A stretch of 64,000 nt of DNA, taken from the NCBI GenBank assembly GCA_033439795.1, contig JAUTDP010000002.1:4898001-4962000 (forward strand), written 5' to 3'. Source of the DNA: Sordaria brevicollis (lineage: Eukaryota > Ascomycota > Sordariomycetes > Sordariales > Sordariaceae). Under the pieces are notes generated by a model. It was not told the origin of the DNA. It was given only the letters and a program-made list of their open reading frames with translations, and searched no databases. Positions 1-64,000 of this stretch are shown here, one piece after another. A program made the translations under genes and the position numbers. The first letter of the stretch is position 1, and the number at the start of each line of letters is the position of its first letter.

Positions 1-1017
1 CTTCGCCAGGGCATGTAGGTTTGTAGCCAAGTAGTTCAAATGGCTCGTCAAGCTCATCTGCTTCTGCTCCACGGCCTTTTGCGTAAATAGCTCCTCGACC
101 GCCTCCGCCTCGTCAGCATCGACATCATTCAACAACACCCTCAACGGCTGCAGCGGGTACAGCAGCGGAATGACCAGCTGAACAGAGTGCACACTCTGCA
201 AACCTGACGGCAAACTGCTCCTCCTCTTGGGATCAAGCGGTAGCGTGTAAATCACCCCGTCGCTCGACTTGTGATAAAGCGGTAGTCTGCTCATCCTAGC
301 CTCAAGCTGGCGCACCTCTTGCGCTCTCCTGGCCTTGGCTTCAGCAATTTGGTCCCTCGTAAAGGTCTCCATGGGTATGTACGGCCTCGGAGCCGGCTTG
401 GGCTGTTCAACCACTTTCGCCGTCTCCTTAATCGCTTCCCTCCCAATAACACCCTTTGGCTGCCCCTCCAAATGCCTCGAATCCTTAAAAACGGTAATCT
501 TGACCGTCTCCTTCTTTTCCTCCGCTAGCATCTGCTCTAGCCCCCGATCCAAGGCATTCATGATCGTCAACAACGTACCTCCCTTCCCTTTACGTTCCTC
601 GACCAAGCGATCCCATCCCCGCTCAATGTTCACCGCGAAACCCCTTGGAATATCCTTATTCCTGACCAGCAACCGCGCGTGTTGCTTAGGGTAATCGCGG
701 GCTATCCGGAGGTCGCACTCCAGCTTTTCCAAGTCGTAGGGGAAGTCCGGGTCTGAGGGCTTGAATGAGAAGACGAGGGATGTCTCGCCTGTGTTGGGGT
801 CCGTGGATTCCTTGGGGGAGAAGCGACGCTTCAGTTGGTCGATTTGGTACTCGCGCGGGGAGCGCAGTTGACGCTCGGGAACGGGTTTGCTGGTGACGCG
901 CGAGGGGGGCGGTGTTTGGACGGCCTGTTTGTCGCGGCGAGGTGGGGAGCTGAAGGCGTTGCCGTTGCCGTCGTCGTCGGCTGCGCTGCCCGATGGCTTA
1001 GGGCGGATGGGAATCAT
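1..1017 (-). CDS. Conserved hypothetical protein, N-terminal 339 residues (runs off the left edge)
   Basis: An uninterrupted minus-strand frame starts at the ATG at 1017-1015 and is still open at base 1, so only the N-terminal part is present. The first 60 residues are polar and proline-rich (starts MIPIRPKPSG). The body is charged and probably helical, with a Lys/Glu-rich stretch around residues 165-180. Near residues 280-292 there is a hydrophobic run followed by YPLQPLRVLLND, which faintly resembles the YPxxxP segment of RWD domains; this is only a hint. The codon use and length make it a real gene. I cannot assign a function. The missing C-terminal part, left of the window, would be needed for identification. 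Confidence 0.75.
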   Translation of the reverse strand, partial: MIPIRPKPSGSAADDDGNGNAFSSPPRRDKQAVQTPPPSRVTSKPVPERQLRSPREYQIDQLKRRFSPKESTDPNTGETSLVFSFKPSDPDFPYDLEKLECDLRIARDYPKQHARLLVRNKDIPRGFAVNIERGWDRLVEERKGKGGTLLTIMNALDRGLEQMLAEEKKETVKITVFKDSRHLEGQPKGVIGREAIKETAKVVEQPKPAPRPYIPMETFTRDQIAEAKARRAQEVRQLEARMSRLPLYHKSSDGVIYTLPLDPKRRSSLPSGLQSVHSVQLVIPLLYPLQPLRVLLNDVDADEAEAVEELFTQKAVEQKQMSLTSHLNYLATNLHALAK

Positions 1018-4000
1018 TGTGTTTGGGGGTGAAGTTTCTCCTGTGTACCAAAAAGGCATATGGTATGAAACAAGAAGGCAAAGGTGTGATGGTTGAGGGA
1101 AAGGGTCGGTGCCCAGTCCGCGTATGCCCGGAAAATGGCGAAAATGAATGGATAGAGGTATTGTTGTCGACTGGAAGAAGGGATGTGTGTCGATGAGTGC
1201 TTTTATTACAATTGAGAAGGCCTGAATTCGTTCAATGGCGGCGGTGTTGGGAAAGAACTATGGAGCTTGAATGATTATGAATCATAATCAATCATGGACC
1301 AAATTGGATGAAGCTGTATGGGGATGAAATCGCCGCTGAAGACGCTCGGACCACTAGTGGCGAGAACGCTGTACGATGGCTTTCCATGGCTTTCGTAGGG
1401 CTGAAGTAGTCTTTGAACCTGGACATCTTCCAGATTGGGAATTTTGACTGGGAAATGTCCATACAATTTTAGATTTCGACAATGACTCTACCCCTTTTTC
1501 TCTGGAATTCTAACTTACTCTCCGTGCCTACTCGTGTTCCCGGCGATAACGGGCTTTGACTCCCACAATGGCGGGGACGAGAAAGCTTGGCATTTTCCCA
1601 CGCTCACCTTGTAACGCACAGACCACATAGCACGGTGAACCAGCTTTTGTTTCCCCTGCCAAAAGGGGAAAGTCGGCGTGTTCTCTGTTTACATCAAATT
1701 GGGGGGAACGGCCTCACCACCTTTCAGCATTGCTACCTCCATGATCCGCGCTAAGATTTCATAATAATACACACGAAAGGAGGATTGTGGCGTATCAGTC
1801 CTCTCCTGCCCGCTTGGGCAGCTACGCCAGATCCTGTTAAGAGTGTTATCCGTTTTTTCCTACACGTCTTGCTTTAAACAGGCCCGACTCATATCCGCGC
1901 ATCCTTCTCTACAGCGAACTCTTAATATAACCGAAACAGACGCGAGACACGCCGGCAGATGCTTCGTTTTTGGGACCTCAAGCTTCTGCTTCTTAGCTCG
2001 GTGCCGACATCTGGCTGCGTCGCCAAGACCACAGCAGTGATGTTCCAGAAGGCCCGAATGTACGATAACACGTCGGGTTATTGAGCGCAAGAGTTCTGCA
2101 AGATACAGTAATGAAGAATCATGGTAATGAAAGACGACCATACTTTACATCCCTTAGGGAATGGGATGAAAATGACATTCCTCGTATAAACATGAGCATA
2201 CTTAACCCCCACGTCTTCAGCGCACATCTTGTTGTTCAACAGAAACAGAAAGTCTGATAGCACTGCGCATCTTGTTGCGACCAGATTGTGCTCCCTGCAG
2301 GAATCAGAGTTTCCGAATGGTCTGTTGCCATCACCGTCCACTTGGTCGTTGGGAAGCTTACTGGGGCGACAAGTTCCTGTACATGTCTCTATGTCTGACC
2401 GGTGTTAGTCGATGGCATGGCAGACCTTCTGAGATATGACAATCTGCAACATCAACGGTCACAGCATCAAAAATGACCTTCAGTTATCTGATGCGCGACC
2501 CAGTATCAACGTCCATCTCAACCGACACTGGCCGACTAAGATTTCCATTGTGGTGCAAGCACGATATCTCCTTGAGCATATCGGTCAAGCTCACCAAGCA
2601 CAACCCTTTGTCGGGGAAAAAGCTTGTTACCCCGGAACTACCCACATACACTCGTATCTCAACACTATCACTATGTGAAAAGGCCGTCGTGTGGGGGATC
2701 GCACGGCATGCGCCACGCAGACGCTCTGGGTCTGGCGCTCGAATGGGATCTCCATGGCGTTTCCGTGGAGGGCTTCAGATGTGTAAGTGACCGCATCTGC
2801 ATGGCGTTGCCAACTTGCAGACGCGGAAGCTTGTTGTAAGATGACGGCGCAACATGTACCAATCGAACGCCACGAGGCTGCTGGTCACAGTGACTGACTA
2901 TGTCGCAACCCGAGTGTGCGAAATCCGGGCATGTTGGATGGGGAAATTGGGAATGGGGAAAGAAGAGCCGGTCGGATGGGCCGTTGTTCACGGCCGGGTG
3001 TGCACTTTGGTTGGGGCCCAACCATAGGAGCCGGCGCATGAGAGCTGTCGGATGACTGCCAGTTATCCAGTTGTCAGACATTGACGTTATTGACATTCCG
3101 GCAGATGTTTGAAGGGAATCTGGGAGCCAAGGCAGACAGCTCCGGACGGGAGATCATAGGCTACCGTAGGTCTGCCTTGAACATCTCCCGATCTAAAGGT
3201 CACGATGCGCTAAATTCGGCGGTTATTGGGTCGGGGAGTGGAATGATACGGCGCGGGTGAGCAATGACGGAGCTCCGTTCGACGTTTAGTGATTCGATCG
3301 CATCGACAAAGTAATTCCCTGCGCCGTCGGGAGGCCTTCGGTCCAAGGAAGTAACTCGTAGCCCAAAGTATAGGAGGTATCGGTCAGCCTCCACCGTCAT
3401 GGGCTGTTTGGAAAACACCTGCTGGATCTGGGGTTAATGTCTATGGGTCGGTTGATTCAGTGGTGGTTAGATGACAGTATGCGGGAAGGGGGGGACGCGA
3501 GGACGCGAGGACTTCACCGGTGATGGAAGATTGATGCGTTGGCAATCATGGCACTCGGCGGTTTCATGGCCAGATGACCACCATTTTCAACCATTTTCAA
3601 TCGGTAGCGTGCCCGGGCTGGAAGGCATAATGGCATTTCTGGAGGGTTGTAGTGATGTTATGGCTGGGTGGTGTGCCCCTGGTGGTACTGGACAACCCCT
3701 CCTCTACACACCATCTTTCGTTTCCGCCTCAAAGCTGACGATGGTGGTATGGTCGCGCCAGATAAGCTGCCCTGAATGTCCTGAAGAAACAAGGAGGGAC
3801 GGGACGGTGGGATAAACGGGACGGCGAAGCGAGGCCATGTGATTGCGAGATTATCCAGGATTGGATGGTATTTGAGAGAGAGGTGAGGTGTGGTCTTGTT
3901 TTGCATTCTTGGTCGTGGTAACTCGGGGTTATTGAAGGAGGTTAGGAGGAAGAAAAGAGAAATTGATAAATGGTCATGATATTTCCACGACTTTTTGACA

Positions 4001-6038
4001 AATGGTGGGCCAATGAGAAAATTGCTAGATCTCGGTTGTCGAGGAAGGTACGTTTCCTGTCCGAGTTGTCGAGGAAGAAAACGGAGAGGAAGGTTCGCAC
4101 GAGGAGACGGGATGCATGCGTCGAGCGGTCTTCCAACTCGCATCACAGACCTCGGCTACATTCCACTTGTACTCTTTCCTCATGTCGAGATTTCCATTCA
4201 GTCCGCCGCAAACGACCTCTCACCAAGGACGACATTTTTTTATCTTAAGCTGCGTTTCAGGAAACTTCTCACAAATCCACAATCGACAAGTCAAGTCCCA
4301 TTCGGCACCGCCAAATTACTTACATCAAGATCCGACCTACGGTGCTGGCTGCACATTGTTCAGGATGCATTGCATTGCAGATGATTTCCGAACTGACATA
4401 ACTTGCATTACATCGCCAACATAAACACCTAATCCTACGCCAACTGCCAAGTTTGTCTCCTCGTAACGATCAAGATGCTACCAGTCAGTCGTGGTAAATG
4501 CCCGACCGTTTTCTTACCGAAGGCGCCGTTACGGTTGGTAACCTTGAGGCACTGTACGACAGGTTGACAGGGTTTTACCAGAGATCCACGATTATCTCCT
4601 TTTTATTCTCAGTTATTTTCCGATTTTCCCCCCAGTTCATCCCACCTCGCCATACCACCCTTCTTCGTTCCCCCTCTCTGACCAACCCATACTCCATCGC
4701 CTCATGTACACCCACCATTTCTCTCTTTACCAAGCAGCCGCCGTCAACCACACCTTCTACTACTACTAACTTGGGCTTCTAGCCTCTGTAATTCTACAAT
4801 GGCACACGCCAGGCGTTTCGACGGCGGAGAAACTTAAACCAACCGAACCCATCCATCCGGCATCCACACCATTCCCCTCATCTATCCCTAAAATTCCTTC
4901 CAGACAACCACACCATGTCCCCATGTCCCCAGGTCCCCAGGTCCCCAAAGTCCCAACCCTTCCAGACAAGTCTCACACGGACCCTATTCCATTCCCACCT
5001 CATGTCCCGTCTCACTCACCTTAATCCTCCTCTATAACAAACAGCCTCTCTTGAACGTACAATCCATCAACCGATTGACTCAGATGCTGTCCTTTGGACT
5101 TGAAGACATAGACTAGTATTGGACCCTAGTGTCGTATGTCTCTCTCCCTCACCTTTCCTCTCCTCTCACACCTCTGAGGCCGGGAAGGGCAATATGGAAT
5201 GAGAACCACCGAAAGACGACACACATGAACAGTGACCTCATCGTTCCAAGCCCTCGGTAACTGTAATCCTGCACGTGAGAGACAAGTGATGCCATTGATC
5301 TCATCTTCGGGTCCAACATGCATCAAGTTCTAGACCTGATCGACGTTAACGCAGAGCCACGTGAAGATAATTCGCCAGTCCAAGCGAGTGGCTTTACTCA
5401 AGTTCACTGTAGACCACACAAGGTCAAGAGATTTTTTACAACTCCATAACGTATTATCGTTCACCAACCTCTTTCATCATATGTTTCTCTCCGCCGTACC
5501 ACTCTCGCGTATACTCCATTCACTGCGTTTGGCTTGATATGTAGAAGCTTTCGTCACGCTACGTCTGGGGACACCTGGACTGTTCACTTACAGGCAGATC
5601 AGAACAGAGAGTCTACCAACCTCAATCATCACATGTCAATGCCGGATAGTTGTACCTTATTCGGGACGTCTGGATGGTTCACAAAATAAACATCTCTCTA
5701 CCTGTCTAGTGCTATATATTCACCTACAAGTGAAATTACCCAACCGCTGTCGCCCATATTCCCACTCCTACTCCCACTCCCATTCACATTCATGCTTCAT
5801 AAACACCCGCACAGCAAGAGCTAGTTCAGCAGAAAGTCGTCATCACAGAACAGAATTGTTCGCAACACTGTTGACCTGCAGTTGCTGGATACACGCACTA
5901 GACAGGAACCTATCGCAAGTGCCATCCAACTTGCCCCCGTTTCTCTGTACTTCGTCAATCGTGTCGTCAGATAGCCGCCGCATTGGCCTTCGTCATCAAA
6001 TCCCGCTTCAACGTTTCCGTTCAAACTCTGCCGTTACC
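1018..6038. other. Five-kilobase stretch with no supportable gene
   Basis: Only short, mutually overlapping frames occur here and none shows a recognisable motif or a splice pattern that joins into a longer protein. The part from about 4,590 to 5,040 is rich in C, T and CA-type triplets, like a fungal 5' leader or transcribed non-coding sequence. A short direct repeat (ttgtcgaggaag) appears twice near 4,036 and 4,060. The first few hundred bases hold the promoter of the gene at 1-1017. Confidence 0.5.
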
Positions 6039-6288
6039 ACCGCCCATACCCCTCTCATAGATAAAATCGCTTACAAATTTAAGCGCTCGCATCAGCCCAA
6101 CCCTCCTCTTCTCTTCCTGGTCTGCCAGCCCGGAGAGAATAACCTGCCATTGAATTTGTCTGGCTCTCTCAATCAGCTAGACCTTGGCGAACCCCTTTAC
6201 GAATTCGGCAAATTCGGGGGCCTTAAGCCGCTTGGTAAAAGCAGCGACACCATAGGTGTCGATGTCTTGCCTATACTTTTTGACCACC
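6039..6288 (-). pseudogene. Decayed partial copy of the gene at 10,834-11,633
   Basis: The minus strand matches the C-terminal half of the 10,834-11,633 gene over about 250 bp at roughly 80% identity. An identical stretch of about 30 bases covers the KKYRQDIDTY coding segment. The alignment stays in one frame, so most differences are codon-like, but a Trp codon of the intact copy is TAG here (6,177-6,179). Upstream the frame meets another stop and no N-terminal half is visible. The Trp-to-stop change is a G-to-A transition, compatible with RIP. It is best read as a truncated, inactivated duplicate. Confidence 0.75.
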
Positions 6289-6630
6289 TCAGGGCTGGAG
6301 GCGGGTGTGGCGTTGCCGGATGATTTCTAATGAGCATCAGACTCGCCGCCCTCGGGCACGGAGCGTACAACAGGATTGTGGCATAACCTCCGTGACAGCG
6401 TCTGTGTATTCCGGCTGGCCATGGGTTAGGTTGAAGGACTTCAACAATCCGCCAGAAAAATGAGTGCATGGTAGTACGTCCATTCGTTGTCGGCGATCAA
6501 CGAATTTCGGGGCGCATTCTGCATCGCTTTGGATGCTTTGGGCATTAGGTCCATGCGCCACCATCCGCCTCGACATTTGTTCCAGCTTCCACGTCGCCAA
6601 CTGCCACTCCCACTTCAGATCTAAATGCTT

Positions 6631-6973
6631 TTCCGCGTTGCCAGTTCTTGTGGGTGCGAGAGATGCGTTGGGCGAGCAATTCCTGGTAGGTTGTGAAGGT
6701 GGGCTGTTGAGAGCTCATGGAATTTCCATTTGGGCGGGATCTGGTTTCCGCGTTGCCAGTTCTTGTGGGTGCGAGAGATGCGTTGGGCAGCAATTCCTGG
6801 CAGGTCTTGAAGGTGGGCTGTTGAGAGCTCATGGAATTTCCATTTGGGCGGGATCTGGTTTCCGCGTTGCCAGTTCTTGTGGGTGCGAGAGATGCGTTGG
6901 GCGAGCAATTCCTGGCAGGTCTTGAAGGTGGGCTGTTGAGAGCTCATGGAATTTCCATTTGGGCGGGATCTGG
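6631..6973. repeat. Three-copy tandem repeat, unit 114-115 bp
   Basis: Copies begin at 6,631, 6,746 and 6,860, each starting ttccgcgttgccagttcttg and ending with an ATTTCCATTTGGGCGGGATCTG-like block. The first unit is 115 bp and the others 114 bp; internal differences are a handful of single bases and one short indel. A unit of 114 bp is exactly 38 codons, and on the minus strand copies two and three can be read as a repeated 38-residue segment (contains ISRTHKNWQRGN). No start codon or domain supports it as a working gene. It could be a minisatellite inside a decayed gene. Confidence 0.8.
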
Positions 6974-7924
6974 GATTGTGATCCTTTCCTGCTTTTTGTC
7001 GATCGCATCTCTGATCGCTCCCATCGTTGCTGCTCCACTCTATCCCACCATCTTGTAAGCAGCGCCATTAGGTGGAGGTCGACCCATGGCTCTGCCGTTC
7101 ATAGCAGTCTGGTTGCTCATATGTCCCCTTGTAGGGTGTATCTGGTTCTGCGCCTGCGCATGATCATGGCTTGTATTCGCCTCATCCTTTCCTGCTTCTT
7201 CTCGATCGCGTGTCTGATCTATGAAGAGCAGGATCCTCACAGCAGGAGGTTGCTTAAGGTCTGCGATTTGTGGGACAAGAACTTCACCGAGGAGCAGATC
7301 AAGCGCGCAGGATGAATCCGACTTCCGACGCGATGGCTCTTGCCTTTTGATGTGAAGGCACCCTCATACTTGAGCTTGCTACTGTTGAGGCATCTCAACG
7401 CCATCCGGAACGTTGCCATCCGGAAAATCCAGGGGAGAGCCGGGCCGCTTCTGCGGCCAATGGTGCATGCCCTCCAGCCAACCGTGAAATCGTCCTCTGT
7501 TCGTCTTGGGGTTGTCATGGCTCAAGTAGTAGAAGAGCTCGACTGGCCACATGACGCCGCAAGTTGGAGCCCATGAACACGCACACATGCTTTTGAAGGA
7601 ATGAGGCCGACCTCGTAAACGACGTGGACCGCGGCCGTGGCGAGAAGGCCAAGTTGATGCGGGGTTTCATCGTCGTCCTCCTCGTGAAAGACCTCGTCGA
7701 AAAGAATGACGATGATGAAACCGACAATGTACCCATGCTTCCAGCACTCGGGACCCCTTTGTTGAAAGCGATTTTCAATAATGGTTTTGAGACAATCTCT
7801 GAAGAAACAATGGTGGGTGGTGGGTCGCTTGCTGAAGGAAGAAACATGTGGGAAGCAGAAGCATGCCCCTCCGATGCTTGCTCCCAATCGTCAAAAAGAA
7901 ACCGGTGGAGGACTTGATCAGAGA

Positions 7925-8432
7925 TCAACGTAGGTGCAGTCGATGATAACCATCATGGTCAATCCGAATCTCCTTCGTGAGTGACTGCGTTGCATTTCTG
8001 GCAACGATGACAGGGCAGGCGTCTGGATTTCCGTCGGGGACGAACTGGGAATCGGGGCTCGTCTAGTGCTGGGCTTGCTGTTGCAAGTCCTCGTCCGGAG
8101 CCAACGAGAAATCATAGACCAGCTCCGGAGTAACCGGAGGTGAAGGGCACGGCTGCGTGGGAACCTTGGGCTTGACGGTGCCGAGCTTCCTCGGTTTCTG
8201 TGCTTGTTGCTGTCCGTGCTGCCCTTTGGCCTGCCCACAGCCAACTTGTAGTTGAAAGCCGATGTCGGCCGCGTCAACATTGGAGTCGGTCAAGATGAGA
8301 GTTGTCGGAATGCTCCTGTTTGCTGTGGACTAATGAATGTTAGAGTCGGATGGAGACACAAAGGTCAAGGCTGCTCCATGAGGCCGACTTACCAAGAATG
8401 GGAACCATGTTCCCTGGGAACGCCTGGTCCAT
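7925..8432 (-). pseudogene. Probable decayed intron-containing gene
   Basis: A plausible exon starts at the ATG at 8,432-8,430 (MDQAFPGNMVPIL). It is followed by a GTAAGT...CTAAC...CACAG intron at 8,392-8,324, and a second exon continues with a Q-rich, then KPRKLG and TPELVYDFSL segment. The frame stops at TAG (8,065-8,063), yet the same frame stays protein-like for another 45 codons (NATQSLTKEIRIDHDGYHR) before TGA at 7,927-7,925. Both stops are one C-to-T change away from CAG and CGA. A further GTGAGT...GCTAAC...TCAG intron seems to precede the exon near 8,465-8,530. I do not recognise the family. Interpretation as RIP-type decay is inference; a lineage-specific short gene is the alternative. 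Confidence 0.4.
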
Positions 8433-8532
8433 GTTGGACGTGTTGGACGTGGCCAACAAAGCTCCGGGACTGACAACGAATGTTAGCTTCCGATCCAAAC
8501 ACGAATGGGAAATGGTGGTCAAAAACCAACTC

Positions 8533-10833
8533 ACAAGGAATGGCATCCATTGATTCTTGAGAAGATGAAGTGAATGGAGAGGTATTGTGTTGGTGGAATG
8601 GAGAGCGAAACAACGGGATGGGTTTGGCGACATCCTCAGTCCATGGCGTGACAGGCGAGTTCCAGTCGAGCTGATGAAACCTCTCGTCAACCGGGATTGG
8701 GGGTGACCCGAGTGCCGGAACGCTGCAAAGTTGTGCCACTTTGTGTGGGTTTCGCTGATGGAAAGGAAACAGATGAAAACAATCAAAAAAGATGAAAGAC
8801 GAGATGAAAAGCAAAAACAAGAGAATGCGGCGGATGATAGGCTGAGATGGGAAAAAAGATGCAAAGATAAGTGAGCTGAAGAGATGGTAGGAAAGATGAT
8901 GTTGAGAGGATTGGGTTGTTGGAGGGATGAGAAGAAGTGAAAAACCTGGGGGGGGACTGGGAGATCTTATACGAGTCTCGAGGTCCCAATCAGCCTTGAG
9001 AGGCCGTGTGGACTCGTCATGTATCGCCTTCCTGTGTTGACAGTGTCGGAGTGAGATGTTGACTGCTGTGGTAGGAGCATCATGGTGTGTGTCTGATAAG
9101 AGAGAGTAACTTGGGCAGGAAGTACAAGATCGGGGGAAAGTGAGTGAGGCTGCCAGAGAGGAAGTGTTGATTGAGCAGGGGCAGGCAGACCCTGTTGCCC
9201 ACAAACTCGGAGAAGGCTCTCGTTGCCAGAGCCCGTCCAGGGCCCGTCCAGAGGAGCAGGCCCCGGTACGTACCTGAGGTACCTGCTATTGCAGCCAATC
9301 ACATGCCGTCACAATGACAAAAGAGGCAGTCGAGGTCCCACTTGGACTTTCAACCTGCCTCAGGCCCACTTGAGGTTCCCACTTGTCACTCACTCACTCT
9401 GCAGTCTGCACCGGGCCCGACACTCTCGACTCTCTCGCTCTGGGCTTGTCCTTCCCTCTTCCTCCACCAAAACAGACATGACCGACGGATGCCGACAACT
9501 TGAAGCAGGAGGCTGCCAACCATTCCGTCGTCAATGACAACTAAATCATCCGCGACCCCCTTGCCGAATCACAATCCCGTCTCTCGGTGCCGAAGGGAGT
9601 CAGAGGCCGACAGCGACAGGACGACAGGATGACAGGTAGGTAGAACCCAAGTTCCATCCATGTCTGCGTCCTCCTTCCAGACGCGACGACTTCCTCGAGC
9701 AAACCTGCCTCCTCCAAACGACCCATCACTTTCCATCCCCGACTGTCCCCGACCAACCTACCTCTAGAGGTAGCCACGTCTTGTTGCGACCAGCTGCTCC
9801 TCCCACCGAGACCCGATCACCGACCCGTCCGACCGAGGCAGCCGTCCCCCAGCTCCGTCACCACCCACCACTTGTCCTTCGCGCACTCCCCATCTCACGA
9901 CCCCAACATCTGCAAGACCTCCAGGGGCAAACTGAGACAAGAGACCTTGCTCAAACTGGTACCCGCCGCTGCCAGGAAGTGGAAATCTGCCTCTACTGCC
10001 CGACACACGAACGAACAAAGAACACACTTGCCATTGCCCGGCTCCGGCCAACACTTTCCACCGCACAACTCGGACTTCTCGACCAAAAGAATAGGAGAAA
10101 GACCATTTGGCAGCCGCAATAGGGAGTCACAGGCACACAACGAGGACGGAGGAAGAACAGACAGCCAAGATGCGCACATGCTTCCAGGGGCAGCCTGCCA
10201 CTTTCTATCCACCGTCACTGCTACATCAGAACCCTCCAGAGTACGAGACAGATACCTCTACTCACAAAGAATTGGCAGCTCCCCGACCGTTGTAACCTCT
10301 CGCGGAATCCATTTCTCCGTCCATCAAGCGCACCCGAGACCTCCCCGATAAGAATACCTGAGAACTTAACAAGTGCAACCAGCAGGTCTCGACCGACACT
10401 ACAACCAATCTTGACTCTTTGTCGATTGGCAACTGTGATACGATGAGCGGCCCCCAATGTTTCTTTGCGCCATCCCCGCGTACAACAGGCGCCTGACATG
10501 ACACAATCTTCCATATCACAAGGCTTCCAAAGTGGCCAGGCTGGAAAGAGCTTCCCTGTTTGTGGCAGTGCAGATGTGATCGGGCAGAAAGTGAACAGAG
10601 ACACACGAACACAACAAGGGAGCAGATGCGCAATCATCTCCTTCCATTTCCCTGTCTACTCGCTACAAATAACACATCCTGTAATACCATCCGATAGCAC
10701 CTCGGTCAACACGAGATGCCCAATGAACGAGCGCGCACACGGAATCGTCTATCCAAAACAATACCATATCCCTCCTCCTCGCCATCTCTCTCGCATCGGC
10801 CTTCGCCCTCAAAATCTCCTTCTACATATTCCT
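8533..10833. other. Region without supportable genes
   Basis: Frames here are short or low in coding character. 8,760-8,940 is A/G-rich and 9,540-10,300 is C-rich with many CACC/CCGA words. A perfect 16-bp palindrome (ctacctctagaggtag) lies at 9,758-9,773 and recurs in shorter form elsewhere in the window. The 159-codon plus-strand frame at 9,872-10,351 has no motif and overlaps other open frames of similar length. Confidence 0.4.
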
Positions 10834-11633
10834 TCACACTCTTCCCATACTACCGCCTAGGCCCCTCTCACGAATAAAGTCGTGTACAAATTCCAGCGCT
10901 CTGATTAGCGCGACCCTCCTTTTTTCTTTCAGCTCCTCTAGTCCGGCGAGAATGATCTGCCATTCAATCCGCTTGGCTCTCTCAGCCAGCCACACCCTAG
11001 CAAACCCCTTCACGAACTCGGCGAATTCGGGGTCCTTAAGGCGCTTGGTGAAAGTAGCGACACTATAGGTGTCGATGTCTTGCCTATACTTTTTGACCAG
11101 GACGCGCATCATGCCCAGAGCCATTTGTTCGCTCTCTTGTTTATCAAGACGCGGATCCACGTGCCAAAACAGGAGCGAGACAAGCTTCTCAAACGGCGGG
11201 TGAAAAGGGTGCAACGGGTGAGAGGGATCGTAAAGCTGACCCCTGAAAGTGAATGGCAGGGTATTAGGCCAACCCAAGTGGTAGGTATCGGGCCAGCTAT
11301 TGCTGCTGCTGCTGCTGGTGTTGCTGCTTCTGGTAGTGGTGGTGGTGGTAGAAGGAGTACTGGGCCCGTCCTTCGAAGAAGAAGAAGAGGGAGGAGGAGA
11401 AGAGCTTAGGCAGGCTTGTCTCATCTCGGTTTCACTGCTTTGCATTCCACGTTAGTTTTCTTCGACGCTGAGAGGCCGACTGACCACAAAAGAATTCAGG
11501 TCAAACATGTTATCTTGGTCTCTCTGTTGAGGGCCAAAGGCTGGGTGGGCACTTACGTTTGGGCAACAGCATCAGTGCTCTCAGAGCGGATCGTCACCTC
11601 TACCGGTTTAATCTTGGACACGTTGGCAGACAT
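10834..11633 (-). CDS. Hypothetical protein, 226 aa, Ser/Thr-rich with a helical C-terminal domain
   Basis: The start ATG is at 11,633-11,631 (MSANVSKIKP). Exon 1 ends at 11,557 before GTAAGT; the intron has an ACTAAC branch and a tandem AAG|CAG acceptor, so exon 2 begins at 11,437 or 11,434 and the protein is 226 or 225 residues. Residues ~32-60 are Ser/Thr/Pro-rich, encoded by a TCC/ACC microsatellite. Residues ~90-225 form a compact, charged, probably helical domain (KKYRQDIDTY, WLAERAKRIEWQIILAGLEEL). The family is not recognised. A truncated duplicate with an internal stop lies at 6,039-6,288, showing that this gene has duplicated locally. Confidence 0.75.
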
Positions 11634-13431
11634 GATGATGAATGTCTTTGACAAGTTTTGCGAAAGACAACGTCGCTCCTGAAAGTGTTTGAGGTGTGTG
11701 TGAGTGTCGCTGTGATGTTAACAGCGGTAAGTTATGCTTCAATAGCGGGAGCACTACGGGATGATCTTGAACGAAGATGGCGAAAACTTGGTATCTTCTT
11801 GTGGGTGTAGCGAAGTAGAGAACGAAGACGAAGATGGAATGGGAGGACGGGTTGGCTACTGTTATATATAACCTCCAAGATTCTTCGAGAAAAAAACAAA
11901 AATGCCAATCAAACCCTGTTTTGCTGGATGCATGTTGTTCAAATATTTTATATTCTTCTTACCCGCATCTTGCCCCCCTCCTCAATGCGGCCGGAATATT
12001 CAGACACATGGCATAAGGTGGTTGTTTGGCATATCTTTACAACCCAGATCATGGTGTTGTTGAGAAGAAAAATAATATCTTGTGTGCGTGCATATGAGAA
12101 CGGCATGCAATGCGGTTCAATACAATAGGTTGGCATTGTTGAGTCTCAAAAAAAAAAAAAAAAAAAGAGATTGAATGACTTGCTTGCACATACATGCCGA
12201 CGCCCAAGGTACATTCATGATGGAGCGGAGGTGAGTAGGCATCAGGAACTGATGCAGGCAGGCAGGCAGGCAGTCTTCCCGTACCTACCTACGGCGAGAA
12301 GGCTTGGAAGCAAGTTGATTGAGATCCCGTTGCCAGTTTGCCAGCCGGCGGATGTACGTGGCGTACTTGAAGGCGAAACTGTCGTTCTCCACGAGGGCCT
12401 CGTGGTGGAAGACTTGGGTGATCACGGCTTGGATTTTGAATACTTTCATGTTCTTTTTCGGGGCGATCTTTGTCCATCTCACGGTCCCCGGCACGGACAC
12501 TCGTACGTCTTTCTTTGTACGCTTCGAGATGCACAATAACAATTGATAGCTATTAAGTTATCCACAGCCCCGAGTTTTTTGATGGGCTTTCGTTCAAACT
12601 GGAGGTAGTCAAACCGCGGAGGCAGCTCGGAAAGGTGGGTCCCGTTGCCCGGTCCGATGCCCGGCCCCACTCCCGGCTTTGCTCCGTTAGCTTCGGCCGG
12701 TTATAAGGCCGAGATTGGTTATTTCCTTGTTTGACACAATGTTTTGGGTCGAGTTCTCAGCGTTCGGTTTAGTTGCTGGCACGTCTTGTTACACCTAAGC
12801 CTTGATCATATCATGAAACTGCCCTTCAATTTGATAAGCATGTGTAGAAGTTCCAACATGTCTCCGAAGTGCTCGGGTTTGTCTTTCTACTTGAAGAGTT
12901 TGTCGACATCCTTTCTCCATTTCCTCCACGCCGGTCTGCCGTGAGGCTATCCGGGTTCTTGTCCGGAGCGTCCAAGCGAGTGGAAAGGCCGCTACCTAAC
13001 CTTCTGCTCCATGACATCGTGAGCCTCCGCCCTCCGGGACAAACTCTCCAGTCCACTTCGACACGAGGGGTTAAAGTGCTGGCTGCAACCACTTGGGAAG
13101 AAGAAGCAGAGTTGCAGACACGTTCCCGGTTTTCTGGAAGCATTCAAGCATATGCATCATACAAAACGGCCATGCTGAAGTCTGCACGCCATGCATGCAA
13201 TTATTCTTCCACTATTCGACCCGATCCACGGCCTCGGTAAAACTACTTTTGGGCAATGCATCTGTCGAACCACTTCTTTGGTCCTTGTTGATTAAATAGC
13301 CAGGTCCCCATGAATTTTTTATTTCCCAAACGTTCCTCCATTTCCAAACCATTTCTCTCCAAAGTTCAACCTCTCTCGACCGCCAAAGAACCAAACACGT
13401 TCCCAACACGAATCAACAGTCTTCCACCACA
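11634..13431. other. Intergenic region with a poly-A run and a possible gene fragment
   Basis: Contains an A18 tract at about 12,150-12,168 and a (GCAG)5 microsatellite near 12,254. On the minus strand 12,542-12,285 gives an 85-codon frame without an ATG start (contains SFAFKYATYIRRLANWQRDL). Just upstream, in another frame, is PPRFDYLQFERKPIKKLG. Both look protein-like and could be exons or remnants of one gene, but I could not connect them with convincing splice sites. The last 130 bases, rich in C and T, are the leader of the next gene; an out-of-frame ATG at 13,310 opens a 106-codon frame that overlaps its start. Confidence 0.4.
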
Positions 13432-15917
13432 ATGGCTCTCCGCCCAAGAGACACCACCATGCCGTACCTTGGGACCACCAAGCCCATTACTAACAGGGAC
13501 AAGAAGCAGACAGCACCCCCGGGCCCTTCGCGTCTCCGTCCTACCGTCCCAGTATTCGTTCCGGCTCCATGTCCCTCCACCACCCAACCCGGGCCCATTT
13601 CCTTTATGGGCAACGAGACTTCACGGTTGAAGGAGGACACCATACCTCCCTCTAGCACCCACCGCGGCCCCGGGTCCGGCAACAAGACCTCACCGCCGGA
13701 AAACACCCAATATGGTGTTGATTCTGTGTTCGACCGAAAGCCTTCAGGATCGGAGTATAATACCACGCTTCCCTCCCTCATCGTACCCAGGCCTGACTTT
13801 GGCTTCGATTCCATGTTCGACGCCAGAATCCCATCACCTCCGAGATCCACCAACCAGCTTGACTCCAACTTCATATCCCTTAACAAGACCTCATTACGGG
13901 ATAGGCCCAACCTCAGTCCCGACTTCGGACTCGAGCCTAACTGGTCCCAAGTCAGAATCAGAACCGGCACCTCACCACCACCTCCCAAAACCAGCACGCA
14001 GCCCGACCGCAGCTCTGTGTCCAACTCCAACAACAACAGGACCTTCTTACCTCCGAGACCCTCACGCGGCAGAGGCAGTTACATGTACCCCAACAACAGC
14101 CAAACCAGATCTAACAACTGGAAGACGGGCTTCACCCCGCCCTCCTCATCCTCACCACTCTTCCCACCACCTCCATGTCCTCCGACAAGAACCACCGCCC
14201 ACGATCTCAATCCCTCTACACTTCGTGGTCGTGGTCGGCGAAACCTCTTCGGTAGCGGGCATCAACAAGCCCCTGTGGAACCCTCACATACACAACCTCC
14301 TTCCGTCCCAAGGCCTACCGGCATGCACCCGTCTAACGTTAGACCGGTGCCCCACTTCTCCAAGGGCATCGTCGTCCGAGATCTCAACGGCAATCCCCTT
14401 TTCTTGGGGCCAGCCCCTAGGTCGAACCCCTCTGCTGCCCCTGTTCCGGTTCTACCTTTATCGTATACGAGCCAATCCACCTCTAGGCCTCAATTCCAGC
14501 CGCCGGGTTATGTGCCTCTCTCCTTGTCGGCTTATGCGCCTTCCTTCCCGTCGGAATCGGATTTCATGTCTCCTCCTTTTTCTGATATTCCCCTGGGTCC
14601 TCCTCCTTTTTCCGTACCCCAGCGTCCTCCTGGTTGTTTTCCTGCTATGCCCCAGCGTCCTCCAGCCTTTTCCGTGCCCCAGCAACCCTCTACTTCTTCT
14701 CCTGAAACCAAGGCGAACAAGAAGAAGGAGGAGGAAAAGAAAAAGAAGAACCCGTCATCAACCCCATTCTTCGACTACAACGACTACCCAGGCCTCGCCC
14801 CCCACTTACTAGACTGGTACATCCCCTTTTTCGACCCCGAGGGCGTCTTGAACCCCCCTCTTCTTCCTCTTCCTCCCCTAGTAGAAGACGAAAACCACCC
14901 GACAGCAACACCAATCTTCACCCCATCATCCTATGGCGATGGGTATCCAATCCCAACTCTGTCTCTATCTCTACCTCTAGGGACGTGGACGGGGCAGGGT
15001 ATGCCTCAATCTCATTTCATCAAGCAGCAGGCTTATGTGGCTGCTGCTGCTGCTGCTGCTGCTCCTGCTTCTGCTTCTGTTTCTGCTTCTGCTTCTGTGC
15101 CCCGGCAGCAACCCATTAGTACTTCTACTACAGGGAAAGAGGACGGGAAAAAGAAGAAGACATCATCCAGCCCTGTTCTGTTTGACCTCGAGGAGGGCTA
15201 CTTGGAGTTGGACCCGGACCAGGACCCGGAACCGGCTCCCTTACGAGGGCCCTTACGAGAGGGGTACCAGACTCGGAGCTCAATGATGTTCAACTCCCAT
15301 CTTTATGGCCGTCATCCTACTATTCTAGGGACGGCCCGGCGGAGGCCTACCAACTTCCAGTCGGCGGCTTATGGGGCTCCTCCTTTTTCAACCGTGTCTC
15401 AGCCTCAGTCTCATACTCAGGAGAGTTCTAGTCCCATCCAGTTTACAGGGGAGGGGGGGACGTCGTTATCTTCTCCTTGTTTCACTGGGTCTGGTAAGGA
15501 GGAGCAGAAGAAGGAGGAGCAGAAGGAAAACTCCTTGTCATTGCAGAACGAGCAGCAGCAGCAAAATATGGAGCAGAAGAAGACCTCCACCTCCTCCTCA
15601 TCGCAAAACAAGAAGCAGACCTCACCCCCCTCCCCCTCCCCCTCCTCCTCACAAAACTCCTCCCCCCTCCCCCCCTCACCACCACCCCAGAAGAGTACGC
15701 CCACCACCTCCAAACCGTTCTCTCAGGAAAACACCAAGTTGCAGCAATGCAACGCGAACTAGCATCCCGAAAACAGAAACTCGAGGCAGCAGAACGGCGA
15801 ATCGAAGCTTCTGAGCGAAAGTTCCAGGATATCATGAACGAGTTTCACGCTCGGTTGCATGAGATATTGGGGCCTGATGCGCCGCTTTCGACATGGAATC
15901 CGGAGGGGATTGCGTGA
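13432..15917 (+). CDS. Pro/Ser-rich low-complexity protein with C-terminal coiled coil, 810 aa
   Basis: The ATG at 13,432 opens a long Pro/Ser/Thr-rich frame (MALRPRDTTM). Read straight through, it stops at 15,760, but the coding signal moves to another frame near 15,550. A 53-nt intron (15,494 GTAAGG to TTGCAG 15,546) resolves this exactly: the joined frame ends at TGA 15,915-15,917. The new C-terminus is a highly charged heptad-like helix (ELASRKQKLEAAERRIEASE) followed by a conserved-looking tail ending NPEGIA. The middle has Lys/Glu runs, poly-Ala from a GCT microsatellite (~15,039) and repeated SFSVPQRPP-like units around 14,600-14,690. It resembles disordered scaffold or RNA-associated proteins, but there is no specific family match. 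The intron is inferred from frame and splice consensus. Confidence 0.75.
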
Positions 15918-16344
15918 ATGGCGTTCGAGTGGGGGTTGAATGGCGTACATGACATGGGAGGTGAGGGAGGAGGGGTGAAAGGGGTGGGAAAGGAGGGAAA
16001 GGAGGGAAATGAGGACTGGAAGGGGGAGAACGATCTGCTATGGTAGGACGAGAGATGGGAATGGACTGGGATGCGTACTAGAAGAGGGGACTACAATTGT
16101 GTTATGTTGGAAATTCGCTGTCATGCTATACTAGGCCTAAGCTTTTCGTTAATGAATGACGCTTGGTACACAGACCATCTAGATGAGAGAATGGATAATC
16201 ACCCACCACAGGGCGATGAGAAAAGCATAGTACCTCAACCTCCTTGAACCCCAGTGCCATGTTACCTTCCACCCCTTCCACCACCCCCAGGCCCTCACTA
16301 TTCCATCTCCCAAACTCCGTAACCCCGTCCCGCCTACCCCTCCA
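15918..16344. other. Convergent intergenic spacer
   Basis: It lies between the ends of two converging genes and should hold both 3' untranslated regions. It is G-rich just after 15,950 (ggagggaaagg repeats). No gene, terminator consensus or repeat beyond this is visible. Confidence 0.5.
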
Positions 16345-16962
16345 CTACCACCCCGGGGAATACATTTCATCCTCATCCATCATCTCATCCTCCTCATCAA
16401 TCTGCATCAAATCCCCCATGATTTCATCATCCTCTTCAGTCATCGGCCTCACCTCCCCGTCATCCCAATCTTTAATCCAAGCCGTGGGCCGATCATTCCT
16501 TTCCAGACACCACCTGTACCAAGTCGGCGGCTCGATCTCGCTACCATTTGGTAGATCACGGTACGTGCGCTCCATCCACTGGATTGCTTGAAGGCGGACA
16601 GACTTTTCTTCGAGGCCGAGGTCGGCTGGGGAGGACATTTGTTCGGGATGATCGGGTTGTTTATCAAGCCAGGTGTAGATGGCCTCTTTCTTGCGGGTTG
16701 TGATGTAGATGTGGAGTGGGGGTTCGGGGCGATGATACTCAGGGACGGTGTAAAATGGGTTGGACAATTGATCTGATGAGCTGCCGATGCTAATTGCCTT
16801 GGTTGCTGGTACAGAGGTTGACGCTTGTTGTTGGATGGGGGGTGATGGGGCTGCGGCATTAGGAGAGATGTTGTCCGCTGCGCTTTTTTCGGGTGAGCTT
16901 TCGATGACGATTGGTTGACCTTCTTGGCCTTCGTTTGGCGGATGACCTGGGACTCGTTCCAT
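16345..16962 (-). CDS. WIKD-motif family protein A, 205 aa
   Basis: Single-exon frame from ATG 16,962-16,960 (MERVPGHPPN) to a stop at 16,345. The N-terminal half is Ser/Pro/Gln-rich and probably disordered. From about residue 125 there is a module shared with the genes at 17,894-18,697 and 21,948-22,253: AIQWMERTYRDLPNGSE, then PPTWYRW, then AWIKDWDDGEVRP. The last 30 residues are very acidic (EEDDEIMGDLMQIDEEDEM). Acidic tail and polar body suggest a nuclear or chromatin-associated role, but this is a guess. I know no named domain with this motif. It may be a small Sordariales-specific family. Confidence 0.75.
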   Translation of the reverse strand: MERVPGHPPNEGQEGQPIVIESSPEKSAADNISPNAAAPSPPIQQQASTSVPATKAISIGSSSDQLSNPFYTVPEYHRPEPPLHIYITTRKKEAIYTWLDKQPDHPEQMSSPADLGLEEKSVRLQAIQWMERTYRDLPNGSEIEPPTWYRWCLERNDRPTAWIKDWDDGEVRPMTEEDDEIMGDLMQIDEEDEMMDEDEMYSPGW

Positions 16963-17893
16963 GGCTTAGGTACCGCCGATATATATGCTGTTGAAGAGTT
17001 CGTCTCCAAGTGCAATATCTGTACTGATAGTTTGCAAAGAAGTGGGTGTGGCGGCACGGCGGCGTTGAGTTGCGCGTCGATGTAGAAAGCCTCGCGGTGC
17101 AGAAAGGCGAATGACCGAAAATTGAATGATGGTAGAAAAGAAAGAAGGTACACCCCCCGACTGGGATTGACCGAAAACTCGACTTCGGGCGACTGCCAGT
17201 TTGACGCAGTTCAACTGTCGCCATCGACTAGCACAAAGCTGAACCTCAAGCTGGAACTTCCAGGACAACGAACGAGGGGAAAAGAAATGACAAACGGAAG
17301 GAACTTGTAGACTCTTGGTCTGTGGACAACTATCGTCAAATTGACCTTGAATGCCAATCGACCCGGGCATACCTGCCGTGAATCTCTGCACTTGACATCA
17401 TCTTGGCGAAGAGGACTACTGGGAAGAATCTCTCTTCACTCTATAGCTGCTAGTGTTGGTGTGATGCAACACTGAGGGACGTCAATTTTTGTCCTTTGAC
17501 AGACAGGAATGTCAAGTAACTGGGATGATGATGGAAGCGAAGGATGTTCATTGAAAGAGACTATGATAAAAAGAGCCCACTGTCGCAAAGGACAAGGTGA
17601 AGAGGACCTAGTAAGTTTAGAAAGAAATTTACAATAACAGAACAAGACGCTTGGCCATGGAAAGCTATCAAGAACTTGCTTGACAGCCATGGTTGTGTAG
17701 TGAAGATCCCTAGCCTTGCTACGGAGATCAGTCGCTCTGACAACTTCAGACTAGCCTTGCTACGGAGATCAGTCGCTCTGACAACTTCAGAGCAGCATCT
17801 TCCCTCACGATCTCCCCTTTGCTCTTTGCCCAAGTCCCTGATTTACCACCCTAGTCTCACCGTCTGGGATTCTTGTCCTGACTCCTCTTTCCA
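16963..17893. other. Intergenic region with a 41-bp tandem duplication
   Basis: The first part is the upstream region of the 16,345-16,962 gene. Several 60-140 codon minus-strand frames cross it but are cysteine- and serine-rich without motif and overlap each other. The only clear structure is the 41-bp duplication at 17,710-17,791. Confidence 0.4.
17710..17791. repeat. Perfect 41-bp tandem duplication
   Basis: Two identical head-to-tail copies starting ctagccttgctacggagatc at 17,710 and 17,751. It lies about 100 bp beyond the stop codon of the downstream-facing gene at 17,894-18,697. Perfect identity points to a recent event. Confidence 0.9.
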
Positions 17894-18697
17894 CTACTCG
17901 GCGTCCGTCTCCATGTCCTCGTCATCGCTGTCTCCCATGCCATGCTCCGTCGCCCACTTCTCCCTCTGAGCGGTAGTCATCTCGGCCAGCTGGTCATTAA
18001 CCAACTGACGCGGGCGAACCTTTCCGCTAAAGAAGTCCTTGATCCACACCTTGGGACGAGGCGGGTCATGACGAGTGGCCAGGTACCACGACGGAGGGAA
18101 GACGGCGGTGCCGTTCGGGTCACGGCGGCTTTCCTTCTCCATCCAGCGGATGGCTGCGCGACGGAGCTCCTCCTCGGTGAGCTTGTTGTAGTAGTCAAGG
18201 TAGTACATGGCTCTGAAGTACTGCCTCTTGACGCGACTGGGGCGTTTGCGCGCCGGAGACTCTTCAGCGGCAGGGTTATCGTCCTCGCTTTCGGAGATCT
18301 GGTTACAGTCCGAGTACAACTCGTACAAATCGTCGCGTTCGCTGGACGTAATCTCTTGGTCAATTGGTACAAGAATGGGTGTGCGCGTGGCGCTTCTGCG
18401 GACGTTGGAATTGTTGAGAATGGGCAGTTCGTTGTCTTGGTCTTCAGAATCGATGTCCATGGGCTGGGATGCTTTGGATTCGATCTCTGACTCCTCGTCT
18501 TCGTGATAGGATGGAATAGTTTTCTCCGGTGAAGCGGCGTACTTGTTGGCAACAGAATCGCGAGGTTTGGTGGGACTCTCTTCGTGCTCAATTGTCTTCA
18601 GGCGCTTGTGGTCGCGGGGTTGAGGGCTGTCGGGTGCCTCAGAGGAGGTGGGTTTCCTCTTCGACGACGAGCAAGTAGTAGGTATATCGTCGTCCAT
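17894..18697 (-). CDS. WIKD-motif family protein B, 267 aa
   Basis: Single coding exon from ATG 18,697-18,695 (MDDDIPTTCS) to a stop at 17,894. A GCTAAC...TTCCAG acceptor sits just upstream of the ATG, so a 5' UTR intron is likely. Residues 1-150 are acidic, Ser-rich and contain a KRKP-type basic patch. About residues 160-235 hold the family module: RRAAIRWMEKESRRDPNG, PPSWYLA, VWIKDFFSGKVRP. The end is acidic (DSDDEDMETDAE). Compared with protein A the module is shifted away from the C-terminus and the spacer before WIKD is longer. Basic patch plus acidic tracts would fit a nuclear protein. Function unknown. Confidence 0.8.
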   Translation of the reverse strand: MDDDIPTTCSSSKRKPTSSEAPDSPQPRDHKRLKTIEHEESPTKPRDSVANKYAASPEKTIPSYHEDEESEIESKASQPMDIDSEDQDNELPILNNSNVRRSATRTPILVPIDQEITSSERDDLYELYSDCNQISESEDDNPAAEESPARKRPSRVKRQYFRAMYYLDYYNKLTEEELRRAAIRWMEKESRRDPNGTAVFPPSWYLATRHDPPRPKVWIKDFFSGKVRPRQLVNDQLAEMTTAQREKWATEHGMGDSDDEDMETDAE

Positions 18698-20127
18698 TGT
18701 AACGGCACGGGAAGTCGAGGACTGGAAGCAAAGAATGTTAGCGATGTGCAGTCAGGAGTTGTCAAGCGTGTTCTTGGTACCCCTCAAAAGCGACGAATGC
18801 TAGATCTTTCGCGCGAGCAAGTCACGGTGTCGACTGTGCCAACTGCGTCGTGCAATCGAAACGGCACTAGGCGCAAGAGGGGCGATTGCGACAAAGGAAA
18901 GAGTATCGCAGCGATGTCAATCACAGATGTTCCTGGCAAACTCTGGAGACTTCTGGATGGGTCGGATGTTTGTACCGTGGGAGACAGAAGCCCTCGAGCG
19001 TGCTTTGAGTGAGAAAGGACCTCAGCTGGGAGGGAGGAATGAGGCAGAAGTTTTGGGGTGTAAGTGCAATCAACTGCAAGTGGAAAATGGCCAGGCGCCC
19101 GCGGTGTCTCGTGGTGGGGCATAAAGTCGGAGTGAATGCCACTCCTCATGCAGCCGCTTCATGCCGGCCGGCAAGGAGGTCAAGATTGTGACCAGTAACC
19201 TGTGCCTCCATTCGTTACGAACATGGGTCGAACCAAGAGGAAGGAACGGGAACTTTCGACACACCTTCCGTCCCATCCATCAAAGTATTGTACCGGAACA
19301 TTTCATGGTTCTTCCAACACTCCCGCGAAACATGATAACACCCCAACGAGCGACGTCGTCTGAAGGTAGACCATGGCGTCTTGTCGCGTCGCCGTGGCTT
19401 GGTATGCCAGCATTGGCTCCTCGTCCAAATGGAAGTTGGGTATGCCAGCGACAAGAAACCCAAGGTCATAGACAAAGGCGACTTTACTTCCACTTGACAG
19501 GAACCGTCACCACCCTTACTCTCCTGGCGAGTTGGGCCATTCTTGCCATCCAGGTTTCCCTGCGCCTCTGCCGTGATGGCAGTCTCCCTACTGCCCTCTT
19601 CGCCTCACCTGCTACTCCCCAGCAACCCAAGCGTTGGAACAAGCTGAGAAATCACCCGCATGGCCGAGGTCAGCATGCAATTCAAACCCAAAGACCCACT
19701 TGCCCATCGTCGGCGACAAAAGCCAATGGGCAAGAAGATCGGACGTACGAGGTCTCAAGACAGTGGGGGGCGGGAGAGTGTGTTGGTGGGCAGAGCGCAA
19801 GTGGCAGTCAAACAGAAAGGAGGCATTCGGCACCGAAAGAAGAGGACACCGGAAGCAAATTGATGAGAAGCTTGAGTACCTCTAGGTAGTCGAACTCTTT
19901 GCTTTTCAAGGATAGGAAAGTCAGGTAGTGATACCCATTGAGGAGACCTCAATCCAGTTCACTATTCCTTCCGCCGCTTCTTGCGTGCGCTTGTGAAGAT
20001 GGAAGCACTGAATCATTCGATCCTGTGCTCAAAAAGAAAAGAAACAAGCTGTTTTCCTTTCATCCAACGTCCAGTCCAATCTTCTTCATGGAATCCCAAA
20101 CCACATCAACACAGGACATCGGACAAA
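18698..20127. other. Intergenic region, one uncertain ORF
   Basis: The upstream part is promoter and leader of the 17,894-18,697 gene. A 242-codon plus-strand frame runs 19,161-19,889. It is basic and Pro/Arg/Gln-rich, overlaps two other plus-strand frames of 67-83 codons and has no motif, so I do not call it a gene. 19,940-20,127 is the likely leader of the next gene. Confidence 0.35.
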
Positions 20128-20670
20128 ATGCCTGTTCCTACCTACATGATCGAAGGCTCATTCAAGCAGCTGACCCTGAACAATGACGAGGAGGCTTGGC
20201 TCAAGGTCAAGCTCGACATGCACTGTTTGAGTGCGGACTTGCTCCGATATAGCTGGAAGGTCGTGGCTTTCTGTAAGTTTCTCTCTTGTTTCAGGAGTTA
20301 TGATCAGGGCATCAAGCAGTGTCTTGGATGTTTAGAGTTGCGGTGTATCCTAACAACTGGTGCCATCTTCACCTCGTTCTATTCAGGCTTCCCCTCCGCC
20401 ATCATCGCCGCCGTCATCCTCATAACCATCGCCCACGGCAACAACGCGGTGATCAACATTTTTTATTTCTTTGCTTTCTCCGGCTCGGCCGGTCTTGCTT
20501 TCGCTGGCTTGACGAGGCAACGGAATTCGACTGCCGAAGCTGAATTGAGGCGTGGGGTTCTGGTCGCTGTAAGTTTTCATTTCAATACCTTTCTTCCACT
20601 GTTTGTCTGTGGACGTAATAAGAGCAAATGCTAATATGTCATTCAGAGGCAACGGCAGCTAAGGCAGTGA
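20128..20670 (+). CDS. Small membrane protein, 116 aa, three exons
   Basis: ATG at 20,128 (MPVPTYMIEG). Exon 1 ends at 20,272 before GTAAGT. Intron 1 (20,273-20,386) has a CCTAAC branch and TATTCAG acceptor. Exon 2 (20,387-20,568) encodes two hydrophobic segments (SAIIAAVILITIAHGNN and VINIFYFFAFSGSAGLAFAG). Intron 2 (20,569-20,646) runs from GTAAGT to ATTCAG with a GCTAAT branch. Exon 3 adds seven basic/Gln residues and stops at 20,670. Total coding length is exactly divisible by three. The protein would have two close transmembrane helices with short polar ends. I do not recognise the family. Confidence 0.65.
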
Positions 20671-21947
20671 AGGCTGTGTGTTTTCGGCATCATGGAGGGG
20701 GGGAGTTGGGCGGGGATGGGCGGGAGTGGGCGTTGAAGTACCATCATAGATTATTTGGGGACGAACACGGCATAAAAAATGAAAATATTGTCCTTAAACA
20801 TCGTCGACATGATCCCGCTTCGTTCATCGATCCAAAGCTGCTCAATGTTTCTCTCAGCCATGTCCCCTGCCCTTCTACATCATTGCGTTGTATGCCGGAC
20901 TCAAAGCGGTATCTGGTGAGAAGAAAGATCTCCGCCAAGGTGAAGGTCACAAAGATATGCATCGGGAATCACGATGCATGAGTCCCGGACCCCGAGCCGG
21001 AGCCGGCGTTGTTAGTTCGGAGACCCACAATTCCCGGCGGCTCCACTCCGACAGGCACTCTGCGCCGGCGAAATGAACCCTCCCAACCCTCGTCGGACAC
21101 TCTTCTTTTTCTCACGATAATTTGTCTCGAACATCCAGACGACAACTATTTGCAATTTACTTTTGGACAATCACAATGCGAAGCAGACTTGGGACTATAT
21201 GTGTTTATGTAATTGCCTCCAAGGCTTCTTCGAACTTGCACGCAAATATCGGCGATCATCTCGCCGCTGACAGCAGCCCTCGCATTCAACCTCATTACCT
21301 TTCGTCCGTTCACGTTTCGCTTCCATCCATCCACCTGCACCTCTATACCAAACAAACCATGATGCATGAAGAAAAGCTTACAATAAGAGATGGCAGTATA
21401 TCAGACGAAAGGTACGCCAATGAACGCTGTTGAAACTTTCCGCGTTTGTGTCACCCGAAGAGTAGCGCTGTTCACAACATGGTCTTTGTTTGCTTTTATT
21501 TTATTCGAAAAGTCATCCAAGCATAAAGTTGAGGCACAGTGGTGTTCTTGAACAGAACAGATGAAAGTCAAAACACACTTCACCTATTATTGGATTTCAA
21601 GTGAATAGGTTGTTTTCTTTCACACAACCTTACGGTTTCTTCTATAAAAGCCCTCTTGGTTTCTCTGTGGAAAGCAACGGTTCTTTCTCGGATTCATCAA
21701 CAACAACATCACTCACTTTCTGCTTACCCAGCTTTCCGCTCAAAGTTTGCAAGAACAGCATCTTTGCACACACATCTACAACAGTTCACAAAGCAAGTCA
21801 CTTCGTTGAGAGTCACTCGTACTACAGACACTTCGAATTTTTGCAACTCAACTATCAAGGTATTACATCCTTATAACACCTCTTGCAAATCCATACTCCA
21901 TTCAAACACAGCGCTAACCTACTTCCACCACAGCCATCATACCCAAA
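20671..21947. other. Intergenic region and leader of the next gene
   Basis: No frame in this stretch is convincing. From about 21,600 onward the sequence becomes CA/TC-rich, as expected for the leader of the gene at 21,948. A likely 5' UTR intron ends at the acceptor ttccaccacag (~21,934), with a GCTAAC branch site shortly before it. Confidence 0.4.
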
Positions 21948-22253
21948 ATGTCCTCCTCTACCAAGCACCCCAAGATCGAGGCCGAGACCGAGCAAGCCCT
22001 CCGCAAGCGCGCCATCGAGTGGATGGAAACCAAGTACCGCGACCAGCCAAGCGGCTCCTTCGTCGAGCCTCCTCCCTTCTACCAGTGCAAGACTGGTAGT
22101 ACCAAGTCTGCCACCGCCTCTTCCGCCTCCGACGCCGCCCCCGCCCCCGAGCGTCCTTGCGTGTGGATCAAAGATTGGGTGACGGGAAAAGTTCGCCCGA
22201 CCAAGTGGACGGATGAGGTAGTTGCCGGACAGGTCAACTGCCGTTGGCCTTGA
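21948..22253 (+). CDS. WIKD-motif family protein C, 101 aa
   Basis: Single short exon from ATG 21,948 (MSSSTKHPKI) to a stop at 22,253. It is almost nothing but the family module: KRAIEWMETKYRDQPSGS at residues ~20-37, PPPFYQC at ~41-47, then an Ala/Ser spacer and CVWIKDWVTGKVRP at ~71-84. It lacks the long disordered N-terminus and acidic tail of proteins A and B. It therefore defines the minimal conserved unit. It lies on the opposite strand about 3.3 kb from protein B. It might be a truncated copy, but the frame is intact, third-position divergence is high and start context (AAAATG) is good, so I take it as a working gene. Confidence 0.8.
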   Translation: MSSSTKHPKIEAETEQALRKRAIEWMETKYRDQPSGSFVEPPPFYQCKTGSTKSATASSASDAAPAPERPCVWIKDWVTGKVRPTKWTDEVVAGQVNCRWP

Positions 22254-22515
22254 TTTGAAGTCGGGAAGGTGAATGGGGTTTATGGGATGATGGAGGGGGT
22301 TGAGTATGAGGAGAGATGGAGATGAGGAAAGCAATTGGAACTATGGATGGAAGAGTTAGCAACTTGAGATCGAAGGGCAAGTAGGGATGAAAGAGCAATA
22401 AGAGATGGAAGAATATATACCTCAGATGAAAGAGCAAGTGTGGATGAAATGGAAAGTAGGGATGGTAAGAATTGGCACTGCCACGCTATGAGAGCGGTGT
22501 AAAAAGCCCCATTCG

Positions 22516-23079
22516 TCACCCATGTGCCACACCACGCAGAAACTGTTCCTCTTCTTCATGCCCCCCCAGAACCGCACTAATTGTTGCTTGTCTCTGGTTC
22601 ATCATCTTCATGCCCCCCAGAACCGCACCAATTGCTGCTTGTCTCTGGCTCCTCGCCTCCAAAAGGGAGGGTACCAGACCACGCAGAAACTCTTCCTCAT
22701 CTTCCTGCCCCCCCAAAACTGCACAAACTGTTGCTTGTTTCTGGTTCATCGCCTCCAAAAGGGAGGAAACCGCACTGATTGTTGCTTGTCTCTGGTTCAT
22801 TATCTTCCTGGCCCCCCCAAAACCGCACTGTTGCTTATATCTGGCTCATCGCCTCCAAAAGGGAGGGTACCAGACCACGCAGAAACTGTTCCTCATCTTC
22901 ATGCCCCCCAGAACCGCACTAATTGTTGCTTGTCTCTGGCTCATCGCCTTCAAAAGGGACGGTACAAAACCGCACCAATTGCTGCTTGTCTCTGGTTCAT
23001 CGCCTCCAAAAGGGAGGACCCTCAGGGCTAGTTCGTGGTAGTAATAGACGATGTCGTCCATTGGGTCATCGAAACTCAT
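22516..23079 (-). repeat. Imperfect tandem repeat array, probably a repeat-protein gene or its remnant
   Basis: About 500 bp (22,530-23,030) is built from interspersed copies of three blocks: accgcactaattgttgcttg-type, cgcctccaaaagggaggg and acgcagaaactcttcctcat. On the minus strand they encode a repeated helical segment (MNQRQATISAVLGG, EEEQFLRGLVPSLLEA). Variation in the length of C/G runs between copies throws the reading frame, so no single frame covers the array. The minus-strand frame starting 23,079 (MSFDDPMDDIVYYYHELA) reads into the array for 77 codons. Either this gene is decayed or the repeats slip in length between strains. Plus-strand frames over the array are Cys/Leu-rich shadows. 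Confidence 0.6.
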
Positions 23080-23584
23080 CCTGCAAGGATCGCGGCCGCT
23101 TCCATGCAGCTTAGGGTTGGGGTGAGGTCATTCGTAAGCTAGTGCGTTGTGCTTCTTGGGCCCGGTACTTTCGAAGTCTCGGTGCTCCCACCAACCCCTT
23201 TGGTCCCTGGTGGTTTACTTCGTATTGGACATTGCTTGACCTGGGCAACGTCGGTGAAAATCTGGTAGCGTTTATCGTGGCCCGTTCCGTTGGAACGTGA
23301 ATTGGATACTGAGCGGCGGTTGTTTGGGGGAGGCCGGGGCCGCCGGGCTAACCGGCTGAGGGGTGTGAGCTGGATGGAAGGTTTGGAAACCCAAGTTGTA
23401 CCATGGGGTTACCTCAGAGCCCTCGAGCCTGCTAAAGTAAGACGTTAGCATGAAAGTTAAGGAACGCAATGATACATAGGAAGAATGCTTGCACTGCGTG
23501 AACCGTCTTCCCTTCAACGTACCTGGTTGTATTTTCGGCAATATTAAGCTTGTATAAGTTAATTGAAGGCTTGAGCACGCAACG

Positions 23585-23800
23585 ATGAACTTCAAGGTTC
23601 CCGATGCAATCAGCAGACGGCTTCCGAGCCGTGGTGATACCGATGGATTAGCCATAATCAGTCCAGCCGCCGATGATTTCCACCGGAAACGGGGGGTAGC
23701 TGGCGCCCACATGATCAGGAGGCCCAAAAGAGGTGTAGGACGATTCCGGAACCCGAAGAGCACGTTGGCTCCAAACCAAAACAGAAGCCGTAAAGTACGG
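23585..23800 (-). pseudogene. Decayed copy of the secreted-protein 3' exon at 32,439-32,615
   Basis: On the minus strand this segment aligns to the frame at 32,615-32,439: YPPFPVEIIGGWTDYG-stop-SIGITTARKP here against YPLFSVDIIGAWTDYDYSIGVTTARKP there. A Tyr codon is TAA in this copy. Many of the remaining differences are at third codon positions, so the copy evolved as coding sequence before it died. I see no clear N-terminal exons upstream. A short in-frame start (MLLEIPIDKIIRPVDTR) near 24,180 on the same strand could be a leftover of its first exon, but this is weak. Confidence 0.65.
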
Positions 23801-25011
23801 AACTACTGATAGGTGTAAGGTGGGAGGTGGTACCGCTGGTTGTGGGCCGGTGCAAGCTGCTGACCCGCCGGGCGGAGGAGGGTTGATGAGGCCGAAGTAG
23901 GCCGAAGCAGGTTGTCCGGAGGGCTTAAAGTATGTGTCGCCTGAACGGGCCGTGGCTTGTGCTAGGTGAAGAGTTACAAGTTAGTTGTTTTCCCTGCCTT
24001 TGGAAATTGGAAGCGGAGAGGAAAAAGATTGATGAAGAGGATTGACATACCTCGTTTCCTTTTCCAAGGTTATTTCTGATAGTCAGCGGGGGCTCGGAGC
24101 TCGGGCGGAAACTCGTCGCTTTGCAACCTGCCGAGTGTCGACGGGCCTGATGATCTTGTCAATCGGGATTTCCAGAAGCATGATCTTCACTCCTCAGGAT
24201 GGGTCATGTTGCTGGATAGAATGAATGGGTGTTGGCTCTGGGGCGGTTCATTCTGGTTATGACGGTGTGCCTTAAGTTGTGTGGTGGAATTTGTTAAGGG
24301 TTCGTCGTGGAGGAGACTGGAATGCGGTGCGGTGCAGTTACAAAGTCGATGTTGAAACGAAAGGGGGAAGACGGAAAGGCGAGTTTGAACTTTGAAGCGG
24401 GGGAACAAGCATTTTTAAATGGGAGGTTTGAGTGTGAACAGGTGGCCTCTTTCTGAGGGCTGTCCCGTCTGCATGCAAGGTCCGTGTCATCAAGTTGGGA
24501 AATCACGCCCTGGTCGCAGTTGCCGCAATGGTAATGCATCTTCAGGGTCCTGCTGCCAAGATGCAGTCCAGCCTCATCCAACCTCTTCTCTCAGCCTCAC
24601 ATATCATCGCGGCAGACCAGTACCGCTGTTGGAAGTCTCCTGTGTCATTGACCTCGGACTTCATCCCGCACATTCCTCCAGTCAATCGGTCGCTTGCGGC
24701 TTTGTTAGATTTTGAGGCTGTATACTATTGTCCATGCGGTCAACAATGTGCTCGAATCCTTCTCCATCCAAATGTGCCCGATTGCATGTGTGCAAACGAG
24801 CAGGGGAATCAATCCGAGGAATCCGACTTCACTTTGGATGTTGATCTTCCGACAAAGGGGGGCTGTGGTGAACGAATGGGTAGCTCGGGACTGCGATCCA
24901 AGAAGAATTGGAAAATATACAAGACATGTAGAGCAACTCCTATCTTCCTCTACATAACTCACTCTTACTCCAAACCCCTACCTTATATCCTTCCTCTCAC
25001 AATCTCCTCTC
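23801..25011. other. Intergenic region without supportable genes
   Basis: A 175-codon plus-strand frame at 24,495-25,022 runs into the 3' end of the next gene and has no motif. Frames on the other strand overlap it. I see no repeat or RNA gene here. Confidence 0.35.
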
Positions 25012-26968
25012 TTACCAATTAACCCACACAACTTCGGGCAAAACAGTCCTCATAATCTCCCAATGCCCTAGGGCACTTCCCTCCTGCCACTTCTCCAGCC
25101 TCTCCGTCTCATTCTTCCTCAGCACACCCAACTTTTCCGCCTCTACCAGACTTCCATTCACACCCCTGAGTAGGTCCTCCTCAGTGACTTCCCACTTGGG
25201 CAACAGAAACGCTTCTCTGCTAGGCGAGTTAAGAAGATCGCGCTCGGTGGGGTTGCGGAAGGTGATTCCAGCAGCGGACTTGGTGCAGAAGATGACCATG
25301 TTGGTGAAATCCCGGCCGTTGTGCTTCTCGGCTTGGGCTTCGTCGCGCGGATGTTCGCGGAAGATGCGGCATGATGAAGGGCCGAAGACGGAGCGGATGG
25401 TGTTGGTGATGAGGAGAGGGGGAGGGAGGGAGAAGTCGCCTGCGTAGTTCTGTTTCGTTTCGTTAGCTTATCATCATGATTGGTAGAGATGGGGGCAAGG
25501 AGAGGGAGACGTACGATAGCGACTACGCCGTTGGGCTTGAGAAGGGAGTTCAAGTTTTGGAGAAACTCGTAGGTGAACAGCGCGACAGGCTCAGCGCCGC
25601 CGGTGAACACGTCGTGGATGATGTAGTCAAATTGACCGGCACCTTCTGTCTCGTTGACGAGGCGGTCGGTGTAACTGACGGCGTCTTCAATCACGGCGGT
25701 GTGGTTGGAGGGAAGCTGGAAGTACTTGGAGGCGAACTTGTGAACGACCGGGTCGATTTCGACCACTGTGGTGTTGACGCCGTGGGCGACGAGGGCAGCA
25801 GGTGTGGTACCGATACCGAGACCGCTTCGAGATGTTAGTGACTACCATGAGATGACGAGATGGGAAGAACTCACATAACCAGGGCCTTGGCTTCGTTGTC
25901 AGGAACGGGGTTAGGCACCTCCACCAGTCTGACAGCCTCCAACATGGCAAAAACACCATAGATGGGCTCAGCAACCTGATTGCCCTTGAACCGTCCCGTA
26001 TCCTTGAACTTGACCCACTCGCCTCCAAGCAGACTGTGATCGCACCTCAACACTCTGAACCCGTCATTCAGGCTCTCCACGACCGAGACATATCCCGTGA
26101 TCGAATCCTGACGATCCAACACCTTCCACCCTTCCTTCTCCAATCCACTATTCAACCACGACAGCGCCATCGGAGACGCCAAATGCGGGTTCAAAAGCGT
26201 GGTGTGCAAAAGCGCAGGCAACCCAAACAACAGGAACTTTGACGGCGCAATAGTCGTATACGAAGCAGCCAAAAGACCCTCCAGCCCGATCCTGGTCATG
26301 TAAAAGTTCTCGCCGATATGCTTCCCGAGCAACCTGCCGCTCATCCGCTCCGTCAACTTGAAGAAGCCAAACGAGCCCAGGCCCGGCACGCCCTCAGCGA
26401 TGAACTTGGGCAGCGGCCCGAAGTCGGCGTACTCGAGGTTTGTGGCGACGCAGGCCGACGAGATGGTGATCAAGGGGAAAATCGTCAGGAACTCGGTGAT
26501 CAGGGGGCCGTAGGTGGCTCCCAGGTAGCCGCTCGCTCTGAATAACAGGTACTGGACGGGCGGGATGTAGATGGCGATCAGAGGCAGCAGCTCCTGGGGT
26601 TCGAGGGGCAGAGCGCGATCGAGCATGATGTTGGAGGCCCAGCCGGTGAAGCAGCCGGCCATGACCAGCTTGGAGTGCCATATCGATGCGGGAATGGAGC
26701 CGTAGACGGGTGAGAGGACGAGCTGGGAGACGTTGGAGGCGATGGCGATGAGGAGGAGCAGGATGCCCGAGTGGACGTAGATGGCGAGTTGGCCGGCCCA
26801 GTAACCCTTTTGGGTGCGGGCCTTTTTGGCGAGGTCCTTGAGCTCTTGCTCGTAGGCCTCTTTGGATTTGGTAAGAAGGTCAGGGGCCGATGTTGCTGTT
26901 GCCTTTGGGTCCTTGGGTGTGGCTGTAGCCTTGGGGGCCTTGCCCCTTTTCGTGGCCTTGGGGGCCAT
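25012..26968 (-). CDS. Membrane-anchored spermidine-synthase-like protein, 613 aa
   Basis: ATG at 26,968-26,966. Exon 1 to 25,875; intron of 50 nt (CACTAAC branch, CGAAG acceptor); exon 2 25,824-25,515; intron of 65 nt; exon 3 25,449-25,012. All phases agree. Residues 1-35 are Lys/Ala/Pro-rich. Residues ~60-270 contain several hydrophobic helices (ILLLLIAIASNVSQLVL; LLPLIAIYIPPVQYLLF). From ~355 a Rossmann methyltransferase-type core follows. The SAM-binding loop LVIGLGIGTTPAAL is created precisely by the first splice, then VVEIDPVV (acidic ribose-binding residue) and DYIIHDVF. This is the spermine/spermidine-synthase superfamily with an N-terminal membrane domain, found in many ascomycetes. 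Whether it transfers aminopropyl groups is not clear from sequence; a methyltransferase is possible. Confidence 0.85.
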
Positions 26969-27713
26969 CGTGAGATGACGATGAGGGAGGTGGGTCGGGT
27001 ATCAGATGTCAGTGAGTGATCATGAGAAAGATGAGAGAAGGGGGGGACAACATCAAGGTGTCATCAATGAGGTGAGGTTGTTCATGAACCACTCATCATG
27101 AGAAGTGGCAAACAAAAGATAAGGACATGAAAATTGATAAAAGTCTATGCCGAATGAAGCAGCCAGCTGCAATGTGTTCTCAACAATCCTGGCGTCGTCT
27201 TGGTGGTTGCATCGCGTTTCATGAGAAAACAGACGAAGGCCAAAAAGGGAAAGGAGCTCTCTGAATCGCAAAGAGGAGGGGTAGCTTTTGGAAGAGTGGA
27301 TCCCACTGGCCCTACGGGTTCTGATTTGAAATCTTTCATTGGACAAATGGCACAGTCAGCAAGCCATTGACCCACTTCTTTGGGCTAAAGCGGCCACTAA
27401 GGCGCAACACCCGGGGTAAGCTACAGCGAGCTGGAGAAAATGTTGGGCATAGCGTCATTGGAATTGACACGTGCAAGTTGAAATGCCTGAATGCCCATGG
27501 AAACTTCCATTCCAGCGTGCCATCCATCCGATGCTTTCCACGAGTGCCCGGGAGGGGTCCCGGTTTCCTCAACATTTTTTAAGGCCACGATATTCCGTCA
27601 CTCCTCCAACTTTTCTCTCCCTCTCGAAATCTTGACAGCCTTACCACCATCAAACCAGACGCACCTGTTTCGACCACAGTGACCACCAACCTCCAGATCA
27701 TCACATCGCCAAC
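26969..27713. other. Divergent promoter region
   Basis: It separates two diverging housekeeping-type genes and should contain both promoters. 27,590-27,713 is CT/CA-rich, typical of a fungal leader. No gene-like frame is convincing. Confidence 0.5.
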
Positions 27714-28573
27714 ATGCCTCTCGTCGCCCAAGGTGTCGCCGACCTGTTCAACTTTGTTGACTACAGCAAGCAGAGCCTCGCCAGTACGCGACCCCACATC
27801 CACCCAGCATTCACATGTCAGAATTCTGTTTGTTCGCGATCCCATCTAGCTAACCTCATCCTTCTGCGCCAGTCTCTGCTGCTGCCATTGCCTTCAACCC
27901 TACCTTCTGGAAGTGAGTATCCCATGTCCTCGACCTGATCGCAACCTCAGCTAACCCTTCTCTAGCATCGTTGCCCGCAGAGGTTCGTCCGCGCATACCC
28001 CAACCGCCCGCCCAACGCCCTCCTTCACGAGACCATCCGTCTAACACGTCTACAGAATACCGCACCAAGTTCCTTACCCGCGCCTTCGGCGGCAACGCCC
28101 AGGTAGCCTGCTACTTCCTCGCCGCCACCATCTTCTCCCTCGGTCTCCTCCGCGACTTCCTCTACGAGCGCGCCCTGCGTGACCAACCCTCCCACCCTCT
28201 CCTCGAGGGCACCAACATCAACTATGCCGCCTACGCCCTCCTCGCCGTCGGCAACATCTTTGTCGTCACCTCCACCCTGCGCCTGGGCATCACTGGCACC
28301 TTCCTCGGTGACTACTTCGGCATCCTGATGGATGGCATCGTGACCGGTTTCCCCTTCAACGTCACCAGCGCTCCCATGTACTACGGCTCGACCATGAGCT
28401 TCCTCGGCACCGCTCTTCTTTACGGCAAGCCCGCCGGTCTTCTCTTGACTGCTTGGGTTCTCTTCGTCTACATTGTCGCTATCCAGTTCGAGAACCCCTT
28501 CACTGCCGAGATCTACGCCAAGCGCGACCGCGAGAGGGCCAAGGCTGCCGGTACTGGCAAGAAGGAGCTCTAA
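27714..28573 (+). CDS. OPI3: Phosphatidylethanolamine/phospholipid N-methyltransferase (OPI3 type), 214 aa
   Basis: The enzyme carries out the last methylations from phosphatidylethanolamine to phosphatidylcholine in the ER membrane. Exons: 27,714-27,783, 27,873-27,912, 27,966-27,982 and 28,056-28,573, total 645 nt. Exon 3 is only 17 nt. The splices give FNPTFWNIVARREYRTKFLT, a typical N-terminal segment of this family. The C-terminal half carries the family signature GDYFGILMDGIVTGFPFN, then PMYYGSTMSFLGTALLYGKP and QFENPFTAEIYAKR, plus about four hydrophobic helices. Length (~206 in yeast Opi3) fits. In Neurospora the corresponding choline-requiring locus would be one of the chol genes; I cannot tell which from sequence. 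Confidence 0.93.
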
Positions 28574-30249
28574 ATCTGAGCGACAAACACAATACAAACA
28601 AAACTTGCAAACGAAGGGTGGTCCCTGAGCTGTTGACTCAGTCTTGGGGATCGCCTGTGCCCAGCCGAAAGGTTGGGCAAGTGGGCAATGACGTAAGTGC
28701 CAGTCTTGTGCTACCTTCGCCAAATAAATAGATGCTGATTTAAATTATGCCACCAGGAAAATTCTACATCGCCGGGCTTCTGCGCACGCATAGAGTCCAA
28801 GTCTGATGGTGATAGTCAGATTGGGACCTACTGCCAAGCAAAAGGCCTCCGCTCTCAACGAACGGCAATATGGTGATTGTTAAACCTGGTGCGTGAAAGA
28901 AAGCACCGGACGAACAATGTTTAAACCTGCCAGGAATATCAAAGAGAAAAAGGGTGATGATGACGATGATGACATTGATGGAAATGTGCAAGAAACAGGT
29001 GCGTCCGGTGCGTTGGCCATCAACTGGTTCCAATGGAGACCAAAATTGGTGTTTGGACAGATTACATTTGCGAATACATACATATTACAAGTCTTTTTGC
29101 ATAGAACACGAGAACACGAATGATACTGGCTGTACTCGATACGAGTTAGGAATCTCCCCTCAACCTTTTTTCTTTCTGATCGTGGTAGCAATGTCTAACA
29201 GGCGTTGACTGGTTAACGAAACCTGCCATGACATGCCCTACACTACATTGACACATCGTCTCTTCCGACCGTGATCGACATTGTTCTTCACGTCCGCTTC
29301 ATCCATGGTCAACTAAAACCACCGCATCCAGAAGACGGTCCATCCCCAAGGTCACCGCCCCCCCTCCACACCGCTCTCCGCTATATCGCTTGTCTTTACC
29401 TTTTGCTTTGTTTCTATCACCACTTGAGAGCACTTATCTTCGCGTAACAAGCAAAACTGCGAAGATTCGCCGGGGTTCTCGGTGGTGGTATGCTAAGCAA
29501 CGTCCTCCTCAAAACTCACGAATGTGAGAGCCTCATTCTCTTTGCGCAGAGCGCGTATCTCGGGAGGTAGTGCTGGCATTGATGCCAAAGGCGCTGACAT
29601 TCCTCATCAAACAGCTCGATGCTCTTGCCGGGCTGGGGGGTAGACTTCAGTGTGCCAGTAGGGGCATCATCATCCTTGTCAATGTACTACCGTATAATCT
29701 CGGGCCATCCGGTTTCCAGGTCAGACCGATACAGTTGGCAAACTAGCAGAAGAAAACTGGCTTAGTTGGCATAATTGTATGTGGTTACTGACCGCACAGG
29801 GACATACCTTAGCAATAGCTAGTATTAAAGATCAGCTCTTTTAATACGGCTCCGGTTAAGAACTTTGTGCTACCGCCGTTTTGACCAGCATTTGCATGAC
29901 AGAAAGCGGCGTTTTGCTTGCGCAGCGGGCAGAAACTGGCACCCTATTCCAACTGGGCGCCAGCTGTGTCGGTCTGACCTGGAAACCGGATGGCCCGAGA
30001 TTATACGGTATAGCCAGCACGAGCTCGAGCTTTGCGCTTTTTAAGGAGTGAGGAACGGTCTTGGTTGTGAACCAACACATCCTGGAGAAAACAGCGGGCC
30101 ACGAACCTAAGCATGGTGACCGACGGGATTTGGTGGTCATGTCATGAGCTTCCACAGCGGGCGACTAGACTGAACAGAACCAAAAGCGGGCTGGAAGTCA
30201 TCAAAGCCACGTCTGGCCATATTTATCCGTGAGTCGCGGTTAGTTTCAG
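28574..30249. other. Intergenic region containing a 51-bp inverted repeat
   Basis: 28,574-28,760 is 3' UTR of the phospholipid methyltransferase gene. From there to 30,249 no intact gene is visible. The notable structure is the inverted repeat at 29,689-30,009. The right arm lies in a minus-strand frame (30,155-29,856) that looks partly protein-like. Confidence 0.4.
29689..30009. repeat. 51-bp inverted repeat (arms 29,689-29,739 and 29,959-30,009)
   Basis: The left arm starts accgtataatctcgggccat and the right arm is its reverse complement with two mismatches, both transitions; about 219 bp lie between. Both arms, read outward-to-inward, encode the same peptide core (PYNLGPSGFQVRPTQLA). They are therefore an inverted duplication of a piece of coding sequence and not transposon ends. 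The transitions fit RIP. Confidence 0.85.
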
Positions 30250-30840
30250 TAGTTTCGTCCTCCAAGTGAGCCCAACTTCCGATGGGAGACTTCACATCCC
30301 TTGAAAGAGCCGCTGGCGGCTCGGACGAAGACTTCGCCACGAGGGCAAGGAGGCCTTGTCGACCTGAAGGTTGCTGAACAGGATCGCGTCCTTCGGATTG
30401 AAGTTGTAACGCAGCTCGATCTTTGCGTTCTCGACGGTGACGCGAAGTGTGCCAAAAAAAAAAGGTTGAACATCTGGTGCTCGTTTTCGAAACCCCAGGG
30501 TTCGTCGGAGATCAGGCGGTCCATCAAGGCGTTGAGGAATGCGGTACGCTGGGCTGAGTCGACGAAGTTGAAGTCGTAAAGTATGGTCTTGTGCACGAAA
30601 ATCCACAGATCATTCAACCACACATGGATGGGCTGCATACTCAAGACAATAAATACCCTCGGAGATCTGGGTGAAAGCAAAGCCTCCTTGGAGGGAGGCA
30701 TGCTCGATCTCCTCAGCCACTTTTTCGCCCACCTCACCGGCTCACCCTTGATAAAGAACACATAGCAACCATCTGGCCCCTTCTGATATGCCAGGCGCTG
30801 GCCGCGCGTATCCCATTCTTTGGCAATTTTCTTCAAAGCT
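30250..30840 (-). pseudogene. Gene remnant with shifting frames
   Basis: Protein-like stretches follow each other on the minus strand in different frames: KKIAKEWDTRGQRLAYQKG, then EEIEHASLQGGFAFTQISEG, then FVDSAQRTAFLNALMDRLIS, then GTLRVTVENAKIELRYNFNP. The last switch happens at a run of ten T. No splice sites connect them. This pattern indicates a decayed gene, though introns missed by eye are possible. Family not recognised. Confidence 0.4.
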
Positions 30841-31035
30841 GAGGGAATTTGAAGAGGTGCGGTGGTGTAGGCTGGAGGGGAACCAACTTACCAAGCTCCG
30901 CTTTTCCCGAAGGGCCGAAGTTCCTTCACGGCCAGTTTGAGTGGGTGATAAGAACTGACTACCCCGGATCTTTGGGGCGGGCTGATGGTACCTTGGGTAA
31001 CGTCTTCGGTAATGATATAGGTTGGTTATAGAGGT

Positions 31036-31572
31036 TTGTCGAGATCTCACAGTGATCATACACTGCCGGAGGGAATGCCTGGAGGATCGGATAGACCACA
31101 CTCGATTGAAATAGCTTCAGCCGTTTTTTCCTTGGACAAAAACTTATTTACCGCCGACAAAAACTTGTTTCAGTCGATAGTTGTTGAACCTCGCCAGACT
31201 CCGTTCAGCGTTACCGGTGTTATCTTCGCGACGGCAGGACTCCCCCCACATAGAACTCGCGGCACGGTCAACACCTCGTTCTTCCATATCGTCCTGACCC
31301 TTCAGCCTTCAGGCCATCTGGCCCAGTTACGCGCGGAAGCGCATGCGAGATGCCATACCGCATCCCTAGCCCGAAATTATAAGCAAGAAGGTCTGCTCTT
31401 GGGGACACTATTTGGCCAATATTTCAATTATGCTGCGGGGATCATCAAAACTGCGCATATCGTGCTTTATCTTCTAGATGACCCGCCGACCGTGCCGCTT
31501 GTTCGCCAGATCAACAACCTTTCCCATCAGATGGAGAGCGAGCGACCGATCAATCTGAATGACTTCGTATAG
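31036..31572 (+). CDS. Uncertain ORF, 178 aa
   Basis: Open frame from ATG 31,036 to 31,572 (MSRSHSDHTL). It contains a short internal duplication (SLDKNLFTADKNLF) and a hydrophobic stretch (YFNYAAGIIKTAHIVLYLL). No domain, intron or conserved motif is apparent, and the surroundings are decayed. I list it because it is the only frame over 130 codons in this stretch. Confidence 0.25.
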   Translation: MSRSHSDHTLPEGMPGGSDRPHSIEIASAVFSLDKNLFTADKNLFQSIVVEPRQTPFSVTGVIFATAGLPPHRTRGTVNTSFFHIVLTLQPSGHLAQLRAEAHARCHTASLARNYKQEGLLLGTLFGQYFNYAAGIIKTAHIVLYLLDDPPTVPLVRQINNLSHQMESERPINLNDFV

Positions 31573-32438
31573 ACCATACGATGATAGACTCAACGGGCGC
31601 GATGGTTGCGCGCAGGATATTATTACAGGTCCTGAGTGTACGGGCTCGATTCCCGTGTTGGTGTCATCATTGTCGTCTGGCACATATGGTCCGGGGGGCT
31701 GGGAGGGGGTTTCGCATAGGCAGTATGGAAATGTTTATAATTTGTGGTAGTTCTGGGGTCGGTATCGTCACGCTGTGTTTGAGGTTGTTGCAGCCACGCC
31801 CTAACAATATCACCCACGTATATTTTTCGTCGGCACAACGCGTTGTTTTTCTTTTTGTTTTTCCTTCTTTTCGGGCGGATATCCGGCATGGTTGCGAGTA
31901 CTTCGGGCGGGTCTTCCACATGGTCAATGGCTACGATAAAACATCGCTCGGTTTCAATAATCACCTTCAAACCCAAGGTGACGAGAACCATTTGGCGGCC
32001 AAAGAGAGCCGTGAGCCTAGGATGAGACTTTACATAGGAGACGGGTTATGTTTAAGGCATGATGAACGTAACGGCGTCGTGTGCTCATTATTAACAGGTC
32101 CTCTCTTGGACGAGGCCGGGAAGGAGAGTCCGAATACATTTCAGAAGTTGGAACTCAATGGCCTGCCGTTATGGTAAATGATCGATACTACACAAACGAT
32201 TTGTATTTGGAATGAATGAGTACGAGGAAAAGAGCACTTTCATTTACATTGCGTCCAAAGGTTTTCCTTGATATACCTCGTCGTGTTCCAAGAAACAATA
32301 GAGGAATAGCTCCAGCCCTCAAACCTCAAACACAAGCGTATTTGCAACTGACAAAAGCTCATTTCAGCCGAATAGACGGGGTAGCCGGCGGCGACATCAT
32401 GATCATCATCAGATGCACCTCAAAGTTTCCAAATGCAA

Positions 32439-32615
32439 TCAGCAGGCGCCAGGCGGCTTCCGAGCCGTCGTGACGCCAATGGAATAGTCATAATCAGTCC
32501 AGGCTCCGATGATATCGACTGAAAATAGAGGGTAGCTGACGAGTTCATCATGTTGTGCAGTGAAGTCGTAAGACGCCTCCAACCCCAAGGAGCACGTCGG
32601 TACTAAGCCGACTCC
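32439..32615 (-). CDS. Probable 3' exon of the secreted-protein gene
   Basis: Frame of 58 codons from a good acceptor (TTTCTGTTACAG just above 32,615) to TGA at 32,439. It is preceded by a 74-nt intron with donor GTAAGT (32,689-32,684). It encodes GVGLVPTCSLGL...SVDIIGAWTDYDYSIGVTTARKP and ends GAC. The decayed copy at 23,585-23,800 differs from it largely at synonymous positions, so it was translated. How it joins the upstream exons is unresolved: the frame from 32,970 meets TAG at 32,707-32,705, which could also act as an acceptor (CTCTAG) for a 15-nt micro-exon. Confidence 0.5.
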   Translation of the reverse strand, partial: GVGLVPTCSLGLEASYDFTAQHDELVSYPLFSVDIIGAWTDYDYSIGVTTARKPPGAC

Positions 32616-32704
32616 CTGTAACAGAAAGAATTGGTCAAATGCAAATGGCCAAAAAAGAACGCACAAAAAGGGAAATGAACACAACTTACCGCGACTTTCG
32701 CAGT

Positions 32705-33484
32705 CTAGAGCTGGTGGGACACGTTGTGCTGGATATGGATGGGGCCGAAAGCCATCGACATGCCCTTTTGGGCTTGCATTACAGATCGATGTACTGATGG
32801 GTTGATCGAGTACATGCTGTCTCCGAAGTTGGTCGCGATGGCAAGTGTCATCCATGAAATGAACGTGCCTTCCTCCATCCGTATCCTACCTCGACGAACG
32901 AGAGGTAGATGTGCCCTGCTCCCGCTCACCACCTTTCGACAGAACTCCACCGTCTCGGGAAACACCACATCTGTTTTCCAAGTCAATTTCGTCAGTCAAC
33001 CCAGCCATGGCATGAACGTTCGTCACAAGGCATCCATCACGCAGTACTAACACGTTCAACAAAGGAAAGACCTACCAAAGCTGTGGCCCCACCCGCACTC
33101 TCTGTCAAGCATGAGATGGCCAGTCAGAATTGCCACATCAATAATCGCCGACCCTTCCCCATCACCGCCCCTACAGAGGCACTCATAGTCCACCTCGTTA
33201 TCTCCCTCTGGACTGATGAAGGCGCAGTGGGACCACTGTCGCTTGTCGTCGTTGTGGTCGATTCCGGTCATTGCCCTTGCGGTATGGGGCAGGGATAGTT
33301 GGGTGCATCGGGAGAGGTGGTAATCGTTTAGGTCGAATACTCGAGATCCGCGGACTTTTTCGGTGGGTTTGGAGGGGTGGGCGGTGATGGTGCGGGTGAT
33401 GATGGGGCGGATGGCGGAGGAGGTGACGACGGGGGCGAGGATGGTGCCAATGGCAATGGCAAAGGTGGTGGGAAGGAGCTTCAT
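32705..33484 (-). CDS. Secreted cysteine-containing protein, about 224 aa
   Basis: ATG at 33,484-33,482; exon 1 to 33,076 before GTAGGT; intron 33,075-32,971 ends AAAACAG; exon 2 from 32,970. Residues 1-22 form a signal peptide (MKLLPTTFAIAIGTILAPVV, then SS). The mature part has six cysteines, including ECLC and CGWGH, and a short PxTEK-type Pro/Thr linker. The plain frame ends at 32,705, but the conserved exon at 32,439-32,615 suggests that the true C-terminus is further downstream, so the last 60 residues are uncertain. Likely extracellular or cell-wall located; no family match recognised. Confidence 0.6.
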
Positions 33485-33942
33485 GGTTGGAAATTTGAGA
33501 AAAATGGAGTTGGATGATGTGTAAGAAGGTGCGAGTAAGTTGTGTGCGTGCTTGGTGGTTGAAATGAAGTTGGAAGGAGGAAAGGAAGGAAATTAAAAGT
33601 GGGTTGAAGGATGAGGAAGTTGTGCGTTTGCAAAGCAGGGCAGTTCTTGCTCTTGATGTTCAGCATGTGATCGTGAATGTGGGAATGCATGTTGTTGCCA
33701 ACTGTTCTTTATGTTGCTGAATGCATGAACGATTCTCATTCATGGAAACCACGTTACTGTACATGATCACCTAAACAAGGAAAGTGCTAGGAGGGAACAA
33801 ATTGAATACATAGATGCCCCTGCATTGCTCCTGAGTTTATCACTGCATGCCCACCTGCATGCATTGCTTATCCACTCGGCCACTCCTCCAGCGATTTCTA
33901 CGGCATTCTCATCCAAGTACATTTTTCCAAGGACATCATTAG
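33485..33942. other. Promoter and 3' spacer region
   Basis: Upstream region of the secreted-protein gene and 3' flank of the 33,943-34,836 gene. The minus strand next to the 33,484 ATG is C/A-rich, as in leaders. No gene visible. Confidence 0.4.
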
Positions 33943-34836
33943 CTATTTACCCCGAAGTTTCTGCCCGATTCCCACAACAGCCTTATTGGTTTTGCCATAA
34001 ATGCGTAACCAGTACAGTCTGAGCGCGGTGGTGACAACCGTAAGAGTCCAACGATCACCCATCACTCCCGAACAAGCAGCCCCCTTCAGCTCCAACGTGA
34101 AGATGTGATTCAACGACATCGCATTGCGGAACGTAAGATCAGCAAGTATATCGCTTTCCTCTTGTGCTGGGGGAGATAAAGAAGAAGACGCAGGAGTGGA
34201 AGAAGGTGAGCTGACGGACGACGGTGGCAGGCGAACGAGGATATACCGGGCGTGTTGACTGCCGTTGGTTTCGCCCTTCCGTGGGACAGTCTTCCTCCAT
34301 TCGAACTCCTCTCGAACTTTCATCTTGGGACCGACCTCAACCGAGAACCGGAACGAGACGCCATCGCTGGTCTTCGTCGCGTACATGATCTCGGTGACCA
34401 AGTCACGGGGGTTCAGGTTGAACTCGACGTCATCTTCATCCAACGGCGGCGGCACCATGATGAGACTCTTGACGCTGAAGGTCGACATCAGAAGCGGTTC
34501 TCGTTCCTCGTCGCCGGCGGCCGCCAGGATGGGCGCTTCGGTGCCTGTCCCGTTCCGCAGGTAGAAGCCAGGCCTGAAGTTGAGCGGTCCTCTGGGGGTG
34601 AACCCGTGGTGGACTTCGACAACGTATAGGAAGTCGTCCTTGTCCGTGCCGCAGAGCTTGTATGTTGTCAGTGCGCCCATGACACCACCGGAGGAGTTGC
34701 CGTAGAGGTTCATAACTGGAGGAAACGGACGATATCCCAGGAATTTTGCTTCTGTAGGCATCCTTGTGCTGGTCGAGAGTGTCCTGTGGACGACTCCATC
34801 GCCGTCTTCCAGCGATGTCTTGGTCTTGGTGCTCAT
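33943..34836 (-). CDS. Hypothetical protein with tubby/LURP-one-like appearance, 297 aa
   Basis: I start at the first ATG in frame, 34,836-34,834 (MSTKTKTSLEDG). The frame is open further upstream to 35,028 but without an ATG, so an extra 5' exon is possible. The sequence alternates short beta-like segments (DFLYVVEVHHGF, GFYLRNGTGTEAPILA, FRFSVEVGPKMKVREEFEW). It ends with a hydrophobic helix region (GDRWTLTVVTTALRLYWLRI). This pattern, including the GDRWTL...TALRLYW ending, is seen in a widespread fungal group of uncharacterised proteins with a tubby/scramblase-like barrel around a C-terminal helix. The assignment is by eye. Residues ~240-262 are a Ser/Pro insert. Confidence 0.65.
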   Translation of the reverse strand: MSTKTKTSLEDGDGVVHRTLSTSTRMPTEAKFLGYRPFPPVMNLYGNSSGGVMGALTTYKLCGTDKDDFLYVVEVHHGFTPRGPLNFRPGFYLRNGTGTEAPILAAAGDEEREPLLMSTFSVKSLIMVPPPLDEDDVEFNLNPRDLVTEIMYATKTSDGVSFRFSVEVGPKMKVREEFEWRKTVPRKGETNGSQHARYILVRLPPSSVSSPSSTPASSSLSPPAQEESDILADLTFRNAMSLNHIFTLELKGAACSGVMGDRWTLTVVTTALRLYWLRIYGKTNKAVVGIGQKLRGK

Positions 34837-35267
34837 GGCGAACGCGGACCTCAAGCGGTAGTTGGCTGTAAAATGGTAAGGCTTGGTGAGGGGGAGGAAG
34901 CAATAATGCGAAAGACCGCCCTGAGTTGGTTTTGTTGCTGAGGCCGGTGAAACGGGTGATGCGGCAGCACGTTGAGGAAAATCTGAGTGATATTTGCATT
35001 CGACAGTGCCGTTGCAACTACACACCAACAGCCGATGCGAGATCAGGTCATCAGCAAATTGACCTACCCAAATAGGTACCCCGGCAACGGCCTGGAATCA
35101 ACGATGCAATGGCGGGGAGCAGTCAAACCACACCACGGGAAAAGACTGTCAAAGTTGCATCTACAACCAACAGAGCTGGATTGCCTTCAACCGGGGCTGA
35201 TTAACCGAGCGCCTATGTACAAGTACATCTACATGTACTGTCTCAAACTATGGTACAACTTTCGGGC

Positions 35268-36591
35268 TCAAAAACTCAGAGCTGCATAGACGCAGGGATA
35301 CTGCCACGCCGGGGCGAGACAAAAGAACATGCTCGCTACCCAAATGTAACCAATCACTCGTGTCATAACCTGGGCACCGTAACCCAGAGCTTTGGCTCGC
35401 CCGGCCTGATTCAGCCTCTTTTCCAGGATAGTCTCTGCCCAGCATACGACGTAGTTCGACAGGAAAAAGCGAAACTCGGGCACTACATTGGATCTGTGCG
35501 TCAGAACCCAGTTCGATGCCGTATGACAGATGGCAGACATGATAAACATCCAAAGAGCGCGAGACTCTCCGGAAACAGTGCCATGTCTCAAGAAGTGCCG
35601 TTTCCTTTGCCAGCTTTTTTGTTGGTTTAGCGTTGAGGTTGGTGTGTGGCTGTCAATTTCCTGCGGGGGCTATGATCAAGTTTGTTGCCGCGCAGTCAGT
35701 TATCAGCATGCCGGTGAAGGGAGAAGACTGGAAGGGGTTGGTGTAAATCCTTACCTTGACACGAAAGATCATGGCCATGAGGTAAGCTTCAAATACGGTG
35801 ACATGAAGCCGATGCCAGAAACGACCCCAGAATCGTCGGAGCGAGTACGCTTCGGTGATGCTGCCGAAGAGAGCGGGCCACTCGTCTGGCCGATCCCACT
35901 GCAGAACTGAAACGAACAGCGCGGCGAGAAGATTGTGGGCGGCGGTGAGCAGGATGTAAGTGTCCCAGACCCACTGGTAAGACATCAGGAACCTCAAGGC
36001 CAGGTCTCGCTTGGTGAGTAGAGGCAGAAGGCCCTGCTTGTCCGGGCCGAAGTCCCAGCGGCTCAGGTGAAGACCGTACAGAGCTTTGGTGGTGAGCGAG
36101 GCTATGAGATGACGGATGACCAACAGCAGTATGGCGCGTCCACATCGAAGAAGCGCAAATCTTACCCGCCCCGGATGGCCTGGATCTGGGCTGTCAGTAC
36201 TCGAAGAGGTAACATCCGACAGGTACAGTCCGCGAGGATTGGCCCAGATACGGAGGACGGCACGCAGTCGCTGGACGAGGGATGTAGAGCTTGGGAGCTC
36301 GAGGATATTCTTTTCCAGGAGAAGAACAGATATCGTATGCAGGGTGATAATGATGACCGATGGAACGAAGAGATGGTTGAACGGAACGAGGGAAAGACTT
36401 TCCAATCGAAGGGCAAGAATGACGCCAAAGATGTGAAAAGACGACAAGACAAGCCGAGCGGCGTCGAACTGTCGCTGTACAGCGAAGTAAAATAAGATGG
36501 AGGTAAACCAAAACACGAGTAGCGGACAGGAAGCATGTGCTCCTATGATCAGCCAGACTGGCGGGCGGAGGGCCGGAACGATGGCGGGCAT
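35268..36591 (-). CDS. Wax-synthase-type membrane acyltransferase, about 409 aa
   Basis: ATG at 36,591-36,589; exon 1 to 35,755 (GTAAGG donor); exon 2 from 35,660 (CGCAG acceptor) or 35,669 (TAG acceptor, three residues more) to a stop at 35,268. Both keep the frame. There are seven to nine hydrophobic segments. The signature of the fungal wax-synthase/acetyltransferase family is clear: LFGSITEAYSLRRFWGRFWH followed after the intron by a basic loop and SGESRALWMFIMSAICHTA, whose His is the usual catalytic residue. Such enzymes acylate long-chain alcohols, sterols or secondary metabolites at internal membranes. There is no biosynthetic cluster around it, so the substrate is unknown. Confidence 0.85.
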
Positions 36592-37434
36592 CTTGCTTGG
36601 CTGATCGGTCAGAAACGTCGGACTCTGATTCTGGGACAGTGTTTTACCGAATCACCTTCACCAACAATGATCCGTCCTCTCTCTCATGAAGCTCTTATAG
36701 GTCTCCGGGAGTCCGGGCAGTGGAAGTCTCCATGTCCGCCCAAATACTTCTTGATATCTTGTCCTCCGAGACGGAAAGTTACCTACCGCTACCGCTTGAC
36801 ATCGTGCAGTGACATGATCTCAATAGGAAGAAGTCCAGTCAACCAGTCCTACCACCTCTAGCCCCCAAAGTAAGGTACCGCTACGTGCCAACTACTGTAA
36901 CAACATAAGCCTCTCTTTGGACTGGATTCTCTGCGGCGGCGTGGATGTCCCGGGGAACCGGACGAGGCTTACTTCAGTCGTCCTACATACCTCTAGAGGT
37001 ACCTAGGTCGTTGGACGATTCCAGTTACGTGATAGTATTATGCTCAAGCTCGCTTAGAGGTAGTGTAGTCACCTCCAGAGACTATGGCTACCCACCCACG
37101 TAGAGGTAACATCTAGTTCCCGACGGACAGTTTGGCGATCCATCGATGTAACGCCGTTTCTCATGTCATTCCAACATCCACGTTTTGGTGCAACGCAAAG
37201 ACAAAACACCTAAAATCCACATAAGAGGCGTACACATTCCACGGCTTGTACTTCCGGGAGGATCCGCCGGATGACAGGCTCTTGTCTGTGAAAATTGTAA
37301 CCCTTCCTTTCTTATACATACGCAGGGGCAGTTGGGTCTGATTCAGCCTTTTACTATTCCGTGGGCAGCGGCGCTCAAGCCGAGGACAGGAACGGCACAA
37401 GGGCACTTTATTGATATCTTAATTAGGTACCTAA

Positions 37435-37641
37435 GGTAGTGTTTGTTTCCCCACGATTTGGCGTAAACCTTTCAAAAAATCCGTTTTACTCGCTAACCTC
37501 GAGAGAATTTGGTCCAATTCAGATTGATTCAGAGTTCCTAGGATAAACCGCAAGCTAGGACACATTGCCGGGTTATTTAGTTAAGGATTAAATACCAAAA
37601 TAATCTATTTACGCTAAAACCGGGGGGAAACAAACACTACC
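37435..37641. mobile_element. PIF/Harbinger-like MITE, 207 bp
   Basis: Terminal inverted repeats begin ggtagtgtttgtttcccc (18 bp identical) and extend imperfectly to about 33 bp with one gap. Both ends are flanked by the same 3-bp direct repeat TAA (37,432-37,434 and 37,642-37,644). A TWA target duplication with ends starting GG and a GTGTTTG core is typical of the PIF/Harbinger superfamily. The interior is AT-rich and codes for nothing, so the element is non-autonomous. Confidence 0.75.
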
Positions 37642-37980
37642 TAAGCCTAAGGTAGGTAGACGCTCACGGCCAAATCAACAGCGTCAGAGGTAGAGGTACT
37701 TATATTCACTCGAAACTCCCATACAGCTTCTCTTTGCTAGCGATATGATGAACAGGCGTGGAAGCGCCGAAAGGAACATCGCCCTGGCTTCTTTTTCTCC
37801 CAGAGTGCTTTTTTTGCTCGGAGGAAACGGGCCGAAGAAAAGCCAAAAGGATCAACTCTAACACAAGCCCACCTAGGTATGCTGTTACTGACCAGCCCCA
37901 CCCCACCCCCACGGAACATGATCGCGATGCGATGGTGCTCGTTGGTAAGACTTTGAGAGGTTTCAATTGAAATGTCACAC

Positions 37981-38037
37981 TCACCGCGGCCGCCGCTAGC
38001 AGCTAGCTATGTCACCCTCACCGCGGCCGCCGCTAGC
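37981..38037. repeat. Two copies of a 20-bp GC-rich direct repeat
   Basis: tcaccgcggccgccgctagc occurs at 37,981-38,000 and 38,018-38,037, and the bases just before (tgtcac) also match, giving a unit of about 37 bp. Very GC-rich in a moderate-GC region. Confidence 0.85.
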
Positions 38038-40063
38038 TCTACGGATGTCGCTGACAGTGGAGGTACAGTATTCCAGTCGAAGATAGGGGGTGGTGATTGG
38101 CCGAAAGGTTGTTCGCTTCTGCGAACTGTCAGGTTGACGTTGTACTAAGGTTAGATTATCCGGTTGTAACCCACGTTAGTTTGACAGCGGAAACGTTAGC
38201 ACAATTGCGGCACGATGGAAAAAAGAAAAGCTTATGTATGTGTTCGCGGGCAGATTCAGTGATACACACCGACACCATGGAAGCTCGATGGAACTGTTGT
38301 TTAGTTGGGGCTGAGGCTGGCCGCTACACCTCGTACGGTCGTACCCTACTTTCCACCCGCTGCCTGCAATTTTGAAGGTAGAGGTACCTAGCGTAGGTAG
38401 CGTAGGTATGGTTGTCTGGTAGCGAGTGTCAAGTGGAAACATGAACGCTTATGTCAGATTCGATCAGACCATCACACTAGGTAGGTACCATATACATCCC
38501 TACGCTATCGGCAAGTCTGGACTCTGGAGTTACCTTAGGTAACGGACGGAAGATGCCGAACATGTTTGTTTTTGGGATATAGGCATTCCCAAACTTCATA
38601 TTGCCATGAGCAGCGCGTAAAGACCGTCGGCGAGCTGTGTAATTTGACCGAACAGGCAGGATATCATAGAGCAGAGGATGACAACATCCATTCTCCCAAC
38701 ATGAAACATCGCTTGAAGTCTTGAAGTTTGGATGCCTATTGCGACCTTTCCCCCCATCTCGTGCGATTTGATGAATGAATGACCGGGACACTTTCTGGTT
38801 GAAGTCTTTACGGGGAACGGTGAATAGACCAGGCAGGTTAAAGTGCAATTATCGAATCCCTGAAACTAAGTGAGCAAAGTACTTGGGTGCCCGGTGGTTT
38901 TCGTCGTGACTGGGGCTTTCCTTGTCCAAGTTCTTGGATGTTTGGCCAACAACAAAAGGATTCAACCACTGACACAAGTATTTACATAAGATACCTACCT
39001 ACAAACGTTGGCCATCGGCGGATTCTAGGTACCTTGTCTTGAAATGCCTTTGAAGGCCTTCCAATGAGTTAGGTTAGCTTCCTGTCTTTCTTTGACATTG
39101 CAAGGTCTACTTCTCTAGTTCAAACTGTAGCCTAATACCTCAAAGACCTGGGGATGCCGTACAAATTGTGAAATAGTTCTGCTTTACGATCAATATACTC
39201 CAGTGTTTTGTTGTAGCATCACCCAACTTTTCTTTGCAGGGATAGCATCCGTCAGCACGAAAATGCCATTATTGGAAACGAAAGAGGAACATAACCAACA
39301 ACAGTCGTAGTTGCATTGGTAAACCAACAGCATGGTGCGACTTTCGACGACGCTCCCCCCCCAACGATCAAGGCACGGTTCTTCCATGGGCCCCATGGGC
39401 AGAAATGTTTCTGTGAGTCTGCGCATCGTGATACGCACGGGAGGGCCTGGTATAGCTTGCCATGACTGACACCTGCCCCAATTGAGGTAGATGAGCTTCT
39501 AGACAACTCGAAGGATGACAGTGTCATGCTATATTGCTGCGAAGGGCGTGATGGTTTCTTGGCCAACTGTTGGTGATCAGGGGAAGGCTCACGCCGTGAG
39601 CCTGCGTATCGTGGGAGTCGTGATGGCCGGAACAGTTGATCCTAACCTTCCCGCGCAGCAGCTTTACCATGGCTGTAACGTCCGGATGGATTCTAGATGG
39701 CCTGACTTTTGAGAATGGAAAACTTCCGTCGGACAATGGAACTGGTATCCATATGTCGTTAAGCGGGGTGGTATGTTGTCAGACGGGTCTGGTGTTGGTG
39801 ATCGAGATCAGACTTGGTGTCGGTTGAGGTTCCTAGAGACTAGGTAGGTATCAGACTCTCAGTTCATTCTCCGAGTCCTTCAACGACGTCTATGAGAGCC
39901 GACGGTTCAAACATAAAAGGGGCCGGGAGTCCGCTCATGAAGTCAGTCTTTCGATAGACACAGCAACAACATCTTCTTCTGTCATTGCCTGCCTACCAGC
40001 CCGACTACATCCACCTCTTTTACTACCAGCCACCCATCCGACACTCCCCCCCCATCAACCAAA

Positions 40064-40583
40064 ATGCCTATCGTTGCGATTGCCCACGTCGTTGAGATCC
40101 TCATGTTTGCCGGCATCTTTGCAGGCAGCATTACGAGTTATTGCAAGAAGCACCCTGGACCGGGATGTGTCAACAAGCGCGATCTCATGACGGAGCTTGC
40201 GGCCGCTCCTATCTTGAACGTCCGTCAAGACGTGGGCCCTTGCAATGTCCCAAGATACAACTTCGACATCTGCAACAACCAACTCCGTGATCAGGCCAAC
40301 AGGGGCATCAAGGTTCAAACTTCGATTCCCTCTTCTGGTGGTAAGTTTTACCTCTTCACTTCAACAATCCCTTGGACTGGCAGCGAGCAGCCTTGCTAAC
40401 GAAGAACGTTCATCAGTTGGAAAATTCGACAACGTGCCCCCGGCCTGCATGAACCTTGCTGTGGCTTTGTCCGGCTCCTGCACTGGAACGGGTCCTCGCC
40501 CAACTCCTTGCGGCTCAGCCTGCCTGCAGTATACGGGGCTCTCCGATGACGACTTCCGCCGGCTCTCTAGCTACCTCCAGTGA
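40064..40583 (+). CDS. Small cysteine-rich secreted protein, 147 aa
   Basis: ATG at 40,064 in a strong context (accaaaATG). Exon 1 ends at 40,340 (GTAAGT); the intron has a GCTAAC branch and CATCAG acceptor; exon 2 is 40,417-40,583. Residues 1-25 form a hydrophobic leader (IAHVVEILMFAGIFAGSI). The remainder contains eight cysteines (YCKK, GPGC, GPCN, DIC, PAC, GSC, TPC, SAC), probably four disulphides, and a dibasic KR site at about residue 38 that could be cleaved by Kex2. Size, leader and even cysteine count are those of fungal secreted effectors or antimicrobial-like proteins. I recognise no named family. A leader about 90 bp long with cacc/catc words precedes it. Confidence 0.75.
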
Positions 40584-41170
40584 GAGCTGCCTAAGGGTGT
40601 GGCTATCTGGTCTCATAAACACTTCTGTGAGTGCCCTGAGCTCACAAACACTTCTGATTCCAAGGTCATGTGAATGAGACTAACGCTCGAGACTTGCTTT
40701 ATCAGGAATTTCCAGGTATTCATAAGGCCGTCTGTCTTAAACTGGCCCCTTAAGATGTGCGTGCTCTTGTGGTGGCTGGATCTCTTAAGTGACGGGAAAA
40801 TCTGGGTACACTGGCCACTTCTAAAAGTTTTGGCTCGGAACGCCTCTACCTCTCTATTGTCCAACGCTTCTCATTGGCCTTGGTTATCGTGGTCAAGGGG
40901 AAACATTCCTTTTCTGTCTTGTTAAACAGCTGGTCATGTTTTTTTCCTCTTTACATTCTTTTATCCTACTTCAATTTCGAATCAGTGTAGCTACCGAAAA
41001 AAAAGAGGTCTGGAGTTCGACTCACCAAACTCACTTCCAAGCTTTTGCACTGTCTTCAAGTTTGGGTACATGTATTTGACTGATGGGCCTACCAAAACGT
41101 CGCTTTCCATCGCTAATCCGACTGCTACATCAACATCGACCGTACAAGGATGTCTTGACCCAGACAAATT
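40584..41170. other. Convergent intergenic spacer
   Basis: It contains the 3' regions of two converging genes. No convincing frame; one T-rich and one A8 tract near 40,940-41,005. Confidence 0.5.
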
Positions 41171-42004
41171 TCAGTACCGGAACTCGTCGTCCATATTGTC
41201 AATCCATTCCCACATGGTCATCTTCCTCCCTCCCAACTCCGCGCCCCAAGGTCCAAACTTCTTCTTCTCCGAATGCGGCTCATACCCTGCACTACAAGCC
41301 TCCACCACCCTCCTTCCACTCTCATCCATAACCTTCTGCAACCACACACCATTGATGCGCTTCTTGTACAGAGCATAAAGCTTCGGCAGATAAACCACAT
41401 CGTTGACGCAATACCGCACCGTCTTCTCGTCCAGAGGACGGCGCGTGAAGATGTTGTCCGTCTGGTTGGGCACGTTCATCAACCTCTTCACCCCCTCCTT
41501 AACGGTCGCCCATCTTCTCGCCTCGTTGTAGCTCAACCTCAGGTCCTGCCGGACACACTTATCCAGCCCGTTGAGGTAAGTCCTGTCGCCCCCAACGCGG
41601 GTTGCGTTCTCGAGGAGCTGGATGTCCGTGACCCCCTGGAGACGCACCCTGTGGTGGGAGAAGAGGGCGTCGGCATCGTTGCGGACATCCCAGAAGTATT
41701 TGGGGATGTGGGGGTCTTCGAGGATGGTTTTGAGGGTTCTTCCACTACCGTTTGAGACAGAAGTGGTGAAGGCGGATTGGCTAAGGGTTTGCACGTCGAT
41801 GATGCTTGTTGTCTTTGTGGGAAGGACGTGGATGGTTAGGAGGGAGAGGGTTCCATGCCGGCTGAGGTTTTTGCCTTCGAGGTCCAGGAAGAGAGTGCTA
41901 CCGGACGCAGGAAGCGAGGAGAGGAAGGCCTGGATGGCGGGAAGCGAGTTGATTAAGGTTGGGGTTTGGGTTGGGGGAGTGGGTGTAGGTGTGGGTGTCG
42001 CCAT
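41171..42004 (-). CDS. DEDDy-type 3'-5' exonuclease domain protein, 277 aa
   Basis: ATG at 42,004-42,002 (MATPTPTPTP) to a stop at 41,171, single exon. The RNase D/Rrp6-type motifs are in order: LFLDLEGKNL (Exo I, Asp and Glu), YFWDVRNDADAL (Exo II, Asp) and a YCVNDVVYLPKLY segment (Exo III, Tyr and Asp). All four acidic residues and the Tyr are present, so it should be active on RNA or DNA 3' ends. The frame stays open upstream to an ATG at 42,139 that would add a basic, acid-free leader (MLPRTILLHCCRHPTPINLT) resembling a mitochondrial presequence; both starts are possible. Similar stand-alone fungal proteins resemble the EXD1/Egl group. Target unknown. Confidence 0.85.
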   Translation of the reverse strand: MATPTPTPTPPTQTPTLINSLPAIQAFLSSLPASGSTLFLDLEGKNLSRHGTLSLLTIHVLPTKTTSIIDVQTLSQSAFTTSVSNGSGRTLKTILEDPHIPKYFWDVRNDADALFSHHRVRLQGVTDIQLLENATRVGGDRTYLNGLDKCVRQDLRLSYNEARRWATVKEGVKRLMNVPNQTDNIFTRRPLDEKTVRYCVNDVVYLPKLYALYKKRINGVWLQKVMDESGRRVVEACSAGYEPHSEKKKFGPWGAELGGRKMTMWEWIDNMDDEFRY

Positions 42005-43607
42005 TTTGTTAGGTTTCTTGCGCTTGGGATGGTGTGGCTTTTGGTGGGTGTTTCGAATGTGGTGAAGAGAAACTGTGGTCGTCAGGTTGATGGGGGTTGG
42101 ATGGCGACAACAATGAAGGAGGATGGTTCTGGGGAGCATCTGGACTAATGAGAGTAAAGAGAGACAGAAAACAGGTGAGTCTAAATACCTGGAGACAAGA
42201 GATCGAGTGAACAACGCTTTAGTAAGGACTTTCAATACAGAGATAGACAACAAGTCTGCTTTGCTCGTTTGTCGTTTTGGTCTTTCGGGTTCCATTCGAG
42301 TCGAACAGAACAAGACAAGGAACTGTCATCGGCCCTCGGGTTTGCGTTTGAAGCAGCTGGCAACGGGAACATCACGGAAGGCTCTTTTCTGTCTCTCTCC
42401 GTCCGTCATACTGCTTCTCTCCGTCTCTTGGTCGGTATAGCGAGAAGATAAAAACTCTCCGGCTGAATGAGACTTAATCGAGAAGGAATGTCGTTTGGCC
42501 AGCAAACCGTGATCCGACTCGAGATGCAGGTATCCTTCGGGCCTCCCACTGCTCTGTCAGTCCGTCATCCCGGGGGGACCGCATTACCTCACGGAAGGTG
42601 TGTCCTAGCGCTCATATCGGAACCTTTTTTTGGTCTTACCAGCCGACGATGACGAAGGCCCCAATACAATAAGGGATCAACCAGGAAACATACCGACGGA
42701 CCGGCACATAATACCAGATTGCCTGCCGTTCGTGTTGTTCATGATGAGGCGAAATGTCTCGGGAAACCCCACAAAGATTACAAGGCATGAACCAATTCTG
42801 GGTGCTCCCAATTCTGTTGGGAGTGGGAAAAGACAATTGGTGAGCCTCCCAGAGAGAAAGAGGGGTAGAACGCTACGCTATAGCGCCATGGTGTCGAAGA
42901 ACAATCGGAAAGCACAAACGGCGATACATCGTGGAAATATCGATTCTCTGTCCACTACCGCATCAAAACGCCGCTAGGTACCTGACGAGTAGTTGGGTCT
43001 GTGACGGCCGTCGATTCCCAGGTGCTGTATGTTTGCTTGGTGATGATTTTGTTGGTGTTTTCGTTTGGACGTGCCTGAGGTCTTATCTTATCTCTATATC
43101 GATACCATTCCCTTATCGTTATCTGTCCTGCAGTGCCCTTCGGCCTTAACGAGTTATCAGTTGCCTCGGTGACAGCGCTCACTGATTTCTTCCACTCCTT
43201 TCTTGCCCAAACATCAAACAACCAAGCGACTCAATCACTCGCAGCCAAAAGCGCGAATGATGGCGATAGACCCTTTTCACAACCAGTGATCTCTTCTTCA
43301 TTAGCCGAACTATGCGATCCGATGCGACGAAATGTGACCCTTTCACGACCACGACCGATGCCTGGCCACGTCCTGCCTCTTCCATGTGAAGGATAATCCA
43401 GGACGTCTACCGACGGTCCGGCATAAAAGTGGCAGACTTCGTGCAGTACTCTTTGGTGTAACGAGTCCTCAATCTCATAGAGAATCCCACCAGCTACTCA
43501 TGGATTCTTGATACAGTTGGCCTGAGGTTGAGAGAAGGAGACTCCTCGCCGACGACGAAGGCGAGAAGAGATGCAGGGCAGATCATTCGTCGATCCGATG
43601 CGAATCG
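42005..43607. other. Intergenic region between exonuclease and NLR gene
   Basis: No coherent frames. The first part is promoter/leader of the exonuclease; the last part is 3' flank of the NLR gene. Several GTGATTTCTTC/CAGTGATCTCTTC-like words are seen but no clear repeat. Confidence 0.4.
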
Positions 43608-46438
43608 CTACATCACAGCGCCATGCTGTCGAAGAAGCAATGCTATATCGTGCCGACCGAAAGCTTCTGCTGCCTTCAGCGCAGTACCGAACGGCCCGCA
43701 AACTCTATGCACATCCGCGCCATATTCGCCCCTGAGAACAAGAGCCACCATCTGCAGGCTTGTGTTCGCCAAGCATATAATCCACTGCAGCGCGTTACCC
43801 ATCGGCCCGCATTCTCCGTTGACATCGGCGCCATGGTCAAGTAGAAGCGTGGCAAGTTCTGTGTTATGTTTAGAGGCGGCCAGGATCAATGGTGGGTGGA
43901 CTTGCTCAGTGCGGTAGTTGACGTCGGCCCCGTGTTTGAGAAGTAGAGTTACTAAGCGGATTTCTCCTCTTAGTACGGCCATCTGAAGCGCATGGCCGTA
44001 CTTCCCTTTCCATGTACAAATGCTGGCGGAGCTGGTGGGAAACATCTGGGTGATATCTGGTGCCTTCCACTTCCCACCGTAGTCCTCGTCATATCCCCTT
44101 AGTCCTCGTGTGGATTTCGTAGCAGCCGTTAGGGCGGTATCGTCTTTATCGGCTTGCGCATTGATAATAGCGCCGTGATCGAGAAAAAGTATCGCTATAT
44201 CCTCTCGGCCTTCTGATATGGCCGCCTGCAGCGCCGAGCCGTACTTCCCACCCTGGGCGTTCACATTAGCGCCGTGCTCGAGAAGCAGCCTGACTACATC
44301 CATGTCTCTTGGGTCGTCGGCCCTCCACATAAAAGGTGCAGTCGCAGCAGCCTGTAGCGCAGTGCCGAATTCCCCTCCTTGCGCGTTGAGGTTAACACGG
44401 AGCTCGAGAAGAAGCTTCACAGTTTCCTTGCTCATCGAGAAAGCAGCCGCTTGAAGTGCAGTACCGTATTTCCCGCCTTGCGCATTCGGGTTTCCTCCAC
44501 GGTCTAGAAGAAGCCTGGTGATCTCATAGCTGCTATGTAAGGCAACTGCGACTGTTTGAAGTGTATGATGATGCTTTATGTCTTTGTCATTAGCATAATA
44601 GCTGCGTTCCCACAGAAAACTGCGGACCTCTCGATGACCGGACAACGCAGCAGCTTGAAGTGCACAACCAAACTCTCCGCCTGGCGCATCAATATTGGCG
44701 CCGCGCTCAAGTAGGAGCTTTACAACCTTTACTTTCTGGCTATAGGCAGCCGTCTGGAGTGCGGTACCATACCCCCCAACTATTGCTCCAACTTCAGCGC
44801 CCTTATTAAGGCGCCTAACAATATTTTCATCGCACCAAAGTGCGGCATCGTGAAGTGCGTTGGTGTTATATTCCTCGTATTGTGCGTTGACGTCATATTT
44901 GGGATCGAGCAACAACTCAATCATCACGATAGGCTTTTCAAAATTCTTTATGGCGCGGGATAGCGTGGACTCTTCGTCACTACCTATTGCATTGACATCG
45001 GCGCCGTAATCCAGGAGAAGTCTTATGACCTCAACGTTGTCGTCGGATTCTGCGGACTCCAAAGCCTTTTCAAAAACATTAGAACCCATGTGCGAGCTAT
45101 CAGGATCGGCGCCGTGATCGAGGAAAAGTTTCACGCTCTCGGGGTCGTTGTGTAGTACAGATATGTATAAGGCAGAGTCGTAATCCCAGTCGTCGTAACC
45201 CCGACCCTGTGGCATAATGTCTGCGCCATGCTCGACAAGACTCATCGCAATTTTCTTGTGTCCGTGCCTGAGGAAGATGTAGAGAAGGTCTACATCGTGT
45301 CTGCATGACACGTTGTGTACGGCTGCTTCTTCGTCACAGCAGAGCCATCTATGAGCCAACAAGACTCGCTCCATGCCACCATCACGAATGTGCCCCTTCA
45401 AAAATTTGATCTGTGAGACACGTTCCGTCTCTGCGGCCTCAGCGTGATTGACCCAGTGTTCAGCTGCGTATGCCGCAAAGGGATGGTCGAACCTGACAAC
45501 ATCGGGGTCGTAATTGGCAATGCGATCGTCCTCCTCCAAGACATCAAAGGCACTGTATTCTTGAATGAACGACACACAGCAGGTCATCAAACGTTCATGC
45601 GAAAGACCAACGGGGTTTGTCCCAAGCGTCGTGTCCAGATTCCGAAGCCATTGGTATGTGTTTTGTCGGAGAAAGTCGGAAACAGATTCATGAATGAACT
45701 GAACCCTTGATCTGTTGTCGGTAACCTCAATGAGCCCTTTGGAGCAGGAGTTTATGCGTCGTTTAATGTCATCAAGCGTAAGCTGTGAGTGACGCAGAAT
45801 GTAAAACCCTGGGTTTGTAGTACCCGTACCAGCCAGCATGGCATTGTATAGGTCGTCTGGTGACAGCGGTCTTACAGCAAACAAAACCCACTGCAGCATC
45901 AAGACTGTCTCGTGCTTGTTCGGATTTTCCTCGTTGAGGATCGTCGAAAACAGCTCGTCCAGCCTTTCAGGTACCTCGTCCAGTTTTTTCTGCATAGCCT
46001 CAAACTTGCCATCGGCATATGCCTGTCTCAACAGGGGGACGACGAGCACGGCCCACAAAAAAATACCGGATGCCTTGCGAAGAACCTTTTCCACAAGACT
46101 TGGGATGCGCGAATCGGTCATTGGCAGCTTGCCGCGGACGAACGTAGCAATGTCTGATGTGTGACCCTTCATGCTTTGCACAACAAGTTCTTCGAACGTC
46201 TCCCTCGGCATCAAGATATTTGGATAATGACGACTCGATAAGCAGATTCTGGTTGCCACTTCACCACCAGCTGCAGCGATTCTCCAAGCCCCAAGGATGT
46301 CCACCACATCTTGGGCCTGTGAGTCGCTGCATTCATCCAGGGCATCGATTAGAAAGACCAGTGGCGGTCGTTGCCGAAACTTCATTTCTGACATGAGGAA
46401 TTCCTGGAGTTCTTGCTCAACCCATGAGAATATCTAGA

Positions 46439-46475
46439 CACACACACGGTCAATTCTAACCGCACACACGGTCCA
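46439..46475 (+). repeat. Left terminal inverted repeat of the MULE
   Basis: 37 bp, exact reverse complement of 50,534-50,570. It contains several CA dinucleotides that RIP would normally mutate, yet it is unchanged. It also has an internal repeat of cacacacggtc. Confidence 0.95.
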
Positions 46476-49400
46476 TACATAACCCTTACCCGCGCCCAGC
46501 CTGCCAGCTCCCTGCCAGCTATAATAGTTGCATATAAAATCCCCGTTTTCCCCGCGTAAATACCCCAATCTAAATGTACGTTACATTTACGAATTTTTCT
46601 AGGGTCGTGCGAACTTAGCGAATTTCCCGTATATGATTACAATTAGTATAATATAATTAGTACAATATAATATAATACTACCCTATTCGTATTAAATCTC
46701 TTAATATAATTAATTATATATAAATTTATTTATTAATCTTTATTATTACGTTAATTAATTAACCCTCTTTTATTTACTTTAAATGCCCCGCCGCCGCCGT
46801 TCTATTAACGAATCGTTCGAGTCCCGCGAGTCCTACGAATCCTTCGATATTATCGTAACCTTTATATTGTAAGCCTTATTCTATTACGACTTATAGACCG
46901 TACTAACCGAAGTTATTAATATACTACCTTCGAAGGAGATTATTAAAGAAGTTCGCCGCGATTTCGTCGAATAGTGCCGCTAATACCGCTTTAATTTCGT
47001 AATTTTACGTAATTATAAATATTAAATTAAGAATTTAAATTACCTAATATTTAGTAAAATTATTCGATATTATTATTAATACGATTACGCTTCCTACCGC
47101 TTTATCTTTACGATAAACCCTTATAATAAGCGATGTCGTATATTTAAGAAGGTTATTAAAGATTATCCTTTCTGGGTGGTTATTAGCGCTAATATAAAAT
47201 CGAATTAAAAATAGATTATTAAGGTAAATTACAACGAATATAATAATTACCTACTATTTATTAACTTTAATACTTATTTTTTTTTACGGGAAAGAGCGTT
47301 AAATTTAAATAACGAAGCGCTATTTTAAATAAATACCCTTCTCGAAAAGAGGGAGAATTTTATCCGGTTTATTTATTTATCGGTTAAAAAGAAGTACCTA
47401 TAATATTTAATTACGAAGAAGGATTTATATAATATACGTACGCGGTTATAATAAATTAATCGCGTAAGGTATAAGGATATATAGGCTTTTATAAGGTTAT
47501 TAGAGAACGATAAGGAGATTATATATTATTATATCGATTAGGAGGATAATATAAAGATTATATTTTTTAGCGCTATTTGGCTTACCCGCCGTTAATATAA
47601 AATATAATTACGATCCCTATTTATAATTTACTTCGATATTATATATAAGATTAATTTTTATTATTTACTATTTATATAAGGGGTAATTTTAATTAACGAG
47701 AAATTTTCTATACTTATTTTCTAGGTAGTAATTAATAACGAAAGGGAGAAGGAGGGGTTTACTTACTTAATTAAATAAATAATCTATTTAATAGAATCGT
47801 TCGATATCCCTCTTTCTAATATTATTATTATTAATAGTAATAATTAATAAATTAACGTCCTTAGGGAATATTTCCCCGATAATATTATATTACAACGTTG
47901 TATTTAATATTTTAATTATAACGTCGTTAAATAAATTAAGAAACTTTAGAAGCGCGCTAGGTAGGAAAATACTTCCGATTAAAAGGATGAAGAAGATAAT
48001 AACGATAATTACTTTTCTAATAATAATAACGATAATAAGGAGGTTAATAAGGATATTAATTAAAGCGTTAATAACGAGCTTTAAGATAAGGATATTCGCG
48101 ATATTAACGAATTAGTATAAAGATATAAAAAGGCCCGTATTGCGACTAAATTCGACCCTTTTATCCCTATAAATTTTAATATAATGCGCGCCGCCCTTTT
48201 CTTTATATAGTAGTATATAGTTTACGCGTATTTTGAATAAGGTTTTGAAGAGGTATATAAAGTCCTTATTAATAAATATAATTAGAATTAAAAGCAGTTA
48301 ATCGATTATATTATTAACGAATATATTTTTATTAAATATAATTGGGCCAATTATTATATATTTTATAATTTTAATTATAATTAAAAGATTACGTCGCTAA
48401 ACGAATTTAATAACGGTTCTATTAAATTATATAAATTATTTATTAAGAGTAGGCTCTTTAATTTATATAAAGTATTTTTCTAATATATTAATAATAAATA
48501 CGAATATTACGTATTAGTTAATAACGAATTTATTATTTAAATATATATAACGTAATATAGTATATTTTAATTAAGGAGGTGCCCGTTAGAGATATCCTCT
48601 TAAGTATTTTAATTATTCGATTATTAATATTAATAAATGCTCTTTGCCCTCTTAATTATTAAATATAGGGTAGAAATTAAGGGTATAATTATTCCTCTCC
48701 TAAAATATATTAGTCGGTTTAAAGAGTAGTACGTATTATTTTGCGTATACGAAATGTTTAAGAGGAAATAAGAGGGGTCGGTTTTATTAGTAATAAAAGA
48801 CGATTATTACCCCTTTTAATACTTATATTAAATTCGAATAAATTACTTTCCCTTTTTACCTCCCAATTTCTCCTATATTAATTTCCTTATAAAGATTCGG
48901 TTAATAAATATTTATTTTTATAATTAACCGCTAAAATAAAACTTAAAGGCCGCCTACGAAGGAAGGGTATTTTTAATAACGAGAATATTTATATTATTAG
49001 ATTACTTACTTTATAAGCCGGTTTATTTTAATTGTAAAATTAAAAGGTTATAAAATTATAGACCGCGATTAATCCCTACGGTACCTTTCGAAATATTATT
49101 CCTATACGAGCTTTAGCGCGGCGTAATTATTTATAATTTAAATTGGGGGATAATATTGAGACTTTTAATATTATAAATATTACCGCTGCTGCTGCCGCGG
49201 TATTATAGCTTAATTAAATAAGGTAGAAGAGGGGAGGGCGCACTTAATAATAGGGGGATAATTAATAAATTTAATAAAAGGAGCCTACTCTAATAATTCT
49301 AATACGTAATTACATTATTATTAATAATAATAGGGAAAATATTTTAAAACGCTCTAATATTTTAGATTTAAAAGGCTCTAATATTATAATCGAAAATATA

Positions 49401-50533
49401 AAGGGGTATAGCGAATATAATTCGGTATTTAAATTATTTATATATAATTATACCCTACTTTTATAATTTCCCTTTTTTTCCTATTATTCTTCCCCCTTCT
49501 TTATACCCTAATTCTAACCCTCCTTCCTCGATTAGCGAGAGGCAATTCCCGTTATTCTTAATAACGATAATACTTATTTCGACGGTATTTATTTCGGTTA
49601 TAATTTAATAAAATTAGATATAGAGGAGCCGTTATAATTAAGGGAGAATAGGGTAGCGGATTATAAAGAGGAAGTATTTATACTTATTATATTTATAAAG
49701 GAATAGTAATAAGCCTAATTCGCCTAAAAAGTAGAATAATAAAGGGTAATCGCTACTTATACCCTACCCGGCCTACTTTACTATTTCTATAAAGAGTTAC
49801 TTAAAAAATTAAAACTATCCTATAACGTTATTTTCGAAAGGGATAGGGAGTAAGTAAAATAGCGTAAAGGTCGTTACAACCACTTAAAATTCTAACCTAA
49901 AATTAAAAAGGAGATTAGGCCTATAAAATTATATATAATTTATTATTAGGGATAATTTATTTATATTTCCTATTACGGGCCCTTTACTTCTAAGCGGGAA
50001 GAGTATTTACGCCGTATAATAAATGCTTATTACTCCTAAAAATATAAAAAATATAAGTAGAAAATATAATAATATAACTCTATTAATTAAAAATATAACC
50101 GCGTAATAGATTTTAATTATTTTGGTTTTAAGGAGGAGGAAGAGGAAGACCCGGTTTTTATTTAGAGGAGGAGGGAAGGTAGCCTATAGAACCCCATTAT
50201 AATTAGCGACGACGAAGAAATGGGGGGAGTAGGGGATAAGGAGGATAAGGAAGAGGGGGGTAATAAGGAGGGGGGTAATAAGCCTATAATAATTAGTAGC
50301 GACGAGGAGGAGTCGTAGGAGGAGGAGTATTAGAGGTAGATATTTAGAGTAAATAAGGGTAATTATATTGAAATTTCATTCTATTATATTTTATATTATA
50401 CTTAATACTATAAAATTATTACGACTTTAGCGGACTTAACACACTTATTAGAAATACTAAGGATGCTATATAATATAAGAAAACCCGATTTTACTATATA
50501 AAACGGCTAAGATTATATATCAGTTGGCATAAG

Positions 50534-50570
50534 TGGACCGTGTGTGCGGTTAGAATTGACCGTGTGTGTG
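50534..50570 (-). repeat. Right terminal inverted repeat of the MULE
   Basis: 37 bp, exact reverse complement of 46,439-46,475; followed by TCTAGA at 50,571-50,576 as on the left side (46,433-46,438). Confidence 0.95.
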
Positions 50571-51151
50571 TCTAGAATTTCCCTAACCCATTCCAATTTC
50601 TGTTGGATCTTTTTTTTCCGGCGGAAAGAAGGCAGGAAGCGTTGGTACGACGGTTCGTGGTTATCGAGAAGTTGGAAAGTTAGAGATCGTAGCAAGCCGA
50701 GAGGTGTCTTTTGCAGTGAGTCACCCCGAGCGTGGAAAAAGTAGGAAGCGACAATATGATCCTTGAATACCTCCTCGCAGTATTTCAAGATATGTTTCAT
50801 AATCGTCGACTTTCCGGTGCCAGGATGGCCTTTGATCCAAAGCACCCTGTTGTGTGCTGGATTATTGGTGCCGTCGCGCCAATCCTGGAATTCAGGTCTT
50901 TCGAAGATCCAGTCACCGGTCTCCAAATGAACCACGGAAATTTCATTTCGGCGGCTATCAAGGCTTGAGAAGCTCAAGGTTCGAAGACACTCTGTTTGGG
51001 TCAGTTTTGGGTAAATGGTAGTGAAGAGCCATCACAACACTGACCTTGCTTCTCAAGTTCTAGGCGTTCGCGTTCTTGATCACTTCCAGAGGGAGGAGCT
51101 AATGGAGGTCAGCCCTTGTTCTCACCGTCACTACCCTGGATGAAGACTTAC

Positions 51152-51260
51152 GTCCGTAGTAGTTGTTGTTGTATTGGGTTCCTCCGGCGCTGCTATTGAT
51201 CTGAACTCCCTGGCTGTTGGGGAAGTTCATGGCCCCCGGCCCAGAGTTATGGGTGGACAT
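51152..51260 (-). other. Putative amyloid-signalling motif at the NLR N-terminus (exon 1)
   Basis: Exon 1 of the NLR gene encodes a short leader and then MNFPNSQGVQINSSAGGTQY plus NNNYYG. It is rich in Gly, Asn, Gln and Ser with a GxQxNxSxGGxQYN spacing. That pattern resembles sigma-type amyloid motifs of fungal NLRs; the label sigma-type is my inference. The motif is set apart from the NACHT domain by its own intron and a PPPSG linker. Confidence 0.7.
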
Positions 51261-52265
51261 TGCAGCGAAAGTCTTTGGCGCTGAGCATATGTGTCTCTTC
51301 AGTGCATATCAGTGTTTGTGACTGTCCTCGCTCCCTGGCATGTCTCGGTCAGGGTGGCCGGTGTTTTCCCAGACAGAACGGCGAGCGAAACCAGGACTTG
51401 ACGACAGGCAGAGAGTTGGTAAAAGGATACTGAGCAATGAGCGGGACAACCAGGACACTCAGACTGAATGAGCGAAAGTTTTGACAATATGTGGCAACCA
51501 GGTAACAAATTTTTTGTCTTGAAAGAGGACACGGATAAGAGATCCGCCAGACTGCGATGGTCACCGACCAAAAGCGACCTGGGCTGAAGTTGTCAGGCTT
51601 GGCGGTGGGCCGAGGTACGTACTGTCATAGGTGCCTCAAAGAAAGCAAGAGATGTTAGAACAAACCATCAATGCCCAACGTCCCAGACCGGTCTAGGTTG
51701 GCTCCTGTCCACCCCAAGGGCTTTGTACTCGTCTGGGTTCGAAACGCCCCAGACCTATCCTCATGCCGGTCAAGTAGTGGCAGGTATGAAGTCTTTGCCT
51801 TGAAGAACTGGTTCGGGACGTCTGCTTCAGCCATCAGCAGCTGCAAGTAAGATGCAAGTGCATGATATTCGAAACATCGTCAACACCATCAGTTGACCTG
51901 GCCAATCAGAAGGCCAGATAACACAATTGCATACCGAAGATGAAGCCTTACTGGTAGAGCCTGACAGGTCATCAAGCGAAAAAATGTGATGTTCAGCTCT
52001 CTATGGCCTTCGGTTTCAGACCACCCACATGAGGCCACCAACTCGACGGCCTCGGGCTAAAGTGCTTTTGTTTCGTCAAGCTGAGGATGTCACAGCTAAG
52101 CCTTACTTTGACTTACCCCTCTCTTTCCACCAGCGCTTTGAGCGGACACCAATATTCCGCGCCCTCCCTGCCCAAAGTTGTGGTGTCTGTTCAACCCTTC
52201 AACTCTCGCGAGTGTCATTCATTCATCCATTTGCATAACCACTTTCGAGGTCAACGTTTGCCCAC
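51261..52265. promoter_or_regulatory. Shared divergent promoter of the NLR and PNP genes
   Basis: About 1 kb separates the two start codons and both genes point outward. No open frame of note. The sequence next to the PNP start is CT-rich (ctttccacc, cccttcaactctcgcg). No defined transcription-factor site can be named with confidence. Confidence 0.55.
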
Positions 52266-53303
52266 ATGAACTCGTCGCACGACACCTCCCGATACACCGT
52301 CGGCTGGATCGCCCCAATGTCCTTGGAGCTGACCGCCGGGCTCCAACTTCTTGAAGACCGCACAACGATCGAACGACCCGGCGACGATGTCAAGTACAAC
52401 GCAGGACGTATAGGCCCACACTTCGTCGTGATGGTCGTATGCCCTCGCGTCGGCAACGAACCAGCCTCCACGGTCCTGGCCAACATGCGCCGCTCATTTC
52501 CAAGCATCAAGCATGTCCTGGTTGTCGGTATCGCTGGTGGAGTGCCCGCATACGGTCCCAACTTGGAGGACCAGATCGTCTTGGGCGACGTCGTCGTTGG
52601 CGTCCCTCACCACGGAAGCGGGGGCGTTGTCCATTATGAGTTTGGCTCATGGGAGGGTAACAATGAGTTCTCTGTCAGAAGTCGCACGCTCCATCCATCT
52701 GCGGCTCTCCTCACCGCAGTAAACCATCTGAGAAGCGCTCATATGATGGAGAGAGGAAGCAAAATCCCACAGTACCTCTCTGAGCTGCGCATGGGCCTGA
52801 AGAAGAAATGGCGACAGCTTTATGAAGATCCCGGAGCTGAGAACGACCACCTCTTTGACGACGACTACGTCCACGAGTACCGAAACCTAACATGTGAGGT
52901 GCGGTGCGACACAGCACGATCGTTGCGCCGGGTGGATCGGGGCCCTGAAGCTGAGCGCGAGACTGACGAGCCTGAAATCCATTATGGCACTATTGGCTCC
53001 GCTAACGCGGTCGTCAGATCAAGCGCCAGGCGGAATGAACTTCGCGCCACGCATAAGATTATCTGTGTTGAGATGGAAGCGGCCGGTGTGATGAGTGATT
53101 ATCAGGGGTTGGTGATCCGGGGAATTTGCGATTATGCCGACTCGCACAAGAATGATGGGTGGCAGCATTATGCCGCCGCAACGGCAGCAGCATACGCTAA
53201 GGGGTTATCTTGCTTCTCCCATCAGGCCAATGGGCGTCGTCGGAGTCTGAAGAAAGAAAACAGGGAGGGTACACGGTTCATAACTCTGGGCCTGGGTCTA
53301 TGA
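52266..53303 (+). CDS. PNP_UDP_1 (nucleoside phosphorylase-like) effector protein, 345 aa in the present frame
   Basis: ATG at 52,266 (MNSSHDTSRYTVGWIAPMSL), no intron. The domain runs from ~10 to ~310: YTVGWIAP at the start, VLVVGIAGGVPAYG (phosphate-binding Gly-rich turn), IVLGDVVVGVP, ICVEMEAAGVM (purine-site Met-Glu) and GICDYADSH (catalytic-site Asp). In fungi this domain commonly sits at the N-terminus of NLRs; here it is a separate, divergently transcribed neighbour. After AAAYAKG (53,191-53,204) the frame turns into a poor, basic tail and stops at 53,301-53,303. The conserved C-terminal continuation lies in another frame (next entry). The simplest view is a one-base loss in the G4 run at 53,201-53,204. 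The catalytic core is intact. Confidence 0.85.
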   Translation: MNSSHDTSRYTVGWIAPMSLELTAGLQLLEDRTTIERPGDDVKYNAGRIGPHFVVMVVCPRVGNEPASTVLANMRRSFPSIKHVLVVGIAGGVPAYGPNLEDQIVLGDVVVGVPHHGSGGVVHYEFGSWEGNNEFSVRSRTLHPSAALLTAVNHLRSAHMMERGSKIPQYLSELRMGLKKKWRQLYEDPGAENDHLFDDDYVHEYRNLTCEVRCDTARSLRRVDRGPEAERETDEPEIHYGTIGSANAVVRSSARRNELRATHKIICVEMEAAGVMSDYQGLVIRGICDYADSHKNDGWQHYAAATAAAYAKGLSCFSHQANGRRRSLKKENREGTRFITLGLGL

Positions 53304-53383
53304 ACTTTCCCGGAAGTTCAGGGGTTCATATAAACAGTTCCGCGGGCGGCAACCAGTACAATAGGACCTTCTATGGGCACTAG
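53204..53383 (+). other. Out-of-frame C-terminal tail of the PNP effector with amyloid-like motif
   Basis: In the frame starting at 53,204 the sequence reads VILLLPSGQW, the usual hydrophobic end of a PNP domain. A charged linker follows, then HNSGPGSMNFPGSSGVHINS plus SAGGNQYNRTFYGH, and TAG at 53,381-53,383. The segment from HNSGPG to FYG matches the NLR N-terminus (HNSGPGAMNFPNSQGVQINS...) at about three quarters of positions. No GT-AG intron by eye restores the frame. So this motif is conserved but disconnected from its domain in the present sequence. Confidence 0.8.
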
Positions 53384-53580
53384 ACTGGATGCCCGCGAGT
53401 CCTGTCACCAGTAGCACACCCAAGACTCTTGTGAGCTTGTTTGTCCCAAACTAGTTGTCTGATCAGCCACATATTTCTTGACCAAACAGTGATCCTTCCA
53501 TTGTACCACAGTCCCAAGACCATCGGCCCCAAGCAGCATCCTTTGAGTGAGAAAGTGATCCATCAGCAGGTACCTAGGAA

Positions 53581-54610
53581 TCACAACACCCCAGCCTCCA
53601 CCAAAACCCTCTCCAAATCCTCAACCTTCTCCAGCCTCGCCCTCTTCAACATCCCCGAATTAAACACCTTATGATTCCCCGACGTCATCGCCGCATGAGT
53701 CTCACCCCTGCTACAGACCTTAGGACCGTAGAATGGACTCTGACTCTGACCTTGACCTTGACCGTCACCAGCGCCCCCAGTTTCATCACTGCCTGCCTCT
53801 GAATCTTTGGGAATGGGACCACCGCCGACCTCAAACTTCCACCCCGTCACCCTCGTAGGTTTGCAATTCTTGATCCCATCCGCCTCCAACATCACCGTGC
53901 CTTCGTCTCCTAGTATGAGCTCGTACATGCTACTGCTGCTGCTTGTGCTTGTGGTCTTTTCTGAAGGAGGACAGTCAGGGTCAAGAACCTGCAACCCAAT
54001 CAACCCCGTCAACTCGTTCGCAACGAGATACTCGATAAAGTCATCCAGGAACCCCGCGCCGACGGCGGAGAGATCCGGTAAGGGACCTTGTTGGTACTCA
54101 TAGGCACAGAGCTGTTTGTCGTCTTGGCCAGTGAAGACAAAGATATGTCCGTGGATTGCTGCGCCAGTGGATAACGGGGTGAGAGAGCTGGTGGGGGTGA
54201 TGCGTATCCAGCGTCCTTTGACTCCTTTGGCTCCTTTGGCGGCTTCTTCAGAGAAGTTGATGTTGGTGCCGAGGAGGACGGTGTCTTCCGGGATGGTGAA
54301 GTGGCCGTGGATCAGGTGGATGCCGAGGACGTGGTGGGCGTTGTGGCGGACGAAGAGGGAGGCGAGATTTTGGATGTGAGAGTCGCAGATGGCGGGTTGG
54401 TCGCAGTCTTCGGGGAGGGTGTTGTACCTGATAGAACAGAAAGCGTCAGTCTCTGTCCATGGATGCGAGGATGGGGGGTTGCAAGTGGAGAGGCATGGCC
54501 GCATGGCAGAGATGGTCTTACAGCTGGCGACTCTTGGAGAAATCGTGAGTCGAGAGAGCTTGGTCGAGGGAAGGGAGGGCAGAGGCGGGTTGAGCGACAA
54601 GGGTAGCCAT
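53581..54610 (-). CDS. Conserved fungal hypothetical protein, 311 aa
   Basis: ATG at 54,610-54,608 (MATLVAQPASALPSLDQALS). Exon 1 ends at 54,522 (GTAAGA); the intron 54,521-54,428 ends TATCAG; exon 2 54,427-53,581. The join gives SRQLYNTLPEDCDQPAICDS. The middle has an alternating beta-like pattern (HVLGIHLIHGHFTIPEDTVL, AAIHGHIFVFTGQDDKQLCA). Next is a Ser-rich insert, YELILGDEGTVMLEADG, and a Gly/Gln linker. The last segment is conserved-looking (FYGPKVCSRGETHAAMTSGN). No signal peptide or membrane helix. I do not recognise a named domain; it is probably soluble. Its place in the cell-death island could be accidental. Confidence 0.75.
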
Positions 54611-55446
54611 TGTTAGAGGTATGCTTTGCACAGGCTTCAATGGTTGCGTCGGTACAGGCAATGGACGATAGCAGCTGAATGTTTGAACGTGAAGTTGGAA
54701 TGTAGAAATGTCGTGGTGGCAGAAAAAGGCGAACAAAGACAAAGCGGCGCGGTAGAATATAAGTAAGGAGACAATGATCTTCCCCTGTTCTGATACCCAG
54801 CTCGCGAACGGGAAACGAAGAGAGGATCACGGCTCCGTCTTGCTTCAAGAACCAACGGGTCACAGCTCGCCTCGACCGGACGCTACCCGATCGTAAAAGC
54901 ATCGGGCCGTGTCAACGAACCTGTTGATCGGTATCCGAATGGTAAGAATAGGTGGACAAAGTTGTGCGAAGGATCCTGTGATGAAGCCGTTTGCCAATCC
55001 TTCCATGCAGACGACATGTTAGGCCATTGCCATTGGCCATAAACCCGCGTGGCGGATCGATTCGCAGGAAGTGCTCATGTAGCAAGCCGCCATCTGTGGA
55101 GATATCACTCAATATATGCCGCTTCCCCATAAATTGGTTGCCTTGAAAGGTTTGAGGTTTCCATATTCCTCCTGTTCATCGGCAGCTTCGCAAGTATTCT
55201 CATACACCGGTACCTGTGAGTCTGAACACATGAGAAGTGATCGGCCAGGAAGCGAGAAAGAAAACGTTGCAGCTATCTAACCCATCTTTGTGAGTCCCAT
55301 GGAGGCTCGGGCACGAAAGACCTTCTGTTTCATGGTGGCAGGCAACGGGTGGTCTCCTAGTTCAACAATGTGCTATTTTTGTGTTCTTGACTTCTGTCCC
55401 TGCTAATCTGTGAAGCCGGCATCATACTCCTTTGCGATTCTGGACG
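54611..55446. other. Intergenic spacer
   Basis: Promoter region of the 53,581-54,610 gene and the 3' flank of the HeLo-kinase gene. Short frames only; nothing else recognised. Confidence 0.5.
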
Positions 55447-57239
55447 CTAGAAGTCAAACATGGTCTCCGGATTGATAAGAAACCCATCCAAAGACATCAT
55501 ATTGTACCGTCCGCGCTCATCATCACCGATCGGCACTGGCTTCTGCTCATTGGCAAGACGGCTAGTAAATCCGGCGGACAGCAATAGTCCCAAAGCCCTT
55601 GCCAGCTTGATCGTTCGGAGCTGGTGTTCTGATAAGCCGCCAATTTCCCGTTTGAGCGTATCCCAAAAGACTTCCTGCAGAGCGTCGTAGTCATTGTACC
55701 GTGTCCACCCCTCGCGCAAATGAAGCTTCCCGGACAAGAATCGGAGCGAGTGGAGGTTGAGTCCGAACGGACACACTTCGGCTTCTGCCCAGTCAATGAC
55801 GCCGACGAGATGACAGGTGGCTTCGTCCACTAGAATGTTGCAGGTGCCAAAGTCCCGATGGAGGAGAACCATGGGCAAGGAGAAGATGTCGTCTAGTGCA
55901 TCGAAGCATCTGTGGATGATGGGCCGAAATCGAATGGGGAGAGAATTGTCCAGGAGTTCAAGGTCGGCAACGTACGTTTCCCGCAGTCTCCTGCGATACT
56001 CCAGACTGACTTGCTGAGGTGACTTCCACGAGAGAGCCATGAAGCTGCGAAAGAATGGGTTAGCATTACCAGCAGATTGAGGGCGATGGTTGAGACCTAC
56101 GATGCGACGTCTTCCATGAGAGTCTTCCTCCAGGCAAAGTTCTCTGGGGAGTTTTCCGGATGTCCATGGGCCAATATGAAATCCAGATGCGTCATTCCAC
56201 GCATGCGGGTCATCAAGTAGACGTAAAGTTGCTCCTTTCCTTTTTCCTCTTCGCCCAGTATGCCTTTGAACGACACCTCCGGCACGAGTGACCCGTAAAC
56301 CTCGGTCGCGAGAGAGGTTATTTCGGTTTTGAGTTCCAGTGATTTGAGGCGAAACTGGACGACGAATTCCAGGTCAGACCCCGCATAGATGGTGTAGCTG
56401 CACACGCCCTGGACCTCGACTGGGACGACATTGTCATGTCCGACGAGTTCCCTCGCTCTCGCGTCACATGCTTCGCGGGTTGCAGAAGTTTTGGTGAAGA
56501 AGGCATCGATCTCGGAATCGACGGAATAGTTCTTTGCCGCTGCGAGCGTGACGATCTTCTTTGCAGCTGCGTCTGCCAGAGCCGCGTCAATCCCTTTTGC
56601 TCTGTCACTGAGCAATGTCAGGCTTGCCTCGTCCTCCACATCTGCGACCATCATGTGAGCCAGCTTGCGACAGTCATCCTCGACACTGAAAGCCTTTTCC
56701 AGCTCGTCGATCAACTCGGTCAACTGGCCAACCATGGTTTCCAGAGTGTCCGTGTTGTATAACACACACCTCTTCCGCTGGATCAATTGTAGGACCTTTC
56801 CTTGTCTCCGTATAGCGACTGTCAGTCGATAATGCAGCACTTCTGCTTCGGGTGGGATATCTTCTTCATGGAGCACTTCCAAGGTCTTACTGTCCTCTAC
56901 AGCCAGCTCGTAACGCCTCGATGATCTTTGGGAGGATTCGAATAGTAGCATGATTTCCTCGAGGATCAGCCTCGCTATCCCGAGAGATTTGTCTGTAGTC
57001 GCCGCCGGATTGGTCGGCGCGCTAGGTTGCTGGAAACGTGTGTCCTTGAGGATATTGACAGCCTGTCCCCATCGCGCCAGACGCATGTTGACGATGTCCC
57101 ATCTGAGCAGGCACTTTTTGTGGTCATAGTCGAGCGCCAGATGGCGACCCAACCGGATGTGACCATGATAGGCCAGGCAGTGGTCGAAAAGATCGTAAAG
57201 GCTCAAGGAGCTGATGATGTTTTCAAACCAGTAGTCCAT
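55447..57239 (-). CDS. HeLo-domain / aminoglycoside-phosphotransferase fusion, 578 aa
   Basis: ATG at 57,239-57,237 (MDYWFENIIS). Exon 1 to 56,101 (GTAGGT); intron 56,100-56,045 with GCTAAC branch and CGCAG; exon 2 56,044-55,447. Residues ~10-190 match the HET-S/LopB (HeLo) pattern: DLFDHCLAYHGHIRLGRHLA, MRLARWGQAV, then LLFESSQRSSRRYE. HeLo is the membrane-attacking domain of HET-S and its relatives. A helical connector leads to a kinase-like fold (~300-578). It has a degenerate N-lobe, the catalytic LLHRDFGTCNILVD (HRD-N loop) and GVIDWAEAEVCPFG (metal-binding Asp). Fusion of a HeLo domain to an APH/fructosamine-kinase-like domain suggests regulated cell death or phosphorylation-linked control. 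It has no amyloid-like motif at its ends that I can see. Confidence 0.85.
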
Positions 57240-57935
57240 GGCGTATTGGCTGGTTGTGGTGAGGGTGAGAAAAGTAGAACACGGAAATCGAGAAGGAGAA
57301 ATGGCATTGGTTGGTGGTGAACGCGGGGTATGTACCTCTGCGTTACACAAAGCTGGCTCCCGCGATTGCCGGCGGCAACAGACCGTTTGCTTTTACGTAC
57401 CATTCACCGCGCCGTCCATCCAAACGAAGGCCCAATGACAGGCACTTCACGGCCACACAGCCGAGGTGTGGCTTGTCTCATTTGTCAGCAGGACCTTTCG
57501 GTATTGTTTACATTATCTGGGGCCCATGTTCGAAATGACTGGCGTTGCACCGTAACAAGGAACAGTGTTGGACAAATGCGTCCAATGACAGACCAGAAGA
57601 TTGTAGGTGCGGTGAAAGAGGACGAAACAGCTCGGAAGGCTCGATTGAAGGCTTGATGCTTCCCGCGGCAGAGGTTTGTCGTTGCCAAAGGCCGTTGACA
57701 GTGCCTTTCATTCGTGGACTGTCGACGCAAAGGTCCATCCAAACGCACTTTCCTTTGCTCCAGGATCTTCATGCCCTCGCGAGTTTCTTCTCGAGCCATT
57801 TTTCGGTCCTTCCTCCAACGCGTCACTGTTGGAAAGCCATCCTTTGGGCTGCCCTTTAGAGGTACTGGCCCTGCCCATTCACCGACACGCCATCCAGTGT
57901 ACGTTCTCCTGCTCAACTCTACCCACCCTCGGCCC
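57240..57935. other. Intergenic spacer
   Basis: Upstream region of the HeLo-kinase gene and 3' flank of the methyltransferase gene. Overlapping short frames without motifs. Confidence 0.5.
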
Positions 57936-58793
57936 TCAAACCTCCGGCTTCCTAACAATAACCTCCCCATTAACAATCCCCAAGTTCGCATCCTCCCGTC
58001 CCATCCACTCCCTCCACCCCCTAATCATCTCCTCCACCCCCTCCTCCGTCGTCAACGCCAACTCAATTCCCTTCTTCCTCATCTCCCCCGTCCTCAACCG
58101 CTCAATCATCGCCTCCCCCCACCACTTCCTGTCTTCCTCCTGACTATAACACCAAGTCCCAAACCCAGCCTCTACATCTTTGCGTTCAACTCCAGCATCC
58201 AAAACCCACGACACCAACTTCCTTCCTCCTTTATCCTGCCCCTTGTTCGCTAGCATGACGTTCACGATGAGGTCGTGGAAGGTAATAAGGGAGGGAAGTT
58301 CAGGCCAGAAACACCACATTTTCATATCCGACTCTCTTAGCGATAGGAGTCCGCCCGGTTTGCAAACGCGAAGCATTTCGCGGATCGCGGGGACCGGTGA
58401 GTCGAGGTGGCAGAGGACTTGATGGGCGTGGACCACGTCGAAGTGGCCATCGGGGGAGGGCAATTCGTAAACGGAGGCCTTTTGGAAGGAAATGTTGTCT
58501 GGGACGGATAAGCCCTGGGAAAGGGCGTGGTCTTTGGCACGCTCGAGGACGGAATCAGAGATATCGGTTGCTAGGACGTGGCCCGAGGGTAGGAGACGTT
58601 GGGCTAGGGAGGCGGAGATGGTTCCGGGGCCGCAGCCGATGTCGAGGAGTTTGAGGGAGGGGTTGGTGGTTAGTAGGGATGCGAGGTGCGGGAGGAGGTG
58701 CGGGGCGCTGTTGGATGCGGTGCGCCATTCGTGGTGTTTGATTTGGGAGGGGGCGTGGCCGATTGTGTAGGCGGTGTGCTGTTGAGATGTCAT
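57936..58793 (-). CDS. Class I SAM-dependent methyltransferase, 285 aa
   Basis: ATG at 58,793-58,791 (MTSQQHTAYT), no intron. The Rossmann motifs are typical: LLDIGCGPGTISASLA (motif I, ~49-64), VLATDISDSVL (motif II, acidic residue), FDVVHAHQVLCHL (motif IV) and EMLRVCKPGGLLSL (post-motif). This is the UbiE/Methyltransf_11 type common in fungal small-molecule methylation. It ends EVIVRKPEV. Substrate cannot be told from sequence. Its neighbours are not a biosynthetic cluster. Confidence 0.9.
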   Translation of the reverse strand: MTSQQHTAYTIGHAPSQIKHHEWRTASNSAPHLLPHLASLLTTNPSLKLLDIGCGPGTISASLAQRLLPSGHVLATDISDSVLERAKDHALSQGLSVPDNISFQKASVYELPSPDGHFDVVHAHQVLCHLDSPVPAIREMLRVCKPGGLLSLRESDMKMWCFWPELPSLITFHDLIVNVMLANKGQDKGGRKLVSWVLDAGVERKDVEAGFGTWCYSQEEDRKWWGEAMIERLRTGEMRKKGIELALTTEEGVEEMIRGWREWMGREDANLGIVNGEVIVRKPEV

Positions 58794-59425
58794 TTTGGTG
58801 GTTGATGTCTTGTTGCAGGTTAGGTATTGATGTCGGTGTTAGGTGAGTGATGTCTGAGTTTTGATGTTGATGTTGAGGTTCAGGTTGATGAGTTGAAGTT
58901 GCGCTTCGGAGATCGGATGAAACGTGATGTCACCAGTTGTTGCTAAAAATAGACCGCTCGGAAAGGTAGATCCGATCAACCCCACCCTCTTGCACATCAC
59001 CCCTTCTCTCCCGCCTATCTACAAGTCCGTACCACTCTACTGCATACCCTCGAGACTCAGTCGAGGGTAGAAAAGAATCACTAAAGACTCCGAAACTGCC
59101 AAACCAAGACGGAAAATCCCAGGTTTGCCGCTCAATTCCTCCAACACGCGGAACCTCTGGTACCATTCTCCCGCGTGTCCTGGTTTTCCCACGAGCAGGG
59201 ACATGCTCAAATCGAAACGATCCACCGTTTGCAAGACATGAAACAGCCTCCAAGCCCACTGGTCATCCTCGGAGCTGGGAGACGACCTCCTCACCTCCTT
59301 GCCTAGTGTGTCTGGCACTTTGCACACGTACTCGAGAACGATTCTCTCGGGGTGGTGACTCTCAACCCTTCCTGACCGTAACAGCCTTTCAAGAGTGGAG
59401 GGCGCCGGCGGGAAACTCCAGTGCC
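58794..59425. other. Intergenic spacer downstream of the HET gene
   Basis: A 131-codon minus-strand frame (59,432-59,037) lies here but begins without ATG and partly overlaps another frame. It could be a 3' UTR accident or a lost exon of the HET gene. The part next to 58,793 is the methyltransferase promoter (gatgttgatg repeats). Confidence 0.45.
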
Positions 59426-61804
59426 TCAGCACAAGTAAACCACCGTCTCCTCATCCCTACCCCTATCAACCGCCAACGGACCCCAGGTATTCTCCCACTT
59501 CCCGACCCGACGACAGTAGAACCGCCTGCTCTTCTTCCCTTCCATGTCCTCGACGAGCGCAGACGTCCCGGCATTCTCATTCTCGGCCATATCCACCTGA
59601 ACAACCATAAACCCAACTTGCAAAGCCCTTGTTCCACCCCTCGCAAGGTGATCAAGCACCAACAAACAGCACACCTCCTCTTTCAAATAGAAAAAGTCGT
59701 CATCATCCCACATCAGCACCAAGTCAATCCTTGGCATATCCTCCAACGTCCGTTTGTACGTCCTCATCGCCAAGATTCCCCCCTCTTCCGCACCGCAAAA
59801 GGCAACTTCGCACTTCCAGTTCGGAGGCTGAGCGGAACTATGAAACCACCAATCTTTGGGTGCCTCAGTAGCCGCCCACGACCATGTCGGTAAGCCCAAT
59901 TTCGTACTAGGTTGTGACTCGGGCAGCGATTTTCCCGCTAGCAGTTTCTTGTCCATCTGTTCGCGTGTTTGTTGTCGTTTGTTACTGTCCGTTGCGGAAG
60001 ACCAGCCGGGGTTGAACATCTCGGTGTTGAGAATGTTGCTGAAGCCCCAGAGGAGGTCAAACGGCCATAGTTCGCGCCAGGAGCCGCCGAAGGTGTATGT
60101 CCAGTTTTTGGATTCGGCTATGGCGGAGACCATACCGGCGAGAGCGATGAGGCGGTCGGAGGGGTAGGTTAGGGAGGTGGAGGTGTAGTAGGTTAGGAGG
60201 GTTGTCCAAGAGGCGGCTAGGGAGAGGACGTGTTTGCCGTCGTCCTCGTTGGCATTGTTCACGTCTACGCCAGTGGCTAGCGACATCGCAGGACGATGGT
60301 CGTGTACCAAATCTTGATACACGGACTTGGCGTTGGCGGTCCAGATGGATTGAGAAGCCTCGTTATCTTCGCTTTTCAAGACAGTTCCAAACGGACAACT
60401 TTCCGAGAGCGCATGTAGGCGACATTCCCAGTACAGCTCGTCGGCGCCGTAGTAGATGATGCGCGGCGAAAGCAAGCGCTCTTGGACTATCCAGCCTCGT
60501 GATAGAAGTGGGTTCTTTTGTTGAGCGCCCCATAGCATTTCGTCCACGCTGTGCTGGTACTGTTCGCGGATAGCGTAGAAGGACGCTCCTTCATCCGTGG
60601 TATTGGCGGTCTCGTCGTTTGGCTCGGTGCCGTTGGAACTTTCCGTTCTGTCATCCGATAAGGACAAAGGAGACGTGATAATGGGCGCATACACCTCCAG
60701 GGGATTGCTTCGCACCGAGAAGGCCGTATCGGGCGTGGTTCCTTGGCCTCCTTCCATTCCCATGCCCGAAGCAAAGATTGTCAAAAGGGAGTTACCATAT
60801 ACAGCAGCCATGGTCTGCGCCTCTCTGTTCCAATCCTCGGACGAGTCCTGCATGATGCAGAGCGAGTCAATCCAGATGTATCGGTAGCCTAGTTGCCGGG
60901 TGATACGCATGGCATCGAGGAATGTCCGAGCTAGACCTCCGATGGGGATTCCTTCGGGTTTCTGCCAGTCATCGATAGTCTTGGTGGTTAGCCTTAGAGA
61001 TGACCCGGTCAAGGCCCAAGAGTGACTGAGCGTCAGGTACGAGATTGTAGCCGGTGTTTGCGTAGCCGAGTCTGGGAGGAAGATCCGCGGTCGCAGAGGC
61101 CTGTCGTCTGGAGTCCCAACATCAACAAGCCTCGTCGGAAGTCTCTGGAAACTGGAACTTGAACCCTTGCACCCAGGATGATTATTGAGGCAGTCATCCA
61201 ACCAGTGTCGCACAAGACCATACGCCTCCGGCGAGTCAGTCGAGCAAGGCAACACAAACTTCTCCCCATCCGGCAGTTTTTGCGGTAGAATGGCCTTCCG
61301 TCCACCTCCACTCCCATCAGTCCTCTCAAGCTTGAACGTCGCCAAGGGAATCGTCTCCGAATTACCCTCAGGCTCTCCATCCCTTTCGGAGTCCGGTAAT
61401 GCAGCCCAATCGTCATCCCACTGGTCGCAAGACGTAGCGGAAAATGAGATGACGGGAATGTCCCTCCCGTCACCCTGAAACGCCAGCTGTCGACTGCATT
61501 CGATTGTGACTCTGTGGTCGTCGCTGGCGGTCGCAAAGTTGTCGTCGAGACGGACTTGGGTGCACAGATGGCAGCCGGCGGTCATTATCGAGTCTTCTAG
61601 CATCTGTTTGACATTCTTGCTGTGGAAGAACTTGTCGCTAGACCAATCGGGCTCGTCACCTGCTTGCCGAGGGTGCCAGAGTTTCTTGGATGTTGTAAGA
61701 GCGCGGGCACAGCGGTTGCATAGACGGTTGGGTTCCATGTTTTTGGGCTGTTGAGGTGAGCCATCGGCTTCAGATGAAGAGACTAGAAGAGGTTTGCCGT
61801 CCAT
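59426..61804 (-). CDS. HET-domain (heterokaryon incompatibility) protein, 792 aa
   Basis: Single exon from ATG 61,804-61,802 (MDGKPLLVSS) to a stop at 59,426. Residues ~28-85 have Cys pairs (CNRCAR, CHLC) in the usual pre-HET region. The HET core spans ~256-480: YLTLSHSWAL, TIDDW, IPIGGLARTFLDAMRITRQL, GYRYIWIDSLCIMQDSSEDW, REAQTMAAVYGNSLLTIFAS, then SRGWIVQERLLSPRIIYYG. Later comes the conserved YPSDRLIALAGM and a C-terminal LPTWSWAA motif. HET domains, related to TIR folds, mediate cell death after fusion of unlike strains. There is no NACHT or repeat domain, so this is the HET-only type. It lies about 8 kb from the NLR/PNP pair. Confidence 0.93.
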   Translation of the reverse strand: MDGKPLLVSSSEADGSPQQPKNMEPNRLCNRCARALTTSKKLWHPRQAGDEPDWSSDKFFHSKNVKQMLEDSIMTAGCHLCTQVRLDDNFATASDDHRVTIECSRQLAFQGDGRDIPVISFSATSCDQWDDDWAALPDSERDGEPEGNSETIPLATFKLERTDGSGGGRKAILPQKLPDGEKFVLPCSTDSPEAYGLVRHWLDDCLNNHPGCKGSSSSFQRLPTRLVDVGTPDDRPLRPRIFLPDSATQTPATISYLTLSHSWALTGSSLRLTTKTIDDWQKPEGIPIGGLARTFLDAMRITRQLGYRYIWIDSLCIMQDSSEDWNREAQTMAAVYGNSLLTIFASGMGMEGGQGTTPDTAFSVRSNPLEVYAPIITSPLSLSDDRTESSNGTEPNDETANTTDEGASFYAIREQYQHSVDEMLWGAQQKNPLLSRGWIVQERLLSPRIIYYGADELYWECRLHALSESCPFGTVLKSEDNEASQSIWTANAKSVYQDLVHDHRPAMSLATGVDVNNANEDDGKHVLSLAASWTTLLTYYTSTSLTYPSDRLIALAGMVSAIAESKNWTYTFGGSWRELWPFDLLWGFSNILNTEMFNPGWSSATDSNKRQQTREQMDKKLLAGKSLPESQPSTKLGLPTWSWAATEAPKDWWFHSSAQPPNWKCEVAFCGAEEGGILAMRTYKRTLEDMPRIDLVLMWDDDDFFYLKEEVCCLLVLDHLARGGTRALQVGFMVVQVDMAENENAGTSALVEDMEGKKSRRFYCRRVGKWENTWGPLAVDRGRDEETVVYLC

Positions 61805-62718
61805 TGTGGTAGTGACCGAGCTGGTATGTTGTCGCTTGTCTCGCAGGTCACCGGAATCCGGTGTCGTGGATCAGCGGTACTTATGGAGTAGTGAGGAAGT
61901 TAGGCAGCAATAAAGGATGCTCAGCCATCGTGAGAAACGAGGCCTCATAGCCGAGTGACCAATCGAGGGCCAAGCGCCCGAGACCCGTCAGGACATCCCT
62001 CCATCATCGCACTCATCCTCGGCGCCCGCGATGAATTGGAGCGTGGTTTCCCAAGGTAGGGCGGTATTTCCATTGGATGGCCATTGTTTACTTGGCCGGA
62101 AGAATGAAAGGGAAGACAGTTGGAGGCACAAACGATGGCAGGTGATGATGGAATCGATTGGTGTTGGAGGAAAAAGAGAGCGGGAGGGCATTCACATTTC
62201 CAGGCCTATGCCAATCCGTTGTTTTCTTGGTATGGTGGTGTTAGTGCACATAACAACTGACCGTAACTTTAGGGAGTTGGACTTGGCATAGTAAGGGCGG
62301 AGGGTGTAAGAAGGTTTGGGAAGAACGTAAAAGAATTAAATATCAGAACCGGAGATTTATGTATTTTACATTACACTTGGGTTTTGAAGCTCACCTTCGC
62401 GCAACTTATTTTCGCATTCGTTCCAGCTGAAAACTGTCTCCAGTTGTGTGCACTAACATCGCTGATGCCGAGAAAACCTCCAGGCGTTTGAGTGCGGGAC
62501 CGCTTCCTTGGCCCGATAAGCGCGATAAGCGCGATAAGATAAGCCAATAATTGTTGGCGTTGGTCGCAAGTCGCATGCGGGGCCAACCAACAGCCAACAT
62601 CCCGTCCTGTCTGCTCCCAGGTCATTCCCAGTTCTCAACCATAAATTGGCACCCAATCGACGATTCCCCCCCCCTCATAATTCCTCACGTCCACTCCTTT
62701 TCTTGACTGAATTTCACG
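61805..62718. other. Divergent promoter region between HET and SET genes
   Basis: Contains both upstream regions. Near 62,517-62,536 a short tandem (gcgataa ×3) occurs. No gene-like frame is convincing. Confidence 0.5.
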
Positions 62719-64000
62719 ATGGACAGCTGGCTGAGAGAATCCGGAGCTCTAGGCTTGGACAGCCTGGAGCTGGCCGACTTCCCAGATACCGGGCGCGGCG
62801 TCAAAACCACACGTTCCTTCAAGGAAGGGGAGAAGATTCTCACCATCCCAGCAAAGATTCTCTGGACCGTCAAGCATGCATACGCAGACCCTCTTCTTGG
62901 GCCAGCGCTGAAATCCGCGCAGCCGCCCTTGTCTGTGGAAGACACGTTGGCTATCTACCTTCTTTTTGTCAAATCCCGCGAGTCGGGATATGAAGGACAG
63001 CGAAGCCATGTAGCAGCGTTGCCCACGAGCTACTCGTCAAGCATTCTTTTCGAGGAGGATGAGCTGGAGGTTGCTGCTGGAACTTCACTTTACACCATCA
63101 CCAAACAGCTAGAGCAATCCATCGAAGACGATCACAGGTCATTACTCGTGCGCCTGTTTATCCAGTACCCAGATCTTTTCCCCTTGGACAAATTCGGCAT
63201 CGACGATGTAAGTTTTCATGCACATATTCATGTATGCATGCAAGATGTCCCAAAACCCTCGCTAACACGTGCGTTCCGCAGTACAAATGGGCCCTCTGCA
63301 CAGTCTGGAGTCGAGCAATGGACTTCGTCCTACCCAACGGTACCCCCGTTCGCCTTCTCGCTCCCTTTGCAGACATGCTAAACCACACCTCCTCCGTCAA
63401 GCAATGCCACGCCTACGACCCCTCGACCGGTAACCTCTCCGTTCTCGCAGGCAAAGATTACCAACCTGGCGACCAGGTATTTATCAACTACGGCCCCGTT
63501 TCCAACAGCCGTCTTTTGCGTCTCTACGGCTTTGTTATCCCGGGAAATCCCAACGACAGCTACGATCTCGTCCTTTCTACGCACCCGCAGGCCCCGTTTT
63601 ATGAGCAAAAGGAGAAGCTTTGGAAGATGGCTGGATTGGATTCCACTGCGACGATTCCTTTGACTCTTACCGATCCGTTGCCGAAAAAGGTTTTGAGGTA
63701 TCTCCGCATTCAGCGGTTGGATGCGCAGAATCTCGCTGTTGTGGCGCGTCAGGGAAGTGATGCTGCGGAGGAGAAAGTCAGCGATGAGAACGAGGTGGAG
63801 ATCCTGCGGTTTTTGGTGGAATCCTTCGAGTATCTTCTCAGTGGCTTCGGAACGCCGCTGGAGAAGCTGGAGGAACAGCTTGAGAAGGGTGTCTATCCTG
63901 CGGGAAGCAACGCATGGGCTGCGGCCCACGTCAGCATCGGCGAACAGAAGGTGTTGAGACTGGCGAAGAAGAGAGCGGAGGAGTTGCTATCGTTGGTGGA
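62719..64000 (+). CDS. SET-domain lysine methyltransferase (Rubisco-LSMT/SETD3-like), N-terminal 402 residues
   Basis: ATG at 62,719 (MDSWLRESGA). Exon 1 to 63,207 (GTAAGT); intron 63,208-63,281 with GCTAAC branch and CCGCAG acceptor; exon 2 is still open at the window end. The split SET domain is recognisable: GRGVKTTRSFKEGEKILTIP (start), a helical insert with SRESGYEGQRSHVAALPTSY, WALCTVWSRAMDF, then LLAPFADMLNHTSSVKQCHA (the NHS/NHT SAM-site motif), GDQVFINYGPVSNSRLLRLYG (catalytic Tyr). The following helical part is the Rubisco-LSMT substrate-binding domain. Family members methylate non-histone proteins such as ribosomal proteins or actin. Confidence 0.92.

Follow-up and report, generated by a model that had tools for sequence, protein, structure and literature searches.

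Does a pair of divergent genes in a 64,000-nucleotide stretch of the Sordaria brevicollis genome (the window) encode a receptor and an effector coupled through a shared amyloid-like motif, and could such a pair still signal? The original prediction had proposed a NACHT-ankyrin NLR and a separate PNP-domain effector under the control of a sigma-like motif. As judged from sequence comparison, the locus very probably represents a sigma-type two-gene NLR/PNP immune system that is now decaying.

As predicted, the two genes are divergent, with the NLR on the minus strand and the PNP on the plus strand, and a closely similar Gly/Asn/Gln motif is encoded at both of the places proposed. The first copy, MSTHNSGPGAMNFPNSQGVQINSSAGGTQYNNNYYG, is encoded at 51153-51254 (minus strand) at the beginning of NLR exon 1, and the second, VHNSGPGSMNFPGSSGVHINSSAGGNQYNRTFYGH, is encoded at 53276-53377 (plus strand) downstream of the PNP domain. 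The copies are identical at 25 of 34 residues (76% over aligned columns), and their local alignment scored 144, whereas 5000 shuffles reached no more than 65. This resemblance is far from chance. The assembly (53 Mb in 27 contigs) was also searched in six frames by a procedure that scores just those candidates passing a loose first look. No third copy was found with the NLR-side motif at E<=0.001, and the PNP-side motif returned the same two places only at E<=10, the second copy with E 1.3e-11.

The PNP_UDP (nucleosidase-fold) domain is located at 52266..53201 on the plus strand, as assigned from PF01048 (E 2.6e-11), from relatives and from a structure model. It is 79% identical to P0002 over 295 residues, and the closest named relatives among the 120 PNP proteins listed are from Pseudoneurospora amorphoporcata and Neurospora tetraspora, both members of the Sordariaceae. 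Foldseek searches with the predicted model (mean pLDDT 85, pTM 0.88) retrieved MTA/SAH nucleosidases, with a best E of 7.1e-13 and, among the 50 matches listed, TM by target of 0.55-0.75 and rmsd of 3.9-14.5. The PNP sequence alone gave no match in the PDB at E<=0.001; a profile gave MTA/SAH nucleosidases instead. A profile alignment placed the EME and D segments, which we take to be the active site of the MTA/SAH nucleosidase fold, opposite those of 1zos and 4jos. Profile and predicted model together assign the window PNP to the PNP_UDP_1 / MTA-SAH nucleosidase fold. PNP-family immune effectors acting on ATP have been described in bacteria (PMC10197012, PMC11249213), and ATP has been stated as a target of the PNP_UDP family more widely (PMC12881547). 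By analogy, ATP cleavage would be the likeliest activity of the window PNP. PADLOC matched the window to four models, namely PDC-M60C, a PN-superfamily effector, PDC-M72A and ankyrin.

In the case of the effector tail, the proposal that the motif forms the PNP C-terminus held for its position behind the domain, but not for its reading frame. The window PNP frame matches its relatives through YAK and encodes other residues from there, departing from their conserved sequence near 53200 and stopping at 53303 without the motif being reached. The end of this open frame as assembled (53202..53303, plus strand), defined by comparing the tail of P0001 with those of relatives, is without the motif, as is P0001 (345 aa), the database prediction for the window PNP gene. 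The residues VILLLPSG, the linker and the motif are encoded in another plus frame than the PNP domain, at 53204..53383 with a stop codon at 53381-53383, as identified by profile and by a tblastn search with P0003, which aligned in frame 2 over 75 columns at 44% identity (E 4.7e-8). In relatives, YAKE, a hydrophobic run ending in P, the linker and the motif form one continuous frame. A two-gene amyloid NLR/effector system calls for a neighboring effector with the motif in frame at its C-terminus; the window effector is next to the NLR gene, but its tail lies out of the PNP frame as assembled. The frame change may be a mutation, but an assembly error or the splicing of a hidden short intron could also explain it.

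Either of the latter would leave the effector intact and the NLR alone broken, which is a possibility to be taken seriously even though we do not favor it. A 53-nt GT..AG stretch at 53204-53256, found by eye, would unite the two frames, both of which are open up to the tail, and both introns of the NLR gene are also 53 nt long. Small indels are, in addition, frequent among assembly errors. An intron at 53204-53256 was our first guess and is now kept as a rival only; this stretch encodes VILLLPSG, which is part of the protein in relatives, and on visual inspection its splice sites look poor and no good branch site precedes the acceptor. An intact effector overlaps the preferred explanation of a decaying sigma-type pair and alters just its decay part.

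The sigma motif, as described, consists of submotifs A (GxGxQFNxx) and B (GGTQNINT) repeated three times in succession (Daskalov 2012, PMC3321046). Both window copies have G-x-[QMH] at positions 6, 15 and 24 (zero-based), giving three units with a 9-residue step as in the sigma amyloid motif. The third repeat of the window motif, GGTQYN/GGNQYN, resembles submotif B, and the first two repeats are degenerate; the motifs of several relatives fit the submotif pattern better than the window copies do. Neither window peptide matches the Pfam NACHT_sigma profile (PF17106), and hmmscan of both peptides against Pfam returned no family. The name sigma therefore rests on homology through relatives. The same profile, when used to search the genome, returned solely a SesA-type protein elsewhere. 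The PP core NxGxQxGxN and the PUASM pattern FxGxGxQxxGxGxF are absent in both copies. Of the comparisons originally suggested, that with sigma was borne out through relatives but not by the Pfam profile, and that with PP found no core to support it.

It is unlikely that the motif belongs to a distinct PNP-linked amyloid family rather than to sigma, PF01048_015 (Wojciechowski 2022, four pairs) being one example, and the mechanism would then be unchanged. Such a family would agree with the failure of the Pfam sigma profile on both copies, and Wojciechowski 2022 (PMC9815663) does contain a PNP-linked motif without a name, the letters of which are in the supplement. The G-x-[QMH] repeat pattern of both copies argues against this assignment, as do the profile links to P0093 (Corynespora cassiicola) and P0107, two PNP relatives with a NACHT_sigma call in Pfam, and to NLR N-termini with regular sigma-like repeats.

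These links were obtained with two profiles. The tail profile was built from nine relatives' PNP tails chosen by eye, without P0019, P0029, P0002 and P0009 and with the window left out, and the NLR profile was built from eight relatives' NLR N-termini, also chosen by eye, leaving out the sigma-like NLRs P0141, P0216, P0131 and P0147. The 240 fetched proteins comprised the 120 PNPs and 120 NLR-type proteins, and one protein in each list was the window's own. In the window (1903 six-frame pieces), the tail profile matched the PNP tail with E 4.8e-9 and NLR exon 1 with E 3.1e-8, the next match being at 0.46. Among the 240 proteins at E<=0.001, it matched four NLRs that were not used to build it (P0123, P0133, P0223 and P0125), always within residues 9-44, as well as the C-termini of four additional PNPs outside the building set. 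The motif was thereby detected in 13 of the 120 listed PNPs, nine of which were profile builders, and most PNPs were without it. The NLR profile matched exon 1 in the window (E 3.6e-5) and, at E<=0.001, 13 PNP proteins among the 240, every one at the C-terminus. It reached the window PNP tail at just E 0.32, which, together with the lack of a NACHT_sigma match, is a point against the preferred explanation.

In relatives, too, the motif sits at the NLR N-terminus and the PNP C-terminus. Close PNP relatives have the tails HNSGPGFMNFNTGSGSQMNNNTAGGQYN (P0003) and HNSGGGFMNFNMGAGYQTNNNTAGNQYN (P0007), and the N. tetraspora NLRs P0123 and P0133 start with YNSGSGFSNANTGPGAQYNNNAAGSQYNNYY or a like sequence, to which Lasiosphaeria P0125 is similar. 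More regular sigma-like repeats are found in Trichoderma (P0160, P0222, P0223) and Monosporascus (P0166, P0177). When aligned with the tails of seven close relatives, the window PNP tail shows 42-58% identity, and with the tail of P0093 it shows 32%; for the window NLR motif, identity to the three other NLR motifs aligned with it is 42-50%. A P-loop pattern was lacking in 50 of the 119 other NLR-type proteins, the N-termini of which are not judgeable. These matches indicate that the window motifs are homologous to the sigma-bearing ends of other NLRs and effectors, and the expectation that other genomes would show such NLR/PNP pairs was confirmed in part, namely for the presence of the motif at the NLR N-terminus and the PNP C-terminus. 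The N. tetraspora NLRs P0123 and P0133 and PNPs P0007 and P0021 are located on contigs of four different lengths, which counts against the preferred explanation. A search for proteins with the tail alone gave 5 candidates, none at E<=1; this search was presumably too narrow, and the whole-protein search listed relatives with such tails.

Fused PNP-NACHT-ankyrin relatives were found in Madurella fahalii (P0129) and Cercophora newfieldiana (P0191). Their PNP parts are 63% and 64% identical to that of the window, respectively, and their first NACHT parts 55% and 49%. These two modules therefore exist both fused and as separate proteins. No sigma-like repeat was found between the domains of P0129 or P0191, so that these close relatives of both window proteins differ from the window pair in being one protein without the repeat. 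Taken together, the profiles, the motif positions in relatives and the fused relatives indicate that the pair is descended from a sigma-type NLR/PNP receptor-effector system. Motif sharing between the two genes and its recurrence at the same ends likewise favor the sigma-like reading and the two-gene NLR/PNP version originally put forward.

In the case of the receptor, NLR exon 1 with the sigma-like motif (51152..51260, minus strand) was defined by its translation, a GTAAGT splice donor and profile matches. It is followed by a 54-nt exon 2 (51045..51098, minus strand), assigned from splice sites and by-eye resemblance to N. tetraspora P0123, and by exon 3 (50576..50991, minus strand), which holds the first NACHT part with the P-loop and was identified by the NPHP3_N profile. 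The two introns, at 51099-51151 and 50992-51044 on the minus strand, were placed at splice sites, and exons 1-3 retain good ones. The order is motif, exon 2, NACHT, and there is no N-terminal effector domain. NPHP3_N positions 2-103 of 164 match at 51031-50577 (E 5.1e-25); the later positions 111-164 match at the start of the frame 46433-43608 (E 3.5e-4, below the Pfam cut-off). This second NLR part (43608..46433, minus strand) is an open frame of 941 aa that comprises the remaining NACHT and the ankyrin repeats (Ank_2, E 1.9e-48), and it is 62% identical to P0122 over 960 columns. The first part breaks off at about 50576, at the start of a 4.1-kb insert. The predicted NACHT-ankyrin NLR was thus recovered with its N-terminal motif, NACHT and ankyrins, but as a gene that is not intact.

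The two NACHT parts join within three residues in five of the six relatives compared (P0122, P0123, P0125, P0129 and P0191). In the sixth, P0133, they do not simply meet, and this model seems to be short of part of the NACHT. An ankyrin call is present in P0133 and P0125 and absent in P0123. The behavior of P0133 and the missing ankyrin call in P0123 are further points against the preferred explanation.

The insert (46434..50575), with boundaries placed by eye at the CTAG found at both ends, has arms at 46428-46475 and 50534-50581 that are 96% complementary over 48 nt, forming terminal inverted repeats. In 500-base windows its interior has a GC of 0.20-0.34, a TpA/ApT of 1.16-1.48 as compared to up to 0.96 in the flanks, and a (CpA+TpG)/(ApC+GpT) of 0.03-0.35 as compared to at least 1.04 in the flanks. 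The low GC and these dinucleotide indices are marks of RIP. The left end of the insert matches 33 places in the genome, including the two ends of the insert itself, and several of these matches occur as close opposite pairs; the insert is a multicopy TIR element. With the NLR split by a RIP-like transposon and the effector tail out of the PNP frame, the pair looks broken in this assembly.

That the whole unit is functional, with the insert spliced out and the pair signaling, is very improbable. The open frame kept in the second NLR part would agree with it, but the NACHT protein is continuous at the insert point in all but one of the relatives compared, the insert, at 4.1 kb, greatly exceeds the 53-nt introns of the NLR gene in length, and RIP-mutated AT-rich DNA is normally silent.

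At the nucleotide level the two motif copies are 68% identical. Of the 34 codon pairs in the alignment, 10 are the same, 15 specify the same residue by different codons and 9 specify different residues; with a synonymous difference in 15 of the 25 codons for identical residues, the protein sequence appears to have been kept while the DNA drifted. Although the window copies are more alike to each other than to any compared relative, a recent origin of the motif by local DNA duplication or gene conversion, without meaning for signaling, is scarcely credible; it is contradicted by the synonymous differences and by the presence of the motif at the corresponding NLR and PNP ends in relatives.

In its working form, a sigma-type NLR/PNP pair would operate as follows. 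The NACHT-ankyrin receptor would oligomerize upon sensing a non-self cue, whereupon its N-terminal sigma-like motifs would meet and may adopt an amyloid fold. This fold would then be templated onto the C-terminal motif of the neighboring PNP enzyme, and the nucleosidase, clustered and switched on, would harm or stop the cell, with cell death as the probable outcome and ATP as the probable substrate. The window copy most likely no longer signals, because a RIP-like transposon interrupts its receptor gene and its effector tail is out of frame. Two points speak against decay: an assembly error may account for the frame change, and the second NLR part has kept an open frame of 941 aa.

A more tentative reading, and a rather doubtful one, is that the amyloid pathway is dying as a unit, with the transposon and RIP killing the receptor and the effector tail then being lost by frame change. 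Receptor loss would have relaxed selection on the amyloid tail, and the frame change would have left an untagged PNP enzyme. If this is true and both changes are polymorphic, receptor loss driving effector uncoupling would be testable and the order of events readable.

The original prediction knew of no earlier description of exactly this pairing, which is contradicted by the published record. Adjacent UDP-phosphorylase/STAND pairs with sigma-type extensions were described in Aspergillus oryzae, A. terreus and Magnaporthe grisea, and extensions in sigma clusters were reported to be most alike within a locus (Daskalov 2012, PMC3321046). Like these pairs, the window has a PNP_UDP effector beside an NLR without an effector domain, a sigma-type extension behind the effector and at the NLR N-terminus, and the highest likeness within the locus. 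Unlike them as described, its NLR is split by an insert, its effector tail is out of frame and its motif is too divergent for the Pfam profile. The sesA/sesB/het-eN locus of Nectria haematococca (PMC3321046, PMC5485727) likewise has a NACHT-ankyrin NLR with an N-terminal three-repeat sigma motif; its effectors are SesA and the SesB hydrolase, whereas the window effector is a PNP.

Wojciechowski 2022 (PMC9815663) reports that several PNP_UDP-associated motifs are common to neighboring NLRs, links PUASM, NLR12 and PF01048_015 to PNP_UDP, and connects sigma and PP with effectors of both the pore-forming and the enzymatic type. For PUASM it describes peptide and in-vivo tests, with peptides and fusion proteins of one pair. 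PUASM pairs resemble the window in combining a PNP_UDP effector with a neighboring NLR that has a common amyloid-like motif, but in that account their NLRs are NACHT or NACHT-WD40, and their characteristic pattern is the one that the window lacks. Detocs also has a PNP-family effector in an immune setting and, unlike the fungal window pair, is a bacterial three-gene system (PMC11249213).

The NLR/PNP sigma-type pairing is therefore of a known kind, in print since 2012, and the locus opens no new kind of system. It adds to the printed examples a NACHT-ankyrin/PNP case that is apparently decaying; sequences related to it occur in Neurospora and allied fungi, and its fused relatives hold the PNP and NACHT-ankyrin modules in one protein. 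The locus may show how a sigma-type NLR/PNP pair decays.

Elsewhere in the genome, a SesA-sigma locus on contig C3 was considered as a partner locus and rejected, as no NACHT was seen among frames of at least 200 aa in the surrounding 20 kb (one of three frames was searched with Pfam and the remaining two were judged by eye). Other PNP places in the same genome, at C3:704014 and C24:2574726, run into or precede other frames, and these neighboring frames are nucleotide-binding-domain-like by eye.

The AT-rich element inserted within the NACHT coding sequence (46434-50575) is one member of a multicopy TIR family. Its left end gave 33 matches in the S. brevicollis assembly, 31 of them beyond the element itself. 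Opposite ends of the family are spaced approximately 4 kb apart in some cases and approximately 0.4-0.6 kb apart in others, corresponding to full-size and MITE-like forms. At the insertion point, the same few residues are apparently present in both parts of the NLR (46428-46440 and 50572-50600), and the site may therefore hold a few extra bases in addition to the CTAG repeat.

Another locus of this genome (L003, contig C3, 79678-79800) encodes a protein that has a SesA domain and matches NACHT_sigma at its C-terminus; from this profile match it is predicted to be a second sigma-type effector. The match scored 28.7 bits in one search and 24.0 bits in another (cut-off 27.6). An ankyrin frame lies close to L003, and no NACHT was recognised among the three frames of at least 200 aa in the surrounding 20 kb, of which one was searched with Pfam and the other two were inspected by eye.

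In the case of N. tetraspora, the sigma-like NLRs P0123 and P0133 and the sigma-tailed PNPs P0007 (representing a cluster of 8 sequences) and P0021 are listed on contigs of four differing sizes, so the partners may be unlinked.

Approximately 2 kb from the S. brevicollis PNP gene, the minus strand (55447-57392) carries a HeLo domain frame (PF14479, E 1.6e-26) and, after it, a frame that resembles an APH kinase (PF01636, E 7.8e-8); the two are possibly a single HeLo-kinase gene. A HET domain gene (PF06985, E 1.7e-24) is located at 59426-61870, also on the minus strand. The NLR, PNP, HeLo-APH and HET genes lie together in approximately 18 kb of the window.
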